Shown here: positions 1 through 40,306 of the stretch, piece by piece | Position numbering within the stretch: position 1 is the stretch's first letter | Layout of the letters: each line of letters starts with the position of its first letter | Virus record (IMG/VR): IMGVR_UViG_3300032080_000013 | Coordinates: 1 to 40,306 of that record | DNA length: 40,306 nucleotides | Direction: 5' to 3' (one strand) | Origin: a virus | The notes under the pieces: model-generated | Told to the model about the DNA's origin: nothing | Databases searched by the model: none | The model's input: the letters and a program-made list of their open reading frames with translations, nothing else | Translations under genes and position numbers: made by a program

Positions 1-127
1 ACGATTGCGCCTTTTCCCTCGTTGTAAAGCGCAGAGACACCGAAATTCCACCCGTTGACCTCGCCATAGTGGCTGGACACGGACTCTGTCAGTTCGCAGA
101 GTCGCTTGTTGTCTGGATCGCCGCCAA
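1..127. repeat. Terminal direct repeat (left copy): overlap of a circular map
   Basis: These 127 bases are identical to 40180-40306. The repeat lies inside one open reading frame (the gp10-like gene) that continues in frame across the join, so the ends belong together. A length of exactly 127 is a common k-mer size for short-read assemblers, so this is more likely an assembly overlap of a circular or circularly permuted genome than a physical terminal repeat. The unit length is then 40,179 bp. Confidence 0.93.
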
Positions 128-1136
128 TCCACTTACCGTAAGCGTAGGTGAGATGTCGGCAAAGGTACTTGCCCTTGCCGACGATGCTGGTCGTGAATTC
201 AAACCATATCGGCTCGCCCAACACAGCGGAAGCCGCAGCGTCAAAGACCAACGTGCGGTCTGGCAGATGGATGATGAGGTGCTGATGCGCCTTGTCTACG
301 CGCACATCCATTTCCACGGCCGCTAGTTCCGCTTCCGTGTATTCCAAGAGAATCGTGTCGATCTCCTGAGTAGCGAGCTTCTGAGTATTTCCGTTGGCGA
401 CCAAGTAGATGCTGGGCGCCTCGTTGCGCCCTGATCCAAGGAAGGCGATGGACTCGACAAACTTTGCACAAGCGTAGGTTCCGACGGAGCCGCGCTGAAC
501 TTGCGCCCCGGGCACACGCTGGAAAGGGAACAGGGTTCCGCCGATGTTCTGAAAAACCTCGATGGTGTACCGGCCGATTGCGTAGACCTCGCCCCGTTGC
601 TTTTCAATCGACATGATCGGATCGGGGTCGGTTTCCGCGCTGCCGTACTTGAGCGGGTTGACGGCGAACGGGTCATCCAACTCAGTGACGACCAACGACG
701 TGCCGTCAGTCGTCATGAAGTACCCGTCTACCCAGATCATGTCAAGCGCATCACCCAAGTCTGCATCCACGACTTGACTGAGGGCGTCCCCGTCCCAGTA
801 GTAAAGTTTCTTGCCGGACGTAAAGGCGAGCCTGTCGAACGAGTAGTCAAACGTCACTGGCCCACCGTCTGCCACCGTGGCAAGCGTGGAGATCGTTCCA
901 TCTTCATCGACGCGCACGAGCGATGTTCCCATGACACGATGCAGCTTCCCGTTCCAGACGATGCCACCTCGATCAATTCCCGGGGCCGTGCCTCCCAACT
1001 GCACCAGACCATCCGCAGGGCGCAGGTATCCGCTGGAGATGCCTGATGCCTTGGGGACCGGGACGAGGTTGCGCGGGAGCGAAGTTCTAAGGTTCGTTCC
1101 GCTGGCGAAAGTCCCGGACAGGATAGAAACTTGCAT
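1..1136 (-). CDS. P22 gp10-like tail/DNA stabilisation protein, N-terminal part
   Basis: This is the first 378 codons of a 465-residue protein whose remainder lies at 39918-40179 on the other side of the circular join. The reading frame is continuous through the 127-bp repeat. The protein starts MQVSILSGTF one base after the stop of the preceding gene. It contains beta-rich segments such as a YYWDGD-like motif, typical of the P22 gp10 hub protein (472 residues in P22), which plugs the portal channel with gp4 and carries the tail needle. Size, position after the gp4-like gene and C-terminal signature agree. The family call is strong from context and sequence style; no alignment was run. Confidence 0.85.
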   Translation of the reverse strand, partial: MQVSILSGTFASGTNLRTSLPRNLVPVPKASGISSGYLRPADGLVQLGGTAPGIDRGGIVWNGKLHRVMGTSLVRVDEDGTISTLATVADGGPVTFDYSFDRLAFTSGKKLYYWDGDALSQVVDADLGDALDMIWVDGYFMTTDGTSLVVTELDDPFAVNPLKYGSAETDPDPIMSIEKQRGEVYAIGRYTIEVFQNIGGTLFPFQRVPGAQVQRGSVGTYACAKFVESIAFLGSGRNEAPSIYLVANGNTQKLATQEIDTILLEYTEAELAAVEMDVRVDKAHQHLIIHLPDRTLVFDAAASAVLGEPIWFEFTTSIVGKGKYLCRHLTYAYGKWIGGDPDNKRLCELTESVSSHYGEVNGWNFGVSALYNEGKGAI

Positions 1137-1137
1137 G

Positions 1138-1629
1138 TCAATACGACTGGTAGTCCGTGCCGTCGAAGATGATCCGGCGCCGGCCGTTGAGGAGCAGCGA
1201 CAGTGTAGACCCCAACGACAGGCCGGCAATGGTCAAGCCGAACAGGCCTAGCGATCCTTCCATCGCAATCTCGAACTGACAGCCGGGCCATGCCCCCACT
1301 TTGGAAGGCGTGATGGTGCGGTTTGCCGTCATCGTGCCCGTCAAGCGAAGGACCGAAGGCGAACGCAGAGGAAACAGCGTCATGTCCTGATTGGACGAGA
1401 CAGGCATGGTGTTCATCCACAGCGGGCGAACCGGCTGCCAGAAGTACGTCGATCCGTAGGCGGAGCAAAGCACCAGATCGGTCTTCTCGCCGAACAGATC
1501 GGTAAGCCGTGCGTATTGGCCGACCATGTCCGCGCTAGGCACAGGCAGGCCACCAGGCGAGCCTTGAGCGATTGCGGTGGAGTAAGTGCCCGGCATGATG
1601 GCCGAAGGCGAAAATCCCGAAATGTCCAC
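1138..1629 (-). CDS. Unknown virion-region protein, 163 aa
   Basis: The start chosen is a GTG at 1629 (VDISGFSPSAIMPG), because an AAGGAG site sits about eight bases upstream; longer frames run back into the preceding gene. The product is hydrophobic and Gly/Ser-rich in its last third (GSLGLFGLTIAGLSLGSTLSLLL, about residues 125-147). That could be a membrane-active or buried segment. It ends FDGTDYQSY, one base before the gp10-like start. It lies in the tail appendage cassette, so a structural or tail-assembly role is inferred only from position. I do not recognise the family. Confidence 0.75.
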   Translation of the reverse strand: MDISGFSPSAIMPGTYSTAIAQGSPGGLPVPSADMVGQYARLTDLFGEKTDLVLCSAYGSTYFWQPVRPLWMNTMPVSSNQDMTLFPLRSPSVLRLTGTMTANRTITPSKVGAWPGCQFEIAMEGSLGLFGLTIAGLSLGSTLSLLLNGRRRIIFDGTDYQSY

Positions 1630-1646
1630 GTTCTGCTCCTTCAGGT

Positions 1647-2279
1647 TTAGGTGCCCCAGGCCGCATAGCCCGAAGGAATGGGGAATGTGAACTGCGAGGC
1701 GAACGTCCTGAGACGCGCAGAGCCGCCGGCACTGTTCGACACGGCTGCGTAAATGTCCGCACCACCAGGGCTTGAGAAGCCTCCGGTGTCCGTGAGCGGG
1801 TTTTGCCCAGAGCCGAAAGAGCCGTTCTTGGAGAACCACACCTTACCGCTGCTTCTGTTCAGGCACACACCGATCACATCCCCGGCAACTGCAGCAGTCA
1901 ATCCCGAGTCGCCAGTACCCGAGCCGGCCGCCGTGTAGGCTGTGCCGTTGGACGCGTTCAGGCCGAGTGATCTGTCGGTGCTGCCGATCCAGTCTTCCAT
2001 TGACGCCAGTGCGTTGCAAACACCGATCAAAGACCCGGTGTTGACGGCCACCAACTGAACCTCGAAGTAGGAGTTGCCAGAGATGGCCGACTTGCTCTGC
2101 ACACTGCGAGATGCCCGGTCGGTGGCCGACGAGGTCATTCGCACGTTGTTTTCGGACAGCGTCACAAGCGTGCTGGTGTTCGCTGGGTCGAATGCGGGCA
2201 ATTGGACGATCACTGAGGAATCGCCAAGCTTCTGCGCCTTGCGTTGACGCCGGACGCCAGAGATGGAGCCCACTCGCAC
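1647..2279 (-). CDS. SPRY-like tail protein, 210 aa
   Basis: The GTG at 2279 follows a GGAG site seven bases upstream and begins one base after the stop of the preceding gene, so it is preferred over an ATG inside that gene. The middle and C-terminal parts resemble SPRY-type beta sandwiches: NSYFEVQLVAV, then GDVIGVCLNRSSGKVWFSKNGSF, which is the usual core of cell-surface SPRY domains (approximate residues 70-180). Such domains bind proteins or glycans. In a tail cassette it may help bind the receptor or decorate a fibre. The domain call is by motif only. Confidence 0.72.
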   Translation of the reverse strand: MRVGSISGVRRQRKAQKLGDSSVIVQLPAFDPANTSTLVTLSENNVRMTSSATDRASRSVQSKSAISGNSYFEVQLVAVNTGSLIGVCNALASMEDWIGSTDRSLGLNASNGTAYTAAGSGTGDSGLTAAVAGDVIGVCLNRSSGKVWFSKNGSFGSGQNPLTDTGGFSSPGGADIYAAVSNSAGGSARLRTFASQFTFPIPSGYAAWGT

Positions 2280-2280
2280 G

Positions 2281-2676
2281 TTAGGTCTCCGTGGCGGTCC
2301 AAGCCTGCCCTGTGGTCGCCCCGACGACCGAGATCGCCCGGTTCGTGGCAACTGCAAAGGCTCCGCCTGCAACGACGCGGTAAGAGCCGGCCGCGTTGGC
2401 CGCTGCCGTGCCGCCGATCTCGTTGACCCACAGGTCAGCCGTGCTGATGTTCTGCGCGGTCAGCGACGTGCGGGCTGCGTTGGCAGGCGCGAGGGTCTGA
2501 GCCGTGCCGCCCGTCGTGATCGTGCCAGAGCGGTCGGTGCCTGCGGGCAGAGCAGTCGATGCGCTGCCGCCCGTGGAACCTCCGCCGATGTAGACGACTT
2601 CGGCTTGCGTGCCGTCGCCCATGTCTTTGTAGCGGATAGAGCGATTGCCGCCTGCGGATTGTGTGATGTCGGGCAT
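2281..2676 (-). CDS. Small Ala/Gly/Thr-rich virion protein, 131 aa
   Basis: The protein starts MPDITQSAGGNRSIRYKDMGDG, with an AAGGAA site upstream. It is rich in Ala, Gly and Thr, with no Cys and few charges after residue 25, as in capsid or tail decoration proteins. The segment TSLTAQNISTADLWVNEIGGTAAANAAGSYRVVAGGAF (about residues 70-107) resembles a beta-sandwich found in many small phage structural proteins. It sits between a tailspike and the SPRY protein and ends two bases before the latter. A structural role is inferred from context and composition. Confidence 0.72.
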   Translation of the reverse strand: MPDITQSAGGNRSIRYKDMGDGTQAEVVYIGGGSTGGSASTALPAGTDRSGTITTGGTAQTLAPANAARTSLTAQNISTADLWVNEIGGTAAANAAGSYRVVAGGAFAVATNRAISVVGATTGQAWTATET

Positions 2677-2697
2677 GGTGTTCCTTGGTTTAAATCT

Positions 2698-4287
2698 CTA
2701 GGCGCAAATGTAGCTATGCGTGAAACGCAAGTTGTCTCCAGCCACCCAAGCGCGAGAATTTGCTGATAGGTTTGCTAAAGCGCCAGCGGCATTCACATAG
2801 TAAAGCTCAACCTTCTGGCCTCCGGGGGATGTGCGGGCACTTAGCTGGAAATTTGTCCCGGCTCCGCATTGTGTGAACCCGCCGCCGCTCGCTTGGACCA
2901 TAGCAGCGGCGTCGAGCTTTGGTTCAGAAAACGCCCAAACGCCGGCGCCTACGCTGGTTGTGGACCCAATTGTTAAGTCAACAGTGATCGTAATGCGGTT
3001 CCCGGTGCGGTCGAAGAATCCTTTGAGGGTGCCGTTACCCAAGGAGGGCGCTGTGGTTGAGGCCGTCCACGCAGGCGCATAGGCACGACTCTTGATTTCG
3101 ACTTGGCTGCCTGTGCTGTTGTCGGTGATGTCGAAGCTGGGAACTTCGCAATCAAACTTGTGGTTTACTCCCTCAATAATGACAGGGCTGGCGAATACGC
3201 AAGTGCTCAGTTTATTTGATCCGCCTTTTATTGTTACTGTGCCGCCTGCGGCTCCAATACGAACACTGGTCATCAAGACCTTGGCGCCCGAACTGCCGAA
3301 GATGAGGCCGTTGGTATAGCCTCCGGTCACGTAAAAATCATTGCATCCGCCGAAGTCGTACAGAGTGCAGCCACCAGACTCAGCACCAATGAAGTGCCGG
3401 CTGGTCGCCCCAGTATCCGCGCCAGTCACCGCAATAGCAGCCCGTGCGCCGGGCGCGGCCAGCGTGTAGTAAGTTGATGCTGTGGAAACGAAGCCGGTTC
3501 CGCCGTTGGCCTTGAAGTCTAAGCACAAGCCGGTTGCGCCATTGGCATTTTTGATCTCTATCCCGTCATCGCGGGCGCCGAAAGATCCTGCATTGAAAAC
3601 GCAACCAGTACCCGTGTAAATAGTGCCGTTCAAGTCGATTGTCAATCCGCGCAACTCGGATTGAGCCAGCCTGTTAAAAACCACGCCATCCCCGATGACC
3701 TTGATGATCGTCTTGCCCCGTCCTGCCCCCTGCAACACGATGCTTAGGTTTTGCCCGTTGACAAGAGGTTTATAAGGAATCACGCCAGGAGGCAAATAAA
3801 GAGTATCACCGCCGCTGGCAACGCATAGCGCGATAGCTTTAGAGAGTGCATCGGCTTGATCGGACACTGATGTGCCAGCACGCAAAGATTCATGCTCGGT
3901 AACCGGGATGCGATCAAGCAGAGATTTGCGCTCGGCCATTTTTTGGTTGGAAGGTCGCGCGTAGGTTGCATCATCATCAAGTCCAAATCCTACGCCGCCG
4001 CTTCCACCGACTGCCGCCAAGTCCGCCTTCTTCACCGCCCCCGCAACAGCATCAGTAGCGGAATCGGCGGCCTCCTGCGCATCCGTGGCCGCAACCTGAG
4101 CCAGTGCCGCCGCAGCCACAGCCGCCTCAACCGGCTCTGCCAATGCTGCTTGAACGATCCCATCCACGGTATCGGTGAACTGCGAAACACTCACCCGCCG
4201 CGAGTCCCGGTTGCGACGGGACCAGACCGTGATGAGGTCTCCCGGCTCCAGTTCGTCCGTACCGCTCAAGTTGTCTGGGGTTGCCAT
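2698..4287 (-). CDS. Beta-helix tailspike/tail fibre protein, 529 aa
   Basis: Residues 1-50 form a short anchor module (GDLITVWSRRNRDSRRVSVSQF) related to the start of the 196-residue protein encoded at 7861-8451. An Ala-rich helical stretch follows (about 45-90). Then comes a pectate-lyase-type entry (ALSKAIALCVASGGDTLYLPPG, about 145-170) and a Gly/Thr-rich repeating region typical of a right-handed beta-helix. The C-terminal 110 residues (NGTLKGFFDRTGNRITITVDLTIG...) look like a trimerisation or receptor-binding beta domain. It is the second beta-helix spike here and lacks the P22-type head-binding domain. Substrate unknown; polysaccharide binding or cleavage is inferred from the fold. Confidence 0.82.
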   Translation of the reverse strand: MATPDNLSGTDELEPGDLITVWSRRNRDSRRVSVSQFTDTVDGIVQAALAEPVEAAVAAAALAQVAATDAQEAADSATDAVAGAVKKADLAAVGGSGGVGFGLDDDATYARPSNQKMAERKSLLDRIPVTEHESLRAGTSVSDQADALSKAIALCVASGGDTLYLPPGVIPYKPLVNGQNLSIVLQGAGRGKTIIKVIGDGVVFNRLAQSELRGLTIDLNGTIYTGTGCVFNAGSFGARDDGIEIKNANGATGLCLDFKANGGTGFVSTASTYYTLAAPGARAAIAVTGADTGATSRHFIGAESGGCTLYDFGGCNDFYVTGGYTNGLIFGSSGAKVLMTSVRIGAAGGTVTIKGGSNKLSTCVFASPVIIEGVNHKFDCEVPSFDITDNSTGSQVEIKSRAYAPAWTASTTAPSLGNGTLKGFFDRTGNRITITVDLTIGSTTSVGAGVWAFSEPKLDAAAMVQASGGGFTQCGAGTNFQLSARTSPGGQKVELYYVNAAGALANLSANSRAWVAGDNLRFTHSYICA

Positions 4288-4295
4288 TGATCGCC

Positions 4296-5231
4296 TTAGG
4301 ACGGGTTGGTGAAGCGGGCAGTTGGCACCGTGTAGTTTGCGCCGCTGTAGATCGCTGCATTGGACACGCGAAGTTCAGACAAGCGAGCATTGAACATGCC
4401 CGAGGCGCCGTCGTAGGTACGGTCGAAACTGCCAAACGCATCCACATAGCCCGACAGGCCACCCGTGAGCGGGGTAGTAGCGAGACCAACCCGTGCGCCG
4501 TTCATGTAGAGGGCAAGCACGTTGCTGGCTCGCTGCAGGGCGAAATGATAGGCGCCCGACTGTCCGCCGACGATGATGGGTTGCACGGCTGCGGTCTGGA
4601 AGGCGATGAAATCCTGTGTACCGTTCTTGGCATAGAGTACGAACGACATGGTCGTGGGGCTCTCTCGGCGGCACTCCACACGGATGCGCATGGTCCCACC
4701 TTGGGACCCATCGGTCGAGTATTGGCACACATCGCGGTAGTCATCGTTTGCGATGAACGCGCCTTCGATGGTGAAGTCACCATTGAAAGCAATCGGGGTG
4801 TTCGAGGTGATGGCGCAGCACGCACCGACCGACGATTGAGCAAATGCACCTTGGCCGAAGGGAGCGCCAGGCTGGGAGTCGCAGCCAGGGACGCGGTTGT
4901 CGCCCCAGTTGTTGAAGGTCGGGCCGCCGGGAACCGAGTTCACCCACACCGCAGGACGGGTGCCGCTTGCCACCTCGCTCAGGTGCAGCAGGGCAATCGT
5001 GGACGTGGTAGGAGGGGTAGAGGTGGCCGTGCCCGTCACGAGGGCCGCAGCAGCCTCTGCGCGTACCGTAAGCGCCAGATGTGCGGCGCGCTGTTCAGCA
5101 GCAGCAGCAGCCAGCGGGGCAAGGCGGGCATATTGACCCCGCGCGGCTTGATAGGCCGCCTCAGAATCCACGTTCAGATTCGTGACAGCGGTATTGAGGG
5201 TGATCAGGTCTGCGTCTGCGATGGTTGCCAT
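4296..5231 (-). CDS. LamG/concanavalin-like tail fibre protein, 311 aa
   Basis: Residues 1-65 are Ala-rich and predicted helical, as in fibre shafts. From about residue 75 on it looks like a LamG/concanavalin A-type jelly roll: FTIEGAFIANDDY, then TMRIRVECRRE, YHFALQRASNVLALYMNGARVG and the closing strand RLSELRVSNAAIYSGANYTVP. The pattern YHFALQR...LYMNG is characteristic of Laminin_G_3 domains, which bind glycans. It lies between the SGNH protein and the beta-helix spike. A receptor-binding role is inferred. Confidence 0.78.
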   Translation of the reverse strand: MATIADADLITLNTAVTNLNVDSEAAYQAARGQYARLAPLAAAAAEQRAAHLALTVRAEAAAALVTGTATSTPPTTSTIALLHLSEVASGTRPAVWVNSVPGGPTFNNWGDNRVPGCDSQPGAPFGQGAFAQSSVGACCAITSNTPIAFNGDFTIEGAFIANDDYRDVCQYSTDGSQGGTMRIRVECRRESPTTMSFVLYAKNGTQDFIAFQTAAVQPIIVGGQSGAYHFALQRASNVLALYMNGARVGLATTPLTGGLSGYVDAFGSFDRTYDGASGMFNARLSELRVSNAAIYSGANYTVPTARFTNPS

Positions 5232-5239
5232 GATTTGCC

Positions 5240-7861
5240 TTAGGAAATGTTAGCCGTGCCGACCCACCACGGGAAGCCGGGGACCGGGAAGGAGCCGCTG
5301 TACTCGAACTGGTCATTGCCACTGGTACCCATGCCGAACTGCGGTTTGCCGGGGTACGTTTCCATGCGGATCGGGCCGTAGCGGAAGTTGTGGACGCACC
5401 GGCCGACACCGTCAGCAATGGAGCAGGTGTACTGCACCGTGCCGTGGTTGTCGTGGTCTTCCACTCGGACGAGATCCTTGACGCGAGAGTCTTGAAAAGT
5501 CCTGCGAATCACGCCCGTGGTGCCGTTGTTCGTGAAGTCCACGAAGACCGCCGCTTTGATGGAGCGGACACCAACCACAACCGACGAAGTGACGTCGTCA
5601 GGGACAACTGCTGTGAACCGGGGCTGTGCCTTTTCCTTGATCGGGGCAATCGAGGTCGGGTTGGTGCCGCCCAAGCTGATGGCGTTGATCTGGACGATCT
5701 GATCTGGGCTGCCCCCTTGCGGGTAACCGCCGAGGTCGTAGGTGCGCAGCATGCCGTCTTCCGTGGCGATCCATGCACGCTTAGGGGTGTTGCCCAGCGT
5801 GTACGGATAGACCAGTGTGGCAGTTGGCTTGCTAGGAAGATCGATCGTCTTGATGACGACGGGCTTCTGCTGCGGCGCTTCGTCCAGCGTGTACGGCCAT
5901 TGACCAGCGTTGTCGCCGATGTTGGTCGTCTTCATGTAGTTCTCGCGTGACCCGAAATACATGCTGTTCATGTACGTGAACAAGGGCTTGAGGTCGAGGA
6001 AGATCGCCTTGGATTCGGTCTTGGAGATGACGACGGCGATGCCTTGGCGCGCGTAGCGGTCGCCGTAGTCGCCCACCGCCCAACGCTGGCGCTGGTCCTC
6101 GTAGTCGGTCCAATTTCCGGTGTTGCCGGTGGTCTCGTTGTAACCCGAGCCGTTGAGGTAGCGAAAGCGATGGTGGCCCGTGGTCGCCGTGATTTCAGTG
6201 GGCGCCATCATGCCGGGCAAGGGGATGTACCCGAGCACCTTCATATAGGCGAAGTTACCCAAATTGTGCATCCCCGGGTGCGCCGTGCGCCACTCACCCC
6301 ACCAGCCCTCAAAGTCCTTGCCCCGCGCCCGGTCCGGGTCTTGGTTGGCAATCGTTGCGCCTTCACCAAGGCCCGTGAGAGACACCACAGCGACTTCGCC
6401 GCGCAGGTTGATCGTGTCCCACACCGTCACCAGCAGGAACTCGTTGGACGAGGTCACAGCCGCCCCGGTGGGCTTCTTGCCTGCACCCAAATAGGTGAAG
6501 GTCTTGTTGGTCATCGTGTTGGCACCGACCGTGCAGATGAAGCCGTCATCAAAGATGCAGATCGTTTCTACCGCCCAACCCGGGCGACCGAAGGCGTGAG
6601 CCATCGCCACGGGGTTCTTGACCCGCTTGCCGCGATCCTTCCAATACTTCGGTTCCGTGCCGTCAAGGCCCGAGCCGTAGCGAACCCAGCTCAGTTCAGG
6701 CAGCAGCGAGACGACATAGTGGCCGTTGGAGGTGGCCTGAATGTCCGAGACACCGATGCGCGCGTTCGGATCATCCGGGGCATAGGCGATGTGCAGGACG
6801 TTGGACGCGAAGTCGCCCGAGTCCTCGTTGTATGTGCCGAGTTGGTAGTTGCGCACGTCGCCGACCGGCATGCGCTTGTCCGGCGGCTTGTACCAAGTGG
6901 GCAGATTGTTGATCGCTGCCGAGGGGCTGCCGTAGCGGTAGGCGATGCCAGCCGTGGACGACAGGTCAATGGAGCGGTACTTGGCCGCGTCGATCACACC
7001 GTTCGTCGTGATGGAATCGGTGACGCCTGGCACCACGGCGTTGTCTGCGGCTGCGAACGAGTCGCGGGCCTTGGCAGCCATCTTCAGGGCACCCGAGTCC
7101 TTCGGATGGATACCGTCGTAGGTGTCATCCAACGTGATCGCGGCTTCCATGTCGATCAGGCCATCGGCGAAATTCTTGTAGTTGGCCCGAATCCAAGTGT
7201 TGTATTCGATGCGGCGACTCTCGCGGCTCTGATCCCAGCTTGGCGAGAGGGCGCGCAACGTGATCGTCGAGACCCAGACTTTGTAGCCAGTCGCCCGCCC
7301 CTTGCCGGCGAGAGACTGGATGTAGTTCTTCATCGAAGCCACATCGCGGTTGTCTAGCGCCAGGTCATTCGTGCCTGCGCTGCCAACCACCATCGTGTCC
7401 ATCGTGCTGGCGTTGAACTTCGTTCCGGCGTGGTCGTTGCCGCCGTAGTTGTCGTTCATCTGGTTGAGCGTCGTGCCCGACACTGCCAGATTGAGGACGC
7501 GAACGCCCGTCAGGGTGCCGTACTGCGCCGGCCACGGCGTCGGATTGTTGCCCGTGCCCGAGGTGATGCTGTCGCCCTCAAAGACAACACCCTTGGGGAT
7601 GAATCCAGTTTGAGGCGTCGGCGTCGGCGTCGTGCCCGTGCCCGGGTTGGTCGTAGGAGGAACCACGGTGCCGACTGCGTCCTCGCAGATCTTCACCGCT
7701 GCGGTCGTGCGCTTGATCAGATCAGCGATGGCGCCGACGTCTTCCTTGATCTTGGCTTCCCGGCCTTGCACGTCGGAGAGCAGTTGCTTGAAAGACAAGG
7801 AGCGGTCGGTCAAGACCTTGTTGAAGGCGGCATTGACGACAGGAACGATAGGATCAGCCAT
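5240..7861 (-). CDS. Tail protein with SGNH/GDSL esterase domain, 873 aa
   Basis: A helical N-terminus (1-65) and a Pro/Thr/Gly linker (67-85) lead to an SGNH hydrolase domain (about 88-275). All blocks are visible: GDSIT with Ser98, Gly129 in NLAVSGTTL, GTND with Asn165, and DGIH with Asp249 and His252. The enzyme probably removes acyl groups from surface polysaccharide. The remaining 600 residues contain repeated WxxxYG and DDGxxxT patterns, compatible with a beta-propeller or other binding module. The start ATG shares a base with the preceding stop (TAATG). An active esterase is inferred from complete catalytic motifs. Confidence 0.85.
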   Translation of the reverse strand: MADPIVPVVNAAFNKVLTDRSLSFKQLLSDVQGREAKIKEDVGAIADLIKRTTAAVKICEDAVGTVVPPTTNPGTGTTPTPTPQTGFIPKGVVFEGDSITSGTGNNPTPWPAQYGTLTGVRVLNLAVSGTTLNQMNDNYGGNDHAGTKFNASTMDTMVVGSAGTNDLALDNRDVASMKNYIQSLAGKGRATGYKVWVSTITLRALSPSWDQSRESRRIEYNTWIRANYKNFADGLIDMEAAITLDDTYDGIHPKDSGALKMAAKARDSFAAADNAVVPGVTDSITTNGVIDAAKYRSIDLSSTAGIAYRYGSPSAAINNLPTWYKPPDKRMPVGDVRNYQLGTYNEDSGDFASNVLHIAYAPDDPNARIGVSDIQATSNGHYVVSLLPELSWVRYGSGLDGTEPKYWKDRGKRVKNPVAMAHAFGRPGWAVETICIFDDGFICTVGANTMTNKTFTYLGAGKKPTGAAVTSSNEFLLVTVWDTINLRGEVAVVSLTGLGEGATIANQDPDRARGKDFEGWWGEWRTAHPGMHNLGNFAYMKVLGYIPLPGMMAPTEITATTGHHRFRYLNGSGYNETTGNTGNWTDYEDQRQRWAVGDYGDRYARQGIAVVISKTESKAIFLDLKPLFTYMNSMYFGSRENYMKTTNIGDNAGQWPYTLDEAPQQKPVVIKTIDLPSKPTATLVYPYTLGNTPKRAWIATEDGMLRTYDLGGYPQGGSPDQIVQINAISLGGTNPTSIAPIKEKAQPRFTAVVPDDVTSSVVVGVRSIKAAVFVDFTNNGTTGVIRRTFQDSRVKDLVRVEDHDNHGTVQYTCSIADGVGRCVHNFRYGPIRMETYPGKPQFGMGTSGNDQFEYSGSFPVPGFPWWVGTANIS

Positions 7862-8451
7862 TATTCAGCCCCGAGAGAGATGGTGCGCAGACGCATGGCG
7901 CCCGACACTTGGTTAGAGATGGCAATGGCCTGCGTGACGAGCGGATCAACGGTTGAGGTGACCCCGGGGATGAATGCCCAAACGGCCGTCCCATCAGCCA
8001 ATGCGACAGGCACCTGGCCGGGCAAACGCTCGCCCAGTGGGAGTAAGCGCGTGGTGATGCCAAGGTTTAGGGCGGCGCGTGCCTTCTGTGCATCTGTGAG
8101 GGTCTGTGCCCCATCAAACCTCAGTCGGAGATTGAGCCCTTGCAGAAGATCGGCAATAGCAGCCGATGCACCAGAGTCAACCCCAGAGATCTCAGTGCGC
8201 AGGCTCTGCTCCAGAGACTCCAGAAACTGCTTAAGCGCCAGGCTGTCCGTAGGATTGCCTAGCAGCGACGCCCAAGTAGATGCGCCCCCACCTCCGCCTC
8301 CTCCGCCGCCAGAGGAAATCACCTTCTCTACGAACTCGCTGATCGCCCCGACAGAGGCGCGGCGTGTGCCGCCATTGCGACCCGAAAGGATGATGACTTG
8401 ATCGTCTTCAGTGACTTTGGCTTGGCTGGTGAGATAGTTGCCGATTGTCAT
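7861..8451 (-). CDS. Tail appendage adaptor-like protein, 196 aa
   Basis: The N-terminus (VTEDDQVIILSGRNGGTRRASV, about residues 13-34) matches the anchor module at the start of the 529-residue spike, suggesting both dock on the same tail component. A run of nine glycines (49-57) forms a flexible hinge. A helical segment follows (NPTDSLALKQFLESLEQSLRTEI), then a fibre-like element LTDAQKARAALNLGITT. It lies between the gp4-like gene and the esterase gene and is coupled to the latter by TAATG. Function as a connector for the esterase subunit is inference. Confidence 0.72.
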   Translation of the reverse strand: MTIGNYLTSQAKVTEDDQVIILSGRNGGTRRASVGAISEFVEKVISSGGGGGGGGGASTWASLLGNPTDSLALKQFLESLEQSLRTEISGVDSGASAAIADLLQGLNLRLRFDGAQTLTDAQKARAALNLGITTRLLPLGERLPGQVPVALADGTAVWAFIPGVTSTVDPLVTQAIAISNQVSGAMRLRTISLGAE

Positions 8452-8453
8452 GG

Positions 8454-8924
8454 TTAGCCTTCGAGGTCCAACAAGCTGTCGGGACCGGCTTGCAGACGAT
8501 CAACAGGGGGACGGGTGAATCGGCGGTATCGATTGCCAGCACCAGCGGGCATGACGTTGGGTTGGATCTGAGCAGGGGTTGCCATGCACTGAGCCAAGAC
8601 CATGTCGTAGGCCTGCTTGGCAGGAGCGGTCGTGGTGCGGGGGACTTGCTTGCCATAGCTCGACGCGAGTCGAATAGCGAGGTTCAGGAAGACGGCTTCC
8701 GTGAACATATCCGAGATGCCCGAATCCTGATCGGGATCGGCGTTGAGCGGATCAATCGTCATGTTGTAGCCGATGCGGATGCCTTGGCCGTTCCACATCG
8801 CCATCATGGCGTCAAGTCGAAGCATAGCGGACTGCTGCTCTTGAGGCGTGATGTCAAAGACGTGACCTGCCAGGCCGATCTCCTCGAATGCTGCCTCGAT
8901 GATCTGACGCTTGGTGTAGCTCAC
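8454..8924 (-). CDS. P22 gp4-like tail accessory factor, 156 aa
   Basis: This is the first protein to bind the portal after packaging in P22-like phages, closing the channel. The sequence YTKRQIIEAAFEEIGL, followed by QQSAMLRLDAMMAMWNGQGIRIGY and FTEAVFLNLAIRLASSYGK, is the helical signature of the family; P22 gp4 is 166 residues. The start is a GTG at 8924 overlapping the previous stop as GTGA. It follows coat and precedes the gp10-like gene as in P22, but with seven appendage genes inserted between the two. Confidence 0.87.
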   Translation of the reverse strand: MSYTKRQIIEAAFEEIGLAGHVFDITPQEQQSAMLRLDAMMAMWNGQGIRIGYNMTIDPLNADPDQDSGISDMFTEAVFLNLAIRLASSYGKQVPRTTTAPAKQAYDMVLAQCMATPAQIQPNVMPAGAGNRYRRFTRPPVDRLQAGPDSLLDLEG

Positions 8925-9250
8925 GCTGTCTCCAGCGATGCAGCGATGAGGGCTCCGAGCTTCTTGTCACTGGTGCGGCCATCGAAGCGAATGCCAAGCT
9001 CCGTTGCCTTCGACTCCAACTCTGCGCGAGTGGGAGGAGCAAATTGCTCAGCAACAGCGTCTTCCACCAGCTTGACCACATCCACGACATCGGACGGGGG
9101 CTGATAGGCGGCAGCTTCAAGGGGGGTGAGACACCAGCCGGCAGCCAGCATCTCAGGCACGGCACTGGCATCGACGGTCGTGTAATCCACCATGACGCCA
9201 TGCAGTTCATGCGAGCCAGGGGCACGGTACAGCATCGTTGCTTCTCTCAT
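8921..9250 (-). CDS. Hypothetical capsid-region protein with HeH/LEM-like C-terminus, 109 aa
   Basis: An AGGAG site five bases before the ATG at 9250 supports this start; an ATG five codons later is possible. The N-terminal half is short beta strands (MLYRAPGSHELHGVMVDYTTVD). The last 35 residues (TRAELESKATELGIRFDGRTSDKKLGALI) resemble the HeH/LEM-like helical fold common in small phage proteins near coat genes. It follows a strong UUCG hairpin and is coupled to the gp4-like gene by GTGA. Function unknown; a head-completion role is possible from position. Confidence 0.75.
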   Translation of the reverse strand: MREATMLYRAPGSHELHGVMVDYTTVDASAVPEMLAAGWCLTPLEAAAYQPPSDVVDVVKLVEDAVAEQFAPPTRAELESKATELGIRFDGRTSDKKLGALIAASLETA

Positions 9251-9275
9251 CGGGGCTCCTGGCGGGGGAATGGGG

Positions 9276-9297
9276 GCGCCGACCCGAAGGCCGGCGC
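9276..9297 (-). terminator. UUCG hairpin downstream of the coat gene pair
   Basis: On the transcribed strand a nine-base-pair GC-rich stem (8 Watson-Crick pairs plus one G-U) is closed by a UUCG tetraloop. No run of U follows, so it is more likely an mRNA-stabilising or partial-termination hairpin than a full intrinsic terminator. It separates coat and its 159-residue neighbour from the tail genes, where expression levels must fall. Confidence 0.6.
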
Positions 9298-9311
9298 GAG
9301 CGGAAAGCCGC

Positions 9312-9791
9312 TTACTTGCTGAACAGGGCGTTGACCGACGACACGTCGTTGGTGTGGCCCGGACCTGCGGAGGTCACTTCGAACGGGGACTTGACGCCCA
9401 GACGCTCGCACAGAGCCTTGACGTATTCGGTGCGGTTCTTGCCCGAACGCTCCAGTTCCATCAGGCCAGCGACCTTGCCTTCAGGCACAGCCGGCTCAGC
9501 CTTGGCATCGATGGCAGCCTTGAAGGCGTCCAGACCCAGATCGACCAGACCAGCCCAAGGCATGATCTCGTGACGGTCGGGCCAGCGGTCGCCGGTCACG
9601 TCCGTCTCGGTGGCCGAGCGCGTGGCGAAATTGGTCTGCGCGGACTGCGCGTAGGCAGCCTTGACGCCTTCCTTCTCGGCCTTCTCGCGCTCCGACTCGG
9701 TCAGTTCCGGGTAGGTCGTGATATCTTCGGGCTTGGCGCCGCCAGAGACTTCGTTCACGGCGTCCTGCTTCACTTCTTTCTTGGCAGTCAT
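9312..9791 (-). CDS. Hypothetical protein following the coat gene, 159 aa
   Basis: The protein is acidic and Lys-rich at its start (MTAKKEVKQDAVNEVSGGAKPED). A Glu/Lys helix follows (TESEREKAEKEGVKAAYAQSAQ, about residues 31-52), then a compact region ending VKALCERLGVKSPFEVTSAGPGHTNDVSSVNALFSK. There is one Cys and no membrane segment. It lies between coat and the UUCG hairpin with a 9-base gap to coat, so it should be made at high level. Such genes often encode head decoration or assembly proteins, but I cannot assign a family. Confidence 0.72.
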   Translation of the reverse strand: MTAKKEVKQDAVNEVSGGAKPEDITTYPELTESEREKAEKEGVKAAYAQSAQTNFATRSATETDVTGDRWPDRHEIMPWAGLVDLGLDAFKAAIDAKAEPAVPEGKVAGLMELERSGKNRTEYVKALCERLGVKSPFEVTSAGPGHTNDVSSVNALFSK

Positions 9792-9800
9792 GATTGCTCC

Positions 9801-11069
9801 TTATGCCTGGTTGAATGCCAGCGAACCGCCGAACATCGGATTGATCAGCGACGTGCCGAAGTCAATGTCCCAACGGTACTTGACCGCGAGGTTGTTGATG
9901 TTGCCTTGGCGAACGTAGGTGATGGCGATCCCGAGTTCCGGGGTGGTCGCGCGCATGACGTTCCAGCCGTCATTGGGGTCAACGGTGAACGAACCCGGCA
10001 GGAGCAGGAGGTTGTCAGCGACGAAGAACGGGTTCAGTTCAGCGGTGGTGGTGTTGAGCCACGTCACAGCCGCGCCGGTCGCCGGGGTGGCAGACACGTT
10101 CTTGTATTCGATCTCAGCCTTGGTCGCGCCGCCGCCCGAGATGATCGCGGGAGCCACGAGGATCACGTTGGCAGCGGGCTTGCCGATGACGCGGAACGTC
10201 TGGAGCTGGCCCGTGTCCTGCTTGGTGATCATGTGGATCGAGTTCACACCAGCGATGGTGAACGCGTCGCCTGCCTTGATGCCGGCATAGTTGGCCGACG
10301 TCACAGCGAGGGTCGAGTAGCGGTTGTCCACGTTCTCGGTTTCGCCGGTGGCAGCCGTGCTGGTAGCCTTGGGCACCCAGTACTGGTTCGCACCGTTGAC
10401 GGTCGTTGCACCACCGGCAGCAGCAGCAAGGCGGATCGACTGATCGTTCTTGTACGTCTCGAAGCCTGCGACATCGCCGACGTAAGCCTTGGTATAGGCG
10501 TCCATCGAGGATTGCATGCCAGAGGTCTGCGGCTTGGCGAGGTTGGAGGCCATGCCGTTGTAGACGCGCGGCGACAGGAAGGCCTTGCGGTTGCGCAGCG
10601 GAATGCCCTGCTCGGTCATCTGAGCATCAGCCAGGGCGATGTCGTCGAAGCCGGTCGGAGCGGTCGTGCGCTTGACGAACTGCGAGCCTTGGAGGGCAGC
10701 GGTCGTGAACAGCGCGAGGTTGATGTCCGAAGCCAGCTTGTCGCGGGCAGCGTCACCGTAGTTCTTCAGTTGCAGCGGATCGCGCAGATCCTTGGCCGAC
10801 ATGTTGCCGTTGGCCGACTTGTGGAAGCCGATGCTCACCGGCACAGCCATTTCGGTGATGTCACCGAAGTTCGCCGTCTGGTCAAAGCCGTCATAGGAGG
10901 CGGCGATGTTGGGGACGTTGATCCAAGTCTTGTCACCCAGACGCTGCATCTCTTGATCGCCGAAGGGGCGATACTTGCGGGCTGCCTTTGCGATGACGAG
11001 TTGGTCTTCGAAACCCTCGATCATCTCATCGAACATCACCCGTTCTTCACGGTTGAAATTGTTTGCCAT
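9801..11069 (-). CDS. P22 gp5-like major coat protein, 422 aa
   Basis: The length is close to P22 gp5 (430). Features of the P22-coat family are visible: an N-terminal helix (NFNREERVMFDEMIEGFEDQLVIAKAARKYRPF), then GDKTWINVPNIAASYDGFD, VPVSIGFHKSANGNMSAKDLRD, and a C-terminal region FTVDPNDGWNVMRATTPELGIAITYVRQGNINNLAVKYRWDIDFGTSLINP. The last motif (YRWD..FG...NP.FGG) is typical of the HK97-fold P-domain end in this group. An AGGA site precedes the ATG. It follows the scaffold gene directly, as in P22. Confidence 0.88.
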   Translation of the reverse strand: MANNFNREERVMFDEMIEGFEDQLVIAKAARKYRPFGDQEMQRLGDKTWINVPNIAASYDGFDQTANFGDITEMAVPVSIGFHKSANGNMSAKDLRDPLQLKNYGDAARDKLASDINLALFTTAALQGSQFVKRTTAPTGFDDIALADAQMTEQGIPLRNRKAFLSPRVYNGMASNLAKPQTSGMQSSMDAYTKAYVGDVAGFETYKNDQSIRLAAAAGGATTVNGANQYWVPKATSTAATGETENVDNRYSTLAVTSANYAGIKAGDAFTIAGVNSIHMITKQDTGQLQTFRVIGKPAANVILVAPAIISGGGATKAEIEYKNVSATPATGAAVTWLNTTTAELNPFFVADNLLLLPGSFTVDPNDGWNVMRATTPELGIAITYVRQGNINNLAVKYRWDIDFGTSLINPMFGGSLAFNQA

Positions 11070-11092
11070 TGCTGTTCCTGCTTAGGTTTAGG

Positions 11093-11941
11093 TCATGCCT
11101 TCTTCTTTAGCTGAGCCCGATAAGCCGCGATCTTGGAACGATCGCCAGACTTTTCGGCCTCGGCTTCGAGTCGAGCCAGGGTTTGATCCGAGACGCCCCG
11201 TCCACTGCCGCGAACGGCTGTTTCAGGGAGCGGCGCTGCTTTGCGAGGGGTAGCCTTCAATTGAGTCTCCAGTTTTCCAATCGCTACAGCGAACTTCACA
11301 GGGTCTGAGATGGAAGCGAGTTCTTTCGCCTTCTTCGGGTTCTTGCCGAGCGCGTAGACGAGCATTGCCGGGGCATCTGCTCCCGAGAGAATGATGCCTT
11401 GCTGCGTGACAGAGAGGACTTCTTGGGCTTGCGCCTCTGCGTCCTCGAAGTCTCGGACCTTCAGCGAGCTTTTCTGCTTGCCGTAGTCGTCGAGCTTCGT
11501 CTGCCATGCCTTTTGGGCATTCGTGGCCTCGTCCCGCTTCTTCTGCTCCTCCGCATCGGCGTTGCGCTTGCGCTCATGCCATTGCGTCAGTTCTGCATCA
11601 AAGCGGTCCTCGTCGTAGTCGCATGCTGCCAGCGTGGGCTTGGCGCCAACGGCCTGGACTTGCGTCTGGGCGGGGGCGGCTAGCTTGGCTTCCAGCTCAC
11701 GAATGCGCTTGGCCTTCTCTCTGTTGTCCTTGCGAACGTCTCGAACCCATTGGGGCGCGGTCTGCTCATCTTCTTCAGGGGTCGGCGGCTCCCCATCTAT
11801 GTGGACTTCGATCTCTTCCGGTTCTTCCTCGGGTACTTCCGGGGCAGTGTCGTCAGCCACTGGGGCCTCAATCACCTCCTCAGGGTCCACCGGATCGACC
11901 GGAAAATTCTCGTCGTCCACTTGCGTTTCTGCCTGCGTCAT
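11093..11941 (-). CDS. Scaffolding protein, 282 aa
   Basis: The first 60 residues are extremely acidic (runs such as EEVIEAPVADDTAPEVPEEEPEE). They are followed by a charged helical region (VRKDNREKAKRIRELEAKLAA, about residues 65-90), heptad-rich helices, and a basic C-terminus ending DRSKIAAYRAQLKKKA. Scaffolding proteins of P22-like phages share this acidic-helical-basic design; the basic tail binds coat. P22 gp8 is 303 residues. An AAGGG site precedes the ATG. The order portal-scaffold-coat confirms the call. Confidence 0.85.
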   Translation of the reverse strand: MTQAETQVDDENFPVDPVDPEEVIEAPVADDTAPEVPEEEPEEIEVHIDGEPPTPEEDEQTAPQWVRDVRKDNREKAKRIRELEAKLAAPAQTQVQAVGAKPTLAACDYDEDRFDAELTQWHERKRNADAEEQKKRDEATNAQKAWQTKLDDYGKQKSSLKVRDFEDAEAQAQEVLSVTQQGIILSGADAPAMLVYALGKNPKKAKELASISDPVKFAVAIGKLETQLKATPRKAAPLPETAVRGSGRGVSDQTLARLEAEAEKSGDRSKIAAYRAQLKKKA

Positions 11942-11984
11942 CTGTCAACCCTTCAATCTCACCTAAGCCGGTGGTGGCAGCGAC

Positions 11985-12012
11985 ATGATAGTTATTTCCT
12001 ATCAGAACGCAA
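11985..12012 (-). promoter_or_regulatory. Possible internal promoter upstream of scaffold and coat
   Basis: In the 80-base gap after the portal gene, the minus strand shows TTGCGT (12007-12012), a 16-base spacer and TATCAT (11985-11990). The -10 matches the sigma70 consensus at five of six positions. A six-base-pair hairpin lies across the spacer and -10. It could boost scaffold and coat. Weak -35; sequence inspection only. Confidence 0.3.
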
Positions 12013-12021
12013 GCCCCATAG

Positions 12022-14118
12022 CTAGGACATATTTGGAGGCGGTGTGGCAGGCATCCCGCTGGATGGCGTGGGGCTGGCTTGCGGCTGGAGCAGGCCTTGA
12101 AGGGCTTGAACAGAGGCGATCTGCGCATCGTTCTGGGTTGCGCCTGCCTCTGCCAGCGTCTTGATGCGCTGAGCCTCCTTGAGGCTTGCCGATGCGATGG
12201 TGTCCACCGTCTTTGCACGGTTCTGTGCTGCGCCTGCGGTGGCTTCCTCTGCGGCTGCCATGAGGTACTGCGTGTTTGCGTCCGGCTTGGCATTGGCCTG
12301 CTGCTCGGCGAGCATCTTGGCTTCCTCCTCGGTCGGCTTGACGATGCCCATCTGCACTGCCTTGGAGCGCGCAAACTCCCTCAGGTCCGTCATGCCCTCG
12401 CCTTCCATGTTCATCAGCGTGGAGAGCAGGAGGGCCGACTTCATCTGCGGGTCTTCGGTGATCGACGCAATCCCAGTCAGGGCACGCACGACAGCAGCGC
12501 GCCGGCTGGACGAAGACGGGCCGACCTCTGCCACCACATCAAGAATCGCGGAATTCAGGTCGTTCTCAATGAAGTCCTGCCCCGTCTCTGGATCGTAGGC
12601 AGGGACATTCATCTCAACCGATGAAACTTCGCCCTTCTCGTCGATGGTCTTCATCCTTCGGCGTTCTTCCACGAGGATGTCCCGTTCCATCGAGAGCCAT
12701 ACTTGACCGCAGCGGCTCATGGCTTTGGAGAGGTTGTCCACGTACAGGAAAACTTGCATGTCCAGCTTGTTCTGGATCAATTCAACCGCCTTGCCGCTCA
12801 TCTGGGGCTGAAGCTGCTCTCCTGCTTGCTGATTGCCAAGGATCTCCTGCATCCCCGTCTCGGTGATCTGGAACAGCGCAGCGAGGGCGGGAGGGAGTTG
12901 GGGCGGTTTGGTGTAGCCAAGAGGGCCAGCGGGCTGCACGTTGCCCTCTGCGTCCCTCATGGCGTTGAGCATGAGATACGGGTACTTCTTGACGTTCTGA
13001 TCTGCCCACATCATCGTGTGTCCGGCCATCTGCTCGGGGGTCACGATGGGGATTTCAGTCGAGGACAGCGAGGAAATCTCAGCCAGGCTCGACATTTGCA
13101 TGTTGATGAGCCGTTGAATGTCCTTGGCGGGACGAACATGGCCCATGCAACGCTCGATCCCGTCGATTACGCGGCGCTTGCCGTAGACAGGGATGATCGG
13201 AATGCAGTTGCCAGCGATATAGCCCTCGTCTTCGAGGATGCCGCCGCCTGACAGGATGTACTTGTGAACCTTGCGCCGCTTCATGCGCTTCTGACGCACC
13301 TCGCGGAAGCCAGTCGCAGCCAGTTCCTCGGCCTTCTGCTGGCCTTCTTCGCCCTCTAGCTCCTCGGCGGGGACTTTCATGTCCTCCTCATCGAGGCCAC
13401 GGAAGACATGCACCACTTCGGTGACTTCTTCGACCTTGTAAAGCTCGCAGACGTAGACGACGTCGGGTCCAGACCAGCCAAACGCCCAATCTTGGATGCC
13501 CTTGCCCCAAGAATCAGGCTCGTCGTCGTACTTTTCCTTGTACGCCTGCGGGGTCATTGGCGTCAGGACGTAGCAACGCTTGGCGTCGGCCTTGTCTTGG
13601 CGCTTTGCGTCCAGATCGAAGAAGACTGTCGTGTCAGCGTCAAAAATGGGCTCAATCTTGACGCGCTGCTGCTCGTTCTCGTCGTCTTCCTCGTCCTCGT
13701 AGGCAGCACGCAAGCGCCAAGCGCCAAACCCACCGCACACAGCTTCCTCGAAAGCGTTGTCGTAGGCCTCCATTGCATTGGAGTCTTGCTCGTCGGCCCG
13801 GTAAAGGCCGGCACACACGTCTGTCATCTCGTCGCCGGTCGCGCCGTCCCTTGGGATGAACAGGACGGAGATGCGATTGGCTCGGTACTCGTTGATGATG
13901 CGGGTGACAGCAAGCTGAATCTTGTTGACCTCCAGCCTCGGGCGATTTTCGTACTGATCGCCCCATGCACCTGCCCATTGCTCCCCTGCTACGTGGACGA
14001 ATTTTCTGTCTTCGACGCACTGTTGCCGCTCATCCCACACGGCCGACTGGATCTCATCGAACTCCCGCATCGCATCGCTGTGGACTTCTGCCAAGCGTTC
14101 TGCTTTTGACTTTGCCAT
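12022..14118 (-). CDS. P22 gp1-like portal protein, 698 aa
   Basis: The portal dodecamer is the DNA entry and exit vertex. P22 gp1 is 725 residues. The N-terminus (ERLAEVHSDAMREFDEIQSAVWDERQQCVEDRKFVHVAGEQW) and the segment RPRLEVNKIQLAVTRIINEYRANRISVLFIPRDG are typical of this family. So are a highly acidic insert (YEDEEDDENEQQ) and the clip region GGILEDEGYIAGNCIPIIPVYGKRRV. The C-terminal 200 residues are helical and Ala/Gln-rich, fitting the barrel of P22-type portals. A GAGG site precedes the ATG. It lies between TerL and the scaffold gene. Confidence 0.88.
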   Translation of the reverse strand: MAKSKAERLAEVHSDAMREFDEIQSAVWDERQQCVEDRKFVHVAGEQWAGAWGDQYENRPRLEVNKIQLAVTRIINEYRANRISVLFIPRDGATGDEMTDVCAGLYRADEQDSNAMEAYDNAFEEAVCGGFGAWRLRAAYEDEEDDENEQQRVKIEPIFDADTTVFFDLDAKRQDKADAKRCYVLTPMTPQAYKEKYDDEPDSWGKGIQDWAFGWSGPDVVYVCELYKVEEVTEVVHVFRGLDEEDMKVPAEELEGEEGQQKAEELAATGFREVRQKRMKRRKVHKYILSGGGILEDEGYIAGNCIPIIPVYGKRRVIDGIERCMGHVRPAKDIQRLINMQMSSLAEISSLSSTEIPIVTPEQMAGHTMMWADQNVKKYPYLMLNAMRDAEGNVQPAGPLGYTKPPQLPPALAALFQITETGMQEILGNQQAGEQLQPQMSGKAVELIQNKLDMQVFLYVDNLSKAMSRCGQVWLSMERDILVEERRRMKTIDEKGEVSSVEMNVPAYDPETGQDFIENDLNSAILDVVAEVGPSSSSRRAAVVRALTGIASITEDPQMKSALLLSTLMNMEGEGMTDLREFARSKAVQMGIVKPTEEEAKMLAEQQANAKPDANTQYLMAAAEEATAGAAQNRAKTVDTIASASLKEAQRIKTLAEAGATQNDAQIASVQALQGLLQPQASPTPSSGMPATPPPNMS

Positions 14119-14449
14119 CGATAGGTTTCCTCAATGGCCCGAACGAGCCCGATAGGCGCGTATGTTAAACGAGGGCTTGACGAAAGGCTAGAGCGAGGCT
14201 ATGCGGAGCCCAAAGAGATACCCCCCCACATGACACGCCGCGCTTGCGCCGGGGACAGAGGTGAGGGGCGTAAAAGGTAGGCAGGCGTGTCGGGGAGCTT
14301 ACTGGATAACGCTCAGAGCTTACTGGATAAGCAGCTAGGTTACTGGATAAGGCGAGAGGGTCGAGATCAATGACGGCGGCTGGCCGACCCAGCATGATCA
14401 TGGCGCAAAGACGCAGGACCTTTGCGACACTCCACCATCAGCCCACATT
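14119..14449. other. 331-base non-coding gap between terL and portal genes
   Basis: No convincing gene is present. A 78-codon minus frame (14165-14401) exists but lacks a ribosome site and has a basic, Pro/Ser-rich product unlike its neighbours. The gap holds three phased 11-bp repeats (14299-14350), a run of eight C at 14220-14227 and no clear terminator. In an otherwise gap-free operon such a spacer suggests a site for protein binding. Confidence 0.7.
14299..14350. repeat. Three phased copies of TTACTGGATAA
   Basis: Perfect copies of the 11-mer lie at 14299-14309, 14320-14330 and 14340-14350, with periods of 21 and 20 bp, so all face the same side of the helix. The first two share an extended AGCTTACTGGATAA. 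The outer TTA/TAA of each unit is self-complementary. This is iteron-like or operator-like. Candidate roles are a packaging (pac) site, a regulator array or a replication element. None is proven. Confidence 0.9.
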
Positions 14450-15679
14450 CTACCGTCTGGCGTAGGGGTTGTGCGATGGCATGGGCACCACCACAGGCGT
14501 CTTGGGCGTGAGAGCCGCACGTCGAGCGCCCTCGCAGGCATACCGCAGTGCATCGATGACGTGGTTGTCCTTGTCGCTCAGCACAGGTAGCACCAGCCCC
14601 GTCAGTGGATCGGTCTTGTAGCTGTAGAGCGTCAGTTCGTCAATCAGATGCTGGCAGCGCGGGTGAACGATGATGTTGAACGACTTCAGCCATTCGACGC
14701 CTTCCTCCAAGCTCCGAGCCCCCTTGACCGCAGCATTGATCTTCGGGAAGCCGTTCTTCCGCATGTGGCTGATCGTCTCAGGCCTGGCAGAGTCAGCCGT
14801 GAGAGGCCACTTCTCGGCGTCAGGGATGGACATGAACAGCGCGGGTGTGTCCACGATCTCGCAGCCCACCCGATAGGCTTCGTAGGGCACGTAGAGGTTC
14901 TTGCCCACGATGTAGCACTGCACCATCACGGTCGGGTCAACGCTGTAGCCCCAGTCAGCACCCTGGCGGAGGATGGCCTCTTCGGGGACGTCGAACTCCT
15001 CAACCTTCCAGTTGCGGAAGACGCGGGCCTCTGAGTTCTGCTGGTACTTGCCTAACCAGATGTGGGCGAACTTGTCCGGGTCTCGTCCAAGATCGTATTC
15101 AAGCTCTGCCTTCAGTTCTTCGGGGAGCCACGGGTTATCCCGGTAGTTGACCTCCACCACGATGGAGTCGGGAGGCGGCTCAGCAGATCGCAGCAGCGCA
15201 TCCACGGGGTCGGTGGGCTTGCTCGGGTTCCACACGAACCAAAGCTCCGAGCCCTTCTTTCGGATGGTAGGGCGGAGCAGATCAAGCGAACGCTGGCTTA
15301 GGCTCTGCGCTTCTTCGACGAGGGCAATGTCATAGCCTTCCAAACTCTTGATGGAGTCAGCGGTATGGTTTTGCATCCCCTGGAATATCGTAAGGCTGCC
15401 GTTCACGCCCTTGATACGCGAGTCCTGCACATCGAAGTACGCTCCGGCATTCATGGCCGATATCTTGCCCTCCAGCAGCTTCTTGACGGACTGGTCAAGC
15501 GACTTCTGAATCTCCCGGACGCACACAGCATCCGTCTTCTCCATGATCTGCCGCTCGATCAGCATCTCTCCGAAGAAGTGGGACTTGCCCGAGCCTCGCC
15601 CCCCGTGTGCTCCCTTGTAGCGGGAGGGTTTGAGCAGGGGCAAAGCCCATCGGGGCGTCTGGAGGCGGAGTTCGCTCAT
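14450..15679 (-). CDS. terL: Terminase large subunit, 409 aa
   Basis: The packaging motor ATPase and nuclease. A Walker A motif GGRGSGKS is at residues 26-33, and the Walker B with catalytic Glu is in GYDIALVEEAQ (about 115-125). The C-terminal nuclease shows acidic centres in ADWGYSVDPT, TADSARPE and DKDNHVIDALRYA, the Terminase_3/PBSX-type arrangement. The ATG overlaps the stop of the preceding 22-codon ORF as ATGA. It should act with TerS to cut and pump headful DNA into the procapsid through the portal. Confidence 0.93.
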   Translation of the reverse strand: MSELRLQTPRWALPLLKPSRYKGAHGGRGSGKSHFFGEMLIERQIMEKTDAVCVREIQKSLDQSVKKLLEGKISAMNAGAYFDVQDSRIKGVNGSLTIFQGMQNHTADSIKSLEGYDIALVEEAQSLSQRSLDLLRPTIRKKGSELWFVWNPSKPTDPVDALLRSAEPPPDSIVVEVNYRDNPWLPEELKAELEYDLGRDPDKFAHIWLGKYQQNSEARVFRNWKVEEFDVPEEAILRQGADWGYSVDPTVMVQCYIVGKNLYVPYEAYRVGCEIVDTPALFMSIPDAEKWPLTADSARPETISHMRKNGFPKINAAVKGARSLEEGVEWLKSFNIIVHPRCQHLIDELTLYSYKTDPLTGLVLPVLSDKDNHVIDALRYACEGARRAALTPKTPVVVPMPSHNPYARR

Positions 15680-15744
15680 CTCAGATCAAAGAAGACCCAG
15701 CCGATAAGAAAGCCAGCAGCGAAGAGTAGCAAGCCCTCAATCAC
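15676..15744 (-). CDS. 22-residue single-span membrane peptide between terS and terL
   Basis: This GTG-started ORF is wedged exactly between terS and terL. Its start overlaps the terS stop as GTGA (15741-15744) and its stop overlaps the terL start as ATGA. An AAGGAG site lies five bases upstream, inside the end of terS. The peptide (VIEGLLLFAAGFLIGWVFFDLR) is one hydrophobic helix with an acidic N-end and a basic C-end. The double coupling and the perfect membrane profile make chance unlikely. It may only couple terL translation, or place a peptide in the membrane. I know of no family. Confidence 0.62.
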   Translation of the reverse strand: MIEGLLLFAAGFLIGWVFFDLR

Positions 15745-16142
15745 GTCTGCTCCTTCGCCGGGTCCACGATCTCCCGCACGACCTTGGCAAACAGCACGGG
15801 GCCACCGTCAGCGCCCACATGCTCTGCGGTCACCTTGTCACCGAACTCCTTGGGGTTGGCCTTCGATGCCTTCCAGCGGTAGTGATGGGCAAGCTCCTTG
15901 GCCTTGGCAAGGGAGAACTGGTCTTTCGCCTCCTCGATGACTTGACCCGCCATCTCCTCGAAGAAACGGGCTGCGGCTATCCTTGCCTCTCGCGCGCGTG
16001 CGGAACGTTGAGGATCAGCAGCAAGCCATCTGCACATCGTCGCAGGATCGATCCCCAATCCCTCGCACAAACTGCGCTGTGTCGCCCCATTGGTGAGCTG
16101 GTCACAGAGCCAGTCGATTCCCTTCTCGTCTAGGGTGTTCAT
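15741..16142 (-). CDS. terS: Terminase small subunit, 133 aa
   Basis: The ATG at 16142 overlaps the previous stop as ATGA and follows a GGGGG site; the frame can be read further upstream but that part lies inside the previous gene. The N-terminal domain is a homeodomain-like HTH (IDWLCDQLTNGATQRSLCEGLGIDPATMCRWLAADPQRSARAREARI, about residues 7-53), as in Sf6-type TerS. A helical oligomerisation segment follows (FFEEMAGQVIEEAKDQFSLAKAKELAHHYRWKASKANP) and the C-terminal tail is likely to contact TerL. It would recognise the pac site. Confidence 0.88.
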   Translation of the reverse strand: MNTLDEKGIDWLCDQLTNGATQRSLCEGLGIDPATMCRWLAADPQRSARAREARIAAARFFEEMAGQVIEEAKDQFSLAKAKELAHHYRWKASKANPKEFGDKVTAEHVGADGGPVLFAKVVREIVDPAKEQT

Positions 16143-16342
16143 GAGCTTTCCCCCTTGATGGAAGCTGCTGCGCCTGCGTACATGCGACCCCAAGAGGCGC
16201 AGATACCAATCAGAGCGCAAGTCGCAAACCCCGCTACCCACAAGAAGGCTACAAACCCCTCAAACATCCACACAAGCCCCAAGGGCAGGTAAACGATAGT
16301 TAGTATCATCACTAGATCCCAGGCCTTTTCCAGAGCGGTCAT
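16139..16342 (-). CDS. Small two-span membrane protein, 67 aa
   Basis: Two hydrophobic segments are clear: LVMILTIVYLPLGLVWMFEGFVAFL (about residues 10-34) and VAGFATCALIGICASW (about 36-51), with a short polar tail. The ATG overlaps the upstream stop and the stop overlaps terS, both as ATGA. A small membrane protein placed just before terS could be lysis-related or a host-interaction factor. Lysis genes proper are at the far end of the operon, so this remains unassigned. Confidence 0.72.
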   Translation of the reverse strand: MTALEKAWDLVMILTIVYLPLGLVWMFEGFVAFLWVAGFATCALIGICASWGRMYAGAAASIKGESS

Positions 16343-16548
16343 GATTTCCAGTCCTTGAGGAGCGGGTGCATGTCCGCAACAGCTTGCTGCGCCGCGATCT
16401 TCGTGTACGAACCCAGCCCTAGCCCTTGAGACTGCACCCCTAGAGCGTTGCGTGAGACAGCGTCAAGCAAACGCCCATACGCTGCGATGTGCTCTCGCTT
16501 CTTCCGGTTGGCTCGCATGATGGCGAACTTGGTAGGTGGCGTGTTCAT
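16339..16548 (-). CDS. Small basic protein, 69 aa
   Basis: The sequence begins MNTPPTKFAIMRANRKKREHIAAYGRLLDAVSRNALGVQSQG and ends PLLKDWKS. The basic N-terminus could bind nucleic acid. The start ATG overlaps the stop of the 23-codon ORF (ATGA) and its stop overlaps the next membrane gene. No family recognised. Coupling on both sides supports that it is expressed. Confidence 0.68.
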   Translation of the reverse strand: MNTPPTKFAIMRANRKKREHIAAYGRLLDAVSRNALGVQSQGLGLGSYTKIAAQQAVADMHPLLKDWKS

Positions 16549-16616
16549 GCCAGTCCAGCCCCTTCGCTTTGTCCAGCATTCTGCGCAGAATCCGGGTTGG
16601 CGTTCATCTTGCTCAT
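16545..16616 (-). CDS. 23-residue coupled micro-ORF
   Basis: An ATG at 16616 follows AAGGAG seven bases upstream, overlaps the previous stop as TGATG and ends overlapping the next start as ATGA. The peptide is MSKMNANPDSAQNAGQSEGA plus GLA: polar and unstructured. It exactly fills the space between two genes, so its main role may be translational coupling. Function unknown. Confidence 0.5.
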   Translation of the reverse strand: MSKMNANPDSAQNAGQSEGAGLA

Positions 16617-16807
16617 CACTCTCTCCTTGTTTGGTCTTGATTATCCTCTTTGGGAGGAAAGGGCACGAACCAAGGGAAGATTCTGTTCATCCAAGCCCAA
16701 GATTCATAGGCAGCGGCTGGCGTGTCCCCATGACCCCAAAAGCTGTATGGCTGGTCGCAGTCGCAAATCCAGACATCCCAGACCGACCAAACGATCCTTG
16801 GCTTCAT
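16616..16807 (-). CDS. Small Trp- and Cys-containing protein, 63 aa
   Basis: The sequence MKPRIVWSVWDVWICDCDQPYSFWGHGDTPAAAYESWAWMNRIFPWF is very rich in Trp (eight in all) with a CDC motif. The pattern GHGDTPAAAYESW resembles the single conserved block of several small phage proteins of unknown role. A GGGGAG site precedes the ATG. It starts one base after the 19-codon membrane ORF and ends by TGATG into the next ORF. Confidence 0.68.
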   Translation of the reverse strand: MKPRIVWSVWDVWICDCDQPYSFWGHGDTPAAAYESWAWMNRIFPWFVPFPPKEDNQDQTRRE

Positions 16808-16808
16808 C

Positions 16809-16868
16809 TCAGTCTCCCCACAGCAGGTAGATCAGGATGATGGCTAGGACAATGGTGAAGATGGTCAT
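16809..16868 (-). CDS. 19-residue single-span membrane peptide
   Basis: The ATG at 16868 has a good site (AAGGGG, seven-base spacing) and lies one base after the stop of the 50-codon ORF. The peptide MTIFTIVLAIILIYLLWGD is one uninterrupted hydrophobic helix with an acidic end, long enough to span a membrane. It is followed after one base by the next start. Tiny membrane peptides like this are usually missed by gene callers. Expression is inferred from the ribosome site and the packing of ORFs. Confidence 0.55.
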   Translation of the reverse strand: MTIFTIVLAIILIYLLWGD

Positions 16869-16869
16869 G

Positions 16870-17022
16870 TCACCGCCCCTTGATGGCGTCAACGACTTCG
16901 CCTGCCATCAGCATCACCAGCATGCAGAAAAAGAGCGTAGCCATCCCCCAAGCTTCCAACGCAGCGCCAGCCGCCGTCATGCCCGTGGACATGAAGCCCA
17001 ACAGTATCGCAGGCGTCTTCAT
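16870..17022 (-). CDS. Small membrane protein, 50 aa
   Basis: The ATG overlaps the preceding stop as ATGA. The product MKTPAILLGFMSTGMTAAGA... has a first hydrophobic stretch (residues 4-22) and a second (GMATLFFCMLVMLMAG, 26-41), then EVVDAIKGR. Two spans or a hairpin are likely. It carries eight Met, unusual for its size. It is part of a run of membrane micro-ORFs at the head of the late operon. No known family. Confidence 0.65.
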   Translation of the reverse strand: MKTPAILLGFMSTGMTAAGAALEAWGMATLFFCMLVMLMAGEVVDAIKGR

Positions 17023-17291
17023 GCCGTCTCCTCTTGTCTTGGAGAGGGGAGGCGAAGGAGGGTTTCGTCTACTGCGTCGTCTCCGGGGTCACGGATGGGA
17101 CGGAGGTGGGCATCCTGCACATGAACTATGCAACCATCGCGCGCGTCGATGATCTTGGGGCTGGTCATCCAGCAGTCGCTCCAAATTGGGCTGGCCACAT
17201 CAATGCGGACAATGGCTCCAAGCAAAGGCGGGCACTTCGCATCTTTGCCTTTCCGCACCACAATCGCCAAATCTCCAGGTTTGCAGTTCAT
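17019..17291 (-). CDS. Hypothetical protein, 90 aa (SH3-like N-terminus)
   Basis: The start MNCKPGDLAIVVRKGKD, then LLGAIVRIDVASP and a C-terminal HVQDAHLRPIRDPGDDAVDETLL, give the pattern of a small SH3-like beta barrel (CKPGDLA.I....N.G..V.V) that recurs in many proteobacterial phages and prophages. Function is not known. It is coupled upstream and downstream by ATGA. Cys residues at 3, 20, 40 and 54 might bind metal, but no clear motif is formed. Confidence 0.75.
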   Translation of the reverse strand: MNCKPGDLAIVVRKGKDAKCPPLLGAIVRIDVASPIWSDCWMTSPKIIDARDGCIVHVQDAHLRPIRDPGDDAVDETLLRLPSPRQEETA

Positions 17292-17608
17292 CCTTGTTCT
17301 CCTTCAGGGGTAGCGAGGCGAGCGACTTGCTCGGCAATGGCGCGGCAGGCGCGAGGCTCACCGCTGGCTGCGTTGCTCAGATCAACATCGCCATTTAGCA
17401 GAGCCGTGTCCTTGTACGCGCTGTAATGGCTCTCCAGCTCCTCGCAGATCGTTGCCATCTCGGCTAGCGCCTGCTTACGGGAGGCTTGCCATGCTTCCCA
17501 AGCAACGAAAGCGGCGCAATCCCTGTAATTGCCATCCACAGTGCGCAGCAACCCGACAATTTCGTCTTGATCATGCGACCAAGCCTCAAACCTCTCCCGG
17601 TCGGTCAT
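17288..17608 (-). CDS. Hypothetical protein, 106 aa
   Basis: The start MTDRERFEAWSHDQDEIVGLLRTVDGNYRDCAAFVAWEAWQASRKQAL is chosen because the ATG overlaps the previous stop; the frame extends upstream only inside the neighbouring gene. The motif (RERFEAW....AAFVAWEAWQASR) is a widespread phage element found in small early or accessory proteins of enteric and beta-proteobacterial phages. Its role is unknown. The C-terminal half is helical and ends ARLATPEGEQG. Confidence 0.76.
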   Translation of the reverse strand: MTDRERFEAWSHDQDEIVGLLRTVDGNYRDCAAFVAWEAWQASRKQALAEMATICEELESHYSAYKDTALLNGDVDLSNAASGEPRACRAIAEQVARLATPEGEQG

Positions 17609-17826
17609 TTCTTCTCTCCCCGGATGTGACGGACTACGCGGGTGTTCCCGAAGCCAAGGGGCGGAATCAGCGTCTTGCGCTTGCCGCTCATGCCGGCTCG
17701 GTAGACCGCCGCGACATGCCGTGCGGTTTCTCGGGTCTCGTATTGCCCGTGCGTTCTCCACTTTTCGCTTCGGGAGTTTCGCACCTGAACACGCCACATC
17801 ACCTTCGTGCTGTCAGTCTTTGCCAT
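17605..17826 (-). CDS. Hypothetical basic protein, 73 aa
   Basis: The ATG at 17826 has an AAGGAG site at five bases; a GTG two codons upstream is possible. The sequence MAKTDSTKVMWRVQVRNSRSEKWRTHGQYETRETARHVAAVYRAG resembles a small beta-alpha fold like that of phage proteins that take double-stranded DNA or RNA as ligand. The C-terminus (NTRVVRHIRGEKK) is strongly basic. Family and role unknown. Confidence 0.72.
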   Translation of the reverse strand: MAKTDSTKVMWRVQVRNSRSEKWRTHGQYETRETARHVAAVYRAGMSGKRKTLIPPLGFGNTRVVRHIRGEKK

Positions 17827-17828
17827 GC

Positions 17829-17996
17829 TCACTCCTTGAATGGGTTAGGGACGATCACCACAGGCTTTCGTATGGGGCGCTGGAGCACGCGGCGAAGCCA
17901 TACCACGCCTCCACGCTCACGGAACTTGGTCCAGTCGTCTGAGGTTAGGCGGATGGCCGAGGGCTTGAGGGGGTGTTGGGGCTTTGGTCTTGGCAT
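17829..17996 (-). CDS. First gene of the late operon: small basic protein, 55 aa, probably leaderless
   Basis: The product MPRPKPQHPLKPSAIRLTSDDWTKFRERGGVVWLRRVLQRPIRK... looks like a one-helix DNA-binding or regulatory peptide. Two ATGs are possible (18002 and 17996). No ribosome site precedes either one. A strong promoter (TTGACT-16-TACACT) ends at 18003, so transcription should begin at about 17996, on the second ATG. That would make a leaderless mRNA. The stop is followed by the next gene two bases on. Confidence 0.65.
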   Translation of the reverse strand: MPRPKPQHPLKPSAIRLTSDDWTKFRERGGVVWLRRVLQRPIRKPVVIVPNPFKE

Positions 17997-18002
17997 GCCC
18001 AT

Positions 18003-18030
18003 AGTGTAGCCCGTATCGTAGCGCAGTCAA
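18003..18030 (-). promoter_or_regulatory. Leftward sigma70-type promoter for the late operon
   Basis: On the minus strand TTGACT (18025-18030), 16 bases, then TACACT (18003-18008). Both hexamers match consensus well, and it reads into the operon that begins at 17996 and contains terminase, head and tail genes. Transcription would start about seven bases downstream, at or next to an ATG. Predicted by eye. Confidence 0.55.
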
Positions 18031-18310
18031 CCCTTCTTTATCTCAATCTCATTCATCCATAGGACAAGCCAAGCGGGTGATATCCCCGACTCCAGGCATC
18101 CTGTCTTAGGACTCCTGCTCCCTGAAGGTCAGCTTCTATTTCCACAGCGCCCGTATCGTTGGGCTAGACGTCACATCACCGTTCTGCTGTGTTCCTGGTG
18201 TACCGCTGAAAGTCACCGCGCCGGCTTGTCAGTAAGCGCATCGCTGTCTTGGGTGCGCCGACGACAACGGCCATTTGCTGTGTCAACCTCCGCCCTGAGA
18301 TTGGAACGAC

Positions 18311-18419
18311 GAAAAGCCCGTTTAGGTTTTCGACCCTCCGCCGCCAAGCAAGGGGAATGCTCCCCAGAGGATCGAAGCCTAAACGGGCTCCGTTCGTGTC
18401 AGTGCTTGGCGGCTTGACA
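18311..18419 (-). ncRNA. Candidate pseudoknotted small RNA or late-leader attenuator
   Basis: A transcript from the promoter at 18426-18454 would begin near 18419 and could end at four U (18312-18315) after a 12-bp stem (18378-18389 with 18315-18326). That stem is extended by 10 more pairs (18367-18376 with 18329-18338) after a small internal loop. Inside it are a five-bp hairpin (18352-18365) and a segment (18340-18350) perfectly complementary over 11 bases to the 5' end of the transcript (18403-18413). Stems therefore cross in order B'-A'-B-A, giving a pseudoknot or two competing folds. By analogy with lambda pR'-tR', it may gate late transcription. No Rfam family recognised. Confidence 0.55.
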
Positions 18420-18425
18420 GGATCG

Positions 18426-18454
18426 ATTGTACAGCTATCGCAAGCGACGCTCAA
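18426..18454 (-). promoter_or_regulatory. Leftward promoter overlapping the 3' end of ninG
   Basis: On the minus strand TTGAGC (18449-18454), a 17-base spacer and TACAAT (18426-18431). The -10 matches consensus at five of six positions and the spacing is ideal. It would start a transcript at about 18419, the edge of the structured RNA unit. Confidence 0.55.
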
Positions 18455-18980
18455 GCCTCCTGAGCTTCTTGGAAAAGACTGCCCTCAGTCTCTCCAGATA
18501 CTCCCGGCTGTACTTGGCAGGCTTGTTCTGCGCGTACAGCCAGTCGATCCGCTCATCACCCCACCGCTCCCTCGCGCGGGGCAGGTACACCGCCAGGTTG
18601 CCGCTCAGATGGTTGTTGCACTGCGAGCAGCCCTTCGCTATGTTCCACAAGTTGTAGCGCACGCTAGAGGCTGCCCCCACGCTGCGTAGGTGGCTGGCAT
18701 GCCATTGCCCGTCCCAGTTCGGCCCCTTGTCACAGGAGCAGCAGCCCAAATGGCGGTCGCGCATCCTTACGTAGGCGTTCACGGCATGCTGCGCCCGGTC
18801 AGCGTAGGCAGACAAGGGTTCTATGGCCCTGAGCCGCGCTTTATCCGCCTTCTTCTCTAGCGCCTTGGTCTTCTTCTCTGCCTTGACCAGACGGATGGCG
18901 CACATGGGGGAGCAAGCACGCGCCCCCATGCGCTGAGGGGTGAAGATGGTTTGGCAGGATTCGCAGGTCCGGGGCTTCAT
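18435..18980 (-). CDS. ninG: NinG (Rap)-type recombination protein, 181 aa
   Basis: NinG/Rap of lambda is a Holliday-junction-acting endonuclease of the recombination pathway. The sequence starts MKPRTCESCQTIFTPQRMGARACSPMCA, a zinc-binding CxxC...CxxxC. A charged helix follows (VKAEKKTKALEKKADKARLRA), then CCSCDKGPNWDGQWHASHLRSVGAASSVRYNLWNIAKGCSQCNNHLSGN, the HNH-like core of the family (CxxC, His, CxxC...N). The length is typical. It is the last gene of the early leftward operon, coupled to ninB by ATGA. Confidence 0.9.
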   Translation of the reverse strand: MKPRTCESCQTIFTPQRMGARACSPMCAIRLVKAEKKTKALEKKADKARLRAIEPLSAYADRAQHAVNAYVRMRDRHLGCCSCDKGPNWDGQWHASHLRSVGAASSVRYNLWNIAKGCSQCNNHLSGNLAVYLPRARERWGDERIDWLYAQNKPAKYSREYLERLRAVFSKKLRRLERRLR

Positions 18981-19366
18981 CGTTCGCGCCTGTTCTGCGC
19001 CAAGAAAGCCTCGCTGTACTCGATGAGGCTGGATGCCCGCTTCTTGCTCATCAGCGATGTGGACTCCCTGAGGCGAATGGGCTCACCCTCTAGGCCGTGG
19101 ATCATCTCGCCATCACCTTCTGTCGCCTGAGCGTGCGCCGAGATCAGAAGCAGCTTCCATTCCTCCCCGCTGCGCCGCCTGCCACCCCACTCAGGGCCGC
19201 ACTTAGACAGCTCGCTACAGATGGCGTGAAAGCGAGCATTCTGGTCTAGGTTCCTCGTCGGCTCCGATAGCACCACCTGCGCCCCGTCAGGAGCGCCCCA
19301 GATGGCGTCGATTGCCCGCTGGCGAACATCGTTGTTGACCAGCCGGAAAAGGCGCTTGTCGATCAC
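18977..19366 (-). CDS. ninB: NinB recombination protein, 129 aa
   Basis: NinB (Orf of lambda) is a single-strand DNA-binding recombination mediator. The family signature is visible: LSEPTRNLDQNARFHAICSELSK, then GRRRSGEEWKLLLISAHAQATEGD and the C-terminal SLMSKKRASSLIEYSEAFLAQNRRE. The start is a GTG at 19366 overlapping the previous stop as GTGA; upstream extension of the frame is out of phase with genes and is discarded. It ends overlapping ninG. Confidence 0.9.
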   Translation of the reverse strand: MIDKRLFRLVNNDVRQRAIDAIWGAPDGAQVVLSEPTRNLDQNARFHAICSELSKCGPEWGGRRRSGEEWKLLLISAHAQATEGDGEMIHGLEGEPIRLRESTSLMSKKRASSLIEYSEAFLAQNRRER

Positions 19367-19575
19367 TTGGCGACCCCGCGCCACGGCAGCGACTGCATGG
19401 CACTGGCAATGCGCTTGGAGAGGGCAAGGGTGGCGCCGTTGCCGTTCCCAAACCCGATGCCCCAAACCTTACCGTTCCAGTAGCAGTCGTACGAACGACC
19501 GTCAGAGTAGCGGCGGCGGTAGAGTCCAACGCGCACCGGCTTCTGGTTGCCGGCATACCATGCTGTCAGTTTCAT
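19363..19575 (-). CDS. Hypothetical protein, 70 aa
   Basis: MKLTAWYAGNQKPVRVGLYRRRYSDGRSYDCYWNGKVWGIGFG is rich in aromatic residues and Arg. The pattern PVRVGLY.R.....YDCYWNGKVWG occurs in small phage proteins of unknown function near nin genes, and suggests a compact beta sheet. It is coupled to both neighbours (ATGA upstream, GTGA to ninB). No catalytic motif seen. Confidence 0.7.
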   Translation of the reverse strand: MKLTAWYAGNQKPVRVGLYRRRYSDGRSYDCYWNGKVWGIGFGNGNGATLALSKRIASAMQSLPWRGVAK

Positions 19576-19709
19576 CGGGGCACCTCGTTCCTGTAGTAAA
19601 CCATCGGTCGCGGGACAAGATCCTTCGCCCGCACAAAGCGCCGGTCCGAGAACCAGCCATCCAAGACGACGCCCACCATCCCCTCTGCGCCGTTCTGCAA
19701 GGCAATCAC
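19572..19709 (-). CDS. Hypothetical protein, 45 aa
   Basis: The start chosen is the GTG at 19709, because it overlaps the previous stop as GTGA and has a GAGG site; an ATG at 19748 would overlap the previous gene by 43 bases. The product VIALQNGAEGMVGVVLDGWFSDRRFVRAKDLVPRPMVYYRNEVPR looks like a small beta-rich domain. It ends by ATGA into the 70-residue gene. Unknown function. Confidence 0.55.
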   Translation of the reverse strand: MIALQNGAEGMVGVVLDGWFSDRRFVRAKDLVPRPMVYYRNEVPR

Positions 19710-19921
19710 CTTGAGGCCTCGCCAGTCGTAGGCGTGTCCTTGTCGCATGGTGGCGAGCCTAGCGCCTCCTCCAGCATCCGGGGGAGTTCGCTGTAGTCCT
19801 GCGGGTAGTGCTTCGCAAGACCCCGGGCCTTTGCACGGATGTAAGCATCCCAGCTCTCCCGGTACGGTGGGGCACTCAGGTTGAGCAGGTGCTGAAGCTC
19901 GTACTGCAATGATTCGTTCAT
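19706..19921 (-). CDS. Hypothetical helical protein, 71 aa
   Basis: An AAGGA site precedes the ATG. MNESLQYELQHLLNLSAPPYRESWDAYIRAKARGLAKHYPQDYSELPRMLEEAL resembles the small helical proteins found beside nin genes in lambdoid phages. It lacks Cys pairs or membrane segments. No assigned function. Confidence 0.68.
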   Translation of the reverse strand: MNESLQYELQHLLNLSAPPYRESWDAYIRAKARGLAKHYPQDYSELPRMLEEALGSPPCDKDTPTTGEASR

Positions 19922-19924
19922 GGT

Positions 19925-20230
19925 TCATCCTTGGCTCCAGTTGAAGACGCTGTTGGCGACCCGCCCCGACCTAGCAGCGGCTATGCAAGCCTCCTGAGCG
20001 TCGAGCTTGGCGCGTTTGCGTTCCCTCAGGTACTTCACCTTGTCGGCACGCGCCGCCCCCTCCTGGCTCAGTGTGTAGAGAACAGGGGTGGGTATGACGT
20101 AGCCGTAGTCACGCATGGCCCCCAAGGTCTCCTGAACGACATGCAGGGTCAGCCCCGTGTCCGCTGCTATCTGCTTGGCGCTCATCGATTCGCCGTTCTC
20201 CAGGCATTCGTAGATCTTGTGGCGGTTCAC
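19925..20230 (-). CDS. Winged-helix-like DNA-binding protein, 101 aa
   Basis: MNRHKIYECLENGESMSAKQIAADTGLTLHVVQETLGAMRDYGYVIPTPVLYTLSQEGAA shows helix-turn-helix spacing (SAKQIAADTGLTLHVVQETLGAM, about residues 17-39), then a short wing. The C-terminus is basic (LRERKRAKL). It resembles the 157-residue neighbour upstream in organisation (HTH, wing, then a charged helix), so the two may be paralogues. Possibly a transcription regulator of early or late genes. Coupled to that neighbour by ATGA. Confidence 0.72.
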   Translation of the reverse strand: MNRHKIYECLENGESMSAKQIAADTGLTLHVVQETLGAMRDYGYVIPTPVLYTLSQEGAARADKVKYLRERKRAKLDAQEACIAAARSGRVANSVFNWSQG

Positions 20231-20700
20231 AGCATGCCTCCCATCGCAAAGATTGAGTTGGGCACTTGGCCGGTGCTGGCCCTGTGGATGAACGACAGAG
20301 CCTCATTGGCACGGCGAGCCTCCTCCAGCTTCTCAGCGCGGGCCTCCTCTCGAATCCTCGCTCGCTCCTCACGCTCCTCCCTCATCTTCGCGCTGATTCT
20401 GGAGTTGACGTTGCTCGTCTTGTCGGCCGCTGACATCCGGCGCCGGAGCGTTCTGCGCTCGGCTGCCAGCTTGGCAACGGTCGCTTTGTCCAGTTCGGGC
20501 TTGGCAAGCGTCTCGCGCCCTTTAGGGGTGATGGAGTAGACAGGGGGTGGCGCCATCAAGCTCAAGCCGCCGGCTGCACGGATATGACGAATGGTGTTCT
20601 CGCTCTGAGCGTCAGACCAGCCAAGCTCGTCCTGAATCTGTGCCCGGGTGCGGGGCTTGCCGTCTGCCATCAGGGCTAGTACGCGCTTCATGTTGGTCAC
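20227..20700 (-). CDS. Winged-helix-like protein with a charged helical tail, 157 aa
   Basis: The GTG at 20700 overlaps the previous stop (GTGA) and has a GGAG site at eight bases; an ATG at 20691 is an alternative. Residues 4-60 (MKRVLALMADGKPRTRAQIQDELGWSDAQSENTIRHIRAAGGLSLM...YSITPKGRETL) are a wHTH with typical spacing. The next 60 residues are a long charged helix (REEREERARIREEARAEKLEEARRANEAL), likely a coiled coil for oligomerisation. A regulatory role, including late-gene activation, is conceivable; no known antiterminator motif is visible. Confidence 0.72.
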   Translation of the reverse strand: MTNMKRVLALMADGKPRTRAQIQDELGWSDAQSENTIRHIRAAGGLSLMAPPPVYSITPKGRETLAKPELDKATVAKLAAERRTLRRRMSAADKTSNVNSRISAKMREEREERARIREEARAEKLEEARRANEALSFIHRASTGQVPNSIFAMGGML

Positions 20701-20918
20701 TTGGGTTGCTCCGAAATAAGTTGGTTGAGTTGGTTGAGTTCGTCCACCAGACCGACTAGCCCGTCGATCTGCCACGCCATGCCGCCGTTTTCCATCGAGT
20801 TCAGCATGGGGACGATGAGATCCCGGATCTTCATTGCCACTTCCCGGCGAGCCTTACGCAAGACCGTCATACGGCCGATCTTGGCTAGGCGGGCCTCGTC
20901 TGTGAGGTCAGGAATCAC
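20697..20918 (-). CDS. Hypothetical helical protein, 73 aa
   Basis: MIPDLTDEARLAKIGRMTVLRKARREVAMKIRDLIVPMLNSMENGGMAWQIDGLVGLVDELNQLNQLISEQPK is nearly all helix, with a Leu-rich C-terminal heptad. Overlaps by ATGA with the annealing-protein gene before it and GTGA with the next. It could be a partner of the ERF protein. Family not known. Confidence 0.68.
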   Translation of the reverse strand: MIPDLTDEARLAKIGRMTVLRKARREVAMKIRDLIVPMLNSMENGGMAWQIDGLVGLVDELNQLNQLISEQPK

Positions 20919-21496
20919 GCTGCCGGCCAGTTGGCGGAAAGGGCTTCGCGCGTCTTCTCGTCCAGCAGCTTCCAGACGGCTTCGCGCAGGTCACCATCCC
21001 AGCCAGCGATGGCGATGGCTGCTCCCTTCGCGTCCCCGTCCTTGACGCCTTGAGTGAGCCGACCAGCCCGCGCCTTGGGGCTCATGTCCTGAGCAGGCGG
21101 GGCGGCGTCCTGGCGCTGTTTGCCGGACGCAGCGGCGTTTCCATCATCGTCTTCGGGAGCGATGCCGCACGCAGCCATCAGCGAATAGCGCCTGGCATAG
21201 GTCAGGGCAGACCCGTAGCCCTGCGGGTCTTGCTTGGCAGCGGGGACGTGCAGCTTGCCAGAACGGATGGATTCGCCCGTCTCATGGAGCAGGACCGTCT
21301 CCACAGTCACGCCGCTGGCATCCTCATGCGTCTCTTGATAGAGCGCGATGCCGTTTTCCAGCAAAGCATCGTTGACGGCTTCCAGACAAGCCCCGAGGTC
21401 TGCGTACTTGCTGCGGAAAGCGGGGTTGGTCTTGTCCTTGAGCGCTGGGCTGAAAGCCTTCTTGGCCTTCACGAAAGCGGTTGCAATGTTCTTCAT
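20915..21496 (-). CDS. erf: ERF-family single-strand annealing protein, 193 aa
   Basis: P22 Erf-type proteins anneal single strands and circularise or recombine phage DNA. The motif set is clear: KAFSPALKDKTNPAFRSKYADLGACLEAVNDALLENGIAL (about residues 13-52), a beta region VETVLLHETGESIRSGKLHVP, and QGYGSALTYARRYSLMAACGIAPEDDDGN (about 92-120). The C-terminal third is Ala-rich and helical. The ATG at 21496 overlaps the 45-codon gene and has a GGAG site. With NinB and NinG it forms a recombination module. Confidence 0.9.
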   Translation of the reverse strand: MKNIATAFVKAKKAFSPALKDKTNPAFRSKYADLGACLEAVNDALLENGIALYQETHEDASGVTVETVLLHETGESIRSGKLHVPAAKQDPQGYGSALTYARRYSLMAACGIAPEDDDGNAAASGKQRQDAAPPAQDMSPKARAGRLTQGVKDGDAKGAAIAIAGWDGDLREAVWKLLDEKTREALSANWPAA

Positions 21497-21630
21497 TCTT
21501 GGTTCTCCGGGTTGAAATAGCGGCGAGCCTCTTGCTCTGCCGCCCATGCTTGAAGGGATGTTGCGCCGTACTCTTGCACGGCCTGATCGAGTTCTTGCTG
21601 AAGTGCAGCAGCGGTGTCGTCGTGGTTCAT
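21493..21630 (-). CDS. Small acidic/Gln-rich protein, 45 aa
   Basis: The peptide MNHDDTAAALQQELDQAVQE... is helical and acidic. It begins with ATG overlapping the previous stop (ATGA, 21627-21630) and its stop overlaps the erf start (ATGA). The GGAG used by erf lies within its last codons. It may mainly couple erf translation. Unknown function. Confidence 0.6.
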   Translation of the reverse strand: MNHDDTAAALQQELDQAVQEYGATSLQAWAAEQEARRYFNPENQE

Positions 21631-21881
21631 TTGCGGCTCTCCAAGGCCAAGGTGGAAATGGAAACGTTGTCGCGGAAGGGTCCGGCGACTCCGATAGCTC
21701 TTGCAGTCCAGTTTGAACCGGCGACGAGGGCTTGGCGCAACCGCTCCTCCTCGATCTTCTTCTCTGACAGATCAAGGGAAAGGCGGCGAACAATCTCGAT
21801 CTGGTCGATCAGTTTGTCTTGCATCTGGCTCAGTGCCTGGCGCGCAGCGCGTCGCTTGTTGCGTCCAAATCGTCTGCTCAT
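21627..21881 (-). CDS. Basic coiled-coil-like protein, 84 aa
   Basis: The ATG at 21881 overlaps the upstream stop as TGATG and is preferred over a start four codons earlier. The N-terminus is strongly basic (MSRRFGRNKRRAARQ). Next is a helix with heptad pattern (LSQMQDKLIDQIEIVRRLSLDLSEKKIEEERLRQALV, about residues 17-53), then a beta-rich end. Similar basic-coiled-coil genes occur upstream of erf/bet genes in other phages. Function unknown. Confidence 0.68.
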   Translation of the reverse strand: MSRRFGRNKRRAARQALSQMQDKLIDQIEIVRRLSLDLSEKKIEEERLRQALVAGSNWTARAIGVAGPFRDNVSISTLALESRK

Positions 21882-22057
21882 CACGCCCACCATGCAAAGT
21901 AGATGAAGCCAGCCAGCGAGATGCAGCCCAGCACGCCCACGCCAACCATCAGCAGGTCATCGAGCAGGGTTGCATAGCGGGCGGTCTCGTCGCCCTCATA
22001 GGGGCAGGGCTCTCCGTGATGGGAGGGGGTGAAGGGGTAGGAGGGGCGCGAGTCCAT
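21881..22057 (-). CDS. Small C-terminal-anchored membrane protein, 58 aa
   Basis: An AAGGAG site precedes the ATG at 22057. The first 34 residues are polar (MDSRPSYPFTPSHHGEPCPYEGDETARYATLLDD) and the rest is one transmembrane span (LLMVGVGVLGCISLAGFIYFAWWA). This is the layout of a tail-anchored protein with a cytoplasmic face. Early expression suggests host takeover or superinfection control; not proven. Confidence 0.68.
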   Translation of the reverse strand: MDSRPSYPFTPSHHGEPCPYEGDETARYATLLDDLLMVGVGVLGCISLAGFIYFAWWA

Positions 22058-22058
22058 G

Positions 22059-22289
22059 TCAATCTCCTTGAGAAAGTAAGGCGGCTCTGGCGGCAGCAAT
22101 TTCAGGCGGCTGCTTGTATGGCTTGAAGCCGCCTTCGTCATCAGCCCATTTTTTTCCGCAACCATCGCAAACAGTCCAGATAACGCCGCCACGGTGCGTA
22201 TTGTCATGCTCGCATTCGTTGCGCTCCGCATAGCGCAAAAGGTCAGCCAGAAGTCCCTTTAAATTAGCGGCTTCCTTTTTCTTGGCCAT
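22059..22289 (-). CDS. Small zinc-ribbon-like protein, 76 aa
   Basis: The start MAKKKEAANLKGLLADLLRYAERNECEHDNTHRGGVIWTVCDGCGKKWADDEGG contains CxH...CxxC (C29, H31, C44 and C47 by count), a likely zinc site. Proteins of this pattern are common in phage early operons. A GGAG site lies six bases upstream of the ATG. One base separates its stop from the next ATG. Function unknown; nucleic-acid or RNA polymerase binding possible. Confidence 0.72.
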   Translation of the reverse strand: MAKKKEAANLKGLLADLLRYAERNECEHDNTHRGGVIWTVCDGCGKKWADDEGGFKPYKQPPEIAAARAALLSQGD

Positions 22290-22291
22290 GC

Positions 22292-22480
22292 TTAACTCCA
22301 GAAATGCAGCGCAACGGCTGCGATGAGACCAATTGCCACGGACACAGCCGCAGCAATCTCCAATGCCCGGTTCTGCTCCTTGTGGAACTGCTCGACTGCA
22401 CAACCGGAGCGGGCTGCGTCGTGCATCGTGCGGGGGGTCTTAAGCCAGTCTGCTGGGTAGGTGAGGAAGTTGCGCTTCAC
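22292..22480 (-). CDS. Small C-terminal-anchored membrane protein, 62 aa
   Basis: The GTG at 22480 overlaps the previous stop (GTGA). A polar 38-residue head (VKRNFLTYPADWLKTPRTMHDAARSGCAVEQFHKEQNR) is followed by a hydrophobic tail (ALEIAAAVSVAIGLIAAVALHFWS). The head resembles short early-phage motifs of the form RTxxDAxR. Unassigned. Confidence 0.65.
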   Translation of the reverse strand: MKRNFLTYPADWLKTPRTMHDAARSGCAVEQFHKEQNRALEIAAAVSVAIGLIAAVALHFWS

Positions 22481-22629
22481 AGATCGTCTCCAGACATGAT
22501 GGCGTAAGCGATTACCGCCAGACACAGGACGGTGATGGACACGCCATGAAAACCGTAGGCCTTACCCATCAAATAGCTCAGCACAGAGACGGCGACGATT
22601 TGCATCATGCGGCGAAGACCGTTGTTCAT
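22477..22629 (-). CDS. Small two-span membrane protein, 50 aa
   Basis: MNNGLRRMMQIVAVSVLSYLMGKAYGFHGVSITVLCLAVIAYAIMSGDDL has two hydrophobic segments (about residues 8-21 and 30-45) joined by a short turn. The ATG overlaps the preceding stop as TGATG and a GGGAGGGG site lies upstream. Unknown role. Confidence 0.65.
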   Translation of the reverse strand: MNNGLRRMMQIVAVSVLSYLMGKAYGFHGVSITVLCLAVIAYAIMSGDDL

Positions 22630-22895
22630 CACAGCCCCTCCCGGATTTTGCTGTCCGACACGTCCTCCAGCACAGACACCGCGCTCGACAGCAAGTCCGA
22701 CACGCTCACCGCATGGTCCGTGTGCTTCCAGTTGCAGTTGTCCAGCATGTAGCGGATCTCGTTGATGAGGAACGCACAGGTGCGCTCGTTGGGCTGCAGG
22801 CGAGCCATCTTGCGGACGACTTCCATCGCTGGCATCGCTGCCTCTACAGAGGCGCGGTCTGCGCTCTCGAATGCCTCTACTTCTGCGTGTTCCAT
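22629..22895 (-). CDS. First gene of the early leftward operon, 88 aa hypothetical
   Basis: The ATG at 22895 has a GGAG site at six bases. The protein (MEHAEVEAFESADRASVEAAMPAMEVVRKMARLQPNERTCAFLINEIRYMLDNCNWKHTDHAVSVSDLLSSAVSVLEDV) is helical and acidic, with C52-like and C67-like cysteines but no metal motif. A small unknown domain. It is the promoter-proximal gene, transcribed from 22927-22955. Confidence 0.7.
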   Translation of the reverse strand: MEHAEVEAFESADRASVEAAMPAMEVVRKMARLQPNERTCAFLINEIRYMLDNCNWKHTDHAVSVSDLLSSAVSVLEDVSDSKIREGL

Positions 22896-22926
22896 GTGAT
22901 TCTCCGGTTGGTTGGTGTGTGTAGCT

Positions 22927-22955
22927 AATGTAGCGCCTCTGATTTGCCACCGCAA
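22927..22955 (-). promoter_or_regulatory. Early leftward promoter
   Basis: On the minus strand TTGCGG (22950-22955), a 17-base spacer and TACATT (22927-22932). It gives a leader of about 25 bases before the ATG at 22895. It sits back to back with the rightward promoter, as in lambdoid control regions. Confidence 0.55.
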
Positions 22956-22986
22956 CACCCAAATTCTATTTCCCTCACAACTACTC

Positions 22987-23003
22987 GACTACTCTTGCTA
23001 GTC
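22987..23003. promoter_or_regulatory. 17-bp operator-like inverted repeat
   Basis: GACTA at 22987-22991 and TAGTC at 22999-23003 form a 17-bp dyad, the usual size of lambdoid operators. It overlaps the -35 box of the rightward promoter. ACTACTC is also directly repeated just upstream at a 9-bp period. A binding site for the HTH protein next to it is inferred. Confidence 0.45.
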
Positions 23004-23023
23004 CTTTGGTGCTAGGTTAGGAT
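22995..23023 (+). promoter_or_regulatory. Early rightward promoter
   Basis: TTGCTA (22995-23000), a 17-base spacer and TAGGAT (23018-23023) on the plus strand, leading to the HTH gene at 23053 after a leader of about 23 bases. Moderate hexamers; position between divergent operons supports the call. Confidence 0.5.
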
Positions 23024-23052
23024 TCGTTGTCGCATATCAACCAAGGAACCAC

Positions 23053-23265
23053 ATGGACATCAAAACCCTCATCAACCAACTGGTTGCCTGGAAAGTCACG
23101 CAGGCAACCATCGGCAAATCCATCGGCGTGTCGCAGACAACCGTGAGCAAGATACACCGGGGCGTCCAAGACGACATCGGGTATCGCCACTACCTCAAGC
23201 TGGTGGATCTGCACAAGGACACGAAGCGGTGCGCTGATCGCAAGGCCAAGAAGGTGCCAGCATGA
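23053..23265 (+). CDS. Cro-like HTH regulator, 70 aa
   Basis: MDIKTLINQLVAWKVTQATIGKSIGVSQTTVSKIHRGVQDDIGYRHYLKLVDLH carries a Cro/C1-type HTH (TQATIGKSIGVSQTTVSKIHRG, about residues 16-37). An AAGGA site lies upstream. It is the first gene rightward from the divergent control region and may repress both early promoters through the 17-bp dyad. It has Cro size; no partner repressor of CI type is seen, so whether it supports lysogeny is doubtful. The C-terminus is basic. Confidence 0.82.
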   Translation: MDIKTLINQLVAWKVTQATIGKSIGVSQTTVSKIHRGVQDDIGYRHYLKLVDLHKDTKRCADRKAKKVPA

Positions 23266-23345
23266 ACCCCACCGGCTACCTCCTCGTCCTTCTGTCTGCC
23301 GCTCTGGCGGCTCTGGTCATCATTTACTACCGGAGCGCACTGTGA
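23262..23345 (+). CDS. 27-residue membrane peptide
   Basis: The ATG overlaps the HTH gene stop (ATGA). MNPTGYLLVLLSAALAALVI plus IYYRSAL is one hydrophobic span with a basic end. Its stop overlaps the next start (GTGA). Coupling and membrane profile support expression. Unknown function. Confidence 0.55.
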   Translation: MNPTGYLLVLLSAALAALVIIYYRSAL

Positions 23346-23479
23346 CCCTCTCCCACGCCATCCCTACCCTTCCCTACATCACAGGGGGAATCGTTGCCCT
23401 GTGCCTGCTCTGCGCCTACCTAGACCCGTTTCCTACTGAGGAGCCAGAGGCTTTGCAGTTGGGTGAGGGGTGGCTGTGA
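23342..23479 (+). CDS. 45-residue membrane protein
   Basis: GTG start at 23342 overlaps the preceding stop. The product (VTLSHAIPTLPYITGGIVALCLLCAYLDPFPTEEPEALQLGEGWL) has one span (about residues 11-27) and an acidic tail. The next gene begins inside its last codons as GTGA. No family recognised. Confidence 0.55.
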   Translation: MTLSHAIPTLPYITGGIVALCLLCAYLDPFPTEEPEALQLGEGWL

Positions 23480-23760
23480 ATACGCGCAAGCAAGTTAATC
23501 TGATGGTCGGCGATCTGCGAAGGCTTGGCGCCGTCAGCATGCCCTCGTTTGACGACATTGAGGCCAGCTACCAGACGTTTTTAGACGAAAACAGCTTGAT
23601 TCATAGCGCCGACATTAGAAAGGCTTACCTCGAAGGCGTCAGCTACGGAGTAAACACGGGAGCCAAGGTGATGCAAGACATACATCAAGTCCATGCTCAA
23701 CAAGTCCCTGTTGCCCAAGTCAAAAGCAGCCTGCTCAATCTGTGGGGATTACTCGCATGA
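23476..23760 (+). CDS. Hypothetical early protein, 94 aa
   Basis: GTG at 23476 overlaps the previous stop and has a GAGGGG site at five bases; a GTG two codons upstream is an alternative. VNTRKQVNLMVGDLRRLGAVSMPSFDDIEASYQTFLDENSLIHSADIRKAYLEGVSYGVNTGAKVMQD is mostly helical and soluble. Unknown function. Confidence 0.68.
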   Translation: MNTRKQVNLMVGDLRRLGAVSMPSFDDIEASYQTFLDENSLIHSADIRKAYLEGVSYGVNTGAKVMQDIHQVHAQQVPVAQVKSSLLNLWGLLA

Positions 23761-23960
23761 ACCCCTTTTCCCCTGACTGGAAGTCCGGCATCACCATCGC
23801 CCCCAGCCTCCAGAAGAAATATCGAATCAGAGGCTTGGTCCCCGTCCAGCGTCAACCCAACGCCATCACCATCATTCCCCGGACCAAGGCTGTAGAGGAC
23901 AGGGATCGGCGGGATGCCATGAAGCGCACTATCAACACACCCACCGGAGAACCCCAATGA
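23757..23960 (+). CDS. Hypothetical basic protein, 67 aa
   Basis: ATG at 23757 overlaps the previous stop (ATGA). MNPFSPDWKSGITIAPSLQKKYRIRGLVPVQRQPNAITIIPRTKAVEDRDRRDAMKRTINTPTGEPQ is basic, with beta strands then a charged helix. Its stop overlaps the next ORF. Unknown; nucleic-acid binding possible. Confidence 0.63.
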   Translation: MNPFSPDWKSGITIAPSLQKKYRIRGLVPVQRQPNAITIIPRTKAVEDRDRRDAMKRTINTPTGEPQ

Positions 23961-24067
23961 TCCGCCGCCACATAGACGATGCCCTGCTGTGCGTGATCGC
24001 TGTGGTGGTTTACCTGTGGTTGTGCTTGTGGAAGGTTGACACCTCACCTCCTGTAGATAGAATGTAG
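23957..24067 (+). CDS. 36-residue membrane peptide
   Basis: ATG at 23957 overlaps the previous stop (ATGA). MIRRHIDDALLCVIAVVVYL plus a WLCLWK end is a single span with three cysteines; the tail is DTSPPVDRM. The promoter for the replication genes lies inside its last codons. Unknown function. Confidence 0.52.
   Translation: MIRRHIDDALLCVIAVVVYLWLCLWKVDTSPPVDRM
24036..24063 (+). promoter_or_regulatory. Promoter for the replication genes
   Basis: A perfect -35 TTGACA (24036-24041), 16 bases and TAGAAT (24058-24063). Transcription would begin near 24070, just before the initiator ATG at 24089. GTAGA motifs cluster on the -10 region (24053, 24064), hinting at autoregulation by the initiator. 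Confidence 0.6.
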
Positions 24068-24076
24068 ATTCACTTT

Positions 24077-24087
24077 TCTACAGTAGA
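24077..24087. promoter_or_regulatory. Palindrome TCTAC-N-GTAGA at the initiator start
   Basis: A perfect 11-bp dyad lies between the predicted transcription start and the initiator ATG. The same dyad (with C in the centre) recurs at 24470-24480 inside the initiator gene. A shared binding protein, probably the initiator itself, is inferred. Confidence 0.5.
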
Positions 24088-24088
24088 T

Positions 24089-24862
24089 ATGAGCATCACT
24101 TTCACCAAGCTCTTTTCGAGCATCACGGAGTCAACGGTCTGGTGTGAGCCAGATCGAACCCGACTCGTCTGGATCTGCATGCTTGCCATGGCAGATCGAA
24201 ACGGCAGGGTCTGGGCATCCATTCCCGGCCTTGCCAATCGGGCGCGCGTTCCTCTGGAGGACGCAAAGCTTGCCATCGAGACTTTCCTTGGCCCAGACGA
24301 GTACAGCCGCACCCCGGACAACGAGGGGCGGCGCATTGAGCCCATCGACGGAGGCTGGCGGCTCCTCAACCACGAGAAGTACCGCTCCATCCGCGACGAG
24401 GAGACGACCAAGGAGGCCAAGCGCAACTACATCAACAAGCGTCGAGCCGCCGAGAGGGAGGCAAAGTCATCTACCGTAGAACCAGTGTCGAACACTGTAG
24501 AACAAGGTAGAGACAATGCAGAGGCAGATACAGATACAGAAGCAAGGGGAGGGGAGCGCATCGTAGATGCTTGCCCCCATTCCGCCATCGTTGATCTGTT
24601 TCATGAAAGATTGCCCACTGCTCGACAAGTGAGAGCGTGGACGCCAGCGCGTCAGCAGGCCTTGCGGGCTCGATGGCGTGAAGACAAGAGCCGTCAGAAC
24701 TTGGAGTGGTGGGGTGAGTTCTTCGACTACATCGCACGCTCAGACTTTTTGAGCGGCCGTTCTGTTGCGAGGCAAGGGGCTAAACCTTTCGAGGTGTCGA
24801 TGGACTGGCTTTGCAAGCAGGAGAATTTTGTGAAGGTCTTGGAAGGCGCTTATGAAAACTGA
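24089..24862 (+). CDS. Phage replication initiator (O/DnaD-like), 257 aa
   Basis: The N-terminal domain (SITESTVWCEPDRTRLVWICMLAMADRNGRVWASIPGLANRARVPLEDAKLAIETFLGPDEYS, about residues 12-75) is a winged-helix found in many lambdoid initiators. After a basic helix comes a disordered acidic linker (about 125-160) encoded by repeat-rich DNA. A C-terminal helical domain (VRAWTPARQQALRARWREDK...FDYIARSDFLSG) follows; it is the helicase-loading type. It overlaps the helicase gene by 11 bases. Lambda O has the same plan, with the origin inside the gene. Confidence 0.82.
   Translation: MSITFTKLFSSITESTVWCEPDRTRLVWICMLAMADRNGRVWASIPGLANRARVPLEDAKLAIETFLGPDEYSRTPDNEGRRIEPIDGGWRLLNHEKYRSIRDEETTKEAKRNYINKRRAAEREAKSSTVEPVSNTVEQGRDNAEADTDTEARGGERIVDACPHSAIVDLFHERLPTARQVRAWTPARQQALRARWREDKSRQNLEWWGEFFDYIARSDFLSGRSVARQGAKPFEVSMDWLCKQENFVKVLEGAYEN
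24470..24513. repeat. Phased GTAGA repeats inside the initiator gene (candidate origin)
   Basis: GTAGA units lie at 24476-24480, 24497-24501 and 24507-24511, that is 21 and 10 bp apart, so they face one side of the helix. The first belongs to a TCTAC-N-GTAGA dyad. A more A-rich stretch follows (24515-24545). This is the place and style of lambdoid origins within the O gene. Function is inferred. Confidence 0.5.
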
Positions 24863-26216
24863 GGCGCCAACCCCCCTCAAGTACGCAACGCTGTCCAGCG
24901 AGGAAGCGGAACAGTTTCTCTTGAGCATGATGTACCGGCACCCCTATATGCTCGACAAGATCGAGTTTCTGGAGCCGGAGCATTTTTCAAAGGACTATAC
25001 ACGGGTTATCTTTGTCGAACTTCGGCGGCAACTGATCGACGGCAAACCTGTTGACTTGCTGACTCTGCGTGAACGGACGAACAACGTTGTCCCGCTGGAT
25101 GAGTTGCAAGACATCGTTGAGTGTGCAGCAGGGTACGCCGTAGGGTCTGAGCGACTGGCCCGCACCATCGTTGAAAAGCACAGCGCACGCAAGCTCCAGC
25201 AGACAGCCGAGAAGATCACGGCGCTTGCTTTCGAGATGGGGCCGATCAATGACCGCATCGACCGTGCTGTGTCCGCCCTGTCGAGCCTTGAGACGGTCGA
25301 AGACTCCGACGAGTGGGTAGATGCCTACTCTGCCGCTCTGAGGCACACAGAGGTCCTAGAGCGGCGCGAATCAGGCGAAGACCGGGGCATCACGACTGGC
25401 CTCCTTGATTTGGACGAAATGCTAGATGGCGGAATGCAGCCGGGCAACCTCGTGGTGCTCGGTGCGCGCCCGTCGATGGGAAAGACTGCCATAGCCCTCA
25501 CCATCGCTCTGCACGTCGCTCAGGACTATCCGGTGGGCTTCTTGAGCATGGAAATGTCTGAAGCCGACATCATGGACCGGCAGACGGCCGTGCTTGGCCA
25601 ACTGTCGATGAGTGCCATCAAGCGCCCCAAGAAGGGGCTTGACTTCGGGCAGGTGCTGGAGTCGGTTGAGCGCGCCAAGACGCGCAAATTCTTTTTCTCG
25701 GACAAGGGTGGGCTGAACATTCTTCAAGTTCGAGCCAAGGCGCGAGCCCTCAAGCGTCGTAGCGGCCTGAGCGTGCTTGTCGTGGACTACATCGGCCTAA
25801 TGGCTGGCCTTGACCCCCGCCAGTCTCGCGCTTACCAGATCGAGGAAATCAGCCGAGGCCTCAAGACGCTGGCGAAAGAGCTTGGCATTGTGGTTCTGTG
25901 TTTGGCACAGGTGAACCGTGGGGCTACGGAACGCGCAAGTCAGATCCCAGGCTTGAGCGACCTCCGAGACTCAGGCGCCATCGAGCAAGACGCGGACGTG
26001 GTCGGCTTCATTCATCGCCCCATCATGGTTGATCCCAATCTGACCGAGCAACAGAACTACGGGTTGCTTCGCATCGCCAAGAACCGACAAGGCCGCTGCG
26101 GAGACATTCACCTCTATTACGAGGGAGAACAGACCCGGTTTAGCGCATGGGGTGGCCCTCCTCCGTCTGCTAGCAAGTCAAATCAACCAGCATCGAAAGG
26201 CTTCAATCGTGAGTAA
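24852..26216 (+). CDS. DnaB-like replicative helicase, 454 aa
   Basis: The N-terminal domain (SSEEAEQFLLSMMYRHPYMLDKIEFLEPEHFSKDYTRVIFVELRRQL) and the RecA-like motor (TTGLLDLDEMLDGGMQPGNLVVLGARPSMGKTAIALTIALHVA, Walker A at residues 204-212) match DnaB. Walker B is in SVLVVDYIGLM, followed by EEISRGLKTLAKELGIVVLCLAQVNR and the DLRDSGAIEQDADVV motif. It unwinds DNA at the fork. Having its own helicase makes the phage less dependent on host DnaB. The start overlaps the initiator gene. Confidence 0.93.
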   Translation: MKTEAPTPLKYATLSSEEAEQFLLSMMYRHPYMLDKIEFLEPEHFSKDYTRVIFVELRRQLIDGKPVDLLTLRERTNNVVPLDELQDIVECAAGYAVGSERLARTIVEKHSARKLQQTAEKITALAFEMGPINDRIDRAVSALSSLETVEDSDEWVDAYSAALRHTEVLERRESGEDRGITTGLLDLDEMLDGGMQPGNLVVLGARPSMGKTAIALTIALHVAQDYPVGFLSMEMSEADIMDRQTAVLGQLSMSAIKRPKKGLDFGQVLESVERAKTRKFFFSDKGGLNILQVRAKARALKRRSGLSVLVVDYIGLMAGLDPRQSRAYQIEEISRGLKTLAKELGIVVLCLAQVNRGATERASQIPGLSDLRDSGAIEQDADVVGFIHRPIMVDPNLTEQQNYGLLRIAKNRQGRCGDIHLYYEGEQTRFSAWGGPPPSASKSNQPASKGFNRE

Positions 26217-26424
26217 CACCAAGACCTACGCCCTCCTCTGGAGCAAGAAATCCAACGGTCTGCACATTGAGCCGTTGGAATCAACCATTGCCGCAGGACT
26301 GAACGCCATGGTTCAGAACCGGACGACCGACTACGTCTTGCTGGCCGTGGGCGAGAAAGAGGACATGCACGCGAAGGCGGACGCCATCCGGCCCGAACTA
26401 CTGAAGCGGTCCAAGGCTATCTGA
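26209..26424 (+). CDS. Hypothetical protein, 71 aa
   Basis: The GTG at 26209 overlaps the helicase end by eight bases and has an AAAGG site. VSNTKTYALLWSKKSNGLHIEPLESTIAAGLNAMVQNRTTDYVLLAVGEKEDMHAKADAIRPELLKRSKAI is a compact alpha/beta protein. No family recognised. The following 88 bases to the next gene hold no clear element. Confidence 0.7.
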   Translation: MSNTKTYALLWSKKSNGLHIEPLESTIAAGLNAMVQNRTTDYVLLAVGEKEDMHAKADAIRPELLKRSKAI

Positions 26425-26512
26425 TCCAGTAGCGCGATTAATAAAGACAATGATGCGAGATATGCAAATGCATGCACAATCAAGGCTCACAACAACCCAA
26501 CCCGGAGAAATC

Positions 26513-26629
26513 ATGAACCCTGACCTGCAAGACTTCCTACAGAACGTGGTGGTCGATCACATCGACGGCGTGATGGCTGAGCTGCTGATTCATCAGTACT
26601 TCACCAAGCAAGCAATGGATCTGCTGTGA
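26513..26629 (+). CDS. 38-residue acidic helical peptide
   Basis: A GGAG site lies six bases before the ATG. MNPDLQDFLQNVVVDHIDGV plus MAELLIHQYFTKQAMDLL is one amphipathic helical pair. The stop overlaps the next GTG (GTGA). Unknown. Confidence 0.58.
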   Translation: MNPDLQDFLQNVVVDHIDGVMAELLIHQYFTKQAMDLL

Positions 26630-26907
26630 ACACAAAGCACACGCTTGGCCCGTGGTCACTTGATGACTACCGCAACATCGTGGGTCTTAACGGCGAAATC
26701 GTTAAGGTGCAAGGAATGTCGCTTTCATCCGGTAACGTTGCCAGAGCAAATGCCCGTCTGATTGTTGCTGCCCCTGATCTGCTTGCTGCGCTTGAGGTTG
26801 TCGTTGCCGACTGGACGGCTCAGTTTGAGCGCAACGGCCATCAGGCGCCGGCATGGTGCAAGCAGGCGCGTGACGCCATCGCCAAAGCCACAGGGGAAGC
26901 CTCGTGA
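26626..26907 (+). CDS. Hypothetical phage protein (HTLGPW/NARLIVAAPDLLAAL family), 93 aa
   Basis: The GTG start overlaps the previous stop. The pattern KHTLGPWSLDD...VARANARLIVAAPDLLAALE is a widespread small phage protein block of unknown function. A helical C-terminus follows. The next gene starts in its last codons as GTGA. Confidence 0.8.
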   Translation: MNTKHTLGPWSLDDYRNIVGLNGEIVKVQGMSLSSGNVARANARLIVAAPDLLAALEVVVADWTAQFERNGHQAPAWCKQARDAIAKATGEAS

Positions 26908-27056
26908 TCCCTCCCGCAGCAATGAAGCCCAACCGCACAGAGGTTGGCTACTACATGCGACTGTCTGCCGAAGACAAGGCGCTCCTGCTCAAGATGGGCG
27001 GAGTTCGCTGGGTCCGTCGGTGTCTTGAACTTGTTCGTAACGGAGAAACGAAATGA
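26904..27056 (+). CDS. Hypothetical protein, 50 aa
   Basis: GTG overlaps the previous stop (GTGA); an internal ATG six codons later is an alternative. The text MKPNRTEVGYYMRLSAEDKALLLKMGGVRWVRRCLELVRNGETK resembles short phage ribbon-helix-like or helical DNA-binding peptides with a basic WVRR. The stop overlaps the next ATG. Confidence 0.6.
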   Translation: MIPPAAMKPNRTEVGYYMRLSAEDKALLLKMGGVRWVRRCLELVRNGETK

Positions 27057-27229
27057 CCGCAAAAACTGGATTTCTGGCTGAGAGCAGCCGTCAGCCCCGC
27101 ATCGACTTCAGCAAGCCGCTGTCCGAGCAATTCCCGATCACATGGAAAGACGCACGACCCGCTGCGTACTGGATCGGCGGCATCGTGGCTGCTGTGGTGT
27201 TTGGCCTTTATCTGGCAAAGGTGCTGTGA
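27053..27229 (+). CDS. Small C-terminal-anchored membrane protein, 58 aa
   Basis: ATG overlaps the previous stop (ATGA). A polar N-terminal part (MTAKTGFLAESSRQPRIDFSKPLSEQFPITWKDARPA) precedes one span (YWIGGIVAAVVFGLYLAKVL). Its stop overlaps the next start as TGATG. Function unknown. Confidence 0.63.
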   Translation: MTAKTGFLAESSRQPRIDFSKPLSEQFPITWKDARPAAYWIGGIVAAVVFGLYLAKVL

Positions 27230-27828
27230 TGACCACCCCCGCAGCAAGTAGAGCGGCCACCCCGAGCGACGAGCAGATCATGGACGCGATCCGCGATCTT
27301 GCAGCAGACGGTGGGCGCTGGCCGAGCGATTGGATCTCGGCTGTGCGCCGAGGTCTTGCCCTGGCACAGCCGGCGAGCCCCGCCCCGCTGACGGACGTCA
27401 TGGTCGATATGGTGCCTCCGGCCACGTCGCGGGACCGATGGATGTATGAGCAGGGGCGGCTCGCCGAGCGTGACTCACGCACCCCCAAGGCCGCTGCTCT
27501 TGCCTCCCCGCAGGTAGCTCCAGCCCCAGATCGCCAAGAGATCGATGCCGCGCTGCACTACGTTGACGATTTCATCGCGCGCTGCAACGGCGACGACAGA
27601 GGATCGTGCGAGTCCGTCAACGTGCTGCGGCGCGCCCTCGCCGCCCATGTGCAGGTAGCTCCAAATGGGCCGATTGAGCAGTTTCGCGCACTGCTGCGTG
27701 CAGAAGTTGACGCCTCAATCGACGTGTCGGGCGATATTGCTCGCCAGGAAGCAAGCATCGACGAAGCAGACCACCTGCTTTGCAAATTCAACGAACTTTT
27801 CCCGGAGGTGTCCAATGTCCGTGCCTGA
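27229..27828 (+). CDS. Modular accessory protein with QVAP spacers, 199 aa
   Basis: ATG at 27229 overlaps the previous stop. The protein is built of short helical modules separated by the spacer P/V-QVAP (about residues 94-99 and 141-145), encoded by an 11-bp DNA repeat. The first module is TPSDEQIMDAIRDLAADGGRWPSDWISAVRRGLALAQP. The middle (MYEQGRLAERDSR) resembles phage accessory domains. It shares the spacer with the next gene, also 199 residues. Function unknown. Confidence 0.72.
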   Translation: MTTPAASRAATPSDEQIMDAIRDLAADGGRWPSDWISAVRRGLALAQPASPAPLTDVMVDMVPPATSRDRWMYEQGRLAERDSRTPKAAALASPQVAPAPDRQEIDAALHYVDDFIARCNGDDRGSCESVNVLRRALAAHVQVAPNGPIEQFRALLRAEVDASIDVSGDIARQEASIDEADHLLCKFNELFPEVSNVRA

Positions 27829-28179
27829 TTGGATGATCGACACGCCCAGCCCCAGCCTGGACGACATGGCAACGTTGATCCGGCGCTTAGTCCGGGGGCT
27901 TCGCAAAGCCGCGCCCAGCAACGATCTCGCAGATAAAGCGATGGACTACTTAAAGCGCATGGGCTTGGACGCTGACGTGATGAGGGCGGTCGCCACCCCT
28001 GTACAGGTAGCTCCAGCCCCGACAGACATGAGCCAGCTCAAGACGCTCCTGCGCGACTACGTACTTCTCGACGAGCAGCGCGGAGACCTCAAGGATGCGC
28101 TCTACAGCAAGAGCCTCGCACTGCTGGGACGGCTGGGCGTCGATGTCTCCGAGTTCGCCGCCCCTGTGCAGGTAGCTCC
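27511..28179 (+). repeat. Four dispersed copies of CAGGTAGCTCC
   Basis: Identical 11-mers at 27511-27521, 27652-27662, 28004-28014 and 28169-28179, always in the same frame and encoding QVAP between protein modules in two adjacent genes. They look like recombination joints for module shuffling. Confidence 0.85.
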
Positions 28180-28414
28180 GAACCAAGCAGCAGAGGACGC
28201 ACGAGACGCGGCGCGGTATCGGTTCTTGCGCTCGAATCCTTTGGATGGCAAGGAGTGGGACTGGCCGTACATCCATGCGGCCGAGGACGACGGCAAGCAC
28301 TGGGCTTTGACGTTTGAAAACGCCGATGGCGTCATTGATGACGCCATGACCGCGCTCTCCACCTCCGAGGTCGAGCCGACAGAGCCCACCAAAGGAGAGC
28401 AGAGCCAAGACTAG
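27815..28414 (+). CDS. Modular accessory protein with QVAP spacers, 199 aa
   Basis: The ATG at 27815 has a GGAGG site and overlaps the end of the previous gene by 14 bases. Modules: MSVPDWMIDTPSPSLDDMATLIRRLVRGLRKAAPSNDLADKAMDYLKRMGL; then VQVAPAP; a helical unit SQLKTLLRDYVLLDEQRGDLKDALYSKSLALLGRLGV; then VQVAPN; and a final RYRFLRSNPLDGKEWDWPYIHAAEDDGKHWALTFENADGVIDDAM common in phage accessory proteins. Function unknown. Confidence 0.73.
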   Translation: MSVPDWMIDTPSPSLDDMATLIRRLVRGLRKAAPSNDLADKAMDYLKRMGLDADVMRAVATPVQVAPAPTDMSQLKTLLRDYVLLDEQRGDLKDALYSKSLALLGRLGVDVSEFAAPVQVAPNQAAEDARDAARYRFLRSNPLDGKEWDWPYIHAAEDDGKHWALTFENADGVIDDAMTALSTSEVEPTEPTKGEQSQD

Positions 28415-28434
28415 GCTGCTCAGTTTTCAACCGC

Positions 28435-28453
28435 TGCCAGTCGGCTACTGGCA
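28435..28453 (+). promoter_or_regulatory. Seven-bp hairpin before the secreted-protein gene
   Basis: TGCCAGT and ACTGGCA pair perfectly around a five-base loop, 14 bases before the ATG at 28468 and just upstream of its GGAG site. No U run follows, so a terminator is unlikely; it may stabilise the mRNA end or control translation. Confidence 0.4.
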
Positions 28454-28467
28454 ACCTTGGAGAAATC

Positions 28468-29445
28468 ATGAACCGCAATCTTTCGATCCTCGCTCTCGCC
28501 CTTGTTTCGTCGTCCGCTTTTGCGACGTGCCACAACGGGGCTACGAATTACCCCGATTGCAACAACAACACACCCACCACGAACCCGAGCAACGGTGGTG
28601 GCGGTGGTGGTGGCGGGGGAGGGGGCGCAGGCGTTGGTGTTGGCGTCGGTCTGGGACAAGCAAGTGCAACGGGCGGCAACGCGTCGGCCAGCGTCAAGTC
28701 AAGCCAGTACCTGTCCGGCACCAATCAGCAGCGCCAGCAGCAGCAGCAAGCCCAACAGCAGCGCCAGAGCCTGAACAACACGAACTCCAACCAGTCGGCA
28801 GGAGGTGCAGGCGGTCAGGTCGTCATCGAGGGCAATCAGGCAGGGTCAGGCGACCGCAACAGCTTCGTGGCATGGGCGCCTGTCATCCACGGTCCAGCAG
28901 CTCCTGCGCTGGCCTCTGCGAACCTCGTGGTCGTGCCAGGCGTGTGCGGTCCCCGGGTGCGCGTCATCACGTCTCAGGTCGTCGGCCAGCACTATGGCCC
29001 GGCAGGAGGTCGCTACGAGGAGAATCGCGGCTACATGGAGACGCTGGGTCCGTGGCTCAACGAGGACGGCAACCCGGGCAACCCGTTCGTGTGGCGTGAT
29101 GGCTTCATGCTCGGGCATGTGGTGACGCAGTACGCAGCAGTGGTGGGCACGTCTAGCGCAGCATCGTTCAGTCTGGGCGGGTTCGTGGATAGCAAGGGGC
29201 TGCAGGGCGGCGCTGCGGGTTCGGGTGCTGCACAGCAACTGGTCAAGTCGATTCAGGTCGCGGACTGCATTTACGCGATGCCGAAGCCGGAAGTCCGCGA
29301 GGTGCCAGTGCCTGTGCCAACCGTCATCTACAAGACGCGCACGGTGACCAAGTGGCGTGATCGCCCGGTTGCTCCGCCGTGCTGCGTCGTGCCGCCCCCG
29401 TGCTGCACCGTTCAGCCGAGCCCCGCAATCTCGCTGACGAAGTGA
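28468..29445 (+). CDS. Secreted low-complexity protein, 325 aa
   Basis: A clear signal peptide (MNRNLSILALALVSSSAFA, cut after AFA) is followed by CHNGATNYPDCNNN, a run of eleven Gly plus GVGVGVGLG, then a Gln/Arg-rich stretch (QQRQQQQQAQQQRQSLNNTNSN). A longer folded domain occupies about residues 135-290. The C-terminus is Val/Pro-rich with two PPCC motifs. It ends the early rightward operon. Export to periplasm or surface suggests a role in the envelope such as superinfection exclusion or lysis timing; no family recognised. Confidence 0.75.
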   Translation: MNRNLSILALALVSSSAFATCHNGATNYPDCNNNTPTTNPSNGGGGGGGGGGGAGVGVGVGLGQASATGGNASASVKSSQYLSGTNQQRQQQQQAQQQRQSLNNTNSNQSAGGAGGQVVIEGNQAGSGDRNSFVAWAPVIHGPAAPALASANLVVVPGVCGPRVRVITSQVVGQHYGPAGGRYEENRGYMETLGPWLNEDGNPGNPFVWRDGFMLGHVVTQYAAVVGTSSAASFSLGGFVDSKGLQGGAAGSGAAQQLVKSIQVADCIYAMPKPEVREVPVPVPTVIYKTRTVTKWRDRPVAPPCCVVPPPCCTVQPSPAISLTK

Positions 29446-29768
29446 TGTAAGATCAAGGCGGATCTTGGCTGCGTGCCATTTGATTCTCCAGAACAGCGCG
29501 GGATACTGATCTCGCTCCCCTTGCAGCTAGTGGCAGGGGCATAACAAAGGCGTCGCCCCCGCTAGTCTGCAGGCTAAGGGACCAAACGCGCGGCGCCTCT
29601 GTGATGGTGAATGCGCAGGCTGATGCGCACTGGCTTAGTCAAAGAGTAGGGTTGCGGCGAAGCTTTGGTACACCAAAGCGCACAGGGCACGGGTGACTGC
29701 CCCCTGTGGACATCTGGGGTCATAGTCTCAGCGCCGGTTCCTTTGTCGGATATCAGTACCGGCCACCA
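29446..29768. other. 323-base structured non-coding region between converging operons
   Basis: No gene is supported. Inverted repeats are dense: AAGATC/GATCTT near 29449-29466; an imperfect long hairpin 29519-29573; TGCGCA pairs near 29611-29628; GCTTTGG-TACA-CCAAAGC at 29662-29679; GCCGGT/ACCGGC 29733-29763. The two operons end on either side, so transcription must stop here in both directions. None has a long T run. Structure could also serve RNA stability. Confidence 0.6.
29519..29573. terminator. Long imperfect hairpin, possible bidirectional terminator
   Basis: CTGCAGG at the right end pairs with CCTTGCAG at the left. CTAG pairs with CTAG, and GGGGC pairs with GCCCC around a loop of about 16 bases. 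It lies about 75 bases after the rightward operon. No T tract on either side, so termination efficiency is uncertain. Confidence 0.4.
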
Positions 29769-30338
29769 TCAGCCTTTTCCAGCTTGCTCCGCGATCTTTC
29801 GGACAGCATCTCCAGACCGCTTGGAGCCTGCCGAGCTACCCATCCAATACTGCACAACGCTTGTGAAGCTCACTGTAAGGGCTCCAAACAGAACGTTCAG
29901 CAGGTTTGCGGTTCGCTCATCCCAGACGCGCTCCATGATGAACAGCATGTAGACGGCGATGAAGAAGCCGACAACGATCATGATGGAAACCACGGGCGCC
30001 CCCCACGCGATTGCGCTGCCTTCCTTGGCAAGATCCACCGTCTGTTGACGTGCGCTCTTGGTGTCCTCGACGCCTGCCGCTTCCCGCTGCTGGTCGATCC
30101 GCTCTAGCTCCAGCTTGAACGACTGCTCAGCAACCTTGAGCGCGACGAGTTGATCGCCCGTGATGGAGCCGGACGACAGCGCCTCCGCGACTTCCTCTTG
30201 CGTGGCATCAGGACGGCCTAGAACCTTGTCTGCAATGACCTTGACGGCAGCGCCTGCCAAGGGGCCACCGAGGGCAGCAGCGAGGCCGGGCGCCACAGAA
30301 CTGATAACCTGCTTCCAGTCGAAGTCTTCGAGTGCCAT
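29769..30338 (-). CDS. Holin family protein (GTA_holin_3TM-like), 189 aa
   Basis: MALEDFDWKQVISSVAPGLAAALGGPLAGAAVKVIADKVLGRPDATQEEVAEAL is the typical head of the holin-3TM family. A helix follows (FKLELERIDQQREAAGVEDTKSARQQTVD). Then come three hydrophobic segments: AIAWGAPVVSIMIVVGFFIAVYMLF and LLNVLFGALTVSFTSVVQYWMG. The KSARQQ and GSSAGSKRS motifs are characteristic. It is the last late gene, seven bases after the endolysin stop. It likely permeabilises the inner membrane or assists release. Confidence 0.8.
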   Translation of the reverse strand: MALEDFDWKQVISSVAPGLAAALGGPLAGAAVKVIADKVLGRPDATQEEVAEALSSGSITGDQLVALKVAEQSFKLELERIDQQREAAGVEDTKSARQQTVDLAKEGSAIAWGAPVVSIMIVVGFFIAVYMLFIMERVWDERTANLLNVLFGALTVSFTSVVQYWMGSSAGSKRSGDAVRKIAEQAGKG

Positions 30339-30345
30339 ATGAGCC

Positions 30346-30855
30346 TTAGAGCGACGCCTTGTCGTAGAGGTGCTGGAGCGATTGGCGGTAGAACTTGCCC
30401 CATGTCTCGGGATGAGGCTTGCCGGGTCGCCACACGCGCTCGTAGAGCCTCCATGAGCCCTTCTCGTCGCCCAACTCAGGCAGGCGGCGCGGGTCTGTCC
30501 ATAGGAGCAGGCGAGCAGCGGCAGAGGCTAGGACGTCATCCGTCTCCATCGCATTCCATATGGCCGTAGCAGTGAAATCAACGCCTCGCGCTTCACACAC
30601 CTTACGCATGTGCGGCTTGGAGAGTTCATGCTGCACGACACCCTTGCATCCACCGCCACGCTCAAACTGCCAGAAGGAGCGAGCTGGCCCTTTCGCGGTC
30701 GTGCCGTTGAGGACTTGGAATCGATGTTCAAAGCGGCTTTCTTGCATGCCGATGGTGAGCAGCATCACGCGGGCGCGTGTAGAGTCCATCAGTTCAGGCA
30801 GGAGCTTCATGGCAGGATCAATGCCCTGCGCCTCGATTTGGTCAAAGGTTGGCAT
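30346..30855 (-). CDS. Endolysin, lytic-transglycosylase-type, 169 aa
   Basis: The motif MQESRFEHRFQVLNG...GPARSFWQFERGGGCKGVVQH (residues 37-75) is that of phage lysins with a catalytic Glu (E39) and a GxxxSxWQFE beta strand, as in transglycosylase folds. The C-terminus contains WRLYERVWRPGKPHPETWGKFY, usual for this group. A GGAGG site precedes the ATG. No signal peptide, so release needs a holin. Upstream and downstream neighbours are membrane proteins. Confidence 0.82.
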   Translation of the reverse strand: MPTFDQIEAQGIDPAMKLLPELMDSTRARVMLLTIGMQESRFEHRFQVLNGTTAKGPARSFWQFERGGGCKGVVQHELSKPHMRKVCEARGVDFTATAIWNAMETDDVLASAAARLLLWTDPRRLPELGDEKGSWRLYERVWRPGKPHPETWGKFYRQSLQHLYDKASL

Positions 30856-31183
30856 CTGGCCTCCAAGAGGGTTCTAGCCTTGTCGCTTGCATCTTGTCCT
30901 TGGGGAGTTTGTGATGTTCTTTGCTCCAGTGTTTGTAGATGATGACCACGACGTAGAAGGCGAAAGCCATCGACATCATCAAGTACCCTTCGCTGATCCA
31001 ACCCTGCTTAATGACACGAAAGGCAGTAGCAAACGCAAATAGCGAAATGCACGACAAGGCTAGTCGCTCGGCTGTGGTGTCTTTCACCTTCGGGGAAAAG
31101 ACGGCATAGCCGCCGCCTATGCCAACGATGATCCAGCAGAGGCTGGAGACGATGGCGTGAGCCGTGACGATATAAGTGTTCAC
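30842..31183 (-). CDS. Three-span membrane protein of the lysis region, 113 aa
   Basis: The GTG at 31183 overlaps the previous stop as GTGA and has a GGGGG site. Three hydrophobic segments: AIVSSLCWIIVGIGGGYAVF, LALSCISLFAFATAFRVI and YLMMSMAFAFYVVVIIYKHW, then a basic tail (SKEHHKLPKDK). Topology and position before the endolysin gene fit a holin or antiholin. Overlaps the endolysin start by 14 bases. Confidence 0.7.
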   Translation of the reverse strand: MNTYIVTAHAIVSSLCWIIVGIGGGYAVFSPKVKDTTAERLALSCISLFAFATAFRVIKQGWISEGYLMMSMAFAFYVVVIIYKHWSKEHHKLPKDKMQATRLEPSWRPDANL

Positions 31184-31503
31184 TTGGAACCCCCAGAAAT
31201 GCGCTTGACAAAGTCCAGAACGATTTTCCAGAAGTCGGAAATGGGAGCCGTCTGAATGAACTCCCAGAACCTCGACATTACTGCCATGCCGAACAGCCCG
31301 GCGAGAAACCCGACGAATCCTTCTGGTGCGCCGATTTTGGACGCCAAGTGAGGACTTAAGATGTAGGCGAGCGCCGCCCCGGCAGACGCAGTGAGCAATC
31401 GCTCGGTCCAACTGCCGCTGAGGAACTTCATTGAAACCAAGGCTCCCGCCACCGAAGAGAACTTGGTTAGCAAGACATCCGCGTCGATGGAGGGTAGATT
31501 CAT
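31180..31503 (-). CDS. Putative holin, 107 aa
   Basis: ATG at 31503 overlaps the tailspike stop as TGATG; another ATG lies directly before it. Hydrophobic segments: VLLTKFSSVAGALVSMKFLSG (weak), RLLTASAGAALAYILSPHLA and EGFVGFLAGLFGMAVMSRFWEFI. An amphipathic basic end follows (IVLDFVKRISGGSK). The WTERLLTASAGAALAY...APEGFVGFLAGLFGM pattern occurs in P22-like phage holin families. First gene of the lysis cassette. Confidence 0.68.
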   Translation of the reverse strand: MNLPSIDADVLLTKFSSVAGALVSMKFLSGSWTERLLTASAGAALAYILSPHLASKIGAPEGFVGFLAGLFGMAVMSRFWEFIQTAPISDFWKIVLDFVKRISGGSK

Positions 31504-33314
31504 CATCGGCCTTTTGACATCCAGTTGACTCGGCACACTACTGCGCCAGGGTTGGGCCTTACGGAGAAAGCCAAGGTCGTGAGTGTGCATGCAGGTTGGT
31601 TCGCCATGAAGTAGGACGTGGGCAGGGTTCCTGGGTCGCCGTTCGCTGCGATGCTCGTTTGGTGGGCGACCTTGAAAGGGGTAGGCAAGGTGATCACTCC
31701 ATCGCCTGATGCATCGAGCGTCACGACCTCGGTGCCCCATTGATTGATCACACCTTCAAGGGAACTCTCCCAGAAGCGGGGGCCGACGATGCCGGAATGG
31801 GCAACCTTGTTGTTGGAGCCTTGGTCGAGGTAGGGCGTGGACGTGCCCTCAATAAGATTGTCGCCGGCCTTGACGTACGAAGCCCCAGCGGTTAGCCAAA
31901 CGCCGGCGCCCGTGCCAGAAGTAACGCCATCGGCTCGCCGGATCACGTTGCTGGTAATCACGCCGCTCGTGCCGCTGCTGACGACAACACTGTTCATGCC
32001 GTGATTGGTCTTCAGGCACTCGAAGATGTTTCCTTGGATGAGGAAATGGTTCGACGTTCCAAGGATGTCAATACCCGATCCGGTGAAGGCACCCAGTTGC
32101 AAGTACAGCAGATTGCTTGTCGCTATGAACTGAGCAGTGCGGTTGACAATGATGCAAGCCGTGCTGGCGTTGAAATGGTTGTCCAGTGCCGAGCAGTGAG
32201 GGTAGTTGTATCCTCCAATATCGGGGTTATCAACCACAAGGCCTGTATTGATGCCAAGTGCTTGATTGCCACGGATAAGGGCGCCTTCAAAGTCAAAAAG
32301 GCGGATGGCGGTTTTTGCGTAGATCAGGAAACAATTCGTGATCGTTATCGCGCAAGCATGGGGCGTGCCCGCACCGTTGAAGGCGATGGCGTTCTCGCTC
32401 ACGTAGTCAGGCTCGCCCGTCGAGGCGATCCGACCCCAGAAGGTCACGCAATCAACCAGCGAGTTCGAGCAGTTGTTGAGATCGACGCCCACTTTCCAGC
32501 CATCGGTGAAGGGGTGCGTCAGCCCCCGGCACACGATGTCCCGCACGATGACCCGGGAGGTAAAGCGATCCCCTGAGAACGTGTTACTGCCGATGATGTG
32601 AAGGGCGGTCCCAGTGGCATCGGGGTTCCCGCTCAGAAGCTGGATGTTCGATACCTCCGCCATGCCGGAAATACCGACCGCTCCACCGATGTTGATCTTG
32701 ATGCCTTCAGAGGTCGCATCATCCGGCCAGATCAGTTGAACCGTGCCGCGCGAGCCGCCGCGAATCGAAACCGCTCCTGCGCTGGTGAGTTGGGCCTTCA
32801 AGACGTATCGGCCATCGGGCACATAAACGCCGAAGCCCTTGGACGCTGCGAAATCGATGGCCGCCTGGAACGCCTGGAAATTGTCCGTTCCTTCCCCCAA
32901 GGAGTTCGCATCGCCCACCGCGCCGAACTCCCAGACGCTGACCATCTGCCCTAGAGCGTCTTTCAGGGTCTGGGCCACCGCTCCTTCAGCGTCACGCTTG
33001 TAGGTGATGACTTCTTGCGCGGCGCCCACGGCAGAAGACGCAGAGTACAGGATCTGTACGTTGTTCTTGGTTGTTACTTGAAGGGAAAAGAGCCCGCGCG
33101 TGTAGACGTTGGCCGGCGTGCCGTTGCGCGCGATATAGCCGTTCAGGGTGCGAAGCGGCTGTGCCGCAGGAATAGTGCCGGCCTCGTCCCAGTAGATCGG
33201 AATGGGCGAAGTCTGAGGATTCTGTGATTGCTTGCCAACATAAACGAACCCCTGATCCAAGGGCAGGCCATTCAAGTCGAAGAATTGCGGGAGGGGAGCG
33301 GCGATTGCGAGCAT
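31503..33314 (-). CDS. P22-type tailspike protein, 603 aa
   Basis: Residues 1-95 are a P22 tailspike head-binding domain: PQFFDLNGLPLDQGFVYVGKQSQNPQTSPIPIYWDEAGTIPAAQPLRTLNGYIARNGTPANVYTRGLFSLQV. After a short neck, the segment SVWEFGAVGDANSLGEGTDNFQAFQAAIDFAASKGFGVYVPDGRYVLKAQL opens a pectate-lyase-like beta-helix (about 125-560), probably trimeric, which cuts or binds surface polysaccharide. An AGGA site precedes the ATG. It follows the gp16-like gene, as gene 9 follows the ejection genes in P22. Confidence 0.9.
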   Translation of the reverse strand: MLAIAAPLPQFFDLNGLPLDQGFVYVGKQSQNPQTSPIPIYWDEAGTIPAAQPLRTLNGYIARNGTPANVYTRGLFSLQVTTKNNVQILYSASSAVGAAQEVITYKRDAEGAVAQTLKDALGQMVSVWEFGAVGDANSLGEGTDNFQAFQAAIDFAASKGFGVYVPDGRYVLKAQLTSAGAVSIRGGSRGTVQLIWPDDATSEGIKINIGGAVGISGMAEVSNIQLLSGNPDATGTALHIIGSNTFSGDRFTSRVIVRDIVCRGLTHPFTDGWKVGVDLNNCSNSLVDCVTFWGRIASTGEPDYVSENAIAFNGAGTPHACAITITNCFLIYAKTAIRLFDFEGALIRGNQALGINTGLVVDNPDIGGYNYPHCSALDNHFNASTACIIVNRTAQFIATSNLLYLQLGAFTGSGIDILGTSNHFLIQGNIFECLKTNHGMNSVVVSSGTSGVITSNVIRRADGVTSGTGAGVWLTAGASYVKAGDNLIEGTSTPYLDQGSNNKVAHSGIVGPRFWESSLEGVINQWGTEVVTLDASGDGVITLPTPFKVAHQTSIAANGDPGTLPTSYFMANQPACTLTTLAFSVRPNPGAVVCRVNWMSKGR

Positions 33315-33326
33315 TTCAGTCCTGAG

Positions 33327-35780
33327 TTAAGGTGTTCCGGGCTGACGGAGGGCGGCGGAAACGCGGTTGCGGATCTTCTTGTCCTTGACATTTTTAACAA
33401 GAAGTTTAAGACCGCTGGCGATGGGTAAGGGAAGTCCAGCCGAGCTACTGACGCCCATATCCAGTGCAGCGAGGAGAATACTGGCCGTGTTGCTAGTATT
33501 CACCGACCCGGGAGGTGCGGTGTAGACGTGCTTCGCCAAATCATTAATGGCACGCATCTGCTCTGCGCCCTTGCGCCCAAACACGAAGTCAAGCTTCCCG
33601 TCTTTGTCCAGTTCCTTGATGGCCTTATCAAGACCAGCAGGCGAAATAACTCGATTACCCCGGCTATCCGTCGCAACACTTTTGGCCGCTTGATCGCGGA
33701 TGTAGGCAACAGTCTGACCTTGCAGTTCTTTCCATGCCTGCTTGCCTTCAGGCCCCTCCGTCTGGAGAACCTTGCGGACGGTGCGAACATCATCCAAAGA
33801 GCCGCGCAGAATGGAGTGGTCGAAGATATCTTCAAAAGCCACCTGACGGTCATTGCTGCCGCGCTTGGTTTCGAGAAGGCGCGCGATTACGCCCCGATTC
33901 TCATACTGGTTGGCGTAGTTTTCGCGGGCGCGGCGTGCCATCCGATACAGGGGGCCGGCGACGGGCTCAGTCTGAGCATCAATGAGTTTCTTCAAAACGG
34001 TCGCTTGCCGGATGTCGGTCTTCTCGTAGCCCGTGGCTTCGTTGATTGCGGAGCGCCATGACTCCATGTTGGCAATGGTTGCGCGTGGGTTGGCGACAAG
34101 TTGTCCATCTTCGAGGGTAGCCACACCCAAACGCACCGCGTACTGGCGCGCAGCGTCTGCGACGGCTGTAGAGGGGAGCCCCGTAGGCTGTTCATTGATG
34201 AACTGGAGCGGCGTCGAGGTCATCGCCTGCTCACCTTCGCCAATCGTCACGGGGAGGTTTTGGTCAACTGTTGCACGGGCTTCAGGCGAGCGACGGGCAG
34301 CGGCGTACTTGACGTTGATTTCAGTTTTGTCCCTCTTGGCCTTGGCGACGAGAACCTTATCCACTGTCGCGCCTGCTGCTCTAAGGCTTGGTGCTTCCGC
34401 GCCAGTCTGGTCAACCCATGCGTCGAAGTTGCGCAAGATATTCTGGTTCTGCTCCTCGTAGGCAGATCGCAGGGGGGCACCCAATTCGGGATTCTTCGCG
34501 GTCTCGCGTTCAAACTGTTGTTGAGAAAAGTCGCGTGTTGCCTGCCCTTCGGTCAGCTTGATCGGCACAGGCAACTCATCGGCCTGCATACGGCGGACGG
34601 TGGACATATCCACGCCAGCCGCACCGACGCTACCCATCGTGCCTGGCGTTGGCGCCTTCGTGGGGCTGCGGCCCATCGTCTGCGAGATCTGACCAGGCAC
34701 AGCCCCGACAGCCTGTCGAGCGCGTTGCATGGCAGGGGCCACAGCCTCCGCCACAGGAGCCATCGCGCCTTGCACAGCATCAACCACGGGGGCAGCAGCG
34801 GAGCGCGCAGCAGAAGGGATTGAAGTGTTGCCGGGCCGGGCTGCTCTTGCGGCATTCCCGATCATCGCCATTTCGCCTGACAGGCCGGCGATAGGCAAGG
34901 CTTGAGCCATCGCGCCGCCGACCGTCTCGGTGTACTCCTGACCCGTGGTCGTGCGGGGTGCATAGGTCAGGTTGGCCGACTGCTCCATCGCGGACTGCTC
35001 AATCATCCGCATGGCCTCTGGCGTGCCAAACGAGCCATCCCTGATCGCTTGAGCCATGCCGCCGACCGTGCCACGCACCATGCCAAGAGTACCGCCGACA
35101 GCACCAGTAGCCATAGCGAGGCCGGCTTCTCCTGCGCCGACGAACTTGTCGCCCAAGGATGGCTCGGGCTGTTGTGGGGGCGGCACCACCGTCTCACCAT
35201 TTTGACCAGGGATCTGCCCCGGATTCTGCTGAGCCTCCATCCACTTCTTGAAATCGTTGGCGAACGGGTCGGCTTGGGGCGACTTCGCTTCAGATTGAGC
35301 GGGTGCCACAGGCGCGGCAGAAACGGCCGGATTCGCCTTCATAAAGGCAACGAAATCTTTGCTGAAAGTGTCGTCGCCAATCTTCCGCTGGCCAACCATG
35401 ACGCGATTGATATAGGCATTGGTGGTTTTCCCCCAATTGGAGCGATCAAGGCCACCGATATACTCGCCAACCGCTTGAGCCGGGTCGTTGTTGTTGCGCT
35501 TCAAGCCCTCTTTGAGCAGCAGTCCTGCGGCCTCTGAAGCGTTCTCTGGGTTCAGCAGGGGATCAATGCCATATTTTTTGATGATGGCTTGGCGAGTCTG
35601 TGGAATAAATTGATACGGACTTTGGGCGCCTGCTTCGCTGATTTGGTCGTTGTTTGACTTCTCGCCATTCAGTCGAATAGACGACAGAAGGCCAACCGGC
35701 AGACCCAGCTTCTCCTCCGTCTTCGCGTCAAGGACCGCGTACAAAGGATCGCGGTGCGAGTTCGGGAATTCTTTAGCCAC
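33327..35780 (-). CDS. Ejection protein with lytic transglycosylase-like N-terminus (gp16-like), 817 aa
   Basis: GTG start at 35780 with a GGGAGG site inside the previous gene. The N-terminal 110 residues (LLSSIRLNGEKSNNDQISEAGAQSPYQFIPQTRQAIIKKYG, candidate catalytic Glu40) resemble an SLT-type muramidase. A disordered Pro/Gln linker follows (about 150-210), then a Gly/Ala hydrophobic stretch (GEAGLAMATGAVGGTLGMVRGTVGG, about 212-236) and a large helical domain. P22 gp16 is injected to help DNA cross the envelope. Length exceeds P22 gp16 (609) because of the added enzyme domain. Confidence 0.82.
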   Translation of the reverse strand: MAKEFPNSHRDPLYAVLDAKTEEKLGLPVGLLSSIRLNGEKSNNDQISEAGAQSPYQFIPQTRQAIIKKYGIDPLLNPENASEAAGLLLKEGLKRNNNDPAQAVGEYIGGLDRSNWGKTTNAYINRVMVGQRKIGDDTFSKDFVAFMKANPAVSAAPVAPAQSEAKSPQADPFANDFKKWMEAQQNPGQIPGQNGETVVPPPQQPEPSLGDKFVGAGEAGLAMATGAVGGTLGMVRGTVGGMAQAIRDGSFGTPEAMRMIEQSAMEQSANLTYAPRTTTGQEYTETVGGAMAQALPIAGLSGEMAMIGNAARAARPGNTSIPSAARSAAAPVVDAVQGAMAPVAEAVAPAMQRARQAVGAVPGQISQTMGRSPTKAPTPGTMGSVGAAGVDMSTVRRMQADELPVPIKLTEGQATRDFSQQQFERETAKNPELGAPLRSAYEEQNQNILRNFDAWVDQTGAEAPSLRAAGATVDKVLVAKAKRDKTEINVKYAAARRSPEARATVDQNLPVTIGEGEQAMTSTPLQFINEQPTGLPSTAVADAARQYAVRLGVATLEDGQLVANPRATIANMESWRSAINEATGYEKTDIRQATVLKKLIDAQTEPVAGPLYRMARRARENYANQYENRGVIARLLETKRGSNDRQVAFEDIFDHSILRGSLDDVRTVRKVLQTEGPEGKQAWKELQGQTVAYIRDQAAKSVATDSRGNRVISPAGLDKAIKELDKDGKLDFVFGRKGAEQMRAINDLAKHVYTAPPGSVNTSNTASILLAALDMGVSSSAGLPLPIASGLKLLVKNVKDKKIRNRVSAALRQPGTP

Positions 35781-35782
35781 CC

Positions 35783-37159
35783 TTAGCGCCCTCCCGCCTG
35801 CCCTTGGCTTTGCATGAAGCGGATCACATCGGCGCGGCTTGCGCCAGGCATTGCGGCCATCGCACGATTAATGCGGCCTTCGTCGATGACGCCATACCGG
35901 GGATCGCGCTGAACGAACGCACCGCCCGACTCTGGCAGTTTGCCGCTGGCGACGGCTTTGGCTTGCGCCTTGTTCAGCGTCGTCTCAATAACGCCCAGTG
36001 CGGTCTTGAATGACTTGGCCGATTGGTCGAGGCTAAGGCTTGCCACCGCAGCGCCGATCTTGTCGCCTTCAGCGTTCGACAGTGCTCCCATGCCCTGCAT
36101 CTGTTTGATGCCAGTCAGAAACTGCTGAGACTTCACCGTCTCGACCATCGCTTCAATGTCCTTGCGGGACGAACCTGTGATGAAGCTGTTGAGTGTGCCC
36201 GTCACCGTGCCGACCATCTGATCAATCGCCGGGTGCTTGGCGAGCGCCTGAACCGAAGTCAGCGAAGCATTGATGGTGTCGCTCTGATCCTGCGCTGCCA
36301 TCCCAGCAGCCGTTTTCTTCTCGGCTTGGGCGGACGCTAATTTGTCACGCTCAAGTTGCAGCTTGTTGCGTTCTTCAATGAGCTGCCCGCGTTGGGTCTC
36401 GCTGTTGGCCTGCTTGATCTGGACGTCCAGTTCTGCGATGCGTTGGCCTGCCGCACGATCCTGAATCGTGCTTTCGATGTTGGCGTTCTCTAAGCCAACA
36501 CGGGTAGGAGCATTGACAGCCTCCACCGATTTGATGCCAGCCTCTGCCTGCGTCTTGACGGCTTCAGCTTGGGTCTTGGCAAGCTCTGCCGGCGCTTTCT
36601 CGGAGGCTCTTTGCTCCGCTCCCATCGTGGAAGCGCCAGTGATCAGTTTGTCCCCGCCTGGAATGCTGGCGAGCATCATGCCGACCGTCGCTCGGGCGAA
36701 TTCGGGGTGGGCCGTGATCGTCTGTGCTTGGGCCTTGAGGGCGTCGATTTCCTGCTTGGGTGCGCCCGCTGCCTCTAACGCTGTCGCCCGATCCGTGAGT
36801 TTCTGAGCAGCCAAGTCGGGGCGCCCACTGGAGACTGCCGAGTAGACCTGCCCGTAGTCGCGGAGCTGTCCCTGCTGTTGGTCGGAGCTTTTCATCTCCC
36901 ACGACTGCTTGAGTTGATCCTTCAGGCCAGGCACCAAGAGAGACGCATTGGCGTAGTCGGAGGCCGTTGCGTTCTTGTTGCTGATCAGGGAGTTCAGCAC
37001 CTTGGACTGCATGTCACGCTGAGCAAGAGCCTGTTGCTGAGCGACCTGATAGGCCTCTTGCTGCTGAACGTCACTGCGGATCGCCGCGCCGCCTTGATAG
37101 CCCTGAAGCACCGCCTGAAACGGGCTTTGGACTTGGCTTGTGTAGTCGATTGGTCCCAT
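35783..37159 (-). CDS. Ejection protein, gp20-like, 458 aa
   Basis: The ATG at 37159 (MGPIDYTSQVQSPFQAVLQGYQGG) has a GAGG site; longer frames run into the previous gene. The protein is Gln/Ala-rich and helical, with a long coiled coil (DRAAGQRIAELDVQIKQANSETQRGQLIEERNKLQLERDKLASAQAEKK). It is soluble and lacks Cys, as P22 gp20 (471 residues) does. It lies between gp7-like and gp16-like genes. It would be released through the portal before DNA. Confidence 0.83.
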   Translation of the reverse strand: MGPIDYTSQVQSPFQAVLQGYQGGAAIRSDVQQQEAYQVAQQQALAQRDMQSKVLNSLISNKNATASDYANASLLVPGLKDQLKQSWEMKSSDQQQGQLRDYGQVYSAVSSGRPDLAAQKLTDRATALEAAGAPKQEIDALKAQAQTITAHPEFARATVGMMLASIPGGDKLITGASTMGAEQRASEKAPAELAKTQAEAVKTQAEAGIKSVEAVNAPTRVGLENANIESTIQDRAAGQRIAELDVQIKQANSETQRGQLIEERNKLQLERDKLASAQAEKKTAAGMAAQDQSDTINASLTSVQALAKHPAIDQMVGTVTGTLNSFITGSSRKDIEAMVETVKSQQFLTGIKQMQGMGALSNAEGDKIGAAVASLSLDQSAKSFKTALGVIETTLNKAQAKAVASGKLPESGGAFVQRDPRYGVIDEGRINRAMAAMPGASRADVIRFMQSQGQAGGR

Positions 37160-37166
37160 ATCGTCC

Positions 37167-38054
37167 TCAGAACACCGCAGGGTTGGAGAACTGCGAGCCA
37201 AAACCCGTTGTCCCAGCCCCGAAGGTCGGGCTGGTGGGCGCGATCCCGGTGGAAGCACTGCCGCCGAAGCCGCCAAAACCGGCGAAGTTGGAGCCGAATC
37301 CACCTGCGATGGTGCCCAGGCCCTGCGCATATCCACCAATGGCCTGTGCGTCAGCCCTGCCGCCAGCGATTGCGGCCCCAGCTTGTGCGGCGCCCTGCTG
37401 TTGGTACAGGTTGGAAATGTTGTTGCCCGTCTGCATGCCGGCGTTACCGACACCCGCAGCAGCGTTCTGACTCATGCTGGTCAGCCCGCTCAGATTGGAA
37501 TACTGTTGTTGGATCTGCTGAGCAAGCAATGCGGGACTGAACTGAGCGAGAGCGCCTTGGATGTTGCCGCCCCTTAGCCCGCCCGTGGCCGCCGCGTTTT
37601 GGCGAATCGAGTTCTCGCCTTGAGACAACAGGCTTTGAAATCCAACCGAGTTCTGAATGCCATTGATCGCAGCTTGTTGCGCGCCGCCCCCATTCAGTCC
37701 GATGAGAGATTGCTGCGCAGAAAGAGAGCCGACCGTAGCACCCGGACGGTTTTCATACCTGCCGAGATTTTGGAAGTGCTCATCAGGATGCTGCGAATAG
37801 TAGGGATCAGAAGCAACATCGGGGTTCGCTGCCAAGTATTGCTGAGCGTTGAAGCTGCCGGTTCCTGCTTGAACATACGGATTGAGCAGTGACCGAATCT
37901 CGTCAAACTGCCTAGCTTGCTCGTTAATGCCTGCTTGAGCTGAGTCCGACTGTGCGGCTGATGCGCGATCCGCCGCAGCGGCTTGTTTCTTTCCTGCTGC
38001 GCTAGAAGCAACTCCGCCTACGACGGCGCTCCCCACCACTGCTGCTGCAACCAT
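37167..38054 (-). CDS. Ejection protein, gp7-like, 295 aa
   Basis: ATG at 38054 has an AAGGA site and follows the acetyltransferase stop by two bases. The N-terminus is a hydrophobic Ala/Gly/Val stretch (MVAAAVVGSAVVGGVASSAAGKK), then Gln/Ala-rich helices (QARQFDEIRSLLNPYVQAG) and a Gly/Phe-rich end (GGFGSNFAGFGGFGGSAS). This agrees with P22 gp7 (229) in order and composition. It likely inserts into host membrane during DNA ejection. Confidence 0.8.
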   Translation of the reverse strand: MVAAAVVGSAVVGGVASSAAGKKQAAAADRASAAQSDSAQAGINEQARQFDEIRSLLNPYVQAGTGSFNAQQYLAANPDVASDPYYSQHPDEHFQNLGRYENRPGATVGSLSAQQSLIGLNGGGAQQAAINGIQNSVGFQSLLSQGENSIRQNAAATGGLRGGNIQGALAQFSPALLAQQIQQQYSNLSGLTSMSQNAAAGVGNAGMQTGNNISNLYQQQGAAQAGAAIAGGRADAQAIGGYAQGLGTIAGGFGSNFAGFGGFGGSASTGIAPTSPTFGAGTTGFGSQFSNPAVF

Positions 38055-38056
38055 GA

Positions 38057-38512
38057 TCAATCCTTGAGAATCTTTGCGTACAGGCGTTCGACGGGCTTGT
38101 ACCCCAGCCGCTCAAACAGCGGCCCTTGGTCTAGATGCAACTTGGTTGCGGTAAACAGCTTGCGCACGCCGATGGCCTTCAATTCGCGCTCAACGGCCTG
38201 GAACATGCGAAGGCCAGTGACGCCGTGCCGGCGCTCGGGAGCGATCCAGTAGACATCGGTGATGCCGTGCAGCGTGGACTTGTAGTGAAGGTGACCGGAG
38301 ACGATGGCGACGTGATAGCCGACCAACTTCCCCTCTTGGCGCACGGTCAGGATGTGCAGCGCGCCCGACTCGTCAAGGGCGTCGTATTGATCGTGGTCGA
38401 TGTCTAACGGGACATCGGCATGGTTCAGTGCGATCTCGCGCCAATGCCGAGTCAGCAAGGGGAGCATTTCACCTTTGAGATCGCGCCAACGCTCGACAGC
38501 GTACTCGCTCAT
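38057..38512 (-). CDS. GNAT-family acetyltransferase, 151 aa
   Basis: The GNAT core is visible: GKLVGYHVAIVSGHLHYKSTLHGITDVYWIAPERRHGVTGLRMFQAVERELKAIGVRKLFTATK. The CoA-binding turn is ERRHGVTG and the final strand is FERLGYKPVERLYAKIL. It is a soluble enzyme. It overlaps the hydroxylase gene (ATGA) and lies immediately before the ejection-protein genes, so its substrate may be a virion or host protein. Substrate unknown. Confidence 0.85.
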   Translation of the reverse strand: MSEYAVERWRDLKGEMLPLLTRHWREIALNHADVPLDIDHDQYDALDESGALHILTVRQEGKLVGYHVAIVSGHLHYKSTLHGITDVYWIAPERRHGVTGLRMFQAVERELKAIGVRKLFTATKLHLDQGPLFERLGYKPVERLYAKILKD

Positions 38513-39090
38513 TTGGACACCCTTGCATCCATGACCAGATGAATGCGGTCCGTGTCTGAGCGGTTGATGATCTCGTGTTCAAGCGCATTGTTGAACCAGA
38601 AGATTGAGCCAGTTTCCCAGTAGGCCTCCTCGTGTTCCGAGCGGAACGAAACGCCTGGCTGGCTTTGCAAGACGATGTGGAAGCGGCTGTAATACTTGAC
38701 GTGTTCGGGGGTGTCCGCGTGCGGATAGATGCGTCCGCCCGGGGCAATGCGGTTGATCATCACGCGACCAAGCCGCTCGCCGCCGACAGCAGCAAACGTG
38801 CTCATCACCAAGGGGCGGGCCTCGGTCAGCACTGCATAGGCGGGCTGATCCTTGTTCTCGTGCTGGTCGTAGCCGGGAAGCTTGTTCTGCTTGTAGAGTT
38901 CGACCTGTTCTTCCGTGAAGTCCTTGGGACGATCAGGGAAGCGCAACATGATGGAATCGATCTCGCCGAATGGCCCTTGCGCATAGTCGCGGAGGAAGGT
39001 GTCGGCTTTCCATAGTTCGGGGCGACGCTGGATCGCCAGCATAAGAGGCGTGACGTTGACGCCCGTGGCGAGTCGTTGGAAGTTGCGCAT
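38509..39090 (-). CDS. 2OG-Fe(II) aspartyl/asparaginyl beta-hydroxylase-like protein, 193 aa
   Basis: The iron site H-x-D...H is at His124, Asp126 and His172 (RIYPHADTPEHVKYYSRFHIVLQ...WFNNALEHEIINRSDTDRIHLVMD) and Arg182 would bind 2-oxoglutarate. This is the Asp_Arg_Hydrox jelly-roll core. The first 90 residues are a divergent helical part. The enzyme would hydroxylate Asp or Asn side chains in a protein, needing oxygen and Fe(II). It precedes the GNAT gene. Virion proteins are plausible targets; other family uses are possible. Confidence 0.85.
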   Translation of the reverse strand: MRNFQRLATGVNVTPLMLAIQRRPELWKADTFLRDYAQGPFGEIDSIMLRFPDRPKDFTEEQVELYKQNKLPGYDQHENKDQPAYAVLTEARPLVMSTFAAVGGERLGRVMINRIAPGGRIYPHADTPEHVKYYSRFHIVLQSQPGVSFRSEHEEAYWETGSIFWFNNALEHEIINRSDTDRIHLVMDARVSK

Positions 39091-39132
39091 GCAGGTCTAC
39101 TCTCTTTCGAGGAAGTCGCCCCGCTGGCAGGC

Positions 39133-39179
39133 TTTCGGCTCAGCTAACCGGAACACGGCTCGCGCGAGTTTAGCCGAAA
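39133..39179 (-). promoter_or_regulatory. Hairpin in the gap upstream of the hydroxylase gene
   Basis: An eight-bp perfect inverted repeat (TTTCGGCT / AGCCGAAA, 39133-39140 with 39172-39179) encloses a palindromic CTCGCGCGAG. It lies in a 108-base gap after the fibre-like gene, one of few gaps in this operon. It may terminate some transcripts or stabilise ends; no clear U run. Confidence 0.4.
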
Positions 39180-39198
39180 ACTATCGAAATGTTAACTG

Positions 39199-39918
39199 TC
39201 ATAGCTTGTATGCACCGATAAGGGGTGCTGCATCGGCCACAACCGGGACCGTCATGCGTTTGTTGGCCGCGAAATCGGACGAGGCAGATACGCCTCTTAC
39301 GCTTGCTGAACCAGAACTCGTCCGAATAGGCACTTGAGCGTCTGTAAAGTCAGTCCACCAGATCGTGAACAAGGCTTGCGTGTCGGGATTCGCTCGGGTT
39401 GCACCTGACGCGGTGCTTCCTATCGTCCCGCCATTGGCCCTCACCCATCCTGCGGGGAAGGAAGCGGCCGCACGTTGCCTGAAGTCACCAGTCAAGACCG
39501 CAACATCGATGCCGAGAGCCGTTCGAGCGCCTGCCGCCGTCGTGGCGCCTGTGCCGCCATGAGAGATATCGAGCGTACCGCCCATCTCGCCTATGTCTAG
39601 TTCGGACTCTTTGACTCTGATCGTTACCGTGTTTGGGGTGACCTCGTCAACAAGCTCTATCCCTTCGTCACCAAGCAGCCGCCGGGAGTTATCAAGTTCG
39701 CCTTCTGCGTTGAAGACAACATAGGAGCGGTTTTGCAGGAGATCAGCGAGATCCGAGGCGGCTTGTGCGATGGCCCTGATCTCATCGGCATTGCCAGGTA
39801 GCGCCTCCTCCACGTTGCTCTGCAAGTTCTCGAACTTGCGAATCGTGGCGGGGCTACGGATGAACTCGGCCAACTCCGACCGGCTGATTGTTTGCTGTTT
39901 GACGGGGACTGTAGCCAT
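39199..39918 (-). CDS. Tail needle/fibre-like protein at the gp26 position, 239 aa
   Basis: ATG at 39918 overlaps the gp10-like stop as TGATG. The N-terminal 60 residues are helical (SELAEFIRSPATIRKFENLQSNVEEAL) and then a beta part (RSYVVFNAEGELDNSRRLLGDEG). A fibre repeat follows (GGTLDISHGGTGATTAAGARTALGID) and a C-terminal domain with GWVRANGGTIG, as in tail collar or receptor-binding tips. In P22 the next gene after 10 is the tail needle 26 (233 residues), so it may be the needle analogue. Sequence similarity to gp26 is not evident. Confidence 0.68.
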   Translation of the reverse strand: MATVPVKQQTISRSELAEFIRSPATIRKFENLQSNVEEALPGNADEIRAIAQAASDLADLLQNRSYVVFNAEGELDNSRRLLGDEGIELVDEVTPNTVTIRVKESELDIGEMGGTLDISHGGTGATTAAGARTALGIDVAVLTGDFRQRAAASFPAGWVRANGGTIGSTASGATRANPDTQALFTIWWTDFTDAQVPIRTSSGSASVRGVSASSDFAANKRMTVPVVADAAPLIGAYKL

Positions 39919-40306
39919 CACGCAAGCGGCTCTACAGCCATGTCCAGACGAATAAAAGAGAGGTGAGCGTCCGACGTCCCCCTGAAACTCTGGATTCGCC
40001 AGTTGCGCATGTGTCCAAACCTACGCCAAGCGAGGCGCTTGTCTCGTTCGCCGAGCTTTCCTGCCTTGATGGGGCGTTCTGCGCTCCAAGTCCGTCCGTC
40101 CACGGAATAGGACGACCAGATCACGGGATCATCCCCAAACGCCGCATTGCCGGGGAGGCCCACAAGCTCGACCTCATGGACGATTGCGCCTTTTCCCTCG
40201 TTGTAAAGCGCAGAGACACCGAAATTCCACCCGTTGACCTCGCCATAGTGGCTGGACACGGACTCTGTCAGTTCGCAGAGTCGCTTGTTGTCTGGATCGC
40301 CGCCAA
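39918..40306 (-). CDS. P22 gp10-like tail/DNA stabilisation protein, C-terminal part
   Basis: This continues the gene at 1-1136 across the circular join; the segment 40180-40306 is the duplicated overlap. The end (SYSVDGRTWSAERPIKAGKLGERDKRLAWRRFGHMRNWRIQSFRGTSDAHLSFIRLDMAVEPLA) is typical of P22 gp10-type proteins: an Arg-rich segment followed by RGTSDA and a beta strand. Together with the left part it is 465 residues. The stop overlaps the next start. Confidence 0.85.
   Translation of the reverse strand, partial: GGDPDNKRLCELTESVSSHYGEVNGWNFGVSALYNEGKGAIVHEVELVGLPGNAAFGDDPVIWSSYSVDGRTWSAERPIKAGKLGERDKRLAWRRFGHMRNWRIQSFRGTSDAHLSFIRLDMAVEPLA
40180..40306. repeat. Terminal direct repeat (right copy): overlap of a circular map
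   Basis: Identical over 127 bases to positions 1-127. See the left copy for interpretation as a circular assembly overlap. Confidence 0.93.

Follow-up and report, generated by a model that had tools for sequence, protein, structure and literature searches.

A candidate attenuator-type leader RNA with crossing helices beside ninG in a P22-like phage, and its relatives in other phage-type DNA

Results

The RNA element

The window, meaning the whole stretch of 40,306 nucleotides that was analysed (IMG/VR record IMGVR_UViG_3300032080_000013), belongs to a P22-like phage, with portal, scaffold, coat and terminase genes, Erf, O-like and DnaB-like proteins, and NinB and NinG. On the minus strand, just 3′ of ninG and between it and the late-side genes, lies the element studied here. 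The initial annotation had placed a promoter and two crossing stems at this site, and re-inspection of the sequence confirmed all its coordinates; it had also recognised no Q-like protein, and none, nor any member of the Q family, was found among the genes scanned around ninG. In transcript order the features are:

18426-18454, minus strand: predicted sigma-70-like promoter, TTGAGC-17-TACAAT, with the −35 inside the 3′ end of ninG and the −10 inside the insert described below
18403-18413, minus strand: S1 5′ arm, GCCGCCAAGCA, a few nucleotides inside the predicted 5′ end of the transcript
18378-18389, minus strand: S2 5′ arm, outer 12 nt, AGCCCGTTTAGG
18367-18376, minus strand: S2 5′ arm, inner 10 nt, TTCGATCCTC
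18352-18365, minus strand: inner hairpin, GGGGAGCATTCCCC, placed after the S2 5′ arm and before the S1 3′ arm
18340-18350, minus strand: S1 3′ arm, TGCTTGGCGGC, within the loop of the terminator stem
18315-18338, minus strand: S2 3′ arm, GAGGGTCGAAAACCTAAACGGGCT, beginning directly 3′ of the S1 3′ arm
18311-18315, minus strand: U-run, TTTT and then C, the terminator end

Helix S1 joins GCCGCCAAGCA (18413-18403) to TGCTTGGCGGC (18350-18340) in 11 perfect pairs. The outer part of S2 pairs AGCCCGTTTAGG (18389-18378) with CCTAAACGGGCT (18326-18315) over 12 positions, and its inner part adds ten pairs, one of them G-U, before the inner GGGGA/TCCCC hairpin; a T run follows S2. The two helices cross and have no base in common. 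Across the whole window they are the only crossing pair with arms of at least 8 bp, and in 200 dinucleotide shuffles of the window such pairs arose at 0.095 per shuffle with arms of at least 9 bp and never with arms of at least 10 bp, which bears out the crossing stems with a promoter that had first been described. Two of the 5 inverted repeats listed for the whole window are inside the element. The promoter at 18454-18426 has a 9/12 match, and 17000-18600 holds 3 promoter-like sites against 0.4 expected. A simple terminator scan missed S2 because it takes loops of 3-8 only; the GC-rich stem and U-run before a ribosome site are nonetheless laid out as in an attenuator built on an intrinsic terminator. 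The crossing-stem element is very probably a real RNA element, and its structure is well supported.

The insert that carries it

Comparison with the close relatives L006 and L007 shows that the element sits in additional DNA. The relevant features are:

18047-18441, minus strand: insert, approximate limits, lying between the 3′ end of ninG and the promoter of L006 type
18176-18274, minus strand: 32-codon ORF behind GGAGG, at the site where other members have a gene
18056-18127, minus strand: 72-bp tail that differs by a single inserted base from the 3′ end of the L007 HNH-like cassette, last codons and stop included
18003-18030, minus strand: predicted promoter, TTGACT-16-TACACT, 21/28 identical to the post-ninG promoter of L006 and downstream of the RNA

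The alignment of window and L006 runs to the last ninG codons, breaks off for about 395 bp and resumes at the promoter: the local match there is 39 nt long, the promoter alone has 21/28 identities, and shuffling gives p = 0.003 for the identity of the spacer. In L006, ninG is kept and the promoter stands directly at its stop; in L007, ninG is likewise kept, with a promoter at its end and an HNH-like ORF behind, named from its sequence, for which no Pfam family matched. Such an RNA is present in neither. The window promoter at 18030-18003 immediately precedes the first late-side ORF and is a probable late promoter. Its predicted start (18003-17996) is almost at the ATG of a 57-aa ORF, the mRNA of which may be leaderless.

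The insert ends in the 72-bp block, near-identical to L007 4070-4142, which probably reflects a recent transfer. That the tail is common to the HNH-like cassette of L007 suggests that the RNA came with an HNH-type cassette of this kind, and the insert is probably an accessory, decayed endonuclease-type cassette; tblastn gave no significant match to an HNH remnant in 18126-18310. As separate observations, the NinG proteins of the window and L007 are only 48% identical despite the near-identical block, and the tail carries another GCTTGGC.

Relatives of the element

The initial annotation had proposed an Rfam search, and this led to no matching family: Rfam 15 gave none above its gathering cut-off in the window, and over 601 bases with E up to 10 there were two matches, both far below their gathering scores. 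A group I intron or other known RNA was dropped for want of an Rfam match. BLAST of the element against phages and plasmids likewise returned no matches. A search with the S1 sequence found its arms at the right spacing in ten viral contigs, three of which (L019, L026 and L027) have the same design, with a second, unrelated stem, an inner hairpin and a U-run; the rest show no matching terminator stem. A genome scan added, among the matches listed, L028, which is a contig of 3.6 kb from the bin of a Kiritimatiellae MAG and has the gene order of L026 behind the RNA, and L117, an island of Azonexus hydrophilus (G003:C1:512001-520000) that adjoins an integrase and holds two copies, L117a and L117b. 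Members besides the window and L117b were found through the S1 sequence; L117b turned up in a scan that placed no sequence constraint on S1, and it still has CCAAGC. There are thus six sequence-distinct copies (window, L019, L026-type, L028, L117a and L117b) from about four independent lineages. All follow the order S1-linker-S2-hairpin-S1′-S2′-U-run, and in all six 0-5 nt separate the S1 3′ arm from the S2 3′ arm behind it.

Beyond these the architecture is rare. In 1.59 Mb of 50 other phage contigs there was no convincing match, and none in their shuffles. Exact S1 plus TTT, sought in 399, 300 and 398 genomes, gave Azonexus and one coding-looking match only, which makes one true genome among the approximately 1,100 searched for exact S1. 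A looser core pattern in 151 genomes yielded nothing convincing besides Azonexus, as judged from the listed sequences, and a freer S1 (RR/YY) no new member among the matches listed. The unconstrained scan gave 11 matches against 9 in reversed sequence, a poor control because reversal keeps inverted repeats, and shuffles replaced it. Among the leaders at 80 viral loci that carry a relative of the L117a HNH-type gene, one possible architecture was seen, L367: at 269-370 it has crossing stems with a different S1 (CATGGCGGTG/CACCGCCATG), behind TTGACA and upstream of a primase-like ORF, and may represent a wider family or chance. L048, from a Paceibacterota MAG, has on its minus strand (5242-5350) an extended S1 (TCAGCCGCCAAGC) behind TACAAT, plus a terminator, yet folds mainly as one nested stem and was kept outside the family.

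Conservation of the two helices

The core of S1 is CCAAGC/GCUUGG. Across the six members 95% of cells pair, against 19-46% in slid controls, and double compensatory changes occur at three pairs, all in L117b. S2 behaves differently: its sequence differs between lineages, and each arm pairs best with its own partner (5′ against own 3′ arm, 17/23, 20/20, 22/23, 13/13 and 13/13; against other members' arms, 5-15). In the L026-L028 group S1 and S2 are invariant, and the linker and inner hairpin vary. The S2 arms are unalignable between lineages. The test that the initial annotation had set, conserved helices with compensatory changes in relatives, thus came out in its favour: both helices recur and compensatory changes are seen. 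As CCAAGC is also carried by L117b, from the S1-unconstrained scan, the conservation of S1 is genuine, and since the architecture is rare in the contigs and genomes searched, chance sharing of the same 10-mer helix seems unlikely. Moreover, the S1 sequence is kept as well as its pairing, which suggests that something reads S1; no candidate for such a factor was found. The idea, taken from TGCTTGGCGGC, that S1 mimics helix I of 5S rRNA was dropped, as L117b departs from it.

Genes behind the element

In 6/6 members a GGAG, taken as a ribosome site, follows the U-run by 4-20 nt. What lies behind varies: a D5-type primase in L019; a short ORF, then a methylase-like gene (named from its sequence) and a primase in the L026 group; and an HNH-type gene directly behind each of L117a and L117b. 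For the last two, Pfam gave a weak match to one (E = 0.053) and none to the other, and tblastn matched annotated phage endonucleases. No HNH-type gene is directly behind the element in L019 or L026-L028. The 32-codon ORF of the window is perhaps a remnant, and there may be no regulated gene left behind the element here. Relatives of L019 lack the element upstream of their primase, which makes it portable, and the idea that it is conserved as part of a primase operon was dropped on the same ground. Both L117 copies are preceded by an identical TTTATAAATAA, found nowhere else in those 8 kb and never in shuffles.

Folding

In every member, a partial transcript stopping at the second S1 arm is predicted to form S1. 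With full transcripts nested folding, which cannot score a pseudoknot, mostly favours S2, with S1 slightly ahead in L117a and the two forced folds of the window nearly equal (−48.8 and −48.4 kcal/mol). To form completely, a pseudoknot would have to span 13-23 bp of S2 with a linker of about 14-28 nt, which is a tight fit. A pseudoknot or a switch between two folds had both been put forward; the sequence comparisons support a discrete, promoter-driven RNA of one or other of these kinds, both helices being found again in the relatives. Coexistence is simpler, because S1 and S2 share no base, and the two probably do coexist as a pseudoknot.

Discussion

The best reading of the element, held tentatively and at slightly less than even strength, is a portable terminator-attenuator leader RNA module. 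RNA polymerase would start a few nucleotides 5′ of S1 and yield an RNA of about 105 nt ending at the terminator S2; with the ribosome site at once behind S2, a downstream gene would be expressed only from polymerases that read through. S1, which ties the RNA 5′ end to the terminator loop, would be complete just before the S2 3′ arm is made, and its timing or strength would set the frequency of termination at S2, perhaps with the help of a factor that recognises the conserved CCAAGC/GCUUGG helix and stabilises it. The module would have reached this phage with an HNH-type cassette, probably decayed since. Transcription, termination, coexistence of the stems, regulation and any factor are what we infer from sequence; control of read-through is the most economical function because the ribosome site is just behind the U-run.

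In classical attenuators and riboswitch terminators the antiterminator overlaps a terminator arm. The element resembles these in its promoter, leader, terminator and ribosome site, and differs in that S1 and S2 have separate bases. The element has the look of a portable RNA control module, small and so far undescribed, with the same design before other genes in unrelated phage-type DNA. If this is true, termination would be tuned by a non-overlapping crossing helix, rather than a competing hairpin, in a portable unit; the module would offer a compact system for studying the influence that folding at the 5′ end of a nascent RNA has on intrinsic termination, and would hint at the way in which accessory genes of phages are kept quiet. 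Possible, with the balance against it, is the larger proposal of a new family of leader RNAs carried by phages, in which the 5′ end and the RNA's own terminator loop form a conserved helix. The resulting terminator pseudoknot would be recognised by a factor that several hosts share, and the family would spread as a cassette between genes of homing-endonuclease type and replication genes.

The element could also be a stand-alone small RNA, pseudoknotted, with its 5′ end in S1 and its 3′ end in S2, acting in trans or on a protein, the gene behind it being incidental. Promoter and terminator do bracket about 105 nt with both ends base-paired, the ORF behind the window element has only 32 codons, and the possible member L367 has no obvious gene directly behind. 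However, L367 may be unrelated, and a free RNA would have no need of the ribosome site found no more than 20 nt after the U-run in 6/6 main members; we consider this reading rather unlikely.

Improbable, in our estimate, is a post-transcriptional 5′-UTR element with little termination, in which S2 together with S1 shields the 5′ end of the mRNA or modulates the ribosome site at the foot of the stem. A stable stem directly before ribosome sites would suit it, as would a third GACCAAGCC between GGA and ATG in L117b, and stable hairpins may act so before T4-type homing-endonuclease genes. Against it, intrinsic terminators usually have just this shape, a U-run after a long GC-rich stem, and the ribosome site is outside the stem. 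The likeness to T4-type leaders lies in a stable structure that closely precedes the ribosome site of endonuclease-type genes and in TATAAATA, the T4 late promoter consensus, before both L117 copies. Most of the structures ahead of T4-type homing-endonuclease genes sequester the ribosome site, and seg43(25) of Aeromonas phage 25 has a very stable hairpin immediately upstream of it (PMC2988022). That report describes no crossing 5′-end helix and no shared S1, and the module here also precedes primase-type genes.

The initial annotation proposed a late-gene gate of the pR′-tR′ or put kind, in which read-through of S2 turns on the late operon. The position between ninG and the late-side genes, the promoter at the ninG end and the lack of a recognised Q fit such a gate, but its main reason is gone once the RNA lies in an accessory insert of ~395 bp, missing from the same junction in L006 and L007, with the probable, L006-like late promoter (18030-18003) beyond it. 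Elsewhere, what follows the related elements is replication or HNH-type genes rather than late genes, and the gate now seems quite improbable. To our knowledge tR′ has no crossing helix, and neither a Q binding element nor a −10-like pause sequence was seen by eye in the element sequence. The lambdoid pR′-tR′ unit with Q protein (PMC6606751) is similar in its promoter, short terminated RNA and downstream genes in the region after ninG; here, by contrast, no Q gene was recognised, the RNA is missing at this place in the close relatives L006 and L007, and a likely late promoter is downstream. The putL and putR RNAs of HK022, cis-acting, about 70 nt long and with two stem-loops, suppress terminators elsewhere (PMC9378689). 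Like them, the element is a phage cis RNA near a transcript start with a proposed effect on termination; unlike two adjacent stem-loops with no terminator of their own, it has one long terminator stem crossed by S1, which ties the 5′ end to the loop of that same terminator. Antitermination by put RNA goes through its binding to the zinc-binding domain of the RNA polymerase β′ subunit.

Very improbable are DNA-level sites, with the S1 arms as inverted protein operators or endonuclease sites unpaired in RNA: inverted operator copies would co-change too, and there are third copies (GCTTGGC in the 72-bp tail, GACCAAGCC in L117b), but the centre spacings (63, 64, 72, 72, 55 and 49 bp) are unphased, the S2 arms always frame the second S1 arm exactly, and the first S1 arm is close to the presumed RNA 5′ end.

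The Azonexus hydrophilus island deserves a closing remark: besides an integrase it carries several HNH-type genes, and two of these follow a copy of the RNA element. The third GACCAAGCC copy lies on its minus strand at about 4155-4146, after the GGA(G) and before the ATG of the gene that follows element b, and the second S1 arm of L117b could pair with this copy instead.
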